Origin: an uncultured Chlorobiaceae bacterium
GTDB lineage: Bacteria > Bacteroidota > Chlorobiia > Chlorobiales > Chlorobiaceae
NCBI GenBank assembly: GCA_903839405.1
Contig: CAIMCD010000027.1
Coordinates: forward strand, 1-64,000
Reading direction: 5' to 3'
DNA: 64,000 nt
The notes beneath the pieces were generated by a model. The model saw only the letters and a list, made by a program, of their open reading frames with translations, was not told the DNA's origin and searched no databases. This document shows, piece after piece, positions 1 to 64,000 of this stretch. Positions within the stretch are counted from its first letter, which is position 1; each line of letters starts with the position of its first letter. The position numbers and the translations under genes are program-made.

Positions 1-2308
1 CACCGCGATTTTGTTCCTGCTCGTGAAGCGGCAGATCATCATACTCCACAAGAGAGCTGTGTTTTTTGGGAGTTGCGCTTTCATCAGTTGCCTCACCCCA
101 TTCATATCCTTGAGCTTTCAGAGTTTGACAAAAAAACTGATGATTCAGTCTCGCTAATGTATCAAGAAGCTCTCCTTCAAGTTCCAGATGATGGAGCAGC
201 GCAATAAATGCGTTTGGATCAACATGCAGTCCAAGCTGCTCTTCGGGAGGGAGGTATGAGCGGTTGAAATGGGTGGCATGGACAAGCCGACTCATGGCGA
301 CAATGGACTCCATTGAGCGGGAGCCATGATGGTATTTTTTGATGTGGAGGAATGCGCGCAGGATTCCTTTATCGGCGATTTGCAGTTTATTGTCGTTGAG
401 TAAATGTGGGGTAAGTCGCTCGAAAAGTGAGCGTAGAAGGAGCGCCCGGCGCACAATGAAATAGGGGTCATCTCGTCCATCCGACTCCTGAGGATTAGGG
501 CCGAGCACATTGAGAAACCCTTTCAGGCGGCTGAGAAAGTCCGGGCCCTTGGCCTCGGCCAGTGCTTCTTGTTTCGTGAATGCATTAAAAGAGGAACGTG
601 TGCCGCCTGCGAAAACAAAAATAGCTTTTCCGATAGGATGGGTGAGCTGACCCTGCTGAAACTCTCCATCCTGCATCGGAGCCAGAAAGAAGCGCAGCCA
701 GCCAAGCGGTTTGCCATCAAGCGTTGTATCGAACTCATCCCAGAAGACCAGGGGTATTTTACCGGAGAGGCCGATATCGCGAATCTGATGAAAGGCGTCA
801 ATCAGCTCATGATGCGTGTTGAATTGGGAGAGATTGAAGGTCAGCGTTTTCGCGGCAATTTTATCCGGATTGGCAACCTTGGCGATCTGCTTGACGGCAA
901 ACGATTTGCCGGAACCGGGAGGGCCGAAGACGGCAATTGAAACAGGCCGCTCTTCATCCCGGTTGCAATATTCCGTAATCAGGTTATAGATGCTTCTGAG
1001 TGACTCAATCTCCTGACGATCAACCGTAACAAGATCTCCGAATTTTCCAATCGGGACATTTTTTAAAGCCTTTTTTGTACCATCCAGCACAATATTTTCG
1101 CATACCTCCTCAAGGCTTTCCTGAGAGCTTGTTTGAAGGATTGTCCAGAAAGATGAGTGAGCTGAACTGTTGATACGAGTGGCCGGGAGTTCAGCCTCTG
1201 CCAAGAGAGCCTCTTTGCTTTTCAGTGCTGATATGACACCGTCAGTAGGGAAGTGCAAGCGGGTTACGGATTCAGATTCGCTACGATAGCCGCTCTTTTG
1301 AAGGTAGCGCATTGCTGCAACGCCCGACTGGATTCCCTTTTTAAAGTCAGGGTTAGCAGGATCAAGTATGATGCGGCGAACAATACCTGCCACAAGGGTA
1401 GAGGTTTTGCCGATCATCATTCCTTTTCCCGGAGCCCAGTCTCCCTCCATGCAGAACGGATCAAAAAGCAGGGTAGCTCTTTTTTCAGACCTGTTTCGTC
1501 CCGGTATCAGCAGCGCACCCGTCGGGCCAAATGATACAATGCAGTATGCCGCATTGGTCAGGCCGTTAACTTCCGGATTGTGGGTCAGTTCCCAGTTGAG
1601 TTCCTCAGCCGTTCTTTCCCATGAAATGCGGGCACTGACCTGAATTTTAGATTGCCGCAAATCATCAATGGTTAAGACAACGACAAGCCGGTCGGCAAAG
1701 TTGGATACAAGGTGCTCCCATAACTCTCCTTTTGCAACGGGGGTGGACATTTTGACAACAATCCACGGTGCCGGTTCATTCAGGGCCGGGCGGCCTACTG
1801 CCTGAGGCCAAAGCGCAGGATCGTTTCTGAAGCCAAGGTCGCTGTCGTCAATGACGATAATGTTTGCATTTACATCTCCCTTTGGAGCATGATTTTCTCC
1901 ATTTTGCCCGGCGGCTCCTTCGGATGGCAAGTCAAGGCCCAAAAAGCGCTCAACCCGCCAGTGAGGGTCACTCAACTCGGTTTTTCCCGGTTCCTTGTCG
2001 CGGTATTGAGCCCATACCGCATAGCTATGCACGTATCGGGGATCGTAAAGGGTTAAAGGGGAGTCGGTTGGAGTATCGGGGCTTATGACCGTAACGGGAA
2101 GCGGGAGGCCGCTCGCCGGCTGGGTTGTCATGGTTGTGATAAGGTCAGCAAGCAGAGCCGCGCTGCCGTACTGCCAGTGCATGTTGCTTTTTGCCTTGCC
2201 CGTCCATTCGGTTTGTTCCTGCAAGGCGCTTGAGTTGTGCGCGATGTTCCAGTCGATGGTAACGTCACCGGTAACAACAATCGAGAAGGCACTTTTTATG
2301 TCCTGCAT
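1..2308 (-). CDS. Large PfkB-like / AAA+ P-loop ATPase / RyR-like domain protein (runs off the left edge, C-terminus missing)
   Basis: Manual reverse-strand translation is open from ATG at 2308 to position 1. N-term MQDIKSAFSIVVTGDVTIDWNIAHNSS (ribokinase/PfkB-like start); Walker A VFGPPGSGKSFAVKQIA near 890-940; Walker B-like IPLVFWDEFD; C-terminal GYEWGEATDESATPKKHSSLVEYDDLPLHEQEQNR resembles an RyR domain. Not in the ORF track because it is truncated. Confidence 0.8.
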   Translation of the reverse strand, partial: MQDIKSAFSIVVTGDVTIDWNIAHNSSALQEQTEWTGKAKSNMHWQYGSAALLADLITTMTTQPASGLPLPVTVISPDTPTDSPLTLYDPRYVHSYAVWAQYRDKEPGKTELSDPHWRVERFLGLDLPSEGAAGQNGENHAPKGDVNANIIVIDDSDLGFRNDPALWPQAVGRPALNEPAPWIVVKMSTPVAKGELWEHLVSNFADRLVVVLTIDDLRQSKIQVSARISWERTAEELNWELTHNPEVNGLTNAAYCIVSFGPTGALLIPGRNRSEKRATLLFDPFCMEGDWAPGKGMMIGKTSTLVAGIVRRIILDPANPDFKKGIQSGVAAMRYLQKSGYRSESESVTRLHFPTDGVISALKSKEALLAEAELPATRINSSAHSSFWTILQTSSQESLEEVCENIVLDGTKKALKNVPIGKFGDLVTVDRQEIESLRSIYNLITEYCNRDEERPVSIAVFGPPGSGKSFAVKQIAKVANPDKIAAKTLTFNLSQFNTHHELIDAFHQIRDIGLSGKIPLVFWDEFDTTLDGKPLGWLRFFLAPMQDGEFQQGQLTHPIGKAIFVFAGGTRSSFNAFTKQEALAEAKGPDFLSRLKGFLNVLGPNPQESDGRDDPYFIVRRALLLRSLFERLTPHLLNDNKLQIADKGILRAFLHIKKYHHGSRSMESIVAMSRLVHATHFNRSYLPPEEQLGLHVDPNAFIALLHHLELEGELLDTLARLNHQFFCQTLKAQGYEWGEATDESATPKKHSSLVEYDDLPLHEQEQNRG

Positions 2309-2443
2309 TATTATGTGACAATTAGGTTTTATGAACCAATGCTGCTACCAGTGGGGTTGAGCCTTGCAAAGTATTTGATGAAATTCAAAAGCGCTCAGGG
2401 ATGCATAAAGGTATAATACAAAAAAGATTGTATTCCTGCAGTT

Positions 2444-2626
2444 GTGAGCGGTTTCGAAGTGTGCGGCAAGTTAAGGTATATCTGGCCTGACGAACTCGGC
2501 AAAAAACTTACCCGCAACATGAGCCGCAAGGAGTGGCGGGAGTGGGTGTCGCCGGAGATTCCATACATGGTGCAGTGTCCCGGTTTGCCAATTCCGCCGG
2601 ATGAGCTGGTATCAAGTTCAAGGTAG
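2444..2626 (+). pseudogene. C-terminal fragment resembling the tail of WD40/STAND-type NTPases
   Basis: 60-aa ORF (GTG start) with LTRNMSRKEWREWVSPEIPYMVQCPGLPIPPDE, like the 'LTreEWxxyxpdxPYrkTCPxLP' tail after WD40/TPR repeats; no repeats upstream. Confidence 0.5.
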
Positions 2627-2642
2627 AGCGGGAACTTCCGGC

Positions 2643-3026
2643 TCAATGGCATCCTTCATTATCGGTCAAGAGGCCTAAGGATCTGCAGGCGCACTTCCAG
2701 CCGTTTTTGCAGGCTTTTTCGTACCAGGCTATGGCCAAAGGCATATTTTTTGCCACTCCCTTGCCCGCTTCGTACATCTCGCCGAGATTGAACTGGGCTT
2801 CGGCGTAGCCTTGATCGGCAGCAAGACGATACCACTTGACCGCTTCACCGTCATCCTGAGTGACGCCAAGGCCTAATTCGAAGTAGGCGCCAAGCTTGTT
2901 CTGGGCTTCGGCGTTTCCCTGTTCGGCCCCAAGCTTGATGGTTTGCAGTCTGGTCAATGTGTCGGCTTCTGCTCTTCCGCCAAGCAGGGTGAGGCAGAGA
3001 AGGCAAAAAAGAAGTTTATGGATCAT
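2643..3026 (-). CDS. Sel1-like (SLR/TPR) repeat protein with signal peptide
   Basis: MIHKLLFCLLCLTLLGGRAEA signal peptide, then LGAEQGNAEAQNKLGAYFELGLGV / AADQGYAEAQFNLGEMYEAGKGV Sel1 repeats. The ORF extends to 3245 but the internal Met gives a signal peptide. Confidence 0.8.
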   Translation of the reverse strand: MIHKLLFCLLCLTLLGGRAEADTLTRLQTIKLGAEQGNAEAQNKLGAYFELGLGVTQDDGEAVKWYRLAADQGYAEAQFNLGEMYEAGKGVAKNMPLAIAWYEKACKNGWKCACRSLGLLTDNEGCH

Positions 3027-3650
3027 GCTTGTCCTGCAGGTTAGGGGGTTTTCTGATTCAGGGATAGAAGAGAATTTGTAAAAGGTAAACATTTTTCTGC
3101 TTTTCACGAGAGTCAGGCAACGAATCACAATGGTGGCGATTAAGGAAAAACTCCTGAAAAGGAGCATCCGAAAACCGTTATTGTTCGGAAAAATCTCCGG
3201 AAACTTCCAGGGCAGAGTGGATGGATGAACGCCTTCTACACTCAATCGGCAACCGGTTTCAGCCTACTTTTGGACTCATTGAGGGATAACAGGGGCGAAA
3301 CAGAGGAAAATTGCCGGCGCAGAGGGTGTTTTATGGCTTCTTTTCATTATGTTAATACTTGGAAAGTTTTAGTCATGACCGTATCTGTCAGCAGAACTCC
3401 CCTGAAATAACTCATTAACGAATCTCAGGTTAATCATTCTCTTCAGGGCACAGGGTTTTTATCCCTGGCATCTGCAGTATAACAGGGTTGCAGGCATGAA
3501 GCTTGTTTACCTTTTACTGATATTTTGCTGAACTGTTTTTATGTTGTTAACTTGTTACTTCATAAAAAGGTTGTTACTGAATGGATGGGTCTGGTGGCAC
3601 GCAAGGCACATTCCCGGAAATAGATGTACTAACATAAACAATCGAATGTA

Positions 3651-6029
3651 GTGGGAAGACAACGTTATAACCGAAAATCAAAACCCTCCGGTGGCAGTAA
3701 AAACACGCATCCCTCACGGGTGAGCGGGGAGCGGGTGAGGGCAAATGATCATATCCTGATCAACGAATTTCTTTTCAGGCGGGGTGAAAGCTCTCTCGGG
3801 GCTGAAATCGTCACCTTTTTTTCCGATCATGAGGGCGAGCGGTTCAAATCGGTAGAACTGGCTAAAGTGCTGGGGTATACCGAATCAAAGCAGCTTCCCG
3901 GTTTCTGGTATGTTCTGCACAAGTTGCAGGAAGACGGGGTTGTTGACAAGGATTCCAACCGTTGTTACGGGATGCCGGTCATTGAGGCCACGACCTACGA
4001 GGATCACCTTGAGCATGTCAAGCCCTTTCCGATTCCTGGCAAAGAGCACTACGCAGCCGCCAAAAGCTATACCGGTATTATTACCACCCATCCCAACGGT
4101 TACGGCTTTGTTGATGTAGAGGGTTTTGATGACGATATTTTCATCAAGGCCGGTGACCTTGCTCTTGCTTTGCACGGTGATGAGGTCGAAGTGCTGGTTT
4201 CAAAGGTGCCCGATACCTACTCTTCAAAATCTACTCCCCATCAGCGCTGCGAAGGCGCGGTGCAGAAGGTGATTAACCGTCGCATTTCAACCATTGTGGG
4301 TACGCTGACCAAGGCTAACCGCAAATTTGTGGTGAAGGCCGACGACCGCAAAATTCTGCCTGAAATTGTTGTGCCGATTCGTAACTCTCTCAAGGCCAAA
4401 GATGGCCAGAAGGTGCTTGTCGGGGAGCTTGATTTCACCAAGGAAGGGGTGATTCAGGCCAAGGTGCTTGAAGTCCTCGGCCAGGCCGGCGATTCGGCGG
4501 TTGAAGTGAGCGCGATTGCCCGCAGCCGTGGGATTGACGAGACCTTTGAAAAGCCACTGCTTGACTATACCTCATCCATTCGCGAGGGGATAACGGATGC
4601 AGACCTTGAGGGTCGGCTCGATATCCGTGACAAAACGGTCTTTACCATCGATCCGATTGATGCCAAGGATTTTGATGATGCCCTTTCGGTTGAGCTGCTG
4701 GATGACGGCCTTTACTCAATCGGCGTGCACATTGCCGATGTATCGCACTACGTACCTGAAAACTCTCCGCTGGATCGTGAGGCCATGAAGCGGGCCACCT
4801 CGGTCTATCTGGTTGACCGGGTGATTCCGATGCTACCCTCACGCCTTTCCGAAGAGGTGTGCAGCCTCAACCCCGGGGTTGACCGGATGGCCTTCTCCAT
4901 CTTTTTCACCCTGACGGCTGATGGTGAAGTGCGCAAGCATGAGTTTCACAAAACCATCATCCACTCCAAGCGCCGTTTTGCCTATGAGGATGTTGAGGAG
5001 ATTCTGAAGCGCGGTAAAGGTGAGTACGCCTTTGAGCTTCAGTTGCTCGATCGGCTCAGTGTGGTGTTGCGTGAAAAGCGCTTCAAGCATGGCGGGCTCG
5101 ATTTTGAAACCGAAGAGGTGCGCTTCAAGCTCGGCAGCAAGGGCGAACCGCTGGAAGTGATGAAAAAAGAGCGGCTTGGCAGCCATCGCCTGATTGAGGA
5201 GTTCATGCTGCTGGCCAACCGCAAGGTGGCTGAATATCTGACCAAAACCTTCAAGGAGAACAAGAAGGAGCCCCAGCCGGTGATCTACAGGGTGCACGGC
5301 TCTCCACAGCAGGAGAAGGTGCTTATCCTTGCTAATTTTGTTAAAAGGCTTGGCTTTGATTTGAAGCTGAATCGCGCCAAGGAGGGCCCGATTGTTTCTG
5401 CCAAGGCACTTCGCGAGCTTTTGCAGCAGGTGAAGGGTTCCAATATTGAGTTTCTGGTCAACGAGCTGGTGCTGCGTACCATGTCGAAGGCGGTCTATAC
5501 CGGCGAGAATGTCGGCCACTTCGGGCTTGGCTTTGAGCACTATACCCACTTCACTTCACCCATCCGGCGCTATCCTGACCTGATTGTGCACCGCCTGCTC
5601 TTTGAGTACGAGGCGATGCGCAAGAAACGTCGTAAAATTCCTTCCAAGCGGCTTGCCGAGATTGCTGACCGAATCCAGAAGGCCTGCCAGATCTCCAACG
5701 AGCGAGAGAAGAGCGCGGTCGAGGCCGAGCGCGAATCGATCAAACTCAAGCAGGTTGAGTATATGGCAAGCCATGTCGGCAAGGTCTATGCGGGCGTTAT
5801 CTCCGGTGCAACCGATTATGGCATCTATGTCAGAATGGTGGATTTTGCCATTGAGGGCATGGTGCATATGCGCAACCTCACCGACGACTACTACGAGTAC
5901 GACGAGAAGAGCTACTCTCTGGTTGGAAAACGCCGCAAAAAACGGCTGCAGATTGGTCAGCGGGTCAAGGTTATGGTGCACAGTGTCGATATGCAGCGCC
6001 GTACGATTGATCTCGCCCTTGAGGCCTGA
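3651..6029 (+). CDS. rnr: Ribonuclease R (RNB family exoribonuclease)
   Basis: 792 aa, GTG start; RNB motifs [48 protein letters not shown], and a C-terminal S1 domain. Confidence 0.96.
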
Positions 6030-6054
6030 TGCATTTTGAGGTATGAATTTTGCT

Positions 6055-6097
6055 CGGATCGGGTTGCCTGAAAAGTTTAATCAGGCAACCCGATCCG
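6055..6097. terminator. Perfect 17-bp inverted repeat between convergent rnr and photolyase, overlapping the photolyase stop codon
   Basis: cggatcgggttgcctga - 9 nt - tcaggcaacccgatccg; arms are exact reverse complements. Confidence 0.65.
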
Positions 6098-7517
6098 GCT
6101 TTTCGTGGCGCTCAACGTATCGGCGGACATCAAACTTCCTCTTACACCCCGAGGCATTCATATAGCGGATTTTTCCATAGACCGCTCGCTCAAACCACGC
6201 CCGGTCATGCAATCCGCCGAGTGCCCACGCTACACCTGTATAACCATTCGGATCCCGGCCGTCAAGGGCGTAGCGGTCATTGAGGGTGAGGGCGATCTCA
6301 AACGCCTCCTCCGGCGAGCGGCTCCATTCAAGAATCTTTTTTGCCCAGTACATGCGCATGTAGCCGTGGATCACTCCGGTTGTTACCAGTTCACGCTGCG
6401 CGGCGTTCCAGAGCTCTTCGTGGGTTACGGCTTTTTCAAACTCCTCCATTGCATAGAGGTACTCTCTCGGATCGTTGGCGTGTTGCTCTAAAGTTTTCCT
6501 TGCCCAAGCCGGCAGAGCTACAAAAGAGTCGTACTGCTCGTTGTAGCAGCAGTAGTTTTCCGAGAGCTCCCGGCGTACTATCAGCTCCTCAAGAAAGGCT
6601 TTCTTGCTGGCTTCCGGAGCGTTGCATTCGGTAACCCTCAGGGCTATGAATTGTGCACTGATCTGGCCGAAATGGAGGTAGGGGGAGAGGTTTGAGGTCG
6701 CATGGGCATTCGGATCGTTGCGCTCTGCTGCATAGGAGGAGAGCCGGGAGTTGATGAAGCATTCAAGGCACTCTCTGGCGGCTTCTTCTCCTGCTTTCAC
6801 CTCCTCTACGGCGGCTACACTCGGGTCGGCTTGCAGTTGTCGGCGCACCTCCTCCCACTCAACCGAAAGGTGGAAGGGGAGTGTGGCCTCTGCTATCAAC
6901 TCCGGGAATCCGTGAAGAAACTCTGTGAGCAGGGCGGTGATTTTCGGACGGAAGGTTCTGGCCGAGAACTCCTGTTTGGTGGAGGCGATCCAGCAGGGCA
7001 CAATGTTGTGGGCATCAACCTCGTAGAGGGGAACAGGGAGCTGAGCGGCCACGGCTTTTTTCCACGCTCTTGCAATCCTCAGCGGTGAAAAGTCGGTTAC
7101 CACCACTCCGGCGCTCAACTCCGCTGCAAGTCGGGGAAGCTCTTCTTCTGGTTCACCCTGCAGGAGCAAAAAAGGGATGTTGAGCTTCTGAAGAGCGGTT
7201 TCGACCTCCCGGAGCCCTGCAAGCATAAAATCGTAATGGCGGAGTGGAGCTTGAAGAAAAGAGGGGGCAAGGGTAAATGCTACAACAAGCGGCTGCTTCA
7301 GGAGTTCGGCTTTTTTTCGGGCAAAGAGCAGTGCCCAGTTATGCCGCACTCTCTGGTCGCGTGACATCCAGTAGATAACCGTTCCTGCGCAATCAGGGTG
7401 GTCGTTGAGCAGTCGTATGCGCCGGGGATCAATCATAAGGGCACCTCTTTTTATTTGTTCCGAAACCCAATCAGTGCGTTGGGCGGTGCTCGAAATCCTC
7501 ATGTACGAAGTGTACAC
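6081..7517 (-). CDS. Class II deoxyribodipyrimidine photolyase
   Basis: 478 aa; MSRDQRVRHNWALLFA, LHFGQISAQFIAL, ELIVRRELSENYCCYNEQYDS, RMYWAKKILEWS, LNDRYALDGRDPNGYTGVAWALGGLHDRAW are class II CPD photolyase motifs. Start may be internal (MIDPRRIRLLND). Confidence 0.92.
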   Translation of the reverse strand: MYTSYMRISSTAQRTDWVSEQIKRGALMIDPRRIRLLNDHPDCAGTVIYWMSRDQRVRHNWALLFARKKAELLKQPLVVAFTLAPSFLQAPLRHYDFMLAGLREVETALQKLNIPFLLLQGEPEEELPRLAAELSAGVVVTDFSPLRIARAWKKAVAAQLPVPLYEVDAHNIVPCWIASTKQEFSARTFRPKITALLTEFLHGFPELIAEATLPFHLSVEWEEVRRQLQADPSVAAVEEVKAGEEAARECLECFINSRLSSYAAERNDPNAHATSNLSPYLHFGQISAQFIALRVTECNAPEASKKAFLEELIVRRELSENYCCYNEQYDSFVALPAWARKTLEQHANDPREYLYAMEEFEKAVTHEELWNAAQRELVTTGVIHGYMRMYWAKKILEWSRSPEEAFEIALTLNDRYALDGRDPNGYTGVAWALGGLHDRAWFERAVYGKIRYMNASGCKRKFDVRRYVERHEKPDRVA

Positions 7518-7591
7518 TCCGGTTTCTCTGCTCCGTCCACCTTGTTCTCGGGCTTCTCACTGGCAATAAAGAGAGGGCCCATACGTTTATT

Positions 7592-8308
7592 TCAGGCCAT
7601 GCCCGAAATTCTGAGAAAGTTATGCAGGAGCGTGACACCGGTAGCACGATACTCCTCCTGGATTGCCTCAAACTCTTTTGTGAGCTTGTGATGATCCATT
7701 TCCTTCAGGTCGCTGTCAATCGTGCACCACTCTGAAAACATCGCCTGGGTCAATTCAAAATGGCACTGCAGGCCGTAACCGTTTTTTCCAACCTTTACCG
7801 CCTGTATTGGGCAGTTGTTACTGGTTGCAAGCAGCTCCATGCATGAAGCGGCCAGCTCTACGGTTTCGCCATGAAGCTGGAAGACCCTGAAGCTGCTCCC
7901 AAGCTTGGCAAACATCGGATCTTTTCTGCCAGCCGGAGTCAGCTCGATCCGGTAAGGCTTCCCTTCAGGATCAATAAAACCGGTCTCTTTTACCCGGCAG
8001 GGCAGAACCCTTCCTCCCCCGGCTTTGACCAGAGCCTGCATACCGAGGCAGATACCGAGAAAGGGAATTTCATTATCGAGAGCCTCGGCAATACGGCGAA
8101 GCTGAAGCTGCATGGAAGGAGTGGTATCGTTGGCACTTTGAGGGCCGCCCAGCACAACGAGAGCCTTATAGTTGCGGGGATCGGGGAACTCTTCTTCCTT
8201 TGAGAGATCAACCGTGTGTGAAGCGATTCCAAGCTCCGAGAGCAGAGGCTCAAGCAGTCCGGGCCCTTCATGGGTGACGTTTTTAACGATCAGCAGCTTA
8301 TGGTGCAT
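7592..8308 (-). CDS. Class I glutamine amidotransferase (GMP synthase-like) protein
   Basis: 238 aa; PFLGICLGMQALVKAGGG nucleophile elbow and GLQCHFELT catalytic His region. Confidence 0.9.
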   Translation of the reverse strand: MHHKLLIVKNVTHEGPGLLEPLLSELGIASHTVDLSKEEEFPDPRNYKALVVLGGPQSANDTTPSMQLQLRRIAEALDNEIPFLGICLGMQALVKAGGGRVLPCRVKETGFIDPEGKPYRIELTPAGRKDPMFAKLGSSFRVFQLHGETVELAASCMELLATSNNCPIQAVKVGKNGYGLQCHFELTQAMFSEWCTIDSDLKEMDHHKLTKEFEAIQEEYRATGVTLLHNFLRISGMA

Positions 8309-8536
8309 GGTCCTAGAGTGAAGGGTTGTGCGCTTGCATGTTTAAATGCGCTTGTTCTGTAGAAGATTGCATAAAAAAAATGAATCTGAAATATCCAGCT
8401 CATTCAGATGGGGATAGATGATGCACAAGGCTGGAGTTTCTTGTTTTTTTTGCTGTTATTGTGTTTTTAAAGTATTTTTAGGAAGATCTTTTCTCATTAC
8501 TCTCCTTGAACCATCCACTTTACACGGAGGTCAGCT

Positions 8537-9361
8537 ATGTCAAAATTTTTTGCTCTGCTTTTGTCAGCCATTTTGATGCTCAGTTCGGTTTCATCCTGGG
8601 CTGAATCACCATCCACCTCTTTGCATCTGGAGCCGCAGGCTGCACTTGGAGCCTACAAGGGGCTGGTTGAAGATCACTTGAGCGGGGTGCTGCGTACGGA
8701 AAGGGTTCTGGCATTGACATCGGAAGCCCGATCGGCGCGATGGGAAGCTGTCCGCCCGCTGCTTGAGCGCTTTCGCAATGACCTTACAACCGATGCAACG
8801 GTGTGGTTTATGTTGCCGGACGGGAGTTATTACCTGACGGATACCGGGCAGTTAAGCCCTCAGAATCTGAAGGATCGGGCCTATTTCCCGAGACTTATGG
8901 CGGGCAAGGACGTTCTGGGTGATCTGGTGATCAGTAAATCTACCGGTTATCGCTCGGTCGTTGTGGCAACTCCGGTGATGGTGAATGGAGCGGTTGTTGC
9001 GGCAATTGGCGTTTCGGTGAGGCTACGCTTGTTGTCGGAGCTTGTTGAAGCCAGCATGAAACTGCCCCGTAACGCCTATTTCTATGCCATTGATCATGAT
9101 ACCAAAATCGCCCTGCACCGGAACGTTGAGCGGATGTTCAAGACGGTCAGTGAGGTGGGTGACGAGAGCCTTGGTGAAGCCTTCCGGGCCATTATGAAGA
9201 ACGATCAGGGGGCGATGAACTACACGCTGAATGGCAAGAAAATGCACTCAATTTTCCAGAAATCCTCAATTCTTGGATGGTATTTCTTTATCGCCCAGGA
9301 GAGCCAGGGGGTCATTGATGAGCCGAAAGTCATCAAGCCATCCAAAAGGAAAAAGAGGTGA
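8537..9361 (+). CDS. Secreted PDC/Cache-type sensor domain protein without an output domain
   Basis: 274 aa with signal peptide; TVWFMLPDGSYYLTDTGQ...LKDRAYFPRLMAGKDVLGDLVISKSTGYRSVVVATPV is Cache/PDC-like; no kinase, MCP or GGDEF domain. Confidence 0.75.
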   Translation: MSKFFALLLSAILMLSSVSSWAESPSTSLHLEPQAALGAYKGLVEDHLSGVLRTERVLALTSEARSARWEAVRPLLERFRNDLTTDATVWFMLPDGSYYLTDTGQLSPQNLKDRAYFPRLMAGKDVLGDLVISKSTGYRSVVVATPVMVNGAVVAAIGVSVRLRLLSELVEASMKLPRNAYFYAIDHDTKIALHRNVERMFKTVSEVGDESLGEAFRAIMKNDQGAMNYTLNGKKMHSIFQKSSILGWYFFIAQESQGVIDEPKVIKPSKRKKR

Positions 9362-9430
9362 ATGGGCTTGACTGTATCCAACGGTTTTTTCAGGTAAACA
9401 TGAGGAGAATCAAATCAGCCGAGAAGCATT

Positions 9431-10630
9431 ATGACAACGAATCATAACGTTGATATCAATCGTCTTAACGCATTCGCCGAAAAAATGGTGCAGGAGAAAA
9501 AGAGTGCGGTCGGCTTCCCTTGCAACCAAAACGTCAAACTGGCCGATTTCTATCACTGGTATGCCGTTTCAGGACTGGCAGATGTGGCCATGAACAATGT
9601 GGGTGATCCCCGTAAGCCGAGCCTCTATTCGCTGAACACCCACGAATTTGAAAACGAGGTTATTGATTTTTTTGCGCCGTTATACGGTTTTTCACCCGAA
9701 GAGGCCTGGGGCATTGTAACTAATGGCGGCACAGATGGTAACAACCACGGTATTTATTTCGGCGTCCATGTTCTCGGCTCACAGAGCGACATCAAGCCGG
9801 TGCTCTACGTTTCAGAGGAGGCTCACTTCTCGATCAAGCGCCTCAGCGACCTGCAGGCTCTGGAGATGCGCCAGATACCCGCTAACGTCAAGGGTGAAAT
9901 TGAGGTGCAAGCGCTTGAAGGTGCACTCGACACCACTCGTCCGGCCTTGATTGTTATTGCGGTCGGCACAACCTTCAAGGGAGGCATCGACAATCAGGAT
10001 GCAATTGAGGAGCTGCTCAGAAGGAAACGGCCGGTCGCGCTCTACCGTCATGTTGACGCCGCGCTTTTTGGGGGCTACCTCCCTTTTACCGAGCATGCCG
10101 ATCTGGTCAGTCACCGGGCTCGCCATTATGATTCCATCGCGGTCAGTGGGCACAAATTTTTTGGTTTCGACGAGCCATTGGGCCTCTTCCTCACGACAAA
10201 CGAAATCCTTGCCCGGCAAAACCCGCTTCGGGTCTCCTACCTGAACGCGGCGGTTCCTACCATCACTTGTTCGCGTTCCGCGCTCGCTCCACTGAAGTTC
10301 TGGTGGCAGATCCACAAAACCGGAGTAGAAGGGTACCGGCGCCAGGCTGAGTTGATTCTGAAGAATGCGGCATACCTGAAAGAGCGGCTTGACGAGATCA
10401 ACTATCCGGCCTGGAAGAACGATATTTCAAATACCGTCTATTTTCAGCGACCCGGGGAGTGGGTCATGAAGAAGTGGAGCCTTGCTCCCTACGAGGATGA
10501 GCGCCTTGGCGGCAAGCTGGCGCACGACATTGTTATGCGCCATGAAGGAATGCACATGATCGATCATTTTATTGACGATCTGTTGCTGGACCGGAGCGGT
10601 GAAACTCCAGAGGGTGATCCCTTCCTTTAA
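9431..10630 (+). CDS. hdc: PLP-dependent histidine decarboxylase-like enzyme
   Basis: 399 aa; SLYSLNTHEFENEVIDFFAPLYG, WGIVTNGGTDGNNHGIYFG, YRHVDAALFGGYLPF, DSIAVSGHKFFGFDEPLG (PLP Lys) match PLP histidine decarboxylases. Confidence 0.85.
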   Translation: MTTNHNVDINRLNAFAEKMVQEKKSAVGFPCNQNVKLADFYHWYAVSGLADVAMNNVGDPRKPSLYSLNTHEFENEVIDFFAPLYGFSPEEAWGIVTNGGTDGNNHGIYFGVHVLGSQSDIKPVLYVSEEAHFSIKRLSDLQALEMRQIPANVKGEIEVQALEGALDTTRPALIVIAVGTTFKGGIDNQDAIEELLRRKRPVALYRHVDAALFGGYLPFTEHADLVSHRARHYDSIAVSGHKFFGFDEPLGLFLTTNEILARQNPLRVSYLNAAVPTITCSRSALAPLKFWWQIHKTGVEGYRRQAELILKNAAYLKERLDEINYPAWKNDISNTVYFQRPGEWVMKKWSLAPYEDERLGGKLAHDIVMRHEGMHMIDHFIDDLLLDRSGETPEGDPFL

Positions 10631-10729
10631 TAAATTTAACCGTAAAAGGTTGAGAGGGCTAACTGCTTCCGAATTTTGCTGCAAAAGCTCTTATTGTGCT
10701 TGCTCTTGATCGTTCACTCAGAGCCGATC

Positions 10730-10940
10730 TCTTGAAGGTAAGCCGATGATCCGGTTAAGCGGGGGCGCGAAGCAGTAGAAGCAATCGGGTAAAGTCAGCT
10801 TCGCACCCCACCGCTTGAACAGGTTGCCAAGCTAGACCCGGGTTGCTAAAGAGATCCGCAACGGACGATGTGGCACAGAGTTTGGCTATGGTCATACCAG
10901 CAGGCGAGATCTGCTGACCAAAGCCGGAAGGTAACTTAAC
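10730..10940 (+). pseudogene. Possible transposase remnant (interrupted reading frame)
   Basis: Plus-frame RVAKEIRNGRCGTEFGYGHTSRRDLLTKAGR* with stops just upstream resembles a transposase fragment; eye-based only. Confidence 0.2.
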
Positions 10941-11369
10941 CTAGTCATTCACCAACACTTCATATTCAGCCACTTTGACTTCTTTACCGCCATAAGGGAT
11001 GTTCGCTGCTCCAAACGCCAGGCGTACTTTTCCCGGATGAATACCGCCCTGATATGTCGCCCGTGCCACGAACAACGGCTCTCCATTGGCTTCAAAGCCT
11101 GCGACCACTGCACCATCCGGAACCCGGCCTCCGGATGCCTTTACCCAACGCACTTCCCCTAGCAGCACCTCATAGTCGGCCACCTTTACTTCTGCACCGC
11201 CATAAGGGATGTTCGCTGCTCCAAACGCCAGGCGTACTTTTCCCGGATGAATACCGCCCTGATATGCCGCCCGCGCCACGAACAACGGCTCTCCATTGGC
11301 TTCAAAGCCTGCGACTGCTGCACCATCCGGAACCCGGCCTCCGGATGCCTTTTTCCATGTGTAAGCCAT
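10941..11369 (-). CDS. Two-repeat DM9 (DUF3421) domain protein
   Basis: 142 aa; two near-identical 70-aa units WxKASGGRVPDGAxVAGFEANGEPLFVARAxYQGGIHPGKVRLAFGAANIPYGGxEVKVAxYEVL match the DM9 pattern. Confidence 0.85.
   Translation of the reverse strand: MAYTWKKASGGRVPDGAAVAGFEANGEPLFVARAAYQGGIHPGKVRLAFGAANIPYGGAEVKVADYEVLLGEVRWVKASGGRVPDGAVVAGFEANGEPLFVARATYQGGIHPGKVRLAFGAANIPYGGKEVKVAEYEVLVND
10991..11369. repeat. Near-identical 210-bp tandem duplication inside the DM9 gene
   Basis: 'cataagggatgttcgctgctccaaacgccaggcgtacttttcccggatgaataccgccctgatatg' occurs at 10991 and 11201 with few differences. Confidence 0.9.
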
Positions 11370-11599
11370 AATTGTTCTCCTTATTTGAAGTTATAGATAA
11401 TCTCAAGGAATCAGGATTTTTACAACGGTCAAAATATAGTGAAAAGTGTGTTGGTCTTGTGTATTTATCATAATAAATAAGAATAAGTAAGGTGTTATGT
11501 GTATCACAAAGCACTCGTTTATTGTAAGTGACCTCCTCTTGCGATAGTTTTTTTCCGAAAAGGTGGCCCGACGGAACACCCCGGACGATGACGTGTTGA

Positions 11600-11857
11600 G
11601 CGTAGCTTCGTGCATCAGTTGGCGTTTCAGACCTGTTTCTGACCCTCAACAATATGCAGACCGTGGGCAATAACCGCTGGTTTACGGCTGGTGATAACCG
11701 ATTCAATCCCGAGAACCTTGTCATCGACTCGCGCGAAGGCAACTTTATAGCGATCATCGAGAAATCGACGTATAACATTGTCTGGCGACTCGGGCTGCGT
11801 TCTGAAAAAGCCGTAACCGAGCCGGACCTCAGCAATTTCCGTGTGCCGACCACGTAA
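11600..11857 (+). pseudogene. Aryl-sulfate sulfotransferase-like fragment
   Basis: Open frame VSDLFLTLNNMQTVGNNRWFTAGDNRFNPENLVIDSREGNFIAIIEKSTYNIVWRLG resembles the internal segment of ASST-family proteins; flanks absent. Confidence 0.5.
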
Positions 11858-12230
11858 CGATGGTTGGAAGGGAGCGGGTCAGGGTTGGAAAAGCATCTCC
11901 AGCGGAATCTTGTCGGCCTGAAAATTCAGGATCGATCTTTCGGATATGCATTATATTTTATACCTTGAAATCAAGGCAGTCGAACAGATGTGTATCCGCT
12001 AACCCCGCAAAGCACCATATGAACCCTCGAATGCCTGACACAATCACATCTCTTTGTAAACGACCGAGTCGTACATTCGCCCTCTTCCACTTCTTGAGAT
12101 GAACCGAGGGGAATCGCCGCTTGCATGAGCTGGCTATCATCCCTCGAAATATGAAGAGCTATATCCGGCAATACGATCAAGAACAACAACCTAATTCCTT
12201 ACCGCTCCCTAACCCTAAATGGATGGAGAA

Positions 12231-13778
12231 ATGGACATCAACAAGGTAATCGTGACCAATGCAAAAGCACTCATTGCGAAGTACGGCAAGGGTGGATATG
12301 GGCAGATCGGCACAGCGCTGAAACTGCTGATTGACGCCGATGCTAAACGCGGGTTGGTCAGTAAGGTGATCGAAGTCGATTCCAAGAGCGCCATGTCGCC
12401 CTATGGAGCACCGGTGGCCACCGCCACTAATTCGCGCGCAGCGAAGGCTGCAATTGATGCGATCTGCGCCAAGGAAAAACCGGAGTACCTCTTGATTTTG
12501 GGTGCCAATGATGTGGTTCCGCTTGTGCCGCTGAAAAACCCTCTCTATTCGCCCGACGAAGACTCGGATAAAACGGTTCCCAGCGATCTGCCCTATGCAT
12601 CGGAAGCGCCGTACAGCACCGACATCAATGCGTTTATCGGCCCGACCCGGGTCGTAGGTCGAATCCCTGACCTGGTTGGCGCCAAGTCGCCCGAGTATGT
12701 GATCAAGCTCATCACCGCTGCGGCAAACTACAAGACTTTGAGCGCAGCCGACTATAAAAAATACTTTGGCATATCCGCACAGATATGGCAGAAGTCGACC
12801 GCGTTGAGCCTAAGCAACCTTTTCGGCAACGCGACGACCATGAATACGGTGCCGCCTTCAGGCCCCTCCTGGAGCGCTACGCAACTTGCGCCTCGAATGC
12901 ATTTCATCAACTGCCATGGCGCGCACCTCACTTCCGAGTATTATGGTCAGCCTGAAAGTGGCGCGAATCAATACCCCATTGCACACTCGGCCGCGTTATT
13001 GCCGAAGAAAATCGTGCCCGGCACCATACTTGCTGCCGAGTGTTGTTATGGTGCCGAGCTGTTCGATCCATCGCGCAACAACGGCCAGGCCGGTATCGCC
13101 TACACCTACCTTGGCGAAGGCGCCTATGGCGTATTCGGCAGCACCACCATCGCCTATGGGCCATCGGAAGGCAATGGCTCGGCCGATCTGATCTGCCAGT
13201 ACTTCCTGCATTCCGTTATGCATGGCTCATCGATGGGACGTGCGGCACTGGAAGCCCGCCATCAGTTTGCCGGCCAGTTCTCCCATCTTGACCCGACCGA
13301 TATGAAGACCCTTGCGCAATTTTACCTGCTCGGTGACCCCTCCATCCATGCGGTTGCTGCCGTGCCGCACGCCCTCAATGCGACCAAGGTTTTTAAGGAT
13401 GCATTTGCCAAGAGCGGTAGCACAGGGACCCGGGCGTTGCGACGCGAACGTCTGCAACGCGTGGGGAGTGCGCTGAAGCGGGATCTTCCGAGAACCGTGC
13501 CCGCCAGCAAGGAGAGCACAGCGACCCAGCAGGTGACGAAGGTGCTCGCCGATGCCGCAACGGAATCCGGTCTGGGTCTCTCCACCAATATGCATTTCAC
13601 CGTCCGACATCGTAGTCGTGCAAAGAGGGAGGAACCAGAGCGAAGCATACACGTGCTCATGGCTGCCGGTCACGGTGGAGATGCGGCAGAGGATACGCCG
13701 GGTCATCACGTGGTTGCCATCATTGCTACTACCGAGGATGGTAAACTCATACATCTTCGTCGGCTGCACAGCCGCTGA
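12231..13778 (+). CDS. Caspase-like (clan CD, C25/gingipain-like) cysteine peptidase
   Basis: ORF 12219-13778; GGAG ahead of ATG at 12231. Predicted dyad in RMHFINCHGAHLTSEYY (His codon 12915) and GTILAAECCYGAELFDPS (Cys codons 13041/13044), followed by GDPSIH; no signal peptide. Confidence 0.75.
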   Translation: MDINKVIVTNAKALIAKYGKGGYGQIGTALKLLIDADAKRGLVSKVIEVDSKSAMSPYGAPVATATNSRAAKAAIDAICAKEKPEYLLILGANDVVPLVPLKNPLYSPDEDSDKTVPSDLPYASEAPYSTDINAFIGPTRVVGRIPDLVGAKSPEYVIKLITAAANYKTLSAADYKKYFGISAQIWQKSTALSLSNLFGNATTMNTVPPSGPSWSATQLAPRMHFINCHGAHLTSEYYGQPESGANQYPIAHSAALLPKKIVPGTILAAECCYGAELFDPSRNNGQAGIAYTYLGEGAYGVFGSTTIAYGPSEGNGSADLICQYFLHSVMHGSSMGRAALEARHQFAGQFSHLDPTDMKTLAQFYLLGDPSIHAVAAVPHALNATKVFKDAFAKSGSTGTRALRRERLQRVGSALKRDLPRTVPASKESTATQQVTKVLADAATESGLGLSTNMHFTVRHRSRAKREEPERSIHVLMAAGHGGDAAEDTPGHHVVAIIATTEDGKLIHLRRLHSR

Positions 13779-13789
13779 TGAGCTGAACC

Positions 13790-14017
13790 ATGGAGTGGCA
13801 CGGCACCGTCATCTTCAAGCTCTTGCGACAGGGTACCAAGAGTGAGCACCGCGCCGTAGTGCTTTCCGCCGCGCGTGGCGATTACAAACTGCGTCGCACA
13901 GGCGGCAATCCGTTTGTTGATGAAACGCTGGAAAAGCTGGTTGGCAAGCGCATCCGCTGCACGGGAACGCTGGATGGCGATGAGATATTCATGGATGAGT
14001 GGAGCGTGGAGGAGTAG
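13790..14017 (+). CDS. Small uncharacterised protein next to the caspase-like protease
   Basis: 75 aa, 11 bp after the protease stop: MEWHGTVIFKLLRQGTKSEHRAVVLSAARGDYKLRRTGGNPFVDETLEKLVGKRIRCTGTLDGDEIFMDEWSVEE; predicted beta-rich small barrel. Confidence 0.7.
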   Translation: MEWHGTVIFKLLRQGTKSEHRAVVLSAARGDYKLRRTGGNPFVDETLEKLVGKRIRCTGTLDGDEIFMDEWSVEE

Positions 14018-14049
14018 CGCCCATGAGCCTGATGATCTGGTAAAAAACA

Positions 14050-14077
14050 TAAAGCCCGCGTGTTGCGGGCTTTTCTG
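14050..14077 (+). terminator. Rho-independent terminator after the protease/small protein pair
   Basis: aaagcccgcgtgttgcgggctttt hairpin with T run. Confidence 0.8.
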
Positions 14078-14103
14078 CTATCTGGCTCTGAGGTCAGATG
14101 TGT

Positions 14104-14191
<88 letters not shown>

Positions 14192-14578
14192 GTATATTTT
14201 ACCACAACTTAACCCATATCTTGAGCTGCTCTTGACAGGCAGCAGCCTCGGACGCTGAATTATCGGCAGTGAATTTAAAAAAATCCCCTGTATTTCCCCG
14301 AGATTTTATCTTGCAGGCCTGATTTCTGGTAGCTTTTTATAATTACTTAGAGTAGAGGTGTAACGTTACACTCACTTCTCAACCGCTATCGCTGAACCGC
14401 AATCATCCGTTGCTTTCAGGTTTCTCTCCGAGAACGAGAATGATCAGCCGTTCTTTTTCGTTCTCATGTTACAATCGTACTTGCGCTTTCCGTTGTAACC
14501 TTGCTTTGCCGAAACAGTGTTTTCAATGAGCGGGGCGTCGGTGCAAATTTCTCTCATCTCTACTTGGAGCTATCAATC

Positions 14579-15397
14579 ATGTTCCAACACTTTCCTTTCT
14601 TGCTGAAGTTGGCCGTTCAGAGCCAGCCGCATCTCAAAAACTGGATGGCACTTCTCTTTGGCACCTTCCGGGAGTTTCGCGGCAAACCCATTCCCGAAGC
14701 GCCGCTCCTGAAGTTTCGAAGTGGCCTTGAAATCTCTCTGGTGCCGGGCGGGTACGGGGGATTCTATCTGCTTTTTCCGGAGATATTTGTGGATAACTGC
14801 TATGAGCCGACGCCCGATTTTGTTGTCCAGCCGGGGTGGCGGGTTGTGGACATCGGCGCCAACATGGGCTTCTATTCGTGCAAGGCGGGCACGGCGGCAA
14901 AGAGTGTGCAACTGATCTCGGTTGAACCGGTGGGCGGATACTACGAAAAACTGAAGGAGAACCTTGCCCGCAACCATATTGAGCGGGGGATTGCGCTCCA
15001 TGCGGCAGCGGTAGGTGTGCCGACCGGGAGTATTTCCATAACCTCGTGGTTCACGCCGTCGGGCGAGCAAAAGGTGTTGATGAGTCCGCCCCCTGCGGGT
15101 TCGCGGACATTGACCGAAAACGTTCGGGCGATGACGCTTGAGGAGATTTTTGCGGCGGGAAAGATGGAGCGGTGTGACCTCATGAAGATGGATATTGAGG
15201 GTGCGGAGTTTCCGATTTTTGAGGCAACGCCGCCGGAAGTGTGGCAGAGGATTGATCGCATCGTAATGGAAACCCATGAAGATGGAACCCGCTCACAACA
15301 GCTTCTGGTTGATACGCTTACCAAGCAGGGGTTCCAGGTGAAGACGCAGCCGATGTTCCTCTATGCCATTCGCTCGGCGCTTATCTCCAAACCGTAA
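14579..15397 (+). CDS. FkbM-family SAM-dependent methyltransferase
   Basis: PGWRVVDIGANMGFYSCKAG motif I; LMKMDIEGAEFPIFEATPPEVWQRIDRIVMETHE is typical of FkbM. Likely start MFQHF. Confidence 0.9.
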   Translation: MFQHFPFLLKLAVQSQPHLKNWMALLFGTFREFRGKPIPEAPLLKFRSGLEISLVPGGYGGFYLLFPEIFVDNCYEPTPDFVVQPGWRVVDIGANMGFYSCKAGTAAKSVQLISVEPVGGYYEKLKENLARNHIERGIALHAAAVGVPTGSISITSWFTPSGEQKVLMSPPPAGSRTLTENVRAMTLEEIFAAGKMERCDLMKMDIEGAEFPIFEATPPEVWQRIDRIVMETHEDGTRSQQLLVDTLTKQGFQVKTQPMFLYAIRSALISKP

Positions 15398-15553
15398 GTG
15401 AACGGACGGAGGGGAGTTGCCGATGAATGGTTCGTCTCTCTGTGGTGGTTCGTCTCTCTGTGGATTTTTCGGAGGGTATTTCAGGCGGAGAAAAAAAATC
15501 TGAAATGCAAAAAGCCTCCGGTTTGGAGGCTTTGCGTGCTTGTTTGAAGCTTT

Positions 15554-15627
<74 letters not shown>

Positions 15628-15923
15628 TTATTGATGGCACCAATATAAGGATAATTTTTTTCTGTGCAACAATGGAATTGATTTTTCTTCGCAATCTTTT
15701 TTTAAAGCAGCAGTTAACGTTTTTTTTCGCTTGGCTCAACCGGCCAATAACGCCTATCCTGCTCGTTCTGAAACCTTCCCGCCTCTCGCACCATCTGTTT
15801 TTCATGCGCTTCTGCATAACATAATACACTATTGACACTTGCGGTCATCATAACTCTTACGTACATTATATCGTAAGTATGAGGTCTCTTATGTGAGTTC
15901 CTATTCAAAAATCTGCGGATTAG

Positions 15924-16286
15924 GTGGATCAATCTAATTATTGTTGGAGTTTATGGAGGTACGTTTATGATCGCTCGTACGATAGCAATGATTTTTCCAA
16001 AGAGTATGCGTTTAAAGCAGATAAGTTTTCGAACCCGATGGTACTCTGCTTCGATGAGAAGACTGGAAGTGTTTCCGGTGATGATACGCATTTAGAACGT
16101 TTTGGAGCGTCAACTCTGGCGGGATGGGCAACGAACAATGGTATTGAACTCTTTGAGGTGTATCAAATCGACCGAATTAACGGGAAGGTTTTGTTCACGA
16201 AAACCCGAATTGGTTCGAGTACGGTTCTTCCAGGTGCTCCAGATGTTGTCGGGGCTTTCGTAGGTAAAGCCGTAAGGATGCGGTAA
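15924..16286 (+). CDS. Hypothetical protein
   Basis: 120-aa ORF without strong overlap; no recognised family. Confidence 0.5.
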   Translation: MDQSNYCWSLWRYVYDRSYDSNDFSKEYAFKADKFSNPMVLCFDEKTGSVSGDDTHLERFGASTLAGWATNNGIELFEVYQIDRINGKVLFTKTRIGSSTVLPGAPDVVGAFVGKAVRMR

Positions 16287-16371
16287 TAAAACCCAACAAG
16301 TCGCTATTTACATGCCCGCTAGCGCCGCCTCCGCCGCGCCAGTGACTTCTACGTTACTGGGTTCACATCCG

Positions 16372-17571
16372 TTACAGTTTGAGTTCCCGGATGATGGTCT
16401 CCATGTCTTTGTCGCCACGGCCTGAAAGATTGACGATCAGAATCTTTTCCCTCTCCATATCAGGAGCGGTTGCAATGGCGTAGTGGATGGCATGGGCCGA
16501 TTCGAGGGCGCAGATAATGCCTTCGGTTTCGGCAAGCAGTTTCAGGGCCGAGAGTGCTTCGGTGTCGGTGGCAGAGGTGTAGGTAACGAGGCCGAGCTTT
16601 TGCAGATAGCAGTGTTCCGGCCCTACACCGGGATAATCCAGACCGGCCGAGATGGAGTGAGCCTCCTCAACCTGGCCGTCTTCATTTTGCAACAGTTTGG
16701 TCAGGGCTCCGTGCAGCACGCCGGGCGTGCCTTTGGTGAGGGAGGCGGCGTGACGTCCATCAAGCCCTTCGCCCGCCGCTTCCACGCCAACAAGGCGAAC
16801 CTCTGCGGCATCCTGCAAAAATTCGTAAAACATGCCGACCGCGTTGCTTCCACCTCCCACACATGCGGTGATCACGTCCGGCAAGCGGCCGGCCTGCTCA
16901 ATAATCTGCGAACGGGTTTCACGGCCAATGATTGCCTGAAAATCGCGCACCATCATCGGATAGGGGTGCATCCCCACCACGGAACCGATAATGTAAAAGG
17001 TCTCTTCCGGATTATTCATCCAGTCGCGAATCGCCTCACTCGTGGCATCCTTCAGGGTTTTTGAGCCGCTGCTGACCGGGCGAACCTCTGCGCCGAGCAG
17101 CTTCATGCGCGCAACGTTCGGTGCCTGGCGCCGGATATCCTCCTCGCCCATATAGACAATACACTCAAGGTCAAAGAGGGCGCAGACGGTTGCGGTGGCT
17201 ACGCCGTGCTGGCCGGCGCCAGTTTCAGCAATTACCCGTTTTTTGCCCATCCGGCGGGCAAGCAGAACCTGGCCGAGGGCGTTGTTGATTTTATGCGCTC
17301 CAGTGTGGCAGAGATCTTCCCGTTTCAGGTAGATCTGTGCTCCCCCAAGCGTCTTGCTGAGCCGTTCAGCATGGTAGAGCGGCGTCGGGCGGCCGACATA
17401 ATCCTTCAAAAGATGGTGCAGTTCGGTGTGAAATGCCGGGTCATTTTTTGCCTTCAGGTACTCCGACTCAAGATCGGCGGCATTTTTGATAAGGGTTTCA
17501 GGGATGAATTTGCCGCCGAAACAGCCAAAATGTCCGGTAGTATCGGGTGCGGAGTAAGCAAACGTCGACAT
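16372..17571 (-). CDS. trpB: Tryptophan synthase beta subunit
   Basis: 399 aa; [49 protein letters not shown]. Confidence 0.97.
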
Positions 17572-17727
17572 GAAATAACAAAAAGTTTAAATGGGTGGTT
17601 ACCGGGAGAGTGCACCCTGGCCAGCAAAAGCGGCCCTGAGGGAAAAACAGCAATCACGGCATGAATAAAATAATATATTTAAACTTTTATCAGCGAAGAT
17701 CACAATAGTGAAGCCGGGCAATTCAGC

Positions 17728-20361
17728 GTGACGTTTATCAAAAGAGCATCTTCAAGAGTAACTATTTTCTGCCTTCTCATTTTCGTTGCACTCCTTTGTT
17801 TTTCCGGAGCAGTGCATGCGGCTGAAAAAGTGGAAGAGTCAAGACCACAGCGCTCTCAAGAACGAGTGACCACGCTTGATGCTCCGGCAGAAAAGGGAGG
17901 GTTGAAAAGCATTGTCGTTTTTGCGGCAAAGGATTCGGTACTCTACAACCTTGACCGGCACACCATGGTGCTTTGGGGGAAGGCAAGTGTGCTGCATGAA
18001 GGTGCCACCGTCAAGGCTCCGGAAATTGTGATTGATCTCGACACCTCGCTGCTCCATGCCTTTGGTCGCGCGGACTCCTTGAAAAAGCTTGTTGAACCGG
18101 CCGTCTATACCGATCGGCAGGGAGGGTTCAATGCGGAATCAATGACCTACAGTTTCAAGAGCGGCAGGGCCGAGACCAGCCATGTTTCCTCGCTCTCCAA
18201 AGAGATGATTTTCAGCGGTGAGCATGTCACCAGGCTTGAAAATACCGAGCTGAAGATCAGTGACGGCACCTTTACCACCTGTGACGACCCGAATCCTCAC
18301 TACTGGTTCTCCTCCTCCCATATGACCATCATTCCCGATAACCGGGTCATAGCCCAACCCTTTGTGATGTATCTCAGGCCGGAAATTTTATCTCACCGCC
18401 TTCCTGCCTTTCCGCTGCTCGCCTTGCCCTATATGACTTTTCCGATCAAGGAAGGGCGCTCGTCCGGTTTTCTTACACCCCATTTCGGTAGTGACGAGCG
18501 TGGTTTCTTTTTGTCGAATCTCGGCTATTTCTGGGCTATAAGCGACTATATGGATCTGCGGCTTGAAGGCGATATTGCGCTGAAGGGGAGCTGGCGTCTT
18601 GGTGAACGGTTCCGTTATACGAAAAACAATGTTTACAGCGGCGAACTCTCGGGGGAGTATAAAAAGTATCCGCTCTATACGGACTGGAATATGAAAATGC
18701 TTCACAGCCAGTATTTTGATCCGTTTACGCGCCTTGACATCAATTTTCAGTTCCTTGGCGGTGACCGCTATTACGATCTGAATGCCATGAATACCGAAAC
18801 CATTGTGACTGAACAATCCAATGCCTATGCGGCTCTGGCAAGAACCTTCAACGATGATCAAAGTATTGCCGCCCTTGTCTACACCCGTGCGGATGACTTG
18901 CGCAATCACAATGCCACCCAGAGTGCCGGACTGTCGTTTTATCAGAACCGGGCCTATCCTTTTGGTCTTCCTGGGGAGTATGACGACTGGAGATCGGCTC
19001 TTTCACTGACCTCCTCCGCCTCTTTTTCCGGGATATCTACAACAGCGGCGGCGACCACCACTTCCGGCTACCAGACAAATGCCAATCTGGAGCTGGGCTA
19101 CTATCGGGAGTTTTCTGATGGCAACAAGGCGCTCTTTACCCAGGGCTTCAGTGTGCAGGGTCATCAACCGGTTGCAGGAGTGACCAATGATCCCTACAAC
19201 GGTATGCGCTTGGTGCTTCCTTTACGGATGCAATCAACCCTCTTCCATCACTTCACCATCAATCCAAGTCTGACCTATACCCACTCTTTGGTGACGCCAG
19301 GCGATGAGAAGGGATTTTCGACCACCGTCTTTGCGGTTGATGCATCTACCAGGCTCTATGGTACCCTTGAAACCGGCTTTCTTGAGCGTTTACTTGGGCT
19401 CAAGGCGCTGCGCCATACCGTTATTCCCACCATCACCTATGCCTGGAATCCCCCCTTTTCCGGCACGGGTTATAGTGATTATTCTACGCTCTATGACTGG
19501 ACCTATCCGCGCATTTATAAGCAGTTTGAAAACACCATCTATACCGGTGTGCCCGAGGGGCAGAAGACGCTGGGTCTGACGCTGAAAAATCTCTTTCACG
19601 GTAAATTCCGGAGCCTCTCCTCTCCCGAAGAGGGGGACTCTACCGGAGGCGACAAACGCGTGCAACTGCTCTCGCTCACCCTCCGGACGGCTTACAATTT
19701 TGCGGCTGACTCCCTCCGGCTTGCACCCCTTACCGTGACAGCCGGAAGCAGCGCCCTCTCGCCGGACTTGCTCTTCAGTGCCGGCGCCATGTACGATTTT
19801 TACAGTTATGACCCACTGAGCGGTGTGAGGGTTAATCGTTTCAACAGCGAGGATGGTCACGGGGTTGTACGCTTTATCCGGGGCTTTCTGAATATGACCC
19901 AGAGTTTTCAGGGGAGCAGGGAGGGGGGCTCTTCGCCAAGACCCACGCTCTCAGGGCCGGAGGATCCCGAGCTGGCTCTTTTTCGTGAGCGTTTCAATAC
20001 CCGCGATCTCAGTTCGGTCGATTACAGCCTTCCCTGGCAGCTCCGGCTCTCGCTCTATCTGCAAACCGACCGAACTAATCCTCTGATTGCACCGCAAACA
20101 ACCGCCATGCTCAGTACGGTCGCAAAGGTAGCACTCTCGAAAAACTGGCAGGCCGAGGTGAATACCGGTTATGATCTGCAAACCAGGGAGGTGGTTTTTC
20201 CGATGCTGCAGCTTTTTCGTGATCTTCATTGCTGGCAGATGGGCTTTCAGTGGGTGCCTTCGGGCCCGTTCAAAAGCTACTCCTTCCAGATTGGCCTGAA
20301 AGCTCCCCAACTGAGTGATTTCCGCTTTAAGACGGGCGGAGGTGCTACCGGATGGAATTAA
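17728..20361 (+). CDS. lptD: LPS-assembly protein LptD (OstA-like)
   Basis: 877 aa, signal anchor; OstA-like N-term plus LptD barrel features (PYMTFPIKEGRSSGFLTPHFGSDERGFFLSNLGYFWAISDYMDLRLEGD). Confidence 0.85.
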   Translation: MTFIKRASSRVTIFCLLIFVALLCFSGAVHAAEKVEESRPQRSQERVTTLDAPAEKGGLKSIVVFAAKDSVLYNLDRHTMVLWGKASVLHEGATVKAPEIVIDLDTSLLHAFGRADSLKKLVEPAVYTDRQGGFNAESMTYSFKSGRAETSHVSSLSKEMIFSGEHVTRLENTELKISDGTFTTCDDPNPHYWFSSSHMTIIPDNRVIAQPFVMYLRPEILSHRLPAFPLLALPYMTFPIKEGRSSGFLTPHFGSDERGFFLSNLGYFWAISDYMDLRLEGDIALKGSWRLGERFRYTKNNVYSGELSGEYKKYPLYTDWNMKMLHSQYFDPFTRLDINFQFLGGDRYYDLNAMNTETIVTEQSNAYAALARTFNDDQSIAALVYTRADDLRNHNATQSAGLSFYQNRAYPFGLPGEYDDWRSALSLTSSASFSGISTTAAATTTSGYQTNANLELGYYREFSDGNKALFTQGFSVQGHQPVAGVTNDPYNGMRLVLPLRMQSTLFHHFTINPSLTYTHSLVTPGDEKGFSTTVFAVDASTRLYGTLETGFLERLLGLKALRHTVIPTITYAWNPPFSGTGYSDYSTLYDWTYPRIYKQFENTIYTGVPEGQKTLGLTLKNLFHGKFRSLSSPEEGDSTGGDKRVQLLSLTLRTAYNFAADSLRLAPLTVTAGSSALSPDLLFSAGAMYDFYSYDPLSGVRVNRFNSEDGHGVVRFIRGFLNMTQSFQGSREGGSSPRPTLSGPEDPELALFRERFNTRDLSSVDYSLPWQLRLSLYLQTDRTNPLIAPQTTAMLSTVAKVALSKNWQAEVNTGYDLQTREVVFPMLQLFRDLHCWQMGFQWVPSGPFKSYSFQIGLKAPQLSDFRFKTGGGATGWN

Positions 20362-20380
20362 TGATCATTCCCGGACCGGT

Positions 20381-21253
20381 TTACTCAATGGAATCAAGAA
20401 TTTGCGCGAGGCGCTGGTTGAAGGCCTCGTGGGCGTCGTGATGGATGCAGTGCGCGGCTTTCGGCACAATAAAGGCTCCGGCCTGCGGCAGAAGCTGCTG
20501 AAATTCCGGGATGATTTTATGTGGCGGCAAGGCACTGTCTTCCGCTCCCCAGACCAGAAAGGCCGGTCCCTGGTAGTTGCAGGGTTTCGGGAGGTGATCG
20601 AGCCGGAAGTCGAGCGGTCGGCGTGAGGGTGAGAGGTAAGAGTTTTGGGCGCCCTTGTCCTGCAGTGGAAGGCTGAATTGATTGATGAGTTTTTCATCAA
20701 CCTTCTTCTGGTTGAAGTAGGTCGGCATGAGGCTCTGGCTGACACCCATCGGGTTTGCAAAGGCTGAAAACAGCACGTCACCGATGAGGGGTGAGCCTAC
20801 CAGTCCGAAAAACACACTGGTCATGCCATCCATGGTATCGCCAAAAAGGCCGGAAGGGTTTGCCAAGACAAGCGCCTTGACCTGATGGGGCTTGTAGTGT
20901 GCAAAATAGATTGCGCTTGCCGCGCCCATGGAGTGGCCGACAAGGATGACGGAATCAATTTTTTTCAGAGAGAGAAAGGCTTCAATCTGTGAGGCAAAGA
21001 GTTCCAGACTGTAGCGTACATTGGGTTTTTGTGATTGTCCAAAGCCGATCAGATCCATGGCATAAATTTTATGCCGGTCGGCAAATGCCGGGATGTTGAG
21101 GTTCCAGTGCTCAAGCATTGCGCCGTAACCATGCAAAAAGAGAATCGGCGCACGGCCCGCAACATCTTTTCCGAACTCCTGGTAGCGGATTTTTGCTTCG
21201 TGTTCAGGGGAGAATTGCCAGATAAAATATTGATCGGTTCCGGTACGGCTCAT
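20381..21253 (-). CDS. Alpha/beta hydrolase
   Basis: 290 aa; [24 protein letters not shown] nucleophile elbow, [17 protein letters not shown]. Confidence 0.9.
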
Positions 21254-21394
21254 GATTGTACTCTCTGTGTAATTTCCAAAGGAGGGAAAAACGGTATTAC
21301 TTTAAATTGAGGATTGAAATATAGCAAAAAATATATTGGTTAATGTTCCGAGAGGGTTAAATTTGAAACTGTTTCAACCGAATATGAATGCAAT

Positions 21395-21808
21395 ATGCTG
21401 CAGGTTTCAAGAAAATTTGAATATGGACTTCACGCAATAACCTATCTGGCCACAAAGGGGCTCGACCGCGTTGTTACGGTCAAGGAGATGGCTGAAGATA
21501 TTGGTTTTTCACAGGAGTTTCTTTCAAAGGCGATGCAGAGTCTCAAACGGGCCGGTATCGCAAATTCGGTTCAAGGTGTAAAAGGGGGCTACACGCTTGG
21601 CAAGCCGGTTGAGGAGATCACGGTTGCCGATATTGCCCTTGCCATTGAAGGAGAGCCGCACCTGGTGCGGTGTGGCCATCAGCCGGGCAGTTGTGAAATT
21701 ATTGCATCCTGCCACCACAGGGGTTACATGCAGACGCTTCAGCATAAAATTCAGGAGCTTCTTGAGGCTACCACCATTCACTCGCTCCTGCAGCAGATCG
21801 CCCGGTGA
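21395..21808 (+). CDS. Rrf2-family transcriptional regulator
   Basis: 137 aa; MLQVSRKFEYGLHAITYLA, SQEFLSKAMQSLKRAGIANSVQGVKGGYTL, CGHQPGSCEIIASC. Confidence 0.88.
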   Translation: MLQVSRKFEYGLHAITYLATKGLDRVVTVKEMAEDIGFSQEFLSKAMQSLKRAGIANSVQGVKGGYTLGKPVEEITVADIALAIEGEPHLVRCGHQPGSCEIIASCHHRGYMQTLQHKIQELLEATTIHSLLQQIAR

Positions 21809-21903
21809 ATCTCTCTTTTTTATTTCTTCCTTGGCAAGTGCCGTTTTTTAAAAAAAGCGGCCACTTGCCGGATGCTTACTCTTCAAGATTACTCAATTGA
21901 ACC

Positions 21904-24750
21904 ATGACCACTCACAGGCTCAGCCATTCAGTACAAACTGAAACGACTCTGCCGGATATTCTCCTCAAAGGCATCAATACCCATAATCTTCAGAATATTA
22001 CGGTTCGCATTCCCCGTAACCGTTTTGTGGTTCTGACGGGTGTCAGCGGATCGGGCAAATCAACCCTTGCCTTCGATACGCTCTATGCCGAGGGTCATCG
22101 CCGGTATGTAGAGTCGCTCTCCTCCTATGTACGGCAGTTTCTTGAGCGTATGCCGCGGCCGGATATTGAGAGTGTTGAAGGGATCGCGCCGGCCATTGCC
22201 ATTGAGCAGAAACCGATTCCAAAAAACCCCCGTTCCACGGTCGGCACGGTGTCGGAAATCTACGATTATCTGCGCCTGCTCTATGCCCGGATCGGCAAAA
22301 TCTACTCGCGCGACACCAACGAACTTGTTCTGAAGCATACGCCGGATGATGTAAGCCTGCAGGCCGGTTTTTTTGAAGAGGGTACAAAATTTTATGCAGG
22401 ATTTTTCTTTCCGGCTCATCAGGACTCGGGCCATCACGCCTGCCCGGTAGAGGATGAGATAGCGAGTCTGCTCAAAAAGGGATTTTTCAGGGTTGTTGCG
22501 GGTGAGGAGATTCTTGATCTTAATGATGAGCGGGTCTGCAAGCGGCTGGTTGAGATGCCGCCAGCGGAACGCTCCTCTCTTCTGGTGCTGGTCGACCGGT
22601 TTGTGGCCAAGCAGGACGAGAAGGTGTTCAGCCGGGTAGCCCAGGCGGCCGAGAGCTGTTTCATTGAGTCGGGCGGCTATGCGGTGCTGAAGGTTGTAGG
22701 CGGAAAAACCTACCGTTTCAGCGACCGGCTTGAGCTGAACGGCATTGAGTATCAGGAGCCCTCGCCTCAGCTTTTTGCCTTCAACTCGCCGATCGGCGCC
22801 TGCACAACCTGCCAGGGGTTTGGCCGTATTGTCGGTATTGATGAGGATGCCGTTGTGCCCGACAAGTCGCTGACGCTTGAAGAGGGTGCCATTGCCTGCT
22901 GGAACTCTGAAAAGTACCGCTGGAACCTCCGCCAACTGCTTTCCGTTGCTCCCTCCCTTGGTATACCGGTTGATGTGCCGTATGAAAAACTCTCCCATGC
23001 CCACAAGGAGCTGCTCTGGAAAGGGCTTGGGGATGAACGCTTTACGGGCATCCGGCCTTTTTTTGCGGAGATAGAGAAGGATGCCGGTTACAAGATGCAC
23101 TACCGGGTCTTTTTAAGCCGCTACCGCGGTTATGCGACCTGTCCGGATTGCGATGGGAGCCGGCTCAACCCGGATGCCCGGCTGATCAGGGTTTCGGGCC
23201 GTGATATCGGAGAGGTAACGCGGATGAATATTGCGGATGCAAGTGAGTTTTTCCGGAACCTTGAGATCTCTCCCTTTGACCGCAAGGTGGCCGAAGCGGT
23301 GCTGCATGAGATCATCAAGCGCCTTGGTTATCTACTCGACGTGGGACTCACCTACCTGACGCTTGACCGCCTGACCCATACTTTGAGCGGTGGCGAGTTT
23401 CAGCGCATCAACCTCTCCACCTCCCTTGGATCCCCGCTGGTCGGGGCAATCTATATTTTGGATGAACCAAGTATTGGTCTGCACCAGAGCGACTCGGCGC
23501 GTCTGATTACGCTGCTCCGCCGTTTGCGCGATCTGGGCAATACGGTTGTTGTGGTCGAGCATGACCGTGAAATTATCGAGGCGGCCGATGAGGTGATTGA
23601 CCTTGGTCCCTTTGCCGGGCGTCTTGGAGGCACCGTAACCTTTCACGGTTCGGTCGCGGAGATGAAGAGTTCCGGCACCTCCCTGACGGCCGATTACCTG
23701 ACCGGCCGCAAAGAGATTCCGGTGCCAAAAATTCGCCGAACGCCGGATTTCACCTCATGCATCGAGATCACCGGTGCCATGCAGAATAACCTGAAGAATA
23801 TTGATGTACGCTTTCCGCTCGGCATTTTAACCTGCGTGACCGGCGTGAGCGGGTCGGGCAAGTCCACCCTGGTCAACGAGATCCTGAACAAGGGGATTCT
23901 GAAGGAGAAGGAGGGGTTGAAGGAGACGGTCGGTACCCACCGTTCGCTGACCGGGAGCTGGCTGGTTGACCGGGTTGAGCATGTCGACCAGTCGCCCATC
24001 GGCAAGTCAAGCCGGAGTAACCCGGTCACCTACATGAAGATATTTGATGATATCCGAAACCTCTTTGCCCAGACCTCGGAGGCCAGGGCAAGGGGTTGGA
24101 AGGCCGGTTATTTCTCCTTCAACATTCCCGGTGGCCGTTGTGAAACCTGTGCCGGAGAGGGGAGTGTGCATATCGAAATGCAGTTCCTTGCCGACATTGA
24201 GGCGCTCTGTGAGGATTGCGGGGGGCTGCGCTACAAGCCGGACACCCTTGAGGTGAAGTACCATGGGCTCTCCATTTCGGAGGTGCTTGACTTGACGGTC
24301 GAGGAGGCTATCACCTTTTTCCGTAACGAGAAGGGAGTGACGCGGAAACTAATGGTGCTGGACGAGGTGGGGCTTGGCTATATCCGCCTGGGACAATCCT
24401 CAAGCACTCTTTCGGGCGGGGAGGCCCAGCGCCTGAAGCTCGCAAGCTTTATCGCACGGGCCGACCTGGAGCACACCCTTTTTATATTCGACGAGCCGAC
24501 AACCGGTCTCCATTTCGATGATATCAACAAGCTGATCAAGTGTTTTGAAAAACTGATCGAGCAGAAGAACACCCTGGTCATTATCGAACACAATCCCGAT
24601 ATCATCATGCAGGCCGATTGGGTTATCGACCTTGGCCCCGGTGCTGGAGAGAAGGGTGGCGCCATTGTGGCCGAAGGCACTCCCGAGGAGATTGCCCAGA
24701 GGGAGGACTCCCTGACGGGCCATTATCTCAAGCCCTATCTTGAACGCTGA
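21904..24750 (+). CDS. uvrA: UvrABC excinuclease subunit A
   Basis: 948 aa; two ABC ATPase domains (TGVSGSGKSTLAFDTLYAEGHRRYVESLSSYVRQFL; TGVSGSGKSTLVNEIL), zinc motifs and SGGEAQRLKLA. Confidence 0.97.
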   Translation: MTTHRLSHSVQTETTLPDILLKGINTHNLQNITVRIPRNRFVVLTGVSGSGKSTLAFDTLYAEGHRRYVESLSSYVRQFLERMPRPDIESVEGIAPAIAIEQKPIPKNPRSTVGTVSEIYDYLRLLYARIGKIYSRDTNELVLKHTPDDVSLQAGFFEEGTKFYAGFFFPAHQDSGHHACPVEDEIASLLKKGFFRVVAGEEILDLNDERVCKRLVEMPPAERSSLLVLVDRFVAKQDEKVFSRVAQAAESCFIESGGYAVLKVVGGKTYRFSDRLELNGIEYQEPSPQLFAFNSPIGACTTCQGFGRIVGIDEDAVVPDKSLTLEEGAIACWNSEKYRWNLRQLLSVAPSLGIPVDVPYEKLSHAHKELLWKGLGDERFTGIRPFFAEIEKDAGYKMHYRVFLSRYRGYATCPDCDGSRLNPDARLIRVSGRDIGEVTRMNIADASEFFRNLEISPFDRKVAEAVLHEIIKRLGYLLDVGLTYLTLDRLTHTLSGGEFQRINLSTSLGSPLVGAIYILDEPSIGLHQSDSARLITLLRRLRDLGNTVVVVEHDREIIEAADEVIDLGPFAGRLGGTVTFHGSVAEMKSSGTSLTADYLTGRKEIPVPKIRRTPDFTSCIEITGAMQNNLKNIDVRFPLGILTCVTGVSGSGKSTLVNEILNKGILKEKEGLKETVGTHRSLTGSWLVDRVEHVDQSPIGKSSRSNPVTYMKIFDDIRNLFAQTSEARARGWKAGYFSFNIPGGRCETCAGEGSVHIEMQFLADIEALCEDCGGLRYKPDTLEVKYHGLSISEVLDLTVEEAITFFRNEKGVTRKLMVLDEVGLGYIRLGQSSSTLSGGEAQRLKLASFIARADLEHTLFIFDEPTTGLHFDDINKLIKCFEKLIEQKNTLVIIEHNPDIIMQADWVIDLGPGAGEKGGAIVAEGTPEEIAQREDSLTGHYLKPYLER

Positions 24751-24762
24751 AGAGCACGCCCT

Positions 24763-25074
24763 TCAGTCGTTAAAACTTCTTACAGGATCATCTTCAAGCG
24801 CGCCGCCATGCAGCCGGATGTGGGGGAAGTGCCCCTCGGTGCGCTCAACCCAGACGTCACTGCCCTTGCTGAACTCGCTTTCGTTCGATGCAACCGAAAC
24901 ACGGTTCCGGGCAAGTGCTGTAATCTCTTCCAGCAACACCGCAAGCCGCCGGTCTTCGGAGGTGGCGGTGTCATCCTGCATTTTTGAGCGGATACTCTCC
25001 AGCTTTTCCATTGCAACCTTGCCGATGGTGCTGTAAAGTGCGTTATCTATTGATTCCCTGAATTTTTCCTGCAT
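24763..25074 (-). CDS. Conserved-looking hypothetical protein
   Basis: 103-aa ORF between uvrA and groES, antisense to uvrA; plausible composition, no recognised domain. Confidence 0.6.
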   Translation of the reverse strand: MQEKFRESIDNALYSTIGKVAMEKLESIRSKMQDDTATSEDRRLAVLLEEITALARNRVSVASNESEFSKGSDVWVERTEGHFPHIRLHGGALEDDPVRSFND

Positions 25075-25165
25075 AATGGTTATTGGTCAGTAGAGAAGAT
25101 GGTCTCTTTATTGATTAAGAAACTGTTTGGAACCGAGCGTATTTTTTTTATTATTAACTCTTCTG

Positions 25166-25192
25166 TTAGCACTCTCACTCGTTGAGTGCTAA
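25166..25192 (+). promoter_or_regulatory. CIRCE operator (HrcA binding site) upstream of groESL
   Basis: Exact TTAGCACTC-N9-GAGTGCTAA, about 70 bp upstream of groES. Confidence 0.97.
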
Positions 25193-25259
25193 CAAGATGA
25201 ACTCTTTATTTCACTCAATAGTATTGTACTATTAACTAAAACCCAAACAAGAGAAGACA

Positions 25260-25547
25260 ATGAACTTGAAACCCTTAGCTGATCGAGTTATTGTTAAGCC
25301 TGCACCGGCAGAGGAAAAAACCAAAGGTGGCCTTTTCATTCCTGATACCGGGAAAGAGAAACCACAGTATGGTGAAGTTGTTGCCGTCGGTGCTGGTAAA
25401 GTTGCTGATAACGGTCAACTGCTTGAAATCCAGGTTGCTGTTGGTCAGAAAGTGCTTTATGGCAAATATTCCGGTACTGAAATAAGCGTTGAAGGTGAGG
25501 ATTACCTCATCATGCGCGAGTCGGATATTTTCGCCATTCTTGCCTGA
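25260..25547 (+). CDS. groES: Co-chaperonin GroES
   Basis: [44 protein letters not shown]. Confidence 0.98.
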
Positions 25548-25591
25548 ATAACTTAACATTTTAAAAAACCTTACTGGAGGAACGCTTTACA

Positions 25592-27235
25592 ATGACTGCT
25601 AAAGATATACTCTTTGAAACTGACGCCAGAGCCAAACTTAAAATAGGCGTCGATAAACTGGCTAACGCCGTTAAAGTTACCCTCGGACCTGCCGGGCGTA
25701 ACGTTTTGATCGACAAAAAATTCGGTGCTCCTACCTCAACCAAGGACGGCGTCACGGTTGCAAAAGAGATCGAACTTGCTGATCCTTTTGAGAACATGGG
25801 TGCCCAGATGGTTCGCGAAGTTGCTTCCAAGACCAGCGATGTTGCCGGTGACGGTACCACCACCGCTACGGTTCTTGCCCAGGCAATCTATCGTGAAGGT
25901 TTGAAGAACGTCACCGCCGGTGCACGTCCGATCGACCTCAAAAGAGGTATTGACCGCGCTGTAAAAGAGGTGGTTCAGGAGCTGAGAAACATCAGCCGCA
26001 ACATCTCCGGTAAAAAAGAGATCGCCCAGGTCGGAACCATTTCCGCCAACAACGATCCAGAGATCGGCGAACTGATTGCTGAAGCAATGGACAAGGTCGG
26101 CAAAGATGGTGTTATCACCGTCGAAGAGGCCAAAGGCATGGATACCGAGCTTAAGGTTGTTGAAGGTATGCAGTTTGACCGTGGCTACCTCTCTCCTTAC
26201 TTCGTGACCAATCCTGAGACCATGGATGCCGAACTCGAAGAGCCGCTGATTCTTATCTACGACAAGAAGATCAGCAACATGAAGGAATTGCTGCCGATTC
26301 TTGAAAAATCCGCACAGTCCGGCCGTCCTCTTCTTATTATTTCAGAAGATATCGAAGGTGAAGCTCTTGCAACGCTTGTGGTTAACAAACTTCGTGGTAC
26401 GCTGAGAGTTTGCGCCGTCAAAGCTCCGGGCTTCGGCGACCGCCGCAAGGCCATGCTTGAAGATATCGCCATTCTTACCGGCGGTACGGTTATCTCCGAA
26501 GAGAAAGGCTACAAGCTTGAAAACGCTACCATCACCTACCTCGGCCAGGCTGCCCGCGTTACCATCGACAAGGATAACACCACCATTGTTGAAGGTAAAG
26601 GCACTCCGGAAGAGATCAAGGCACGCATCAACGAAATCAAAGGCCAGATTGAAAAAACTACCTCTGATTACGACACTGAAAAGCTGCAGGAGCGTCTTGC
26701 AAAACTTTCAGGCGGCGTTGCCGTGCTCAACATTGGTGCTTCAACCGAAGTTGAGATGAAAGAGAAGAAAGCACGTGTTGAGGATGCGCTTCATGCAACC
26801 CGCGCTGCGGTTCAGGAAGGTATTGTTGTTGGTGGCGGCGTTGCCCTGATTCGTGCAATCAAGGGTCTTGATAATGCTGTTGCTGATAACGAAGACCAGA
26901 AAACCGGTATTGAAATCATCCGTCGTGCGCTTGAAGAGCCTCTTCGCCAGATTGTGGCAAACACCGGAACCTCTGACGGTGCCGTTGTGCTTGAGAAGGT
27001 CAAGGCTGGTACGGGCGATTTTGGTTTCAACGCCAGAACCGAACAGTACGAGGATCTTGTTGCTGCAGGCGTCGTTGACCCTACAAAGGTTACCAGAAGT
27101 GCTCTTGAGAATGCTGCATCGGTTGCAAGCATCCTTCTGACCACCGAAGCGGCAATTACCGACATCAAGGAAGACAAGCCAGACATGCCAGCAATGCCTC
27201 CGGGCGGCATGGGTGGAATGGGCGGCATGTATTAA
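25592..27235 (+). CDS. groEL: Chaperonin GroEL
   Basis: 547 aa; [32 protein letters not shown]-terminal [13 protein letters not shown]. Confidence 0.99.
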
Positions 27236-27257
27236 TTTCAGTGCCTCCAGATTCTTT

Positions 27258-27292
27258 ACAAAAAGCCAGCCTTCGGGTTGGCTTTTTTTTTG
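27258..27292 (+). terminator. Rho-independent terminator after groEL
   Basis: aaaaagccagccttcgggttggcttttttttt. Confidence 0.9.
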
Positions 27293-27356
27293 TGATTGAT
27301 GGCTATTTTTGACTATTATAAAGTCTTTATTATAGTCAACAGCGGAGAGAGCTCTC

Positions 27357-27641
27357 ATGAAATACAGTACCTCGATCAAGCCCATCAGCTTTTTGAAAAC
27401 GCACGCTTCGGAAGTTATTCGTGAAGTTTCGGCCAATAGAGGCACCATGATTATCACGCACAACGGTGAAGCGAAGGTGATTGTGCAGGATGTGCATCTC
27501 TACGAAGAGACCCAGGAGAGCCTTGCTTTGCTGAAAATACTGGCACAAAGTTCTCAGAGTATTGAGCAGGGCCGCTTTAAGCCTGCCAGTGAATCGTTTG
27601 GGTTGATCCGCCAGCGTATTGCCAATCAGCCGGAGTTATGA
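27357..27641 (+). CDS. Phd/YefM-family antitoxin
   Basis: MKYSTSIKPISFLKTHASEVIREVSANRGTMIITHNGEAKVIVQDVHLYEE. Confidence 0.9.
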   Translation: MKYSTSIKPISFLKTHASEVIREVSANRGTMIITHNGEAKVIVQDVHLYEETQESLALLKILAQSSQSIEQGRFKPASESFGLIRQRIANQPEL

Positions 27642-27961
27642 ACAATGCTGTTTTCCTGACGGACGATGCTGAGGCCGATATTCTGGATATCTGGCGCTAT
27701 GTTGCCCGTCATGATTCGGTTGAACGAGCCGGTTTCCTGCTTGATGTATTGCAGGAAACGTGTTTGACTCTTGGAAGTTTTCCTGATCGGGGCCATTGTC
27801 CAGCGGAACTGCAGAGAGTGCATGTGCTGGAGTATCGCGAACTTCACTACAAGCCGTACCGGATCATTTACCGGATCGTCGATTCCAGGGTTTTTATTCA
27901 CTGTGTTCTTGATGGCAGAAGAAATCTTCAGGATCTTCTTCTCGAACGATTGCTGCGATAG
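27638..27961 (+). CDS. RelE/ParE-family toxin
   Basis: 107 aa overlapping the antitoxin by 4 bp; FLTDDAEADILDIWRYVARHDS...ELHYKPYRIIYRIVDSRVFIHCVLDGRRNLQDLLLERLLR. Confidence 0.9.
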   Translation: MNNAVFLTDDAEADILDIWRYVARHDSVERAGFLLDVLQETCLTLGSFPDRGHCPAELQRVHVLEYRELHYKPYRIIYRIVDSRVFIHCVLDGRRNLQDLLLERLLR

Positions 27962-27975
27962 CTCGGGTTGGGCGC

Positions 27976-29901
27976 TTAATCCTTTGCTGGTAAATCATTA
28001 AGCAGGTTTTCTACGGAGCTGGTTATTGCGGCGTCTCCACGGCGTGCGGCTCTCAGTGCGTCAATCGGTTCAGGGTTGTTTTGTTTTGCATGCAAAACAG
28101 CCAATGGCTTGAGTTCGGCAAAATGCTCCATAATCATCCGGTGTACAAAAATGTATCCGCCGCCCGCCTTTCGCAAAAAGAGTAGCGCTGCAGCATGATC
28201 CAGAAAGCGCACATACCGTAACGGCGCGAATCCATTGAGCCAGAGGAGAAGACGCAAAACACCGTGCTGGATACATGCATACCCCCCGAAGATCATTCCA
28301 CCGAATATACCGAAGCCTATTCCGTAGTTCATCCCGACCATCAGGATAATGTTGCGTAGCCTTTCGACGTTTAGTTCACTTTGAAACAATAAATTGTAAA
28401 GTTCGTAGAGCAGCAGTCCGCTGCCCAGCCCGCAGGTCATCCCGAAGGCAAGCCCTACAAAGAGGGCATTTTTCAGAGAGCGGTAGATCCCTTCGTTAGG
28501 CACCATCCTTTCACTCATTTCCTGAAATATGGTATTGTTTTTCATCAGCCAGAAGATCAGTACGATGAGCATTGCACTGAGTATTCCGCCGAACTGTCCG
28601 CCGAACACTCCACCGAGCGCACTGATGAGTAGTACGAATAAAAAATTTTTAAAAAAATTAAGGAGGTTTAGAGTTTTTAACCATCGCCAAGGCTCTAAAT
28701 TTCCCTCTGCGAGCTTTATGTTGCCAGTGGTTAGCAGCCCTCTGTACAGTCCGACGCTCAGCCCGAAGCCCATCCCGAAGCCCAGCAAGCTGAGCACTGG
28801 CATATTGATCAACCAAGAGATCGTTCCGACGAGCACCCCGACGAAGATTCCTGAGGTTATCGGGGAAACTATCTTATGCATGATTTTAAGGTTATTCGGC
28901 AGCAAGCTTGGCTGGAGTTGTTCGAGGTAGAAGAGGCTTTGATCTCGCTCTTTCATGGAGCGGGCCAGGCGTGAAAGCCAGGCTATTGTCTGCTCCGGTG
29001 TATAGGACGTCGAGTCACGCCGTGTGAACATCCTTTCGATGTAGGTGTTGAAGAGGTTCTTGCGGCGCTCTTCAAGGGTGCCGGTTTCAAGTGCTTTGGC
29101 AGCATCCTTTGAGCCGGAAAAGGCAAGCTGCATGATGCTGAGCATGAGCGGTGTATCGAGCAAATCCTGAAGCGTTTGATCTTCAGTAATCAGCTTTCGT
29201 ACCCTCTCAAGCGGTGCTCCGGCCTGCGCCAGATAGCGGTCAACCTGTTCAAACTCCAGCGGCTGAATGGTCACGGCGGCTGGCAGATGCAGTTTTTTCG
29301 CAAGCGCACCATACTCCTCAGCACGGCTGCACAGGGCAAGTGGCAAGAGGCCGTGCTCCGTGCGGAAGGTGTTGATGGCCTCAACACAGGCCTCGCGGTA
29401 TTCACGGGCCACTTCGTCGAGACCGTCAAGCAGCGGTAGCACATCGTGATTTTTTATTAAAAACCGGGTGGTATTTTTATTGACGCCGAACTGCCGGTGC
29501 AGCTCATCGGCCAGCCACTCGGCAAGGGGCAAGCGCTGCACCGCCCAGGATGACAAGTTAAAAATGACCGGTACGGGTTTTTCGTGATGCTGCTTCGCCT
29601 CCGTGATGAGGTCGCGCGCAAGCTCAAGCAGCAGGGTTGTTTTGCCGGAGCCGGGTTCGCCAAGCAGCAGCAAGGTGTCGTTGAAGCGGTGAAAAACCTC
29701 GCTTATTGGCGTGCCGCTTGGCCATGTGACGGGCTGAGTGCTGGTTCCGTCAACGCAGAGCTTCCACGGATGTTCTATGGCGCCCGGAGTCTCTTTCAGG
29801 CCAAGTTCAAGGCGGGCGACGTGGTAAAGTGAGTGCTCAAGACCGGGTTTAACCCAATCATGCAAAACACGTTTCAGCATGCGCTCCCGGTTGCGCTTCA
29901 T
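27976..29901 (-). CDS. NACHT-domain NTPase with polytopic membrane C-terminus
   Basis: 641 aa; Walker A TLLLLGEPGSGKTTLLLELARDL, Walker B DVLPLLDGLDEVAREYR; C-terminal half has several Gly-rich hydrophobic segments. Confidence 0.88.
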   Translation of the reverse strand: MKRNRERMLKRVLHDWVKPGLEHSLYHVARLELGLKETPGAIEHPWKLCVDGTSTQPVTWPSGTPISEVFHRFNDTLLLLGEPGSGKTTLLLELARDLITEAKQHHEKPVPVIFNLSSWAVQRLPLAEWLADELHRQFGVNKNTTRFLIKNHDVLPLLDGLDEVAREYREACVEAINTFRTEHGLLPLALCSRAEEYGALAKKLHLPAAVTIQPLEFEQVDRYLAQAGAPLERVRKLITEDQTLQDLLDTPLMLSIMQLAFSGSKDAAKALETGTLEERRKNLFNTYIERMFTRRDSTSYTPEQTIAWLSRLARSMKERDQSLFYLEQLQPSLLPNNLKIMHKIVSPITSGIFVGVLVGTISWLINMPVLSLLGFGMGFGLSVGLYRGLLTTGNIKLAEGNLEPWRWLKTLNLLNFFKNFLFVLLISALGGVFGGQFGGILSAMLIVLIFWLMKNNTIFQEMSERMVPNEGIYRSLKNALFVGLAFGMTCGLGSGLLLYELYNLLFQSELNVERLRNIILMVGMNYGIGFGIFGGMIFGGYACIQHGVLRLLLWLNGFAPLRYVRFLDHAAALLFLRKAGGGYIFVHRMIMEHFAELKPLAVLHAKQNNPEPIDALRAARRGDAAITSSVENLLNDLPAKD

Positions 29902-29916
29902 CAGCGCCTCGCCTGG

Positions 29917-30099
29917 TTAGGCTGGTTCCTGCGTTTTTTGTTCCTGGAATTTTTTGAAAAGCCAAGTGATTATTCCCGCCAAAAAAAGAAGGATAGCGAC
30001 AATGCTTGCCCAAGCGCCAAGAACTTGTGCTCCTTTTTCGGAGAAGCACCATTGCCAGTTAGAGTGAAGCCAGCTCCAGATGGATGCAATGAATCTCAT
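29917..30099 (-). CDS. Small single-pass membrane protein upstream of the NACHT gene
   Basis: 60 aa MRFIASIWSWLHSNWQWCFSEKGAQVLGAWASIVAILLFLAGIITWLFKKFQEQKTQEPA; stop lies 15 bp before the NACHT start. Confidence 0.55.
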   Translation of the reverse strand: MRFIASIWSWLHSNWQWCFSEKGAQVLGAWASIVAILLFLAGIITWLFKKFQEQKTQEPA

Positions 30100-30350
30100 G
30101 GTTGCAACTCTGTTGTCATGTGCTCTTGCATTTTTGCGTTGACGGCGCGATATGGGGAAGATGTTGTGCAGTTAAAAGCTAGGCATTGCCGTATCTTTGC
30201 GCAAACGTTCTGCCGTAAAACGGTAAGGTGATAGCTCCTAAAGCACAAAGAAACGGAGAAAAATGGCCAGAGGAATATGCAAAGGGTTACGGAAGAGTTT
30301 TTTATCTTCCCGATGACCTTTTTATGCAATTGATTATTCAAAATTTTACC

Positions 30351-31034
30351 ATGAAAGCCGTAGTTCTTCTGAGCGGGGGGATGGACAGCCTTGTTACCAC
30401 CGCGATTGCCAGCCAGATGGGCTTTGAGCTGGCGGCCATGCATGTCAATTACGGCCAGCGTACCTGGCAGAAGGAGCTGGACTCCTTTCGCGCTATCTGT
30501 AACCACTATCATATTCAGCAGCGCCTTGAGGTCAATGCCGATTTTCTGGGTCAGATTGGCGGTTCCTCTCTGACCGATCTCTCCATGCCGGTGAGCGGCG
30601 CCGACCTGCAGGGTGAGGCGGCTATTCCAACCAGTTATGTCCCTTTCCGCAACGCCGGGTTTCTCTCCATGGCGGTCAGTTGGTCGGAAGTTCTGGGCGC
30701 GGAAAAGATTTTTATCGGGGCGGTTGAGGAGGACTCTTCCGGTTATCCCGACTGCCGCAAGGTTTTTTATGAGGCCTTCAACCGGGTTATTGAGCTCGGC
30801 ACAAAACCCGAAACCAACATCGAGATTCTCACTCCGCTCATTGAAATGCAGAAATCCGACATTGTGCGCCGAGGCATAGAGCTTGATGTGCCCTTCGGTT
30901 ACAGTTGGTCATGCTATAAAAGCGAGGGCAAGGCTTGCGGCGTATGCGACAGTTGCGCCCGCCGGCTCCGTGCCTTTGAGTGGATGGGTATTCCTGATCC
31001 GATTGATTATGAGGTGCGCCCTCACTATATTTAA
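30351..31034 (+). CDS. queC: 7-cyano-7-deazaguanine synthase
   Basis: [22 protein letters not shown]-loop; [37 protein letters not shown] zinc motif. Internal Met preferred over ORF start 30228. Confidence 0.95.
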
Positions 31035-31088
31035 CCTTGTTCATCCTCAAGTGGCAGGACGTTGTAACCCCCACAATACCATTTTGTT

Positions 31089-31769
31089 ATGAAATCTGTT
31101 CCTGTAGTTTCTTCCTCCAGCGAGTCGCTTCATGCACGCTTTACCCAATCATTTGGCCTTATGGCCGCCATCTGGATTGCAGGGCTGGTTGGCCACTTTA
31201 CCCCGCTGCTTGAGTGGCCCGCACTGGTGATCTATGTTCTTGGCTCGATTGCTCTTGTGCTCTGGCGCGGGAGCAGCCTCGGCGAATGGCAGGAGATGTA
31301 CCTTGCCGGGGGAAATTTGAAGAAGTCGCTCTTGTGGGGTCTCATTGGTGGTACGCTTTTGTTGGTGATGGCCATGATCAATACGGCGACCATGATGAAG
31401 CAGAACAACGGAGCGGCAATGATGTCGGGGATGCAGTATCTGCTGGTCAATCGTTCGCTGCTTTATCTGTATCCGATTCTGGTTCTCGCCGAAGAGTTCT
31501 TCTGGAGAGGAATCATGCTCTCTGCCCTGATTGAGCGGGGAGTGAACAAACATCTGGCGGTTGTGTTGACAACCCTCTTTTTTCTACTCAACCATTTTGC
31601 CGTTGCTCCGGTCAATATGCTGGAGCGGGCGATGATGGCGATGATGGCATTCCCGTTGGGTATTCTTGGCGGTTACATTGTGGTGAACACCCGCAATGTC
31701 TGGGGGAGTGTACTCGTGCACATGATTGTGATGACCTCCATGATCGCCGCCATTCAGATTATTTTCTAG
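31089..31769 (+). CDS. CPBP-family intramembrane metalloprotease (CAAX-like)
   Basis: 226 aa, hydrophobic; LAEEFFWRGIMLSAL and FFLLNHFAVAP motifs. Confidence 0.85.
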   Translation: MKSVPVVSSSSESLHARFTQSFGLMAAIWIAGLVGHFTPLLEWPALVIYVLGSIALVLWRGSSLGEWQEMYLAGGNLKKSLLWGLIGGTLLLVMAMINTATMMKQNNGAAMMSGMQYLLVNRSLLYLYPILVLAEEFFWRGIMLSALIERGVNKHLAVVLTTLFFLLNHFAVAPVNMLERAMMAMMAFPLGILGGYIVVNTRNVWGSVLVHMIVMTSMIAAIQIIF

Positions 31770-31797
31770 AATTTCTGGTTGCCCGGAAATATAACCG

Positions 31798-32607
31798 TTG
31801 CTTATGCCCGAAAACAGAATTACGACCCTGTTGAAGCAGGATAAAAAACTGCTGATCGCCTACTATATGCCGGAGTTTCCGGTGGCGGGCGCGACGCTGC
31901 CGGTGCTTGAGGCGCTGGAGGAGAGCGGTGCCGATATTATTGAGCTGGGCATGCCCTATTCCGACCCGATCGGCGACGGGCCGGTGATACAGGCGGCGGC
32001 TCATAAGGCCATCCGTAACGGCGTTTCGATTAAAACGCTGCTTGAGCTGGTACGCAAGGCGCGCCGTGGCGAGGGGTGCCGCAAGATAACCGCTCCGATC
32101 CTCTTGATGGGCTACTGCAACCCTGTGATCTCCTATGGCAGTGATTGTTTTTTAAGCGATGCTTGTGACGCCGGCGTCGACGGGCTGCTGATTCCCGACC
32201 TGCCTCCCGAGGAGGCGGCGGATTTTCTTGAACGGGCCAAAGGGTTCGGCATAGCGGTTGTCTTTCTGATCTCGCCCGTGACTCCGCCGGAACGCATCGA
32301 GATGATCGACTCGCTCTCAACCGATTTTTCCTACTGTTTGGCGGTCAATGCCACAACCGGCACGGCCAAGCTTGCCGATACGGCCACCGAATCGGCCGTG
32401 GACGACTACCTGAAACGGGTACGCCGTCACACCCGCAAAAAGTTTGTTGTCGGCTTTGGCATCAAGGACAAGGCCCGCGTAGAGCACATGTGGAGTTTGG
32501 CCGATGGAGCCGTTGTGGGTACAGCGCTCCTGGAGCATATTGCCGGATCATCAACGCCAGAGGAGTGTGCCCTTTTGGCCGCTGAGTTCTGGAAAACGCT
32601 GAAGTGA
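31798..32607 (+). CDS. trpA: Tryptophan synthase alpha subunit
   Basis: 269 aa; GADIIELGMPYSDPIGDGPVIQAA, DGLLIPDLPPEEA, VVGFGIKDKARV, ADGAVVGTALLEHI. Confidence 0.96.
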   Translation: MLMPENRITTLLKQDKKLLIAYYMPEFPVAGATLPVLEALEESGADIIELGMPYSDPIGDGPVIQAAAHKAIRNGVSIKTLLELVRKARRGEGCRKITAPILLMGYCNPVISYGSDCFLSDACDAGVDGLLIPDLPPEEAADFLERAKGFGIAVVFLISPVTPPERIEMIDSLSTDFSYCLAVNATTGTAKLADTATESAVDDYLKRVRRHTRKKFVVGFGIKDKARVEHMWSLADGAVVGTALLEHIAGSSTPEECALLAAEFWKTLK

Positions 32608-32638
32608 TTCAACGACGTGGGCGATTATAAATGTTCAT

Positions 32639-32749
32639 GTGTCATCCCGAACGCCAGAGAGGGATCTCATGCAGGCATATCTGGAAATGAGGTGTGCTAC
32701 TGGGTCAGAGAGATTTCTCACCCGAGTTCCTCGGGATTCGAAATGACAC
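32639..32749. repeat. Intergenic interspersed-repeat-like element with imperfect terminal inverted repeats
   Basis: gtgtcatcccgaac ... attcgaaatgacac; internal 'gagatttctcacccgagttcctcggg' hairpin. Confidence 0.5.
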
Positions 32750-32819
32750 GGCGGGGTGCATCTCATCGCTTTTCAGTTCAAATCCGGAATCAAAAATCCA
32801 TCATCATGAGAGCTGAGTA

Positions 32820-33845
32820 ATGAGCACCGCCGAACCGCACTTCCCTTCGGTTGATATCATTATCCCTTATTTCAAGCGGCGTGAGCTGCTTGAGCAAACT
32901 CTGGACTCGCTTGAAAAAACCCTCTACCCCATAGTGCGCATTATTGTGGTTGATAACGGGGGTAGGGAGGCCGGGCTTGTTTTTCTGGTGAAACGGTACC
33001 GCAACGCACGCCTTGTGCGACTTCCGGAAAACAGGGGATATGCCGGTGGCTGCAATGAGGGGCTCCGTCACTCGGAGGCCGATTATGTGGTTTTTATGAA
33101 TGATGATACCGAGCACGATCCCGAGTGGCTGCAGGAGCTTGTTTCTGCCGCTCTCAAGGATGAGCGCACCGGTGCCCTGCAGCCGAAAATCCTCTCGCTG
33201 AAAAGCTTCCGCAAGGGTAAACGGGTGTTTGATTATGCCGGTGGAGCTGGAGGCATGATCGACCGGCTTGGTTATCCCTACTGTTTGGGGCGCACGTTTT
33301 CTGACGTTGAAGAGGACCGTGGGCAGTACGATACCCCTCAGGAGATTTTTTGGGCATCGGGCGTGGCCATGTTTGCAAAACGAGCCGTGGTGGATGAGTT
33401 GGGCGGGTTTGATGACGGTTTTTTTATGCATATGGAGGAGATTGATCTCTCCTGGCGGATGCAGCTTGCCGGCTGGCATGTGCGCTCGGTGCCTTCGTCC
33501 GTGGTGCTGCACGAAGGGGGAGCCTCTCTTCCTGCTGGATCGGCTGAAAAAATCTATTTCAACCACCGCAACAACCTCGCCATGCTGCTCAAAAACCGGA
33601 GCGTGGCCGAGCTCTCTTGGGTCATGCCGTTAAGGCTCCTGCTTGAAGTTGCGGCGGCACTTTTTTATCTCACAGAAATTCCCGGCGGCCTGAAAAAATC
33701 CGGAGCGGTATTTCGGGCACTGGCTTACAATATCCGCCATATCGGCGCCATCCTCAAGAAGCGCAAGGTCGTGCAGGCCATAAGGGTAACGAGGGAGCAA
33801 GCTCTGTTCCGTTACTCTCCGCTCTCAATTTTCTTTCGGAGGTAA
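32820..33845 (+). CDS. Family 2 glycosyltransferase
   Basis: 341 aa; VDIIIPYFKRRELLEQTLDSLEKT, PENRGYAGGCNEGLRHSEADYVVFMNDDTEHD, MHMEEIDLSWRMQLAGW. Confidence 0.93.
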   Translation: MSTAEPHFPSVDIIIPYFKRRELLEQTLDSLEKTLYPIVRIIVVDNGGREAGLVFLVKRYRNARLVRLPENRGYAGGCNEGLRHSEADYVVFMNDDTEHDPEWLQELVSAALKDERTGALQPKILSLKSFRKGKRVFDYAGGAGGMIDRLGYPYCLGRTFSDVEEDRGQYDTPQEIFWASGVAMFAKRAVVDELGGFDDGFFMHMEEIDLSWRMQLAGWHVRSVPSSVVLHEGGASLPAGSAEKIYFNHRNNLAMLLKNRSVAELSWVMPLRLLLEVAAALFYLTEIPGGLKKSGAVFRALAYNIRHIGAILKKRKVVQAIRVTREQALFRYSPLSIFFRR

Positions 33846-33904
33846 GGCTCAACAAGCGTGATCGCCTCTCTTGCTAGCAGCGGCTCTACTCCCTTTCAGC
33901 CCGC

Positions 33905-34942
33905 TTATTTTTTCGGCAGATGCCCCCATTTGAGAAGATCCTGAACGGTTTCCAGGATGCTCTTTTTTATATCCATAAACGAGATGCCAAGCTCCCGCCG
34001 GATTTTGGAGTTGTCATAGCGCATGGTGCGTCCGATATTGGTACGGATATACTTGCCGGTATGTTTTGGCTGGGTATAGGAGAGCACTTTCATGAGGAGG
34101 GTGCCGGCACTTCCTGAAAAATCAAGTTTCGGCAGCGGATAGTTGCTGAAGCCTGAGCTTTTCAGCAGCGCCACCAGCTCCCGCATCTGCATGGATTCGG
34201 CCGCGCAAAGGTAACGTCCGCTTGCTTCGGCGGTTTCCATGGCCAGAATATGCGCTTTGGCCACATCACGCACATCCACAAAACCCCAGTTTATATCCAT
34301 GATGCCGGGATAGACCCCCGTCATGATATCGCGGATAATTTTGTTGGTGGTATTGAGCCCTGGGCTGAGCGATGGCCCGATAACCATAAAGGGATTGATA
34401 GCGACCAAGTCAAACGCCGGCTTCCTTTTCATGATGAAGTCCCATGCCGCAAGCTCGGCAAGGGTTTTTGAGTAGTGGTAGGGGTTGCGATCAAGCGAGG
34501 ACATGGTATTCCACTCTTTTTCGGTAAAGACGGTTTTGTTGTCCGGTTCATCCGTAATGGCCGCAATGGATGAGGTAAAAATCACCCGTTTCACCGAAGC
34601 GGCCTTCATGCAGCTCTCCAGCACGCTCTCCGTTCCGTTCACCGCCGGATCAACCAGATCGGTTTGAGGGTTTTTAACATTGATTTCGTAAGGACTTGCT
34701 GTATGCATCACATATTGGCATCCCGCCACAGCCCGGTCATATGCTCCGGCACGGCCGAGATCAGCCGTTATCAACTGAAGCCGCTCCTTTGCGCCCGGAA
34801 GGCTAAGCAGGAAGGGGTAGTTTTCGGGGCTTTTGCGTACGGTTCCCCTGACCCGGTAGCCTTTTATAAGCAGTTCGCTCACAATATGGGCGGCAATAAA
34901 TCCCGATGCACCGGTAACGCATACTTCTTGATTGGTTATCAT
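33905..34942 (-). CDS. NAD(P)-dependent epimerase/dihydroflavonol reductase-like SDR
   Basis: 345 aa; VCVTGASGFIAAHIVSELL Rossmann motif and NPYHYSKTLAE (YxxxK). Confidence 0.9.
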   Translation of the reverse strand: MITNQEVCVTGASGFIAAHIVSELLIKGYRVRGTVRKSPENYPFLLSLPGAKERLQLITADLGRAGAYDRAVAGCQYVMHTASPYEINVKNPQTDLVDPAVNGTESVLESCMKAASVKRVIFTSSIAAITDEPDNKTVFTEKEWNTMSSLDRNPYHYSKTLAELAAWDFIMKRKPAFDLVAINPFMVIGPSLSPGLNTTNKIIRDIMTGVYPGIMDINWGFVDVRDVAKAHILAMETAEASGRYLCAAESMQMRELVALLKSSGFSNYPLPKLDFSGSAGTLLMKVLSYTQPKHTGKYIRTNIGRTMRYDNSKIRRELGISFMDIKKSILETVQDLLKWGHLPKK

Positions 34943-35314
34943 TGTATCTACTCAACAAACAAAAGGTTGCAGGAAAAACGTCATTGCAGAACGCTGAGGC
35001 TGACGCAGCTGCCGAAAGTTGTTTTCAGATTGAAATGGGCTACTTCGGCAGCATGATAATGTACAACCGGCTTGGGGACTCTCCAATGGTTGTAGGCGCA
35101 CTCTTTCCAAGGTAAAGCCAGAAAAGGGTGAGCGGATTTTTATCAATTTTATCCACCCCTTTATTGCAAACATAGCCGCTTATGCTTACCATTAAAGTAA
35201 CAAAGCTTTTACAAAAAGAGCTAACCTTCCAAGGAGCGGTTTCTTCGGCCTCATCTCGCTGGAGCATCATCTTCTCTTTCCGGTTCACTCTTTAACCATT
35301 CAGTTCACCCTCTT

Positions 35315-35821
35315 ATGATGGCAACATTTGAAGATCGGCTGTTAAGTGCACTTCGGGCCTTTAATCATCTCCTTCATGCCTTTCTCGCTGTGGCACTGGT
35401 GATGGCAAGCTTGATGGTGGTCTGGGAGTTTTCCGTATCGGTGGTTCATGCGGTTGAGCTGAATAACCTTGCCCACGGTTTTTTGCAGTCACTCGGTACC
35501 CTTTTTATTGTGTGGACGCTCTCGAGCCTCATCTCGGCCGAAATCAACTATGTGCAGACCGGGGTCTTTCATGTGGTTGTGTTCATCGAGGTTGCCATGA
35601 TTACCCTTTTGCGTCAACTGATTGTTGAGCCGGTACGCACTGCGACGGCCGGCCAGAGTGTTGAACAGCTTTTCAATCCCTGGCATTATGGCCTTCTTCT
35701 GGCATCCCTTTTGGTGATAGGTATTTTGCATAAGCTGGTGACCAGTTCCGAAAAAAAATCTTCTGATCAAGATCCCTCCGGTACCGGTCAGAGTGGCAGC
35801 GCGCACCAGTCAATTTTATGA
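35315..35821 (+). CDS. PsiE-like phosphate-starvation-inducible membrane protein
   Basis: 168 aa, four hydrophobic segments; FIVWTLSSLISAEINYVQTGVFHVVVFIEVAMITLLRQLIV is PsiE-like. Confidence 0.75.
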   Translation: MMATFEDRLLSALRAFNHLLHAFLAVALVMASLMVVWEFSVSVVHAVELNNLAHGFLQSLGTLFIVWTLSSLISAEINYVQTGVFHVVVFIEVAMITLLRQLIVEPVRTATAGQSVEQLFNPWHYGLLLASLLVIGILHKLVTSSEKKSSDQDPSGTGQSGSAHQSIL

Positions 35822-36013
35822 TGTGCACAGCCCTTAATACGTTATAATTCCATTATTATAGAGGTTTATTGCGTTTTTTGATTGTAATATTACTTTTGAT
35901 TGACGGGTGCTCTGGTGTGGCATCCCGTTTAGCAATGCTCCCTATGGGTATTATCAGCCTTGAATGTGTATCACTGAACTCTTTGTAAGACGAACGTAAA
36001 AGCCCTCCTCGCC

Positions 36014-38473
36014 ATGATGCGGAAAGAGAAGAACGATAAAAAACCTGACGAAGCTCTTCTTCCAGCTCAAGAAGAGAGGAGTATGCTCTGCGGTCTGTTT
36101 GACTCCATTGCGGAACCGGTCTTTCTCATTGATCCCGCAGGTACCATTATTGAAGCCAACAAGGCTTTCGGGGTCCGTTTTGCCGGCAACGCCCAGCCGC
36201 TTCAGGGAAGCAGGGTTTATGATTTTTTTTCGCCTGAACAGGCGGCTCAATGGAAGGAGAGGGTGGAGGAGGTGCTTCGAACCGATCGGAGTTGTTCGCT
36301 GGACGATGAGCGTGATGGCAAGAGTTACCGCTATACCCTCTATCCTGCCAGCTCTCTGGACGCCACCTTCAACCGTGTTCTCATGATCGCCCGTGATGTT
36401 ACGGATGTGAAGAGAAGCGAGTTGCTGCTCAAAAACGAGCAGGCTTACAGCAAAGCCATTATCGATGCCTTTCCCGGCGCCTTCGCACTGATTGATGCAA
36501 ACGGAAAATTACGTGCATGGAACAGCTTCTTGCGTGACGAGATCATTGGCAAACCGGAGAGTGAGATGCTGGGCAGTGATGCCATGGAGAGCTTCCATCC
36601 CGAGGATCTGCCGCGTATTGCCGCAAAAATAGAGAGCATCATGCAGAGTGGTGTTGAAGAGACCGATGAGGGGCGGGTTTTTTTGCGTGGAGGGCCTGAA
36701 TACCAGTGGAGGATTCTCTCAGGACGCAGAATCGTGATTGACGGCAAACCCTCTGTTGTCGGTTTTAGTGTCGATATCACCGAGCGTAAACGGCTTGAAG
36801 CCCTTACAGCTTTTCGCCTCCGCCTGATCCAGATGGCCGAGAGCGTTTCGGTGGAGGAGCTGCTGCAAATGACCCTCGACGAAGCCGAGCGGTTGACGGA
36901 GAGCACCATCGGATTTTGCCAGTTTTTCAGGGACGCTCAGTCTATATTTTCCTTGCAGGTCTGTTCCAGCAACACCCAGAAGCACGTGCAGTCGAGCGAC
37001 GCAGATCGCGAGCACCCTCTACTCTCGGAGGCGGGATTTTGGGAAGAGGCGATCCGGGAGCGGAAAGTGGTGATCAACAACAATTTTGATACCGCCGAGA
37101 GTCGCTCTACCCGGCCCGGCACCCACCCCTCAATACCGCGCACCCTTGTGTTTCCGGTCATGAATGGCGAGATGGTTATGGCCATTTTCGGGGTTGTCAA
37201 CAAGCCCTACCCCTATAATGAGGCGGATGTAAGCGTTGTCAGTGCTCTTGCGGATCTTGTCTGTGATATTGTTGCCCGAAAGCGCGCGGAGTTATCGGAA
37301 CAGAACACCGAGAGTGTGCTGATGCAGGCGCAGAAAATGGCGCTGGTCGGCCAGCTTGCCGGAGGCATCGCCCACGACTTTAACAACATGCTGGGCATTA
37401 TTCTCGGTAACGTGGAAATGGCCATGGAAAAGCAGGTTTTTGAAGCACCTGCCAAACAAAATCTTGAAAATATTCTCAAAGCCACCGAACGTTCGGCCGA
37501 TCTGATTCGTCAACTGCTTGCTTTTGCCCGGACTCAGACGGTGATGCCCATTGTGCTTGAGCTCAACAGTATGGTTGAGGGGATGCTTACGATGCTGCGG
37601 CGGCTCATTGGCGTAAATATCACCCTTGTCTGGATACCCGGAAGCCAGCGTGCTCTCATAAAGATTGATCCCTCACAGATTGACCAGATTCTGGTCAATC
37701 TCTCGGTCAACTCCCGTGACGCCATTTCGGGTATCGGCACCATTACCATTGAAACCGGCCGGGTTCATGTTGATGCGGCTGATGTCGCCGCCGGTCATCC
37801 CTGCAAGATTGTGGGCGATTATGCAACGCTTTCGGTCAGCGATAACGGCTGTGGGATCGAAAAAAAGCACTTTCCCTATATCTTCGAACCCTTTTTCACC
37901 ACCAAGGAGGAGCGGAAGGGTACCGGTCTGGGACTTTCAACCGTCTATGGTATTGCCAAGCAGAACAAGGGAGGGCTTGAGTTCCAGAGTGAAGTGGGCG
38001 TGGGCACGACCTTCAGAATCTATCTGCCGCTGCATAACGGCGACGATTACTTTTCCCAGCCTGAACCGCCAACCCCATCAGGGAGTTACGGCAAGGAGCT
38101 GATATTGCTGGTTGAGGATGAGCCGGATATTTTGTCGCTCTACAAGCATATGCTGCAACACCATGGATATGCTGTCCTTTCCGCTGCTACGCCGACTGAA
38201 GCGATCCGGCTTCTTGAGGCCCATTGCGGGGAGGTACATCTGCTGTTGACCGATGTTGTGCTGCCGGAGATGAATGGTTGTGATTTGTCGAAAAAACTGC
38301 AACTGATTTGCCCGAATCTTAAAACCCTCTTTATGTCCGGCTACACCAACGACATTATTGCGCGTCACGGCATGCTGGATGAGGGGGTTAACTTTATCCA
38401 GAAACCCTTTTCGATCAAAGCACTGCTGACGGCTATCCAGAATATGCTGAAAGCAACCCGAACAGAGCCGTAA
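36014..38473 (+). CDS. Hybrid sensor histidine kinase (PAS-PAS-GAF-HisKA-HATPase-REC)
   Basis: 819 aa; PAS segments, H box GQLAGGIAHDFNNMLGIILGNVE, N/G boxes, C-terminal receiver LLVEDEPDILSLYKHML...LLLTDVVLPEMNG. Confidence 0.95.
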   Translation: MMRKEKNDKKPDEALLPAQEERSMLCGLFDSIAEPVFLIDPAGTIIEANKAFGVRFAGNAQPLQGSRVYDFFSPEQAAQWKERVEEVLRTDRSCSLDDERDGKSYRYTLYPASSLDATFNRVLMIARDVTDVKRSELLLKNEQAYSKAIIDAFPGAFALIDANGKLRAWNSFLRDEIIGKPESEMLGSDAMESFHPEDLPRIAAKIESIMQSGVEETDEGRVFLRGGPEYQWRILSGRRIVIDGKPSVVGFSVDITERKRLEALTAFRLRLIQMAESVSVEELLQMTLDEAERLTESTIGFCQFFRDAQSIFSLQVCSSNTQKHVQSSDADREHPLLSEAGFWEEAIRERKVVINNNFDTAESRSTRPGTHPSIPRTLVFPVMNGEMVMAIFGVVNKPYPYNEADVSVVSALADLVCDIVARKRAELSEQNTESVLMQAQKMALVGQLAGGIAHDFNNMLGIILGNVEMAMEKQVFEAPAKQNLENILKATERSADLIRQLLAFARTQTVMPIVLELNSMVEGMLTMLRRLIGVNITLVWIPGSQRALIKIDPSQIDQILVNLSVNSRDAISGIGTITIETGRVHVDAADVAAGHPCKIVGDYATLSVSDNGCGIEKKHFPYIFEPFFTTKEERKGTGLGLSTVYGIAKQNKGGLEFQSEVGVGTTFRIYLPLHNGDDYFSQPEPPTPSGSYGKELILLVEDEPDILSLYKHMLQHHGYAVLSAATPTEAIRLLEAHCGEVHLLLTDVVLPEMNGCDLSKKLQLICPNLKTLFMSGYTNDIIARHGMLDEGVNFIQKPFSIKALLTAIQNMLKATRTEP

Positions 38474-38783
38474 CAGAGCTGCACTCTTTTTTTCTGGCCC
38501 AGGCCGCAAACAAATGCGCTGAAAACATTTCGGGATAGAGAGACAGTGCCCGGAACCTCTCCAACTGCTCGGCAAACCTCTGTGGATTTTCACCGGAGTC
38601 CTTCAAAAATTTGATGGTTCCGGTGTGCGTCAGGGTGTTACGGCTCGAGGCCCGTGTTTTTTTACTGAAAATTGCATACCTTTTTAATGCATGTTTTCTT
38701 CCTGTAAAAAGATACAGCCGTTTGTCCCGGAGCGCCCTTGAGAGCACTCTTTTGCTGGATCTGACCTCTTAACCGACTAAACC

Positions 38784-41700
38784 GTGTTGAGAATGCCTAC
38801 CTCCTCCTTTCCGAAAACCGAAGTCCGTTTTGCTGTTGTCATGTATGGCGGGGTCTCTCTTGCTATTTACATGAACGGGATTGCCCAGGAGCTCCTCCGG
38901 ATGGTTCGTGCAACGGCAACAAAAGATAGTGACAATCATCCGCTGATTAACTACCGCGATCTTGATGCCGTTGAGCAGGTCTACCGAAAACTTGCCTACT
39001 GTCATACCGGACGGCTGGATGCTGCAACGGAGCAGACGCTGCTTGAAACCAATGCGCCACTCACCCGAAAGTTCGTTATCGATATTATTTCGGGCACCTC
39101 GGCCGGAGGCATCAACGGTATTTTTCTTGCCAAGGCGCTTGCAAACTGCCAGAAGATTGATGAGCTCAAGAACCTCTGGATCACGGAAGGCGATGTCAAC
39201 CTGCTCATCAATGATAAAAATTCAGTTAAGGATAACAATCTGAAATTGCAGAAGGAACCGGCATCGCTCTTCAACAGCCAGCGGATGTATTTGAAGCTTC
39301 TGGAGGCTTTTAAAAGTATGGAAAAAGGGGGCGACACCCGAGTAGATTCGAAGACGACCAGCTCTTATGTTAGTGAACTCGATCTTTTTGTTACGGCAAC
39401 CGATATTCTTGGCCTTACCCTTCCGATCAAGCTTGCCGACTCGACGGTCTATGAGCGGAAACATAAAACGGTATTCCGGTTTTCCTATTCAGGTTCCAGC
39501 GGGGATTTGAACGATTTTGAGGCCGTTAATAATCCCATGCTTGCCTTCGCTGCCCGCAGTACCTCCTCTTTTCCCTTTGCCTTTGAGCCGATGTGCTTCA
39601 CGGATATTGATGCCGTGCTCGATAGTTTGAAGTCCGGCCGGGACTCTTATGCCGCTAATCCCAAATGGAAACGGTTTTTTAAAAATTATCCCGATGTCGC
39701 GGGTAATGGCAGCGTGCCCTATAAAGATCGTCCCTTCGGAGATGGTGGCTATCTTGACAACAAGCCCTTTACCTACGCGATCGATACCATTTCAGAGCGG
39801 AGTTCTGATTACCCGATAGACCGGAAGCTGCTCTACATTGAGCCTGCGCCGGAAGATCCTCAACTTGCCGTAGAACATGCAGGCAAGCCCGATGCTATTC
39901 AAAATTCACTGGCCGCACTCCTCACTCTGCCGCGAGTTGAAACCATCCGCGAAGATCTCGAAAAAATATTTGAGAAAAACCGGCTGACCGAACGGGTTGA
40001 GCGGATCATTAAAAATATTGAGCGTGACAAGAGCGCTTTGAAAGGAGTATCTGGGAGCTATCGGAAATGGCAGCCGCAAGAGCAGCATGAGCTTCAACCC
40101 CTCTGGGCAAAGGAGAACTTGAGCGACAAGGAGTGGGGAGAGCTTGATATGGAAGATATGATCAAGCGTCGGGGGCTGGGGTATGTGGGTTATCACCGAC
40201 TTGAAATCGCCGTTGTGACCGATGATTTTGGAAAGCTGCTCACCAGAGTTGCCGGATTTGACGAGGAGTCGAACTATTTTTTGGTGTTCCGCTATCTCAT
40301 GAAGGCATGGAGGGTGCTGCAATACACCGAGTACCGCCAAGAGGGATCCGCAAGGCCAACCACCAATGCTTTTCTCCATTCGTTTGACTTGACCTACCCG
40401 GTACGGCGGCTGAAGTTTCTGGTTCGCCAGATTGACCGTCTCTCTCTTCTGGAGCAGGGTAAGTATGAAGAGGAGATGGGAAATTATTTCGAATGGATTG
40501 TTCGTACCCCGGTTATTTCCCCGAACAAAATTCAGCTCAGCCAAGAGTGGATTGCGGAGTTCAGGCTCTCCCTGCTTGAAATCAAACGGGAGATCAACCA
40601 GCAGCTTGTTCTGCTGACGAAGGCAGGCCGGGCACTTCGTTCCCGTTTTATGCCGGAGCAGGAGCTGGCGGGTAAAATACCACCAAGCCCGATCTACCAT
40701 GATGTTGCAAAACTGATTGATCTCCTTGTTGCCTGTTTTCCACAAGCCGGAGAGGGTAAAAGAGAAGTATGCAATCTTAAAAAGAGCTTTGAGCCGGTTA
40801 TCCATTATTTTTTCGGCAGCACTGATGGTGCAGTTTCAAGCGATGACGAGTGCCAGGTTACCGATGAGGAGGATGGTGACGAAAAGGCCAAGGCTCTTCT
40901 TAAAAACCATGAGGAGCTTCAAGCTCTTTTGACGGTGATCGCCCTCATCGTTGAAAACAACCTGAAGCCTGTAATGGAAGGTAGCGATGCGGCTTGCCGC
41001 AACATTCTTTTGGGTGGGAGTGATACTACGGCAACAGAAACCGCTCGCTCGATATTGTGGTCTTACTACCGTAAATACAGTGATTTTGATATGATCATTT
41101 TTCCCGTTACCTACGGTACCGCAGGAGGGGAGGGCGACCGGGTTGATGTTGCCCGCATCAGTTCCGAGGATGCAAAATTGCTCATCAATGAGCGGGAAAT
41201 GAAGCTTCATAAACTTGCGGGCACCTCCTTGGGAAGTTTCGGTGCCTTTATGGAAAAACGGTGGCGGCAGAACGACATTATGTGGGGGCAGCTTGACGGA
41301 GCAGAGCGGATTATTTCCCTCCTCATGCCCGACAAAAAAGCCGCTCAAGCTTTTATCGGCGAAGCCCAGGCGGCCATTGTGCTTGAAACCATTGCGCCGA
41401 TGGGTCGCAAAGAGCGATACGATCTGCTTGTTGAACCCTTCATGCGCCCCGGTAACGGTAAACCCTATCCTGAAGCGCTCTCAAAGTTCACGGTTGATCT
41501 CAAAAAAAATGCCGGTGAGCCGCTTGCAAGCAAGCTTGATGAAGAGTTCTCAAACAAGGAGCTTCGTGACCATTATCTCGATATATTCGAGAGAAACAAG
41601 AGTCTGGAGCCCGAGAGCGCCCTGAAGAATGGTGCACGGGCAACCAGCGTTCTTGGAAAAATGCTTACCGGGATTGCAAATCAGAACACTGTGCCAGGCC

Positions 41701-42143
41701 GGAAATACATCCCGCTGGTCACTACGGCCAGCCGATTTTTTCTCGCTCTTGTGGATGCGGCCACTCCCCGCAGCTTTTCAAACCTGATAGTCCATCACTG
41801 GATCAATCTTCTTTATCTGTTTGAGGTTGTGCTTTTTGTGGGTGGGATTGTGTTTCTGAACAGTTCCGTCGAGAGCTTTGCTCTTATCGCATTTGCCGCG
41901 ACTGCGGCCGTGCATCTTACCCTGTTTTGGCTGCAACGCAAAATGCGTTTCAAGAGCAAGTTACCTGACCTGTTAAAAAGAATTATCTCTATCCTGTTAA
42001 AAAGTCTGGCCGTTGTCGTGATTGTGCTGCTGATTGGTTCCGGTTTAGCCGTTCTCTATGCGCTTCTCGGATTTCAGGAGTCCTGGTGGAGCAGTTTTCA
42101 GCAGGTGCATGAGTTGATAAGAGTACATTTTTGGAACAAGTAA
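38784..42143 (+). CDS. Patatin-like phospholipase (DUF3376-type) with C-terminal membrane segments
   Basis: 1119 aa; MYGGVSLAIYMNG oxyanion motif, IISGTSAGGINGIF (GxSxG), FGDGGYLDNKP (DGG); hydrophobic C-terminal helices. Confidence 0.9.
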   Translation: MLRMPTSSFPKTEVRFAVVMYGGVSLAIYMNGIAQELLRMVRATATKDSDNHPLINYRDLDAVEQVYRKLAYCHTGRLDAATEQTLLETNAPLTRKFVIDIISGTSAGGINGIFLAKALANCQKIDELKNLWITEGDVNLLINDKNSVKDNNLKLQKEPASLFNSQRMYLKLLEAFKSMEKGGDTRVDSKTTSSYVSELDLFVTATDILGLTLPIKLADSTVYERKHKTVFRFSYSGSSGDLNDFEAVNNPMLAFAARSTSSFPFAFEPMCFTDIDAVLDSLKSGRDSYAANPKWKRFFKNYPDVAGNGSVPYKDRPFGDGGYLDNKPFTYAIDTISERSSDYPIDRKLLYIEPAPEDPQLAVEHAGKPDAIQNSLAALLTLPRVETIREDLEKIFEKNRLTERVERIIKNIERDKSALKGVSGSYRKWQPQEQHELQPLWAKENLSDKEWGELDMEDMIKRRGLGYVGYHRLEIAVVTDDFGKLLTRVAGFDEESNYFLVFRYLMKAWRVLQYTEYRQEGSARPTTNAFLHSFDLTYPVRRLKFLVRQIDRLSLLEQGKYEEEMGNYFEWIVRTPVISPNKIQLSQEWIAEFRLSLLEIKREINQQLVLLTKAGRALRSRFMPEQELAGKIPPSPIYHDVAKLIDLLVACFPQAGEGKREVCNLKKSFEPVIHYFFGSTDGAVSSDDECQVTDEEDGDEKAKALLKNHEELQALLTVIALIVENNLKPVMEGSDAACRNILLGGSDTTATETARSILWSYYRKYSDFDMIIFPVTYGTAGGEGDRVDVARISSEDAKLLINEREMKLHKLAGTSLGSFGAFMEKRWRQNDIMWGQLDGAERIISLLMPDKKAAQAFIGEAQAAIVLETIAPMGRKERYDLLVEPFMRPGNGKPYPEALSKFTVDLKKNAGEPLASKLDEEFSNKELRDHYLDIFERNKSLEPESALKNGARATSVLGKMLTGIANQNTVPGRKYIPLVTTASRFFLALVDAATPRSFSNLIVHHWINLLYLFEVVLFVGGIVFLNSSVESFALIAFAATAAVHLTLFWLQRKMRFKSKLPDLLKRIISILLKSLAVVVIVLLIGSGLAVLYALLGFQESWWSSFQQVHELIRVHFWNK

Positions 42144-42156
42144 AGCCGGGTGCTCA

Positions 42157-43371
42157 TCAGGGATCCTTTTTGTCTGTCCAGCGCATCACCCCGAGTGAGG
42201 CGCCGCTCACCACAAAAAATCCTGCGGTCAGCGGTATGGCCGTGCCGTTGTAGCTCTGGCCGATTGCGGTGCCGATAATGAGGGAGATAAAGGTTGAAAG
42301 GGAGCCGACCACCCCGGCACCAACTCCGGCGTAGCGCCCAAGGGGTTCCATGGCGAGCGCATTGAGGTTCCCAAAGAGTATCCCGGTGCTGAAAAAGGTG
42401 ATCAACAGGTAGACCATGAGCAGCGCCAGCGTGGGATCATGGTGTTGCAGCAGCTCCACGAGGAGGAGGGCCGCCGAGATGCCGTTGATGGTGAAGAGTG
42501 CTCTCCGGCAAAGGGAGTGCATGCTGTAACGCACCACCAGCTTTGCATTGAAAAGCGATGCGCTCCCCAGCGAGAATGCGAGGAGAGCGAAGTAGAGCGG
42601 AAAGCGTTCGGCGAGCGCATATTTACCCTGAAAGATCTGCTGTGCCGAGTTCAGGTAACCGATAAAGGCACCCGATACCAGCCCGGCCGTGATGGTATAG
42701 CCGAGTGCGTGGCGGTTGGTAAGAATTTCCTTGAGCGTGGTTTGCAGCCGTTTGAGCGAGTGCGGAATCCTCTTTTGGACTTCAAGGCTCTCCGGCTGGC
42801 GAATGGCAAACCAGACAAGCGAGACCAGGGCAATCACAAGGAAAGTTGCAAAGATAGCGCGCCATCCGGCCAGCATAATCACCGCCTGACCAAGGGCCGG
42901 GGCAATCATCGGCACCAGAATAAAGATCGTCATCACGAACGACATGACGCGGGCCATTTTGCGTCCTTCATACTGGTCGCGCACCAGGGCGAGGGAGATA
43001 ACGCGGGGCCCGGCAGCACCAAATCCCTGCAACACCCTTCCGGCAAGCATCACCGGAAAACTCATGGCGAAGAGCGAGAGGAGGCATCCAAGGATAAAGA
43101 TGGCGTACCCCAGATAGATTGCCGGTTTGCGGCCGGTGCTGTCGGATATCGGCCCGTACAGAAGCTGACCGGCAGCCATGCCGAGAAAGAGCATCGAGAT
43201 GATCAGTTGGTTGCTGTTCTCCTTCATGACGCCAAGCTCTTTTCCGATAACGGAGAGGGCGGGCAGCATGGTGTCAATCGAGAGGGCAACGAGCGACATC
43301 ATGAAGGCCATCAGGGTGATAAACTCTGCAAATCCAGGTTTTTTTAGTGGTTGGGGTGTTTTACGCGCCAT
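42157..43371 (-). CDS. MFS drug-efflux transporter (Bcr/CflA-like)
   Basis: 404 aa; LSIDTMLPALSVIGKELGV, AAGQLLYGPISDSTGRKPAIYLG, QGFGAAGPRVISLALVRDQY. Confidence 0.92.
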   Translation of the reverse strand: MARKTPQPLKKPGFAEFITLMAFMMSLVALSIDTMLPALSVIGKELGVMKENSNQLIISMLFLGMAAGQLLYGPISDSTGRKPAIYLGYAIFILGCLLSLFAMSFPVMLAGRVLQGFGAAGPRVISLALVRDQYEGRKMARVMSFVMTIFILVPMIAPALGQAVIMLAGWRAIFATFLVIALVSLVWFAIRQPESLEVQKRIPHSLKRLQTTLKEILTNRHALGYTITAGLVSGAFIGYLNSAQQIFQGKYALAERFPLYFALLAFSLGSASLFNAKLVVRYSMHSLCRRALFTINGISAALLLVELLQHHDPTLALLMVYLLITFFSTGILFGNLNALAMEPLGRYAGVGAGVVGSLSTFISLIIGTAIGQSYNGTAIPLTAGFFVVSGASLGVMRWTDKKDP

Positions 43372-43382
43372 TAAACGGGGTG

Positions 43383-44801
43383 CTATGCAGCGATCGGTTC
43401 GGCATGGATAATAACCCGTCCTGCGTCCGGCAGCGAGTGGTAGATCGCCCCTTCAAGGCGGCTGGTGAGCGAGTGCACCTCTTCAAGCAGGGTTTCATCG
43501 CTGAAAGAGCAGTGCAGGGTGATGATGAGCTTCTGCTTGTCGGTACGGCGGATCTTGATATCGTGGATGTCATGCATATGTTCAATCCCTTCAGCCACTT
43601 GCACAATGATGGTGCGCACCCGTTCCTCCTCTGTGTGCGGCAAGGATGAGGTGGAGCGCTCTTCGTTGCGGAGCGGGTCGAGGTGGATGCAGATATCAAG
43701 ATCTCCGTCAAACTCCCGGTGCAGCTCCTCTTCAAGCGCATTAACCGTTTCGTGCGCCTCTTTGATGGTCAGTTGCTGGTCGATCTCCACATCAAAGGTG
43801 ATATATTTTTTCTGCTCCGCAAGGTTGGTTGCAATGTTGTGGGCGTGCAGGTTATGGTTCAAACTGATTACATGCACCCGTTCTGCAATGGTTTCGCTGT
43901 TGAGCGCAATGGGGCGGGTATTGATGGTGATTTCAGCTACGGGAAAGGCTTCGCGCACCCTTGCTTCAATGGTGGCGCAGATGGTCTGGATTTTTTCAAC
44001 CGACAGGGTTCTACTCACGCTGATGGCCATCTCCACAAAGACCTGCGGCCCGGTTGGTTTGACGCGCAACATGTCGATATTGATGACGCCGCCAACGTTT
44101 CTGGTTATCTCCTCAATCCGTTCGGCAAGCCCTTCCGGAGCCGCATCGGTCAAGACGTCAATGGTTTGTTTGCCAAGGCCGAATGCCGCTTTGGCCACAA
44201 CAATGGCGACCGCAATACCGGCCGCCGCATCGGCCCAGGCGATGCCGAGCCAGACAAACACCAGGCCAAGCAGCACCACGGCCGAGCTGAGAATATCGGA
44301 GCTGAAGTGGAGCGCATCGGCCTCCAGCGCCTGGCTATTGGTTTCCCTAGCAACTTTTTTCAGGGCGCGTGAACGCGATACATCAACCAGAATGGAGATC
44401 ACCATAATGGCAATGGCGTACCAGGTGACCTCAATCTCTTTTGCGCCGGTAATCAGCCGCTCGGCCGCAGCATAGATGATCCAGACGCTGGTGATGATGA
44501 GGAGGCCGGTTTCGATGAGCGCCGAAACACTCTCCACCTTGGCATGGCCGTAGTGGTGTTTTTTGTCGGCCGGTTTGTCGCTCATTCGGACGGCAAAGAG
44601 GGTAAGGGCCGCGGCGCCGAAGTCGAGCGCCGAGTGGGCCGCTTCGGAAATAATGCCGATACTTCCGGTCATGATGCCCACAACGAGCTTCATGGCTGTC
44701 AAAAGAAGGCTTGCCGCAACCGAGTTCAGGGCAACCTGTTGTTTTTTATGACCGTGTTCCATTGTTGAGACAATCGTTATCCTTTCCGTAGTGTGCTTCA
44801 A
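43383..44801 (-). CDS. Cation diffusion facilitator transporter with extended C-terminus
   Basis: 472 aa; GSIGIISEAAHSALDFGAAALT, HHYGHAKVESVSALIE, SSDILSSAVVLLGLV; three ZT_dimer-like segments follow. Confidence 0.92.
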   Translation of the reverse strand: MKHTTERITIVSTMEHGHKKQQVALNSVAASLLLTAMKLVVGIMTGSIGIISEAAHSALDFGAAALTLFAVRMSDKPADKKHHYGHAKVESVSALIETGLLIITSVWIIYAAAERLITGAKEIEVTWYAIAIMVISILVDVSRSRALKKVARETNSQALEADALHFSSDILSSAVVLLGLVFVWLGIAWADAAAGIAVAIVVAKAAFGLGKQTIDVLTDAAPEGLAERIEEITRNVGGVINIDMLRVKPTGPQVFVEMAISVSRTLSVEKIQTICATIEARVREAFPVAEITINTRPIALNSETIAERVHVISLNHNLHAHNIATNLAEQKKYITFDVEIDQQLTIKEAHETVNALEEELHREFDGDLDICIHLDPLRNEERSTSSLPHTEEERVRTIIVQVAEGIEHMHDIHDIKIRRTDKQKLIITLHCSFSDETLLEEVHSLTSRLEGAIYHSLPDAGRVIIHAEPIAA

Positions 44802-44954
44802 GAGTTTTCTAGGAGATGCTCTGTTTTGTTGCCGTTAAGCTCCCAACACCGTTACGCCTCTTGAGGCTACAATGTACGCAGCGGAATTGGGATAACCCCC
44901 GAAGTTTTTTTTAGCCCTGCCGGAAGCCAGCACTTGCGCCGTATAAGGCCGATC

Positions 44955-46373
44955 TTACCACCACTTCAACCCATTCCACAACCCGGCCCACCAGCCGCAG
45001 CCCTGCTTTTTCTCTGCCAGCAGAATATTCAGGTTTTTTCGAAGCTTCACCGTAGTGGGGTGCTCTTTGCCCAAAGCCTTTTCATCTATTGCCACGGCCT
45101 CTCTCAATAGTGGCTCAGCCTCCGTATACTTACACTGCATATCCAGCAAGAGTGCCAGATTGTTGAGGCTCTGTGCAACCTCAGGATGCTCCCTGCCGAG
45201 CTTCTTTTCCCTGATAGCCAGCGCCCGGCGGTAAAGCGGTTCGGCCGCTGTGTACTTTCCCTGTTCTCTCAGCAATTCTGCCAGATTGTTGAGGTCAGTC
45301 GCAACCTCAGGGTGCTCCCGGCCATAGACCTTTTCATCCATCGCCAGCGCCTGGCGGTAGAGTGGTTCAGCCTCACGGTACTTTCCCTGTTTATTCAGTA
45401 AGAATGCCAGATTGTTGAGGCTTGTTGCTACATGAGGGTGTTCTCTGCCCAAAACCTTTTCATCAATTGCCAGTGCCCGCCGGTAAAGCGGTTCGGCCTC
45501 GCTGTATCGTCCCAATGTCCAAAGGATTTCGGCATGGGCATTCAGATAGAGGGGATCCTGATCTTCACTGACTGCGGCTTTTTTGTAGTATCGTTCCGCC
45601 TCCAAATAGTTGATTTGCAGCTCGTAGTTTTGTCCTTGCAGGTAATCGGCCTTGGCCAGATCCTGCCGCAGATCGGTGTGATGCTCCCGGAACTCCTTCA
45701 AGAGTCGGTTAACCGCATCATAATCAAACGCTTCACGTGCCTGCTCGATTTTTGGGATCAACGCTTTCAGTTCCTCTCCAAGCGTGCCCTGCTTTAAGGC
45801 GGCTACATTTTTCTCCGCCTTCTCGGCCCGTTCCAATGCCTTCAGGACGTTATCCCATAAGGTAACGCTCTCCTGCGTAATCAGTTGCGCGTAGGGTTTC
45901 TTGTAGATGTTCTGGACAATTTTCAGGAAGGCCGGATTGCTTTTTGCTTTGTCTGCATTCTGTTGCAGAGCCAGCTCTTTAAGTTCAGCAAGACGCTGGT
46001 CAATCGAGTTCATCTTCTCCGGTGTCGCTCCATTGTTCACCGATACATTGACATTTCCTCCAGCCGATATGTTATTTCCAACGATGTTGCTGTTTCGATT
46101 GAAAGCCGTTGTTGGTGCCGGTTTTGATCCATCCATCAAACCCAAAACACCAGTTACGATGGCCACAATAATCATTCCAGCAACGCCTAGATTTTCTTTT
46201 TTCATGAGGGCAGGGGAGGAAGGCTCAGGGTTATTACGTCGCCACATCACAAGATACTGTGGTGTTAGCAGATAAACAATATTATGCACCGGCAAGCTCC
46301 AGATTCCCGGTGCAGGGAAGAGCGAATAATTGCCACGGATAGGCTGACAATTCCTGACTTTGCTTACATTCAA
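44955..46373 (-). CDS. Membrane-anchored kinesin-light-chain-type TPR protein
   Basis: 42-aa repeats (YSEAEPLYRRALAIDEKVLGREHPHVATSLNNLAFLLNKQGK x4); N-terminal TM segment; likely internal start MWRRNNPEP or MKKENLG. Confidence 0.9.
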   Translation of the reverse strand: MNVSKVRNCQPIRGNYSLFPAPGIWSLPVHNIVYLLTPQYLVMWRRNNPEPSSPALMKKENLGVAGMIIVAIVTGVLGLMDGSKPAPTTAFNRNSNIVGNNISAGGNVNVSVNNGATPEKMNSIDQRLAELKELALQQNADKAKSNPAFLKIVQNIYKKPYAQLITQESVTLWDNVLKALERAEKAEKNVAALKQGTLGEELKALIPKIEQAREAFDYDAVNRLLKEFREHHTDLRQDLAKADYLQGQNYELQINYLEAERYYKKAAVSEDQDPLYLNAHAEILWTLGRYSEAEPLYRRALAIDEKVLGREHPHVATSLNNLAFLLNKQGKYREAEPLYRQALAMDEKVYGREHPEVATDLNNLAELLREQGKYTAAEPLYRRALAIREKKLGREHPEVAQSLNNLALLLDMQCKYTEAEPLLREAVAIDEKALGKEHPTTVKLRKNLNILLAEKKQGCGWWAGLWNGLKWW

Positions 46374-46468
46374 TGTTGACGGTTTTCAGCGTGCCGTGCC
46401 GGGGCACTGAAGGCCGAATAACTCTCTATTTGCTAGTGTATTACGTCGATTATTATTCTCGTTCGCCT

Positions 46469-47605
46469 ATGAAAATCGGTATTTCGTGTCATCACACCTA
46501 CGGCGGGAGCGGGGCCATTGCGGCTGAGCTTGGCAAGGCGCTTGCGGCCAAAGGTCATATCGTCCACTTTTTCAGCCAGGCCGCTCCATTCCGGCTCGGC
46601 ACCTTTTCGCCCAATATCTTCTGCCACGAGGTTGAAGCGATGCACTACCCGCTTTTTGAGTGCCCCTTTTACTCGCTTGCCCTCGCTTCAAAAATTGCCG
46701 ATATCGCCTATTATGAAAAGCTTGATGTCGTCCATGCCCATTACGCCATTCCCCACGCCCTGAGTGCCATGCTTGCCCGTCAGATGCTTGAGGACAAATG
46801 CGCTGAGGCGAAGCAGTTCAAGCTGGTCACCACTCTGCATGGCACCGATATTACAGTGGTGGGGGCTGACCGGGGGATGAAGGATGTGGTGCGGCTTGCG
46901 ATCAACAAGTCCGACGCCGTGACGGCTGTGTCGGGCTATTTGAAGGATGAGACGGTCAGGATGTTCAGCCCTAAAAAGGAGGTGACGGTGATTCCGAATT
47001 TTGTGGATACCTCACTTTTTTTCCGCTCACCAAAACAGGAGATTCGCCGGCAGCTCGGCCTTGGAGAGGAGAAGATTGTTATCCATATCTCCAACTTCCG
47101 TCCGGTGAAGTGCATCGGCGATATTGTCCATATTTTTCATGCTCTGAGTCACGAGACTGATGCAACTTTGCTGCTTGTGGGCGACGGCCCGGAGCGCAAC
47201 GGGGCGGAAACTCTGGTTCGCCAGCTCGGCATTTCCGGCCGGGTACGCTTTTTGGGCAAGCTGGACGATATTGTGCCGCTGCTCTCGATTGCTGACCTCA
47301 TGCTGATGCCGAGCAATGTGGAGTCGTTTGGCTTAGCGGCGCTTGAGGCGATGGCTTGCGGTGTGCCGGTTGTGGCTACGATGGCGGGCGGCTTCCCCGA
47401 GTTCATTGTGCCCGGCGAGCACGGCTATCTGCTTGCGCCAGGAGATATTGAGGGGATGACAGAGAAAGCGATGCTCCTGCTTTCAGACTCCGCGCACTGG
47501 CTAGTCTGCTCCGAAGCGTGTGTTCAGCAGGCAAAGCGGTACGAGACCGCCTTGCTTGTTGAAGAGTATGAGGCTTATTACCTGAAGCTGCTGGAAGGAG
47601 AGTAG
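46469..47605 (+). CDS. bshA: BshA-type GT4 glycosyltransferase (N-acetylglucosaminyl malate synthase)
   Basis: MKIGISCHHTYGGSGAIAAELGKALAAKGHIVHFFSQ; VTTLHGTDITVVGAD; NFRPVKCIGDIVHIF; ESFGLAALEAMACGVPVVAT. Confidence 0.9.
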   Translation: MKIGISCHHTYGGSGAIAAELGKALAAKGHIVHFFSQAAPFRLGTFSPNIFCHEVEAMHYPLFECPFYSLALASKIADIAYYEKLDVVHAHYAIPHALSAMLARQMLEDKCAEAKQFKLVTTLHGTDITVVGADRGMKDVVRLAINKSDAVTAVSGYLKDETVRMFSPKKEVTVIPNFVDTSLFFRSPKQEIRRQLGLGEEKIVIHISNFRPVKCIGDIVHIFHALSHETDATLLLVGDGPERNGAETLVRQLGISGRVRFLGKLDDIVPLLSIADLMLMPSNVESFGLAALEAMACGVPVVATMAGGFPEFIVPGEHGYLLAPGDIEGMTEKAMLLLSDSAHWLVCSEACVQQAKRYETALLVEEYEAYYLKLLEGE

Positions 47606-47632
47606 AACTTGAGCGGGTTTTCCCGATGGTGC

Positions 47633-48661
47633 TCAGTACCGCTTGGTTGAGAGCAGGACGCTCCGGTACTTTTCAAGGTTTTCAAGTACCTCGCCCGTGC
47701 CTCGGGCTACGGCCGTCAGCGGCTCTTCGCTGATATGCACGGCGAGCTTGGTCTCCTCGTTGATCTTTTTGTCGAGCCCCTTGATGAGCGCTCCGCCGCC
47801 GGCCAGAAAGAGGCCGCGCTCCAGAATATCGGAGGAGAGTTCCGGTTTGGTGACTTCAAGGCTTTTTTTGATTGAGGTGATGATCTGGCTGATTGGTGTG
47901 GCAATGGCTTCGCGGATGGTGGGGGAGTTGACCTCCCGCTCTTCGGGCAGCGCGGTAACCAAGTTCCGGCCACGGACGGTCATGGTCAGCTCTTTTTCCA
48001 TCTTGTAGGCCGATGCGATCTTGATTTTAACATCTTCGGCCGTGCGTTCGCCAATGGCGAGGTTGTAGGCCTTGCGGAAGTGGCGGACAATGGCGTTGGT
48101 GATATCGGTTCCGGCCACCCGCAGCGATTCGCCCGATGCAATACCGCCAAGCGAGATGACGGCAATTTCCGTGGTGCCGCCGCCGATATCGACAATCATG
48201 TTGCCCATCGGCTCTTTGACATCAAGCCCGATACCGATTGCTGCGGCCATTGGTTCGGCCACCAGGTAAACCTCCTTGGCCCCTACATGCTCGGCCGAGT
48301 CGCGCACCGCGCGCTTTTCCACTTCGGTGATGCCTGAGGGGATACCGATAACCATGCGGCGGATGCCGAATGAAAACTGGCTTTTTGTTTTATTGATCAA
48401 CCCCTTGATCAGCTCTTCGGTTGCCTCATAGTCGGCAATGACTCCATTGGCGAGCGGGCGGATGGTGATAATGCCCGGATGGGTTTTTTCATGCATGAGC
48501 AGAGCCTCATGGCCGATGGCTACTACTTTTCCCGTATTGCGTTCGCGGGCAACAATCGAAGGCTCATTTAAAACAACTCCTTTATCGCGAATAAAAATCA
48601 AGGTGTTTGCTGTTCCGAGATCAATGGCTATATCTCTGAAAAAGCGGCTGAAAAAGCTCAT
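47633..48661 (-). CDS. mreB: Rod shape-determining protein MreB
   Basis: 342 aa; DIAIDLGTANTLIFIRDKGVVLNEPSIVA, MIVDIGGGTTEIAVISLGG, FLAGGGALIKGLD. Confidence 0.97.
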   Translation of the reverse strand: MSFFSRFFRDIAIDLGTANTLIFIRDKGVVLNEPSIVARERNTGKVVAIGHEALLMHEKTHPGIITIRPLANGVIADYEATEELIKGLINKTKSQFSFGIRRMVIGIPSGITEVEKRAVRDSAEHVGAKEVYLVAEPMAAAIGIGLDVKEPMGNMIVDIGGGTTEIAVISLGGIASGESLRVAGTDITNAIVRHFRKAYNLAIGERTAEDVKIKIASAYKMEKELTMTVRGRNLVTALPEEREVNSPTIREAIATPISQIITSIKKSLEVTKPELSSDILERGLFLAGGGALIKGLDKKINEETKLAVHISEEPLTAVARGTGEVLENLEKYRSVLLSTKRY

Positions 48662-48920
48662 GTTATCATGGTTCTATATGTGGTATCATAGTGGCTTGGA
48701 AAGGAGCTGATTCAGGCTATATTCCAAGGTTTCAACTGAACTGTAAAAGTAGTTAATGGAACTTTTTTTTCAAATGAAAAGAGTGGTTCCAGAGCGACTT
48801 ATTTTCATGATTTTTGCCGCAATGCGGCTCATCAGAGAGGGTTTCGATAAATAGTGCTATTGAGTACATTACTCCATCACGCTGAACTCCTGAACTCCGT
48901 CAACCAAAAACAAGCAAGCA

Positions 48921-50207
48921 GTGCTGCACCTCTATCGTTTTGCTGAAGACTCTTCAGCCCTTAAGGAAAGGCTCAACCGCAATGTCTCCTTCAACAGCGA
49001 TGTTCAGCTTGCGGTTGACGGGATTCTCGACAACGTTCGCCAACATGGCGACCGTGCGGTGCTCGACTATACAGAGCAATTTCAGGGCATCAGACTTTCT
49101 GAAATGAGGATACCCCAGAGTGCAATTGAGGAGGCCTTTCATCAGGCGGATCCGGAGTTCCTTGCCGTCCTCCAGGAGGCATATCGCAATATAACCCGCT
49201 TTCATCAGCATGAGGTGGAAAAAAGTTTTTTTTATGAAAGTGAGGGTGGTGTGCTGCTCGGCCAGCGGGTAACCCCGATGGAGAGAGCGCTGCTCTATGT
49301 GCCGGGCGGAAAGGCATCCTACCCCTCTTCGCTGCTGATGAATGCCGCTCCGGCCCAGGTGGCCGGGGTAAAGGATATTGTGATGACCACTCCCTGTGAT
49401 CCTTCGGGAGAGGTCAATCCGGATATTCTTGCGGCGGCGGCTGTGGCCGGCATCACCTCGGTTTACAAGCTTGGCGGCGCCCAGGCCATTGCCGCCTTTG
49501 CCTACGGCACCGAAACTATTCCGAAAGTCGATATTATTACCGGCCCGGGCAATAAATATGTAGCGCTTGCCAAAAAGCAGGTCTTTGGTCATGTGGCCAT
49601 CGACAGCATTGCCGGCCCCTCAGAGGTGGTTGTCATTGCTGACGAAACGGCCAATCCTGAATTTATTGTGCTCGATATGTTTGCCCAGGCCGAGCACGAT
49701 CCTGACGCTGCAGCGGTGTTGATTACCCCATCGGAATCGCTTGCTAACGCCGTCAGGGAGTGTGCCGAAGCCCGCCTGCCGGGAATGCTCCGGCGTGATA
49801 TTATCGCCTCTGCCCTTGAGCATAATGGTGCAATTGTGCTGGTCAGTTCGCTTGAAGAGGCATGCCGGGTGTCGGACATGATTGCGCCCGAGCATCTTGA
49901 ACTCCATGTTGAACACCCCTGGGATATTCTGCCCGCCATTCATCATGCCGGAGCTATCTTCATGGGCGGCTACTCCTGCGAAACGGTCGGCGATTACTAT
50001 GCCGGCCCGAACCATACCCTGCCGACCAATGGCACGGCCCGCTTTTTTTCACCGCTTTCGGTTCGTGATTTTGTCAAGCATACCTCCATTATTGCCTATT
50101 CAAAACAGCAGTTGCAGCGGTGTGGCGAAAAAATTGCCGCATTTGCCGATCACGAAGGGCTTCAGGCCCATGCTGAGGCTGTCCGGGTCAGATTGCGGAC
50201 GTTATGA
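48921..50207 (+). CDS. hisD: Histidinol dehydrogenase
   Basis: 428 aa; [64 protein letters not shown]. Confidence 0.97.
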
Positions 50208-51247
50208 GAGCGAGTGACTTCGATTACGAACTGCCCGAAGAGAGAATTGCCAAATATCCGCCCATCCAGCGTGGTTCAACCCGTCTTTTGGTACTTGATC
50301 GTGTAACAGATTCGCTCACCGAGGCGCACTACCGGGATCTTGATGCTTTTCTGCAAAAGGGCGACCTGCTCGTGCTCAACAATACCCGGGTGGTCAAGGC
50401 AAGGCTTTTTGCCACGAAGCCGACGGGCGCCAAAATTGAGTTGATGCTGCTGGAAAAGCATCAGGGTGAGCAGAGTCTGGTGCTCTACCGGGGGAAGCTG
50501 AAAAAGGGGGATCGCCTTCTGGCGCACGGCCATGAGCTTCAGGTGGAGGCTCTTGTGGATGACGGAGTTGCCCGTCTTGAAATGGCGGGCGCCGAGAGTG
50601 AGGGAGCGGTTCGGGAGCTGTTCGAGCAATTCGGGGGCGTGCCGATTCCGCCCTACCTCAAGCGGGAGGCCGAGGAGGTAGACCGGGAGCGCTATCAGAC
50701 CGTGTTTGCCGAACTTCCGGGTTCGGTTGCTGCTCCTACAGCCTCGCTGAACATCACCGAGGAGCTGCTAGAGAAGCTTCGCCGTAAAGGCGTTGAGCTG
50801 GTTACCCTTACCCTGCATGTTGGTCTTGGCACCTTTCTGCCCATCAGGGTGGATGAGCTTCAGGAGCATGTTATGCATCGGGAGTTTTATACCATTCCAC
50901 CTGCGTCACTTGAAAAAATCCGCAAGGTCAAGGCTTCCGGCGGCAGGGTTGTAGCGGTCGGCACCACGGTCACTCGGGCGCTTGAACATGCGGCAGGGCG
51001 CATTGAGAGCGGTTCGGACTTTCAGGGAGATGAAGCGCTTTCGGGTGAAGCCGATATTTTTATCTATCCCGGATATCGCTTCCGCATTGTTGACTTGCTC
51101 CTGACCAATTTCCATGCTCCCCGATCAACCGTCCTGATGCTTACGGCCGCATTTGCCGGGAGCGACCTCTTGCGGCGTGCCTATAAAACAGCCGTTGAAA
51201 AGCGCTACTCCTTTCTCAGCTATGGTGACAGTATGCTGATTTGCTGA
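50204..51247 (+). CDS. queA: S-adenosylmethionine:tRNA ribosyltransferase-isomerase
   Basis: 347 aa; [63 protein letters not shown]; 4-bp overlap with hisD. Confidence 0.97.
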
Positions 51248-51488
51248 TATTTTCTTTCGCTCTTGCGCCTCCTCTCTCTTCATTTGCCTTAGAGAAAGAG
51301 GGAAAAGAGGCTGTTGCGGCTAAAGAAGTGAGGCTCACGAGGGGTAGGGCGGGGCACTCTTCTTGGTTTTAAAAGGGCTGTATGGTATTTTTATCTTTTG
51401 CTTGTTTCACCGACGAAATGAGTTGCCCCTGCTTTTTTCAGTAAATACTCTTGTTTTAACCATTACCTAACATCGGGAGATTGACCCT

Positions 51489-54059
51489 ATGAGTCTTGTT
51501 GACCAATATCGTGCACATAGCGAAGAGAGAGTGCAGCTTGGCATTCCGCCGCTGCCCCTGAGTGCAGAACAAACCCGCCAGCTTGTTGTGCTGCTGCAGC
51601 AGAATCCTCTGCAGGAGGCGGACTATCTGCTGGAGTTATTCCGTGAGCATGTCAGCCCCGGTGTTGATGATGCGGCATTTGAAAAGGCGGCCTTTCTTGA
51701 CGCCCTGCTTAAAGGCGAGAGCGCTTGCAGTGTGATCGGCAATGTCGATGCGGTCAGAATTTTAGGAACCATGCTTGGCGGTTATAATGTCCAGCCGCTT
51801 GTTGATGCACTCTCTCACAGTGATGCGGCCGTTGCCAAAGAAGCGGCGGCAATGCTCAAAAAGACCATGTTGGTCTATGATATGTTTGATGTTGTGGTTA
51901 CGCTCGCCGAAACCAACCCGTACGCTAAAGAGGTATTGCAATCCTGGGCAGATGGCGAATGGTTTGTCTCAAAGCCCTCTCTTCCTGAAAAAATGACCCT
52001 GACGGTCTTCAAGGTGGCGGGTGAAACCAATACCGATGACCTTTCGCCCGCGAGCGAGGCCTTTACCCGGAGCGATATTCCCCTCCACGCCCGATGTATG
52101 CTTGGTATCAAGATGTCGGATCCGATCGGCACTATTGCAGAGCTCAAGGCAAAGGGCCATCCGCTGGCCTATGTTGGTGACGTTGTAGGCACAGGATCAA
52201 GCCGCAAGTCTGGCATCAACTCGGTCCAGTGGCATCTGGGAGAGGATATTCCTGCCGTGCCGAACAAGCGTACCGGCAGTGTGGTGATCGGCAGCATTAT
52301 TGCACCGATCTTTTTTAACACGGCCGAGGACTCCGGAGCATTGCCGGTACAGGCTGATGTGACCGGCATGGAGATGGGAGATGTTATTGATCTCTTTCCG
52401 TACGAGGGTAAAATAGAGAAAGCGGGGGAGGTTATTGCACGTTTTGAACTCTCGCCGAACACCCTTGCGGATGAGGTTCGGGCCGGAGGACGCATTCCGC
52501 TCATTATTGGCCGGAACCTGACCAGAAAGGCACGCCGCGTGCTCGGACTGGGTGAGGAGACTCTTTTCCAGCGTCCGGAGCAGCCGGCCGACAGCGGCAA
52601 AGGGTACACGCTTGCGCAGAAAATGATTGGCCGTGCTTGCGGCTTGCCGGGAGTTCGTCCGGGTATGTATGTTGAGCCTGAAACCCTGACCGTTGGTTCA
52701 CAGGATACCACCGGAGCCATGACTCGTGACGAGGTAAAAGAGTTTGCAGCATTGAGTTTCAGTGTTGACCTGCTGATGCAGAGCTTCTGCCACACTTCGG
52801 CCTATCCGAAACCTTCCGATGTCAAGCTGCACAGAACTTTGCCCTACTTTATCATGAGCCGGGGCGGTGTATCGCTCAAACCGGGAGATGGGGTTATTCA
52901 TACCTGGCTGAACCGTATGGTACTGCCCGATACGCTCGGCACCGGTGCCGACTCCCATACCCGTTTTCCTATCGGGGTTTCATTCCCCGGTGGTTCAGGC
53001 ATTGTGGCTTTTGCCGGTGTGACCGGCACCATGCCGCTCAACGTGCCCGAATCGGTGCTGGTGCGTTTTTCAGGCGAGCTGCAGAAAGGCATTACGCTCC
53101 GCGATCTGGTCAACGCCATTCCTTACGAGGCCATCAAGCGGGGTCTGTTGACGGTTGAAAAGAAAGGCAAGAAGAACGTTTTTGCCGGACGTATTCTTGA
53201 AATCGAGGGACTGCCGAACCTCAAGGTTGAGCAGGCTTTTGAGCTGAGCGACGCTTCGGCCGAACGCAGTGCGGCGGCTTGCACGGTTCGTCTGAATAAG
53301 GAGCCGGTTATTGAGTACCTTCGTTCGAATATCTGTTTGCTCGAACAGTTGATTCTCGAAGGGTATGGCAATACCGATACCCTGCGGCGCCGGATCGGCA
53401 AAATGGAGGAGTGGCTTGCAAATCCATCACTGCTTGAGCCTGACCAGGATGCCGAGTATGCCGAGATTATTGATATCGATATCAGCAAGATCACCGAACC
53501 GATTCTGGCCTGTCCAAACGATCCGGACGATGTGCTGACGCTCAGCGAGGTACTGCTTGACGAAAAGAGGCCAAAGCATATCGATGAGGTCTTTGTTGGC
53601 AGTTGTATGGCCAATATCGGCCATTTCCGTGCACTTGGCGAAATTTTACGCGACAAGGGTGTTGCTGCGGCCAAGCTCTGGATTGTGCCGCCAACCAAGA
53701 TGGATATGAAGAAGCTTATCGAGGAGGGCTATTTCTCCGTATTCGGTGCTGCCGGTGCACGTATTGAGCCTCCCGGGTGCTCGCTCTGTATGGGCAATCA
53801 GGCTCGGGTTGCCGACAAGGCGGTTGTCTTTTCAACCAGCACCAGAAACTTTGATAACCGCATGGGCAATGATGCGCAGGTCTATCTGGGCTCAGCCGAG
53901 CTTGCTGCAGTGTGCGCACTCCTTGGCCATTTGCCGAATCGGGATGAATATATGGAGATATTCAACCGTCAGCTTTCAGGCGGCAAGGAATCAAATATCT
54001 ATCGTTATTTGAATTTTCACGAACTGGAAAAAGCCGAACTGGAGTTGCTGGTTGAGTAA
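51489..54059 (+). CDS. acnB: Aconitate hydratase B
   Basis: 856 aa; [72 protein letters not shown]. Confidence 0.97.
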
Positions 54060-54203
54060 AAAATGATATTTATTATGGCGGGATATGGAAATATTTTGCA
54101 TATTCCGCCATACAGTAGGCTTTTGAAAAGTCGCTGTTTTTTTTTAATATTCGAGAGCTGATGAAGCTGTCAATTATCAAACAACAAAAACAACAATCCA
54201 GCA

Positions 54204-54434
54204 ATGAAAAAATTTTTCTCTTTCCTATTAGTTTTAGGTGCAGTTTCTTCTTTCGTAGGCTGCGCAAAAACTGAAGCTCCTGCACCAGCAGCACCTGCCG
54301 CTGAACCAGCACCAGCAGCACCAGCAGCACCTGCCGCACCAGCAGCACCTGCCGCTGAGCCAGCACCTGCCGCACCAGCAGCACCTGCAGCTGAGCCAGC
54401 ACCTGCCGCACCAGCAGCACCTGCAGCAAAATAA
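54204..54434 (+). CDS. Small Ala/Pro-rich lipoprotein-like protein
   Basis: 76 aa; MKKFFSFLLVLGAVSSFVGCAKTE lipobox-like, then PAPAAPAAEPAPAAPAA repeats. Confidence 0.75.
   Translation: MKKFFSFLLVLGAVSSFVGCAKTEAPAPAAPAAEPAPAAPAAPAAPAAPAAEPAPAAPAAPAAEPAPAAPAAPAAK
54276..54430. repeat. Low-complexity tandem repeats encoding APAAPAAEPAPA
   Basis: Repeating gcaccagcagcacctgccgctgagccagcacctgcc units. Confidence 0.9.
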
Positions 54435-54462
54435 GTTTCCGGTACTCCGGGCTCTTATGCAA

Positions 54463-54497
54463 AAGAGACAGAACGAAAGTTCTGTCTCTTTTTTTTT
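54463..54497 (+). terminator. Rho-independent terminator after the lipoprotein gene
   Basis: aaagagacagaacgaaagttctgtctcttttttttt. Confidence 0.92.
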
Positions 54498-54567
54498 GTT
54501 CATTTTGAAAGGAGATTTTTCGGACAAAAAAAAAGAGAGAGCCAAGTTGACTCTCTCTTTTTTTTTG

Positions 54568-54641
54568 CTGAGGAGGCAGGACTCGAACCTGCAAATTGCC
54601 TGATCCAGAATCAGGAGCCTTACCAATTTGGCCACTCCTCA
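54568..54641 (-). tRNA. tRNA-Gln (CTG)
   Basis: Reverse strand TGAGGAGTGGCCAAATTGGTAAGGCTCCTGATTCTGGATCAGGCAATTTGCAGGTTCGAGTCCTGCCTCCTCAG. Confidence 0.9.
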
Positions 54642-54875
54642 GTAGCGAAGCCAATATATTAAAAAAAAAGATATTCCAATTCCCTTTTTAACTTTTTTCC
54701 AGGAATCTGTACAAAAGCCTTTCGTGATAGTCAACGTGAACTATTCAATGGTGATGAGCGTCATGTCGCAGAAAGATTTTCGATGCTGACAAACAGAAGT
54801 TACTCTGGAATGGTATTACTGCCGGAGAAAAAGAGAAGGAGGATAATGCGATAAAGGGAGAGGTCAGGAGAGTGG

Positions 54876-54949
54876 TGCACCCGAGAGGAGTCGAACCTCT
54901 AACCGTCTGATTCGTAGTCAGATACTCTATCCAGTTGAGCTACGGGTGC
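54876..54949 (-). tRNA. tRNA-Arg (ACG)
   Basis: Reverse strand GCACCCGTAGCTCAACTGGATAGAGTATCTGACTACGAATCAGACGGTTAGAGGTTCGACTCCTCTCGGGTGC. Confidence 0.95.
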
Positions 54950-54961
54950 TTTTTATGTGGT

Positions 54962-55033
54962 AGCGTGTACGGGATTCGAACCCGTGATCTTCGCCTTGAG
55001 AGGGCGATGTCCTGGGCCACTAGACGAACACGC
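54962..55033 (-). tRNA. tRNA-Glu (CTC)
   Basis: Reverse strand GCGTGTTCGTCTAGTGGCCCAGGACATCGCCCTCTCAAGGCGAAGATCACGGGTTCGAATCCCGTACACGC. Confidence 0.94.
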
Positions 55034-55070
55034 CAGGTATAATTTTTTTTCCTCCTCCACTCCTAATCTG

Positions 55071-55144
55071 TGGGCCCTGTAGGACTTGAACCTACGACCC
55101 AGCGATTATGAGTCGCTTGCTCTGACCAACTGAGCTAAGGGCCC
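55071..55144 (-). tRNA. tRNA with CAT anticodon, probably Ile2 (lysidine-modified) rather than Met
   Basis: Reverse strand GGGCCCTTAGCTCAGTTGGTCAGAGCAAGCGACTCATAATCGCTGGGTCGTAGGTTCAAGTCCTACAGGGCCC; anticodon arm GCGACTCATAATCGC as in E. coli tRNA-Ile2. Confidence 0.9.
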
Positions 55145-55231
55145 TCAATGGTTAGCTTTAGAGGCAGTTAATATACTCTAATGATCTTAATATCCAAAAC
55201 AATAATCCTGGTTTTTTATTTATTTTCAGCG

Positions 55232-56506
55232 TTATGAAAATTCCTTGTATTTCTCGCGGATAATCTCTGCACCGAGGCTGTTCAGTTTCACCTCAATCTG
55301 TTCATATCCCCGGTCGAGGTGATAGACCCTCAGTACCTCGGTGGTACCTTCAGCCACAAGTCCTGCAAGCACAAGGCTTGCCGATGCCCTCAGGTCGGTT
55401 GACATGACCGTTGTACCGGAAAGTTTCTGGGGTCCGTGCACTACGGCCTTGTTTTTAAGAATCTCGATATGGGCACCAAGCCGGTTCAGCTCGGGAATAT
55501 GGTTGAACCGTTCGTGATAAATTTTATCGGTAATCAGGCTCGTGCCTTCCGCCTGGGTCATCAGGGCAATCCACTGGGCCTGCATGTCGGTCGGAAAAGC
55601 CGGGTAAGGTTTCGCCGTGACATCGGTCGGAATCAGCTTTTGCGGGCTTTTCAGGGTAATGCTGTTTGCGGTTGTTTCTACCTGGCACCCTGCGTGCTGA
55701 AATTTTTTCAGTACGGCTTTCATCTGATCGGGGTCAACGCCGTTGAGGGTAATCTCTCCGCCGGTGATAGCCGCCGCCGCAAGCAGGGTTCCGGCTTCTA
55801 TGCGGTCAAAGACATTGTTGAACTCAATCGCCTGGAGTGCATCGCTTCCCTCGATTTCCAGTTCGGTTGTGCCGGTGCCCCTGATGGTGGCGCCCATGGC
55901 GATGAGAAATTGGCAGAGGGTCTCGATTTCAGGTTCCGCCGCAGCATTCGTGATGGTGGTTGTGCCTTCGGCAAGCACGGCGGCCATCAGGGCATTTCCG
56001 GTTGCTCCGACTGAGGAGACCGGAAAATCAATATGGGCTCCGCGCAATTTCCCGCCGGGGATGGATGCATCAATAAATCCGGTTTCAATGGAGATTTGTG
56101 CGCCGAGCTTTTCCATGGCCATCAGGTGCAGGTCAATCGGGCGCGGGCCAAAAGCACATCCTCCCGGAAGCGAGACCCTTGCGTGGCCAAAGCGGGCGAG
56201 GAGCGGTCCAAGCACATAGATCGAGGCTCTCATTTTTTTGACCAGTTCATAGGGCGCCTGGATACTTTCAACATTCCGGGTGGAGAGCAGGAGGGTGTTT
56301 TCACTAAAGGTCGTTTCCGCTCCCAGATGATGCAGGAGCTGGGTAAAGGTCTTGATGTCCTGCAGATCGGGAATATGATGCAACCGGAAGGTGCCACTGC
56401 CGACCAGCAGTGTTGCGGCAATGATCGGCAGGGAGGTGTTTTTTGATCCCGAGGCGGTTACACATCCCTTGAGCCGGTGTCCGCCTTTTATGACAAGCTT
56501 GTCCAT
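55232..56506 (-). CDS. murA: UDP-N-acetylglucosamine 1-carboxyvinyltransferase
   Basis: [64 protein letters not shown]. Confidence 0.96.
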
Positions 56507-56710
56507 TAAATTCGATGCAATGATGAAAAAACCGATATTTACCATTATTTCAGGTCATGAAAAACAAATTATTTTTTCTCTGCCGGTTTGCGAAGAAAAG
56601 ATTTTATCCTTTACCTTTATCTGACGTTCTTGCTGCAGCCTTTTTCTTTTGTTTTTGCTGATTGCTCCACCACAACAAGGTGTTTGAATTCTAATGCCGA
56701 GGATTTTTTT

Positions 56711-58213
56711 ATGAGCTTTATCGTTTCACCCGCTTTTATCCCTCTTGTGTTGCGACGGGCAACCGTTCCGCTGCTTTTTTTTCTGTTGCTCTTTACCCTG
56801 CCACCCTTAGCGCAGGCGGCTCCGGCCGGGAACAGCGAGATTGCACGGATCATGAGCGAGCGGCGGGCGGTGGAGCAGAACCTTGCGGGCTTGAAACAGC
56901 AGTTGAAAGAGTATCAGTCAAAGCTCAATACCACAAAAAAGCAGGAGTCACTCTCGCTCAAGGCGCTGGAGAATATCCGTACCCAGATAGCACTGCTTGA
57001 GAAGATGATCCGTGAAAACCAGAACTATCTTGAAAAGCTTGACCGGGATATTGATCGCCTGAAGAGTGAGTTGCAGGGTAACCGCCAGCATTATGGCCAG
57101 GTCTCGGATGATTTCAGCCGCACAGCGGTATCGGTTTACAAGTATGGAGAAAATCGGGATATCGAGCATTTGTTTTCCGCCGGGTCACTGAGTGACGCTC
57201 TGGTGCGGGCGCAATATATGGGCTTTTTTACCCGTGCGGTGCGTCGAAATGTTGTTCAACTGCAGGATGCGGCGGCTCAGCTTGAAAAGAGCCGGCTTGC
57301 GCTTGAAGCGAGCTATCGTAGGAAAGCTGAAGTTGTCAAGGAGCAGGAGCATGAGCTGAAAAGCTGGGCGGCCAGCAAAAAAGAAAAAGAGGTCATGCTT
57401 GGCCGTTTGCAGAAAAACAAGCAGGAGTATGCGGCTCAGCTTCAGGAAGTTCAGAAAAAACGGCAGCAACTGCAATCGAGGATAGAGTCGCTGATTTTTG
57501 CCGAGCAACGCGCTATAGCGGCTGAAAAAGAGCGTCAGAAGCGCCTTCTTGAGGCAAAAAGGCTAGAAGCCCGTCGGCTTGAGGCTAAACGGCTTGAGGC
57601 CGAGCGCCTGGAGGCAAAAAGAGCTGAAGCCGAGCGCAAGGAGTTGCAACGGCGCTCGCGCAAGGAGAAAACAGTTGGCACTCCGGCACTCTCCAGTACC
57701 AAAAAAGAGAAGCAAAAACCCGAACCAAGAGCTGTTCCTCCTGTTGAAAAGCCCTCCGTTACGGCTGCTGCGGATAACGCTGCGGATGAGCTTGATCGTA
57801 TTTCTGCGGATTTTGATCATGCCTTTGGCTCACTGCCCTGGCCGGTGCACAATGGTGTTATTTCCCAGAGGTTCGGATCGCAGGAGGACAAGGACCTTAA
57901 AATTGTGACGACCAATAACGGGATTGATATTTCCGTGCCGCAGAATACCCAGGTGCGGGCGGTTTCCGGAGGCAAGGTGGCCCAGATTGCCTTTGTTCCA
58001 ACTTTCGGCAATATTGTCATTATCCGCCATCCGAACTCCTATCTTACGGTCTATGCAAATCTTGGCCAGTTGCATGTTGCCAAGAACGACCTCATCAAGT
58101 CACAGCAGTTGGTTGGCATGTCGGGACGAACCGAGAGTGGCCGATCGGTCGTGCACTTCGAGATATGGAAAGGCCGCGTCAAGCAGAACCCTGAAAACTG
58201 GTTGAAACGATAG
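56711..58213 (+). CDS. EnvC-like murein hydrolase activator (coiled coil + M23/LytM domain)
   Basis: Signal sequence, coiled coil, KRLEARRLEAKRLEAERLEAKR stretch, C-terminal GVISQRFGSQEDKDLKIVTTNNGIDIS...VHFEIWKGRVKQNPENWL. ORF opens at 56588. Confidence 0.9.
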   Translation: MSFIVSPAFIPLVLRRATVPLLFFLLLFTLPPLAQAAPAGNSEIARIMSERRAVEQNLAGLKQQLKEYQSKLNTTKKQESLSLKALENIRTQIALLEKMIRENQNYLEKLDRDIDRLKSELQGNRQHYGQVSDDFSRTAVSVYKYGENRDIEHLFSAGSLSDALVRAQYMGFFTRAVRRNVVQLQDAAAQLEKSRLALEASYRRKAEVVKEQEHELKSWAASKKEKEVMLGRLQKNKQEYAAQLQEVQKKRQQLQSRIESLIFAEQRAIAAEKERQKRLLEAKRLEARRLEAKRLEAERLEAKRAEAERKELQRRSRKEKTVGTPALSSTKKEKQKPEPRAVPPVEKPSVTAAADNAADELDRISADFDHAFGSLPWPVHNGVISQRFGSQEDKDLKIVTTNNGIDISVPQNTQVRAVSGGKVAQIAFVPTFGNIVIIRHPNSYLTVYANLGQLHVAKNDLIKSQQLVGMSGRTESGRSVVHFEIWKGRVKQNPENWLKR

Positions 58214-58218
58214 GTGTT

Positions 58219-58773
58219 ATGGGCATAAAAGAACTCTTTTCATCGATTTTGACCATCTTGTTTCGCTACCGGAAATTCTGGCGTGAACTGAAGGCCGATG
58301 GCCGGACCGAGGAGCTTGACCTGCAGAGGGAGTATGCCGTTCCGGTTATTGCTCTGGTGCAGCTCATGAAGTTTCCCTTGATTGGCGTGCCGCGTACGGC
58401 CATGTTTTTTGCGATAGCAAATTTTTTGGTTGATGTTGCGGCCCTCTATCTGGTGACCGGTGGTGCGGCGGCTCTGCTTGCACGTTCAGGGGCGAAAAAC
58501 ACCCAGGCAAAAGTGCTCACCATCTTTTGTTATTCAATGACCCCGGTATGGCTCTTTGAGCTTTTTTATTTTACCGGGAGCTGGAGCTGGCTTTTTGCGG
58601 CTTTTGCGCTCTCCTATACCCTTGTCATCAGCCGAAACGGCCTGAGCGTGCTCTTTGCCCTCGATGAGGCGCTTTGCGCGGCCGCGATGCGCAATGTTGC
58701 ACTCTTTCTGGTTTTGGTCAATGGCGCGGCCTTTCTGGTGATCAAGGCGCTTATGCGGTTATTCAATTTTTAG
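58219..58773 (+). CDS. Yip1/YIP1-like membrane protein
   Basis: 184 aa with about five hydrophobic segments; ITVFCYSMTPVWLFELFYF-like pattern. Confidence 0.65.
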   Translation: MGIKELFSSILTILFRYRKFWRELKADGRTEELDLQREYAVPVIALVQLMKFPLIGVPRTAMFFAIANFLVDVAALYLVTGGAAALLARSGAKNTQAKVLTIFCYSMTPVWLFELFYFTGSWSWLFAAFALSYTLVISRNGLSVLFALDEALCAAAMRNVALFLVLVNGAAFLVIKALMRLFNF

Positions 58774-58789
58774 CTGACCTCTTTATTCC

Positions 58790-59623
58790 ATGAACGTTCA
58801 GGATCTGCATCTCAATTACCACATTGTTGAAGAGATGCTCAAGGCGTTTCTCGTCAATGAGATTCACAAGTTTGGCTTTCGTTCGCTGGTGCTTGGCCTC
58901 TCCGGTGGGATTGATTCGGCCGTTGTGTGCGAACTCGCGGTGCGTGCGCTTGGTGCCCAAAATGTGCTTGCACTCAAGATGCCCTACCGCTCAAGCAGTC
59001 CGGAAAGTCTTGAGCATGCTGATCTCTTGATCGAGAAGCTTGGTATACGTTCTGAAGAGCAATCCATTACCGAAGTTGTGGATGCTTTTTTTGCGTCGGT
59101 GCCGGAGCAGGAGCTGCTTCGCCGGGGCAATATCATGGCCCGCACCAGGATGGTTTTTCTCTATGACGTTTCGGCCCGCGAGCGCTCCCTTGTTGCCGGC
59201 ACCAGCAATAAAACCGAGCTGCTGCTTGGTTACGGTACCATGTTCGGCGATATGGCTTCGGCCGTCAATCCCATTGGCGATCTCTATAAAACCCAGATAC
59301 GCGGCCTGGCCCGCCACCTTGGTATTCCTGATGCGCTTATTGAAAAAGCTCCTTCGGCGGATTTGTGGGAAGGCCAAAGCGATGAGAGCGACCTCGGCTT
59401 CAGTTATGAGGAGGTTGACCAGTTGCTCTATATGATGCTTGAAAAGCGGATGGATAAAGCGGCGATTCTTGGGGAAGGAGTTCCGGAGCCTTTTTATGAC
59501 CGGGTTAAACAGATGGTTGTGCGCAACCAGTACAAGCGGATGATGCCGGTGATTGCCAAAATTTCCGGCCGGACCCCCGGTATTGATTTCCGGTACGCGA
59601 GGGACTGGCAGGAGGTGAAGTAA
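58790..59623 (+). CDS. nadE: NH3-dependent NAD+ synthetase
   Basis: 277 aa; [74 protein letters not shown]; no glutaminase domain. Confidence 0.95.
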
Positions 59624-59626
59624 CGC

Positions 59627-61222
59627 TTAAAAGGATCGGAGCACCGTGTCGCCGAGAAAGTGCCGGTCATCTTTCTGGGGATAGTCGGTGGTGTAGTGCA
59701 GTCCCCTTGACTCCCGGCGTTTGATGGCGCTCTCAATAATCAGGCTCGCAACCTTGATGATGTTGCGCAGTTCGAGAATCTGGGTTGTGATCTTGGTCTT
59801 TTTGTAGTAGGCCTCGGTCTCCTCCTTGAGAAAATCAATCCGCCGTTTTGCCCGCTGCAGCCGCAAATCACTGCGCACAATACCGACATAGTCGTTCATG
59901 ACCTGCTGTGCCTCACGTTTATTGTGGGAGACCAGAATCCACTCTTCGGGATTGACCGTACCGGTATCGTCCCAGTCCGGAAAATCGATTGCGTTGTGCG
60001 GCAAGAGCATCTCTTCACGGATATCGAGGTGCGACTTCCAGGCAAAGACCAGCGCTTCCAGGAGGGAGTTGCTCGCCAGACGGTTTGCTCCGTGCACGCC
60101 GGTGCAACTGCTTTCGCCGCACGCATAGAGGCGGTTGATGGTGGTGCGTCCCCGCTCGTCGGTACGGATACCGCCGCAAGCGTAGTGTGCCGCCGGGACA
60201 ACCGGGATCATCTCACGCGTCATGTCGATGCCGAACGAGAGGCAGGTTTCATAAATATTGGGAAAATGCTCTTTGGTCTTTTCAGGATCGATATGCGTCA
60301 TATCCAGAAACACACACTCCTCGCCGCTTTTTTTAATCTCTGAATCGATCGCCCGGGCAACAATATCCCTCGGAGCAAGGTTCTGGCGTTTATCATACTT
60401 GTGCATGAACTCCTGACCGTTTTTCAGCTTCAGAATTCCGCCGAATCCGCGCACAGCTTCAGAGATCAGAAAGGATTTGGCCTTTGGATGGTAGAGTGCG
60501 GTCGGGTGAAACTGGATGAACTCCATATTGGCAATTTCAGCTCCGGCCCGGTAGGCCATGGCCACACCATCTCCGGTGGCGATATCAGGGTTGGTGGTAT
60601 AGGGATAGACATGGCCGAGACCACCGGAGGCCACCATGGTGATTTTCGCCAGAATCTTTTTTGGTCGGCGCTGTATGGAATCCAGCACATAGGCACCGTA
60701 ACAGGTGATATCGTTTGTTTTGATGCCGAGGTGATGCTCGGTCAGCAACTCGATGGCAAAATGGTGTTCCAGGAGGGTGATATTGGGATGGCTGTTGATC
60801 CGGTTGAGCAGAGCCGTTTCAACCTCCCGCCCGGTAAGATCCTGCGCATGGACAATCCGGCTTCTGGAGTGGCCGCCCTCTTTGCCGAGGTGCAGCTGGT
60901 CACGCTCCGAGGTGGTAAAGTTGACCCCAAGCTCCCTGAGCCGCTCAATGTGCTGTGGCCCTTCATGCACCATGAGCGAGACCATTGCCCGGTTACAGAG
61001 GCCGGCCCCGGCATCGAGGGTATCGGCTATATGCAGCTCGGCACTGTCATTGGTATCGATGGTGGCTGCAATTCCACCCTGCGCCCAGTTCGTATTGGAT
61101 GTGGAACTCTCTTTTTTGGTGATGATCGTTACACGGGCGTAATCTGCCATGTGAATGGCAAAATAGAGTCCGCCTATGCCACTGCCGATCACCAGAATAT
61201 CGGTATTGATCTCTTCAGTCAT
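59627..61222 (-). CDS. nadB: L-aspartate oxidase
   Basis: [30 protein letters not shown] motif; [62 protein letters not shown]. Confidence 0.96.
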
Positions 61223-61597
61223 AACAGTGATGCCCCTAGTTTGTTCGAAAAGGTATTCTGGACTAAAATACCACAGTCGGAATAAATAACCGTGAAGGGT
61301 TTGCCTTAAAATGAGATAAGATGCCCGTTCACCGCTTCTTTTTTCCCGGTTGCCGGAACCATTTCTTCTCTGCAATGAGCTGCCGTAAGAGCCGGGTTAC
61401 ACCATCAGGTGGTCGAGGAAAGTGGTGAGAGGTGTGGAATAATGGTGGAGGCGTGAGCCAAAGTAAGCCGGTTGAAAGGGTTGATGCTCCTGCAGTTGAG
61501 AGCGATCAACATACGGGGAGCACTCTGCTTTCGCAACATGCTCCCCGGTGTTCACCGATATCTGGTCGTCAGCTTTCGTGACACAAACGACCGGCTC

Positions 61598-62143
61598 TTA
61601 CGGCAGCAGCACCGCGCAGGAGATGACCGTTGTCCAGAGACCGTTTTCACCCTCGGCGGACTGGGTGATGTTGTAGGAGTTGATGATTTTACCGCTCATT
61701 TTATAAATACCCTCACGCTCGTCCCAATCCTTGTTGGGATCAAACTCGATACCGAGTGTGGTTGCAAGCATGGTGGCTGCAAGATCTTCGGCATACTCGC
61801 CGGACTGCTCGGCCGATTCACCAAACGGGTGGTGCTCCGACAAATAGCCGTACTGGGTGTCGTCGGCCGGAATGGCAACGCCTACCGAGGCCGCAATCAG
61901 GCGGTTGTACTCATTGGTCGAGTTGCGGGCCATGACGGCAAAGGTGATCTGGCCGGGAGAGAGCAGCTTGATACCCTCTTCGACGCTGACGCGCTCACAA
62001 TGGGGAGGAAAAATACTTGATACGGTTACAAGGTTGCACTTCTCGATTTTGGCTTCCCTGAGGGCAAGCTCAAATGAGGAGAGATACTCCTTATGCCTTC
62101 CCACACCTTTTGTGAAGAATACTTTTGATGGGACAAATGACAA
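61598..62143 (-). CDS. pdaD: Pyruvoyl-dependent arginine decarboxylase
   Basis: 181 aa; [49 protein letters not shown]; Ser-Ser autocleavage site. Confidence 0.9.
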
Positions 62144-62233
62144 TGCCGTGCCTCCGGATTAATATGGTTGTTCAAAGTTTTTACACTTCCGAAATTGAGC
62201 AATTATAGGAAAAAGCCACCGTATTCAAAATCT

Positions 62234-63427
62234 TTATTTTGCAACGACTTTAAAAAACTTTCTTTTTCCCGCCCTGATGATTTTCGGCTCACTGTTGAGA
62301 TCAATCGTGGCCGTGATCTCGGTGATTTTCTGCTCATCCACCATCACGGAGTTCTGCTGGATCATCCGTCGTGCCTCGCTCTTCGACGCTGCTGCGCCAA
62401 GGGTGACAAGGAGGTCGATGAGCGGGAGTGAGTGCTCTTCAAATTCAAAAAGCTCAATGTTTTCAGGTGCTTTTTTCTGCACAAAGACCTGGTCGAAGTG
62501 CTCCTCTGCTTTTGTGGCGGCCTCAAGGGAGTGGTATTGGCGGACAATATCAATGGCCAACGCTCTTTTTGCCGTTCTGGGATCCCCCTCGATTTGTGCT
62601 GGAGTGATCGCTATGGCGGTATTGACCGAATAGTACTCCTTGATCAGGGAGTCGGGAATGGAGAGCACCCGGCCGTACATCTCTTCGGGCGGGTCGTTGA
62701 AGCTGATGGCGTTGCCGAGCGATTTTGACATCTTCTCCTTTCCGTCGGTGCCGACAAGCAGCGGCATGGTAATGCAGACCTGTGGCGCAATGCCATGCTC
62801 CCGCTGCAGGTCGCGCCCCACAAGCAGGTTGAACTTCTGGTCGGTGCCGCCAAGCTCGATATCGTTTTTCAGGTGGACGGAGTCCATGCCTTGCGCCAGG
62901 GGATAGAGAAACTCGTGAATCGATATTGGCTCCTGGGCACGGTAGCGCCGCTCAAAATCGTCACGCTCAAGCATACGGGCCACGGTGTAGTGGCTTGAAA
63001 GCCGGATGACATCGGCAAAACTCATCTTGCCAAGCCACTCCGCATTATAGCAGATGGTGGTTTTTTTTGGATCAAGAATTTTTGAAGCCTGTTCAAAGTA
63101 GCTCTTGCCGTTTTCGCGCGCCTCTTCGGCGGTAAGCTGCGGCCTTGTTTTGCTTTTGCCGGAAGGGTCGCCGATCATGGCCGTAAAGTCGCCGATAATG
63201 AGAATGGCTTCATGGCCGAGATCCTGGAACTCCCTGAGTTTGCGCAGCACCACGGCGTGGCCGAGGTGGAGGTCGGGCCGTGACGGGTCAGCCCCGAGTT
63301 TCACTTTCAGCGGCTGGGAGGTTTTCAGGCTCTTCTGCAGTTTTGCTTCAAGCTCCTGCCGGCTGAGGATCTCTATGGTGTTGCGCTCAATAAGATCAAG
63401 CTGCTCCTGTACGGATGGAAAATGCAT
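62234..63427 (-). CDS. tyrS: Tyrosyl-tRNA synthetase (TyrZ/S4 type)
   Basis: 397 aa; [41 protein letters not shown]-terminal S4-like domain. Confidence 0.95.
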
Positions 63428-63448
63428 GTGAATCGTACTCTTGTTGTT

Positions 63449-63922
63449 TTAGTATTGCTTTTTTATCTGCTCCATCTGTCGCTGGTTTTCGCGTGCCTTG
63501 ATGGTGTCGCGCTTGTCGTAGAGCTTTTTACCTTTGGCAATGGCAATCTCGATTTTTAGCAAGCCTTTTGAAGTGAAAAAGGCTTTGAGGGGCACCAGTG
63601 TCAGACCCTTTTCATTGATTTTTGCCAAGATTTTCTGGATCTCCGCTTTGTGCAAGAGCAGTTTGCGGCTCCGTTTCGCTTCAATCATCTCCAGGTGGTT
63701 ATGTTCGTAGGGGGTGATTTGCATCCCTTCGAGCCACACCTCGTTATGATGGATGATGGCAAAGCTGTCGCTGAGGCTCGCTTTGCCGAGGCGAACCGAC
63801 TTTACCTCACTTCCAAAAAGCTGGATACCGGCTACGAGGGTATCGAGAATATGAAATTCGTAACGGGCTCTCCGGTTTTGGATGGCCTGTACATACGCTT
63901 GGGTGTTTTGCTTTTTTGTCAC
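63449..63922 (-). CDS. smpB: SsrA-binding protein
   Basis: 157 aa; [41 protein letters not shown]-terminal [28 protein letters not shown]. Confidence 0.97.
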
Positions 63923-64000
63923 CGTGTGACCCTGTTCAAAATGGTTAACGCTCTTTAAGGTACCCGGCCGGAATAAGGTTGCCCCGGTTAAGCACCAGAT

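Follow-up and report, generated by a model that had tools for sequence, protein, structure and literature searches.

A pseudoPfkB–AAA+–RyR–RyR protein of Chlorobiaceae, with a recurrent SLOG(-SLATT) partner gene, as a putative sensor of nucleotide signals

Results

The core gene at the contig end

The window, i.e., the whole stretch of 64,000 nucleotides analysed here, comprises bases 1–64000 of contig C27 (genome G000, an uncultured Chlorobiaceae bacterium) and begins at base 1 of that contig. At this edge, the minus strand from 2308 to 2 is a single open frame (2..2308) of 769 codons with an ATG start and no stop codon up to the window edge, which bears out the original prediction of about 2.3 kb of open reverse strand. 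The frame exits the contig at its end, and a track of closed ORFs would therefore omit it. It is far beyond chance; the gene, referred to below as the core gene, is real, and the order pseudoPfkB–AAA+–RyR–RyR of its product is near certain. The full protein, cut by the end of C27, has roughly 880–900 residues and lacks transmembrane segments. All domains and motifs of the core located in the window below lie on the minus strand.

The missing part is provided by contig C30 (7416 bp), the last 999 bp of which match window positions 1..999 in blastn at 95.5% identity and without gaps, with both contig ends coinciding with the ends of the match. Of the 45 base differences in this overlap, 38 are synonymous. 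C30 carries the ~106 codons that C27 lacks, with the second RyR domain among them (L037:6098-7414, minus strand; stop at 6098), followed by the next gene. The simplest reading of the overlap is that C27 and C30 represent two strain variants of one gene across a broken assembly junction, and the join is supported because contig C34 of another genome of the genus, G056 (L112), has the same two genes intact on a single contig, encoding 901 and 569 residues and separated by 41 bp. That the C30 copy is a recent duplicate of the window gene is a conceivable alternative.

N-terminal ribokinase-fold domain

Residues ~7–375 (1184..2290) are assigned to a ribokinase/PfkB-fold domain, predicted to be non-catalytic, from an AF2 model of moderate confidence (mean pLDDT 65, pTM 0.75) and a Foldseek search of the PDB. 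The best match has E=9.9e-7, and nearly all of the 27 matches at E<=1e-3 belong to the ribokinase superfamily, the best solved relatives being 1-phosphofructokinase, pyridoxal kinase, ribokinase and adenosine kinase (E from 1e-6). The N-terminal domains of 14 family members gave no Pfam match, even at E=10, and a PDB sequence search with the N-terminal profile returned a sole ribosomal match that was put down to chance.

Alignment by hhalign of the family profile with a profile of E. coli RbsK, PfkB and FruK (P=2e-4, probability only 46%) covers part of the C-terminal half of the domain, where the catalytic Asp of the GAGD motif faces Ser or Thr. A GAGD sequence with its catalytic Asp is absent; in this remote alignment the corresponding positions read GxTS or GxxS in the family, and in the window protein hhalign and the family alignment place G300-K-T-S303 (1400..1411) against the anion hole and catalytic Asp of ribokinases. 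Because Ser/Thr stands opposite the catalytic Asp, the domain is probably a pseudokinase, that is, a ribokinase fold that does not act as a kinase. Compared with ribokinase/PfkB family kinases, with which it has the fold in common, it also carries large family-specific inserts. As for the PfkB-like N-terminus proposed originally, the fold stands, whereas no PfkB sequence profile matches; a catalytic PfkB kinase is rejected at the sequence level.

AAA+ module

The middle of the core protein (residues ~430–700; 209..1021) is a complete AAA+ ATPase. The profile match is just over the cut-off (PF00004, E=3.1e-4 over residues 460–529; 21.6 bits vs 21.2 bits), and the catalytic motifs are invariant, in agreement with the AAA+ ATPase expected at the outset. 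Walker A (GPPGSGKS, residues 462–469; 902..925) has Gly462, Pro464, Gly465, Gly467 and Lys468 invariant in nine diverse homologues, and Walker B (DEFD, residues 524–527; 728..739) is invariant in the homologue alignment. Walker A, Walker B (in its longer form FWDEFD), a sensor-1-like strand FAGGT, DF.SRL and HG.RSME vary little or not at all among nine proteins that represent five phyla, the AAA+ motifs being invariant across Chlorobium, Acidobacteriota, Clostridium, Streptomyces and Methylobacterium. Two further invariant residues, assigned by position only, are Arg594 in DF(L/I/V)SRL (527..529), which we take from knowledge of the AAA+ family to be a candidate arginine finger, and Arg664 in HGSRSME (317..319), a candidate sensor-2 arginine. 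The full-length AF2 model is weak in the AAA+ region (pLDDT 30–50), and therefore nothing is claimed from the arrangement of the domains.

The RyR tandem and its putative ligand pocket

The first RyR domain (residues 713–768; 5..172) is cut by the contig end, and this truncated domain scores 19–24 bits for PF02026 (E=1.3e-3 over residues 713–768), below the gathering cut-off of 27.4; it also matches PDB chain 6uhi (E=5e-6). The completed protein on C30 has two PF02026 domains (50 and 33 bits, E=7e-13 and 1e-7), full-length relatives reach 69.8 and 82.7 bits (E=2.4e-19 and 2.3e-23), and all homologues with a complete C-terminus carry two such domains. The RyR-like segment of the original prediction is thus confirmed by the profile search, and extended to a pair.

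The modelled tandem (pLDDT mostly 70–85) matches human RyR3 Repeat12 structures in Foldseek (TMt 0.6–0.7, E=1e-7), and alignments to Repeat12 of animal RyR and to a Bacteroides/human chimera span ~180–217 columns (TMt about 0.5–0.74). In animal RyR, Repeat12 (6uhh, 9l9b) is a tandem RyR pair that forms an adenine-nucleotide-binding pseudo-dimer, to which the core corresponds by Foldseek; unlike animal RyR, the core is not part of a channel and has no membrane-spanning region.

The closest functional reference is a group of phage RyR proteins for evasion of Thoeris (RyDEP) that bind 2'/3'cADPR, one of which cleaves these ligands (Lopez Rivera et al., 2026 preprint, PMC13232231). The ligand and catalytic residues in RyDEP are His75, Trp78, His100 and Asp117, with His75 and Asp117 forming the catalytic dyad (PMC13232231). 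The second RyR domain of the core reads H-x2-W-x21-H-x16-D, with spacing identical to that in RyDEP. The exact quartet is present in the second RyR domain of the C30 copy and in about half of the homologues compared, and the His–Trp pair is conserved in all homologues with a C-terminus except that of Clostridium, where the quartet is degenerate. The first RyR domain reads H/F/H/N; among the aligned proteins its His is mostly kept, Asn occupies the Asp position in all, and Trp is absent in most. From these residues, the tandem is predicted to be an asymmetric pseudo-dimer with one complete and one degenerate pocket. RyDEP and the second RyR domain of the core thus have in common the RyR/R12 fold and the identically spaced quartet, and the two-fold arrangement that is a homodimer in RyDEP is a tandem in the core. 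As differences, the two RyR domains of the core follow a pseudokinase-fold domain and an AAA+ module in one polypeptide, are encoded on bacterial chromosomes or plasmids, and include a first domain with Asn for Asp and mostly no Trp.

The spacing of the RyDEP dyad is preserved exactly in the C30 copy and in many homologues, which invites the reading that the second RyR domain hydrolyses or sequesters an ADP-ribose-type signal under regulation by the AAA+ and PfkB-fold parts, so that TIR/SLOG signalling would be quenched and not relayed, the more so as phage RyDEPs degrade or sponge cADPR (PMC13232231). Against this, the remaining RyDEP homologues tested did not cleave, and binding was seen for six of eight (PMC13232231), the Asp is replaced by Tyr or Arg in several Chlorobium copies that stand as solo genes (see below), and quenching by itself would not call for a complete AAA+ ATPase. 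Overall, we consider an off-switch of this kind unlikely.

RyR domains also occur in other proteins encoded at the loci surveyed, with further RyR proteins among the neighbours of the core. TrkA_N–RyR–RyR proteins of ~600 residues are found at L090:7665-9416 and L088:6201-8051, and one directly adjoins the core in G243; at L102:8375-10711, a Ser/Thr kinase is placed before TrkA_N–RyR–RyR. Fusions of a RelA/SpoT synthetase with LSDAT (SLOG in TRPM) and RyR are encoded at L088:10492-13005 (837 residues) and L091:10895-13429 (844 residues), where an alarmone synthetase domain is joined to an RyR sensor, and further RyR genes lie nearby along with TIR or SLOG genes.

The SLOG(-SLATT) partner and gene neighbourhoods

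On C30, the core stop is followed after 47 bp by a gene for a predicted SLOG-SLATT protein of 573 residues (C30:4329-6050, minus strand). By eye, its N-terminus reads as a SLOG-type Rossmann sequence (GVTGHR...SPLAKGAD), and two hydrophobic pairs are located at residues 295–336 and 440–499. Matches to SLATT_1/3 and DUF4231 are weak and below the cut-offs; one relative has YpsA-SLOG at E=7.6e-5 with SLATT_1 at 1.1e-5, and another SLATT_1 at 2.6e-8. We predict the partner to be a membrane effector. SLATT has been predicted as a pore-forming, nucleotide-responsive effector (PMC7159879, PMC9503650), and cADPR isomers are reported to activate SLOG-ThsA (PMC11204291).

A SLOG gene adjoins the core in six genomes that fall into three well separated groups (Chlorobium G000/G056; G300/G476; G285/G247), the two genes being separated by ~50 bp at most or sharing 4 bp. 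In a fourth group (G491, L091) the SLOG gene is three genes from the core, and in G260 it lies within a stretch that yielded the core in fragments only. The pairing recurs in several distinct parts of the family tree (Chlorobium, Acidobacteriota), on which the SLOG-neighbour label requires at least four changes. The SLOG proteins of G285 and G476 are without transmembrane segments; the 337-residue partner at L092:2877-3890, without such segments, has a weak C-terminal match to low-molecular-weight phosphatase (E=7e-6) in place of SLATT.

Other neighbours include TIR-beta-propeller genes (G285, G247 and G260), DUF4062-STAND genes with TPR or WD40 (G056 and L035), a WD40 protein with a DUF4062-like start (G300), and a SIR2 gene near the core on a Methylobacterium plasmid. 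Of the partners that the original prediction suggested looking for, TIR was thus found, along with SLOG(-SLATT) and DUF4062/STAND, whereas the neighbourhood survey revealed neither CARF/SAVED nor nuclease partners. Some SLOG-SLATT genes of Chlorobium have no core beside them and adjoin TIR, TIR-DUF4062 and nSTAND1 genes instead; these loci (L113–L116, in G046, G011, G051 and G052) constitute a separate candidate conflict system, and the copy in G051 is interrupted by stops.

Distribution and solo copies

Homologues over the whole ORF with 62–67% identity are found in Chlorobiaceae, and more distant ones in other phyla. Within the family, the core has a match in 17 of 61 genomes, and its presence is patchy, with different insertion sites and copies on plasmids. 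Most Chlorobium copies are solo genes that form one clade and occupy a few fixed chromosomal sites with no SLOG gene next door, several of these sites being common to related genomes and many flanked by housekeeping genes. The window copy groups with the core on C34 of G056 in a clade distinct from the solo copies, and G056 carries both kinds. Since most Chlorobium copies stand alone, we infer that a solo role exists too.

Two aberrant copies were observed. The homologue on a Streptomyces plasmid (L039:10001-12127; 708 residues) ends after the AAA+ module with both RyR domains absent, and adjoins two tyrosine recombinases. A Chlorobiaceae copy (L036:9950-11423) has a large internal deletion from the N-terminal ~93 residues to the late AAA+ region, and is probably a decayed gene. 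A phage source for the whole core protein was rejected, with no match in tblastn; only the RyR part matches phage proteins. The number of TIR genes was likewise not used as a sign of TIR dependence. G000 has 18 TIR_2 matches in the whole genome, one of the highest totals of the family sample, in which 0–8 is usual. Four core-bearing Chlorobium genomes have none, and across Chlorobiaceae the core-bearing genomes show no significant difference in TIR counts from those that lack the core (p=0.34; within the genus, p=0.10).

Chromosomal sites that are fixed within clades and in many cases adjoin housekeeping genes would suit a housekeeping or stress regulator in Chlorobium, a solo gene that monitors NAD+/ADP-ribose or adenylate status with no role in conflict and only incidental linkage to SLOG. 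RyR domains are elsewhere fused to TrkA_N/RCK, RelA/SpoT-LSDAT and Ser/Thr-kinase domains, which are typical of general signalling. A core restricted to 17 of the 61 family genomes, its occurrence on plasmids, and the pairing with a SLOG gene in several distant lineages argue against this reading, which appears doubtful. That the core is simply an AAA+ chaperone of the MoxR/ClpX kind, with extra domains of no importance, is highly improbable: some members are weakly bpMoxR-like (E=3e-4 in L040), but the top Pfam match of the window protein is generic AAA and not MoxR, the full-length gene does not have a MoxR/ClpX-like architecture, and the N- and C-terminal domains kept across phyla, with the conserved RyR pair and the SLOG linkage, largely refute it.

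Discussion

Based on the domain content, the conserved RyR pocket and the recurrent gene pair, we propose that the core is the regulatory sensor of a nucleotide-signal-responsive conflict module, in which RyR domains would sense the ligand, the AAA+ module would act as a switch, and SLOG(-SLATT) would provide the output. We assign this reading a probability of roughly 60%; the module is probably anti-phage, and its place in defence is likewise our inference. The TIR, DUF4062/STAND and SIR2 neighbours, the 18 TIR_2 matches of G000, and the patchy presence with varied insertion sites and plasmid copies also speak for it. Against it stand the many solo copies in Chlorobium, the TIR counts across the family, the degenerate quartet of the Clostridium copy, the Streptomyces copy without RyR domains, and the lack of a PADLOC or NCBIfam model. 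The nucleotide-sensing switch of the original prediction, still putative for this protein, is better grounded now, given the 2026 demonstration that RyR domains are able to bind isomers of cADPR (PMC13232231).

In the proposed sequence of events, a NAD+-processing enzyme of TIR or SLOG class would make an ADP-ribose-type nucleotide, which may be bound by the two RyR domains folded together as in Repeat12, the most likely ligand being a cADPR isomer or a related product. Binding would be coupled to the AAA+ ATPase, a putative nucleotide-driven oligomeric switch, such that the AAA+ ring changes state, and the dead ribokinase-fold N-terminus could serve as a second small-molecule-sensing domain or cap the oligomer. 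The output would be relayed to the SLOG(-SLATT) product of the adjacent gene. The SLOG domain of this product may recognise ligands of that same class, and its 2TM SLATT units are predicted to make the membrane permeable.

The loci resemble the nucleotide-centred SLOG/SLATT conflict networks that Burroughs et al. 2015 predicted (cited in PMC7159879) in the combination of SLOG with a 2TM SLATT partner and in TIR, SIR2, LSDAT and STAND neighbours. They differ in that the recurrent partner is a pseudoPfkB–AAA+–RyR–RyR protein. The core system is best regarded as a variant of these known networks, and Burroughs et al. 2015 may already include this exact domain combination. Among PADLOC and NCBIfam models there is none that names the system, and the core and SLOG-SLATT match no PADLOC model as a system.

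Thoeris (the TIR protein ThsB and the SLOG-bearing ThsA) has in common with the core loci the SLOG domain, and TIR genes are present in the wider neighbourhood of some core copies. In contrast to Thoeris, the core loci have no SIR2-SLOG or macro ThsA and no obligate adjacent TIR gene, and add RyR, AAA+ and PfkB-fold domains. At the C30 locus, the ThsA model does not match the partner and C30 carries no TIR gene, so the pair of ThsA and adjacent ThsB that defines Thoeris is absent.

A more specific version, which we put forward tentatively, is a bacterial immune receptor in which a pseudo-dimer of the R12 type would detect a signal of the cADPR class and thereby gate an AAA+ module bearing a dead ribokinase-fold domain, with SLOG-SLATT as the membrane effector. 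If true, this receptor would be a cellular counterpart to the RyDEP sponges of phages, and would provide a precedent in bacteria for an effect of cADPR on domains of the RyR type. The RyDEP work showed in 2026 that phage RyR domains counter cADPR signals, and gives no role for cellular bacterial RyR proteins (PMC13232231). The core family is a defined cellular protein with an RyR tandem that has a RyDEP-like pocket, an ATPase in cis and a putative SLOG effector alongside. With it, one can test whether ADP-ribose-type signals are read through RyR domains in bacteria, and whether there is an ancient precedent for the effect of cADPR on the RyR channels of animals.
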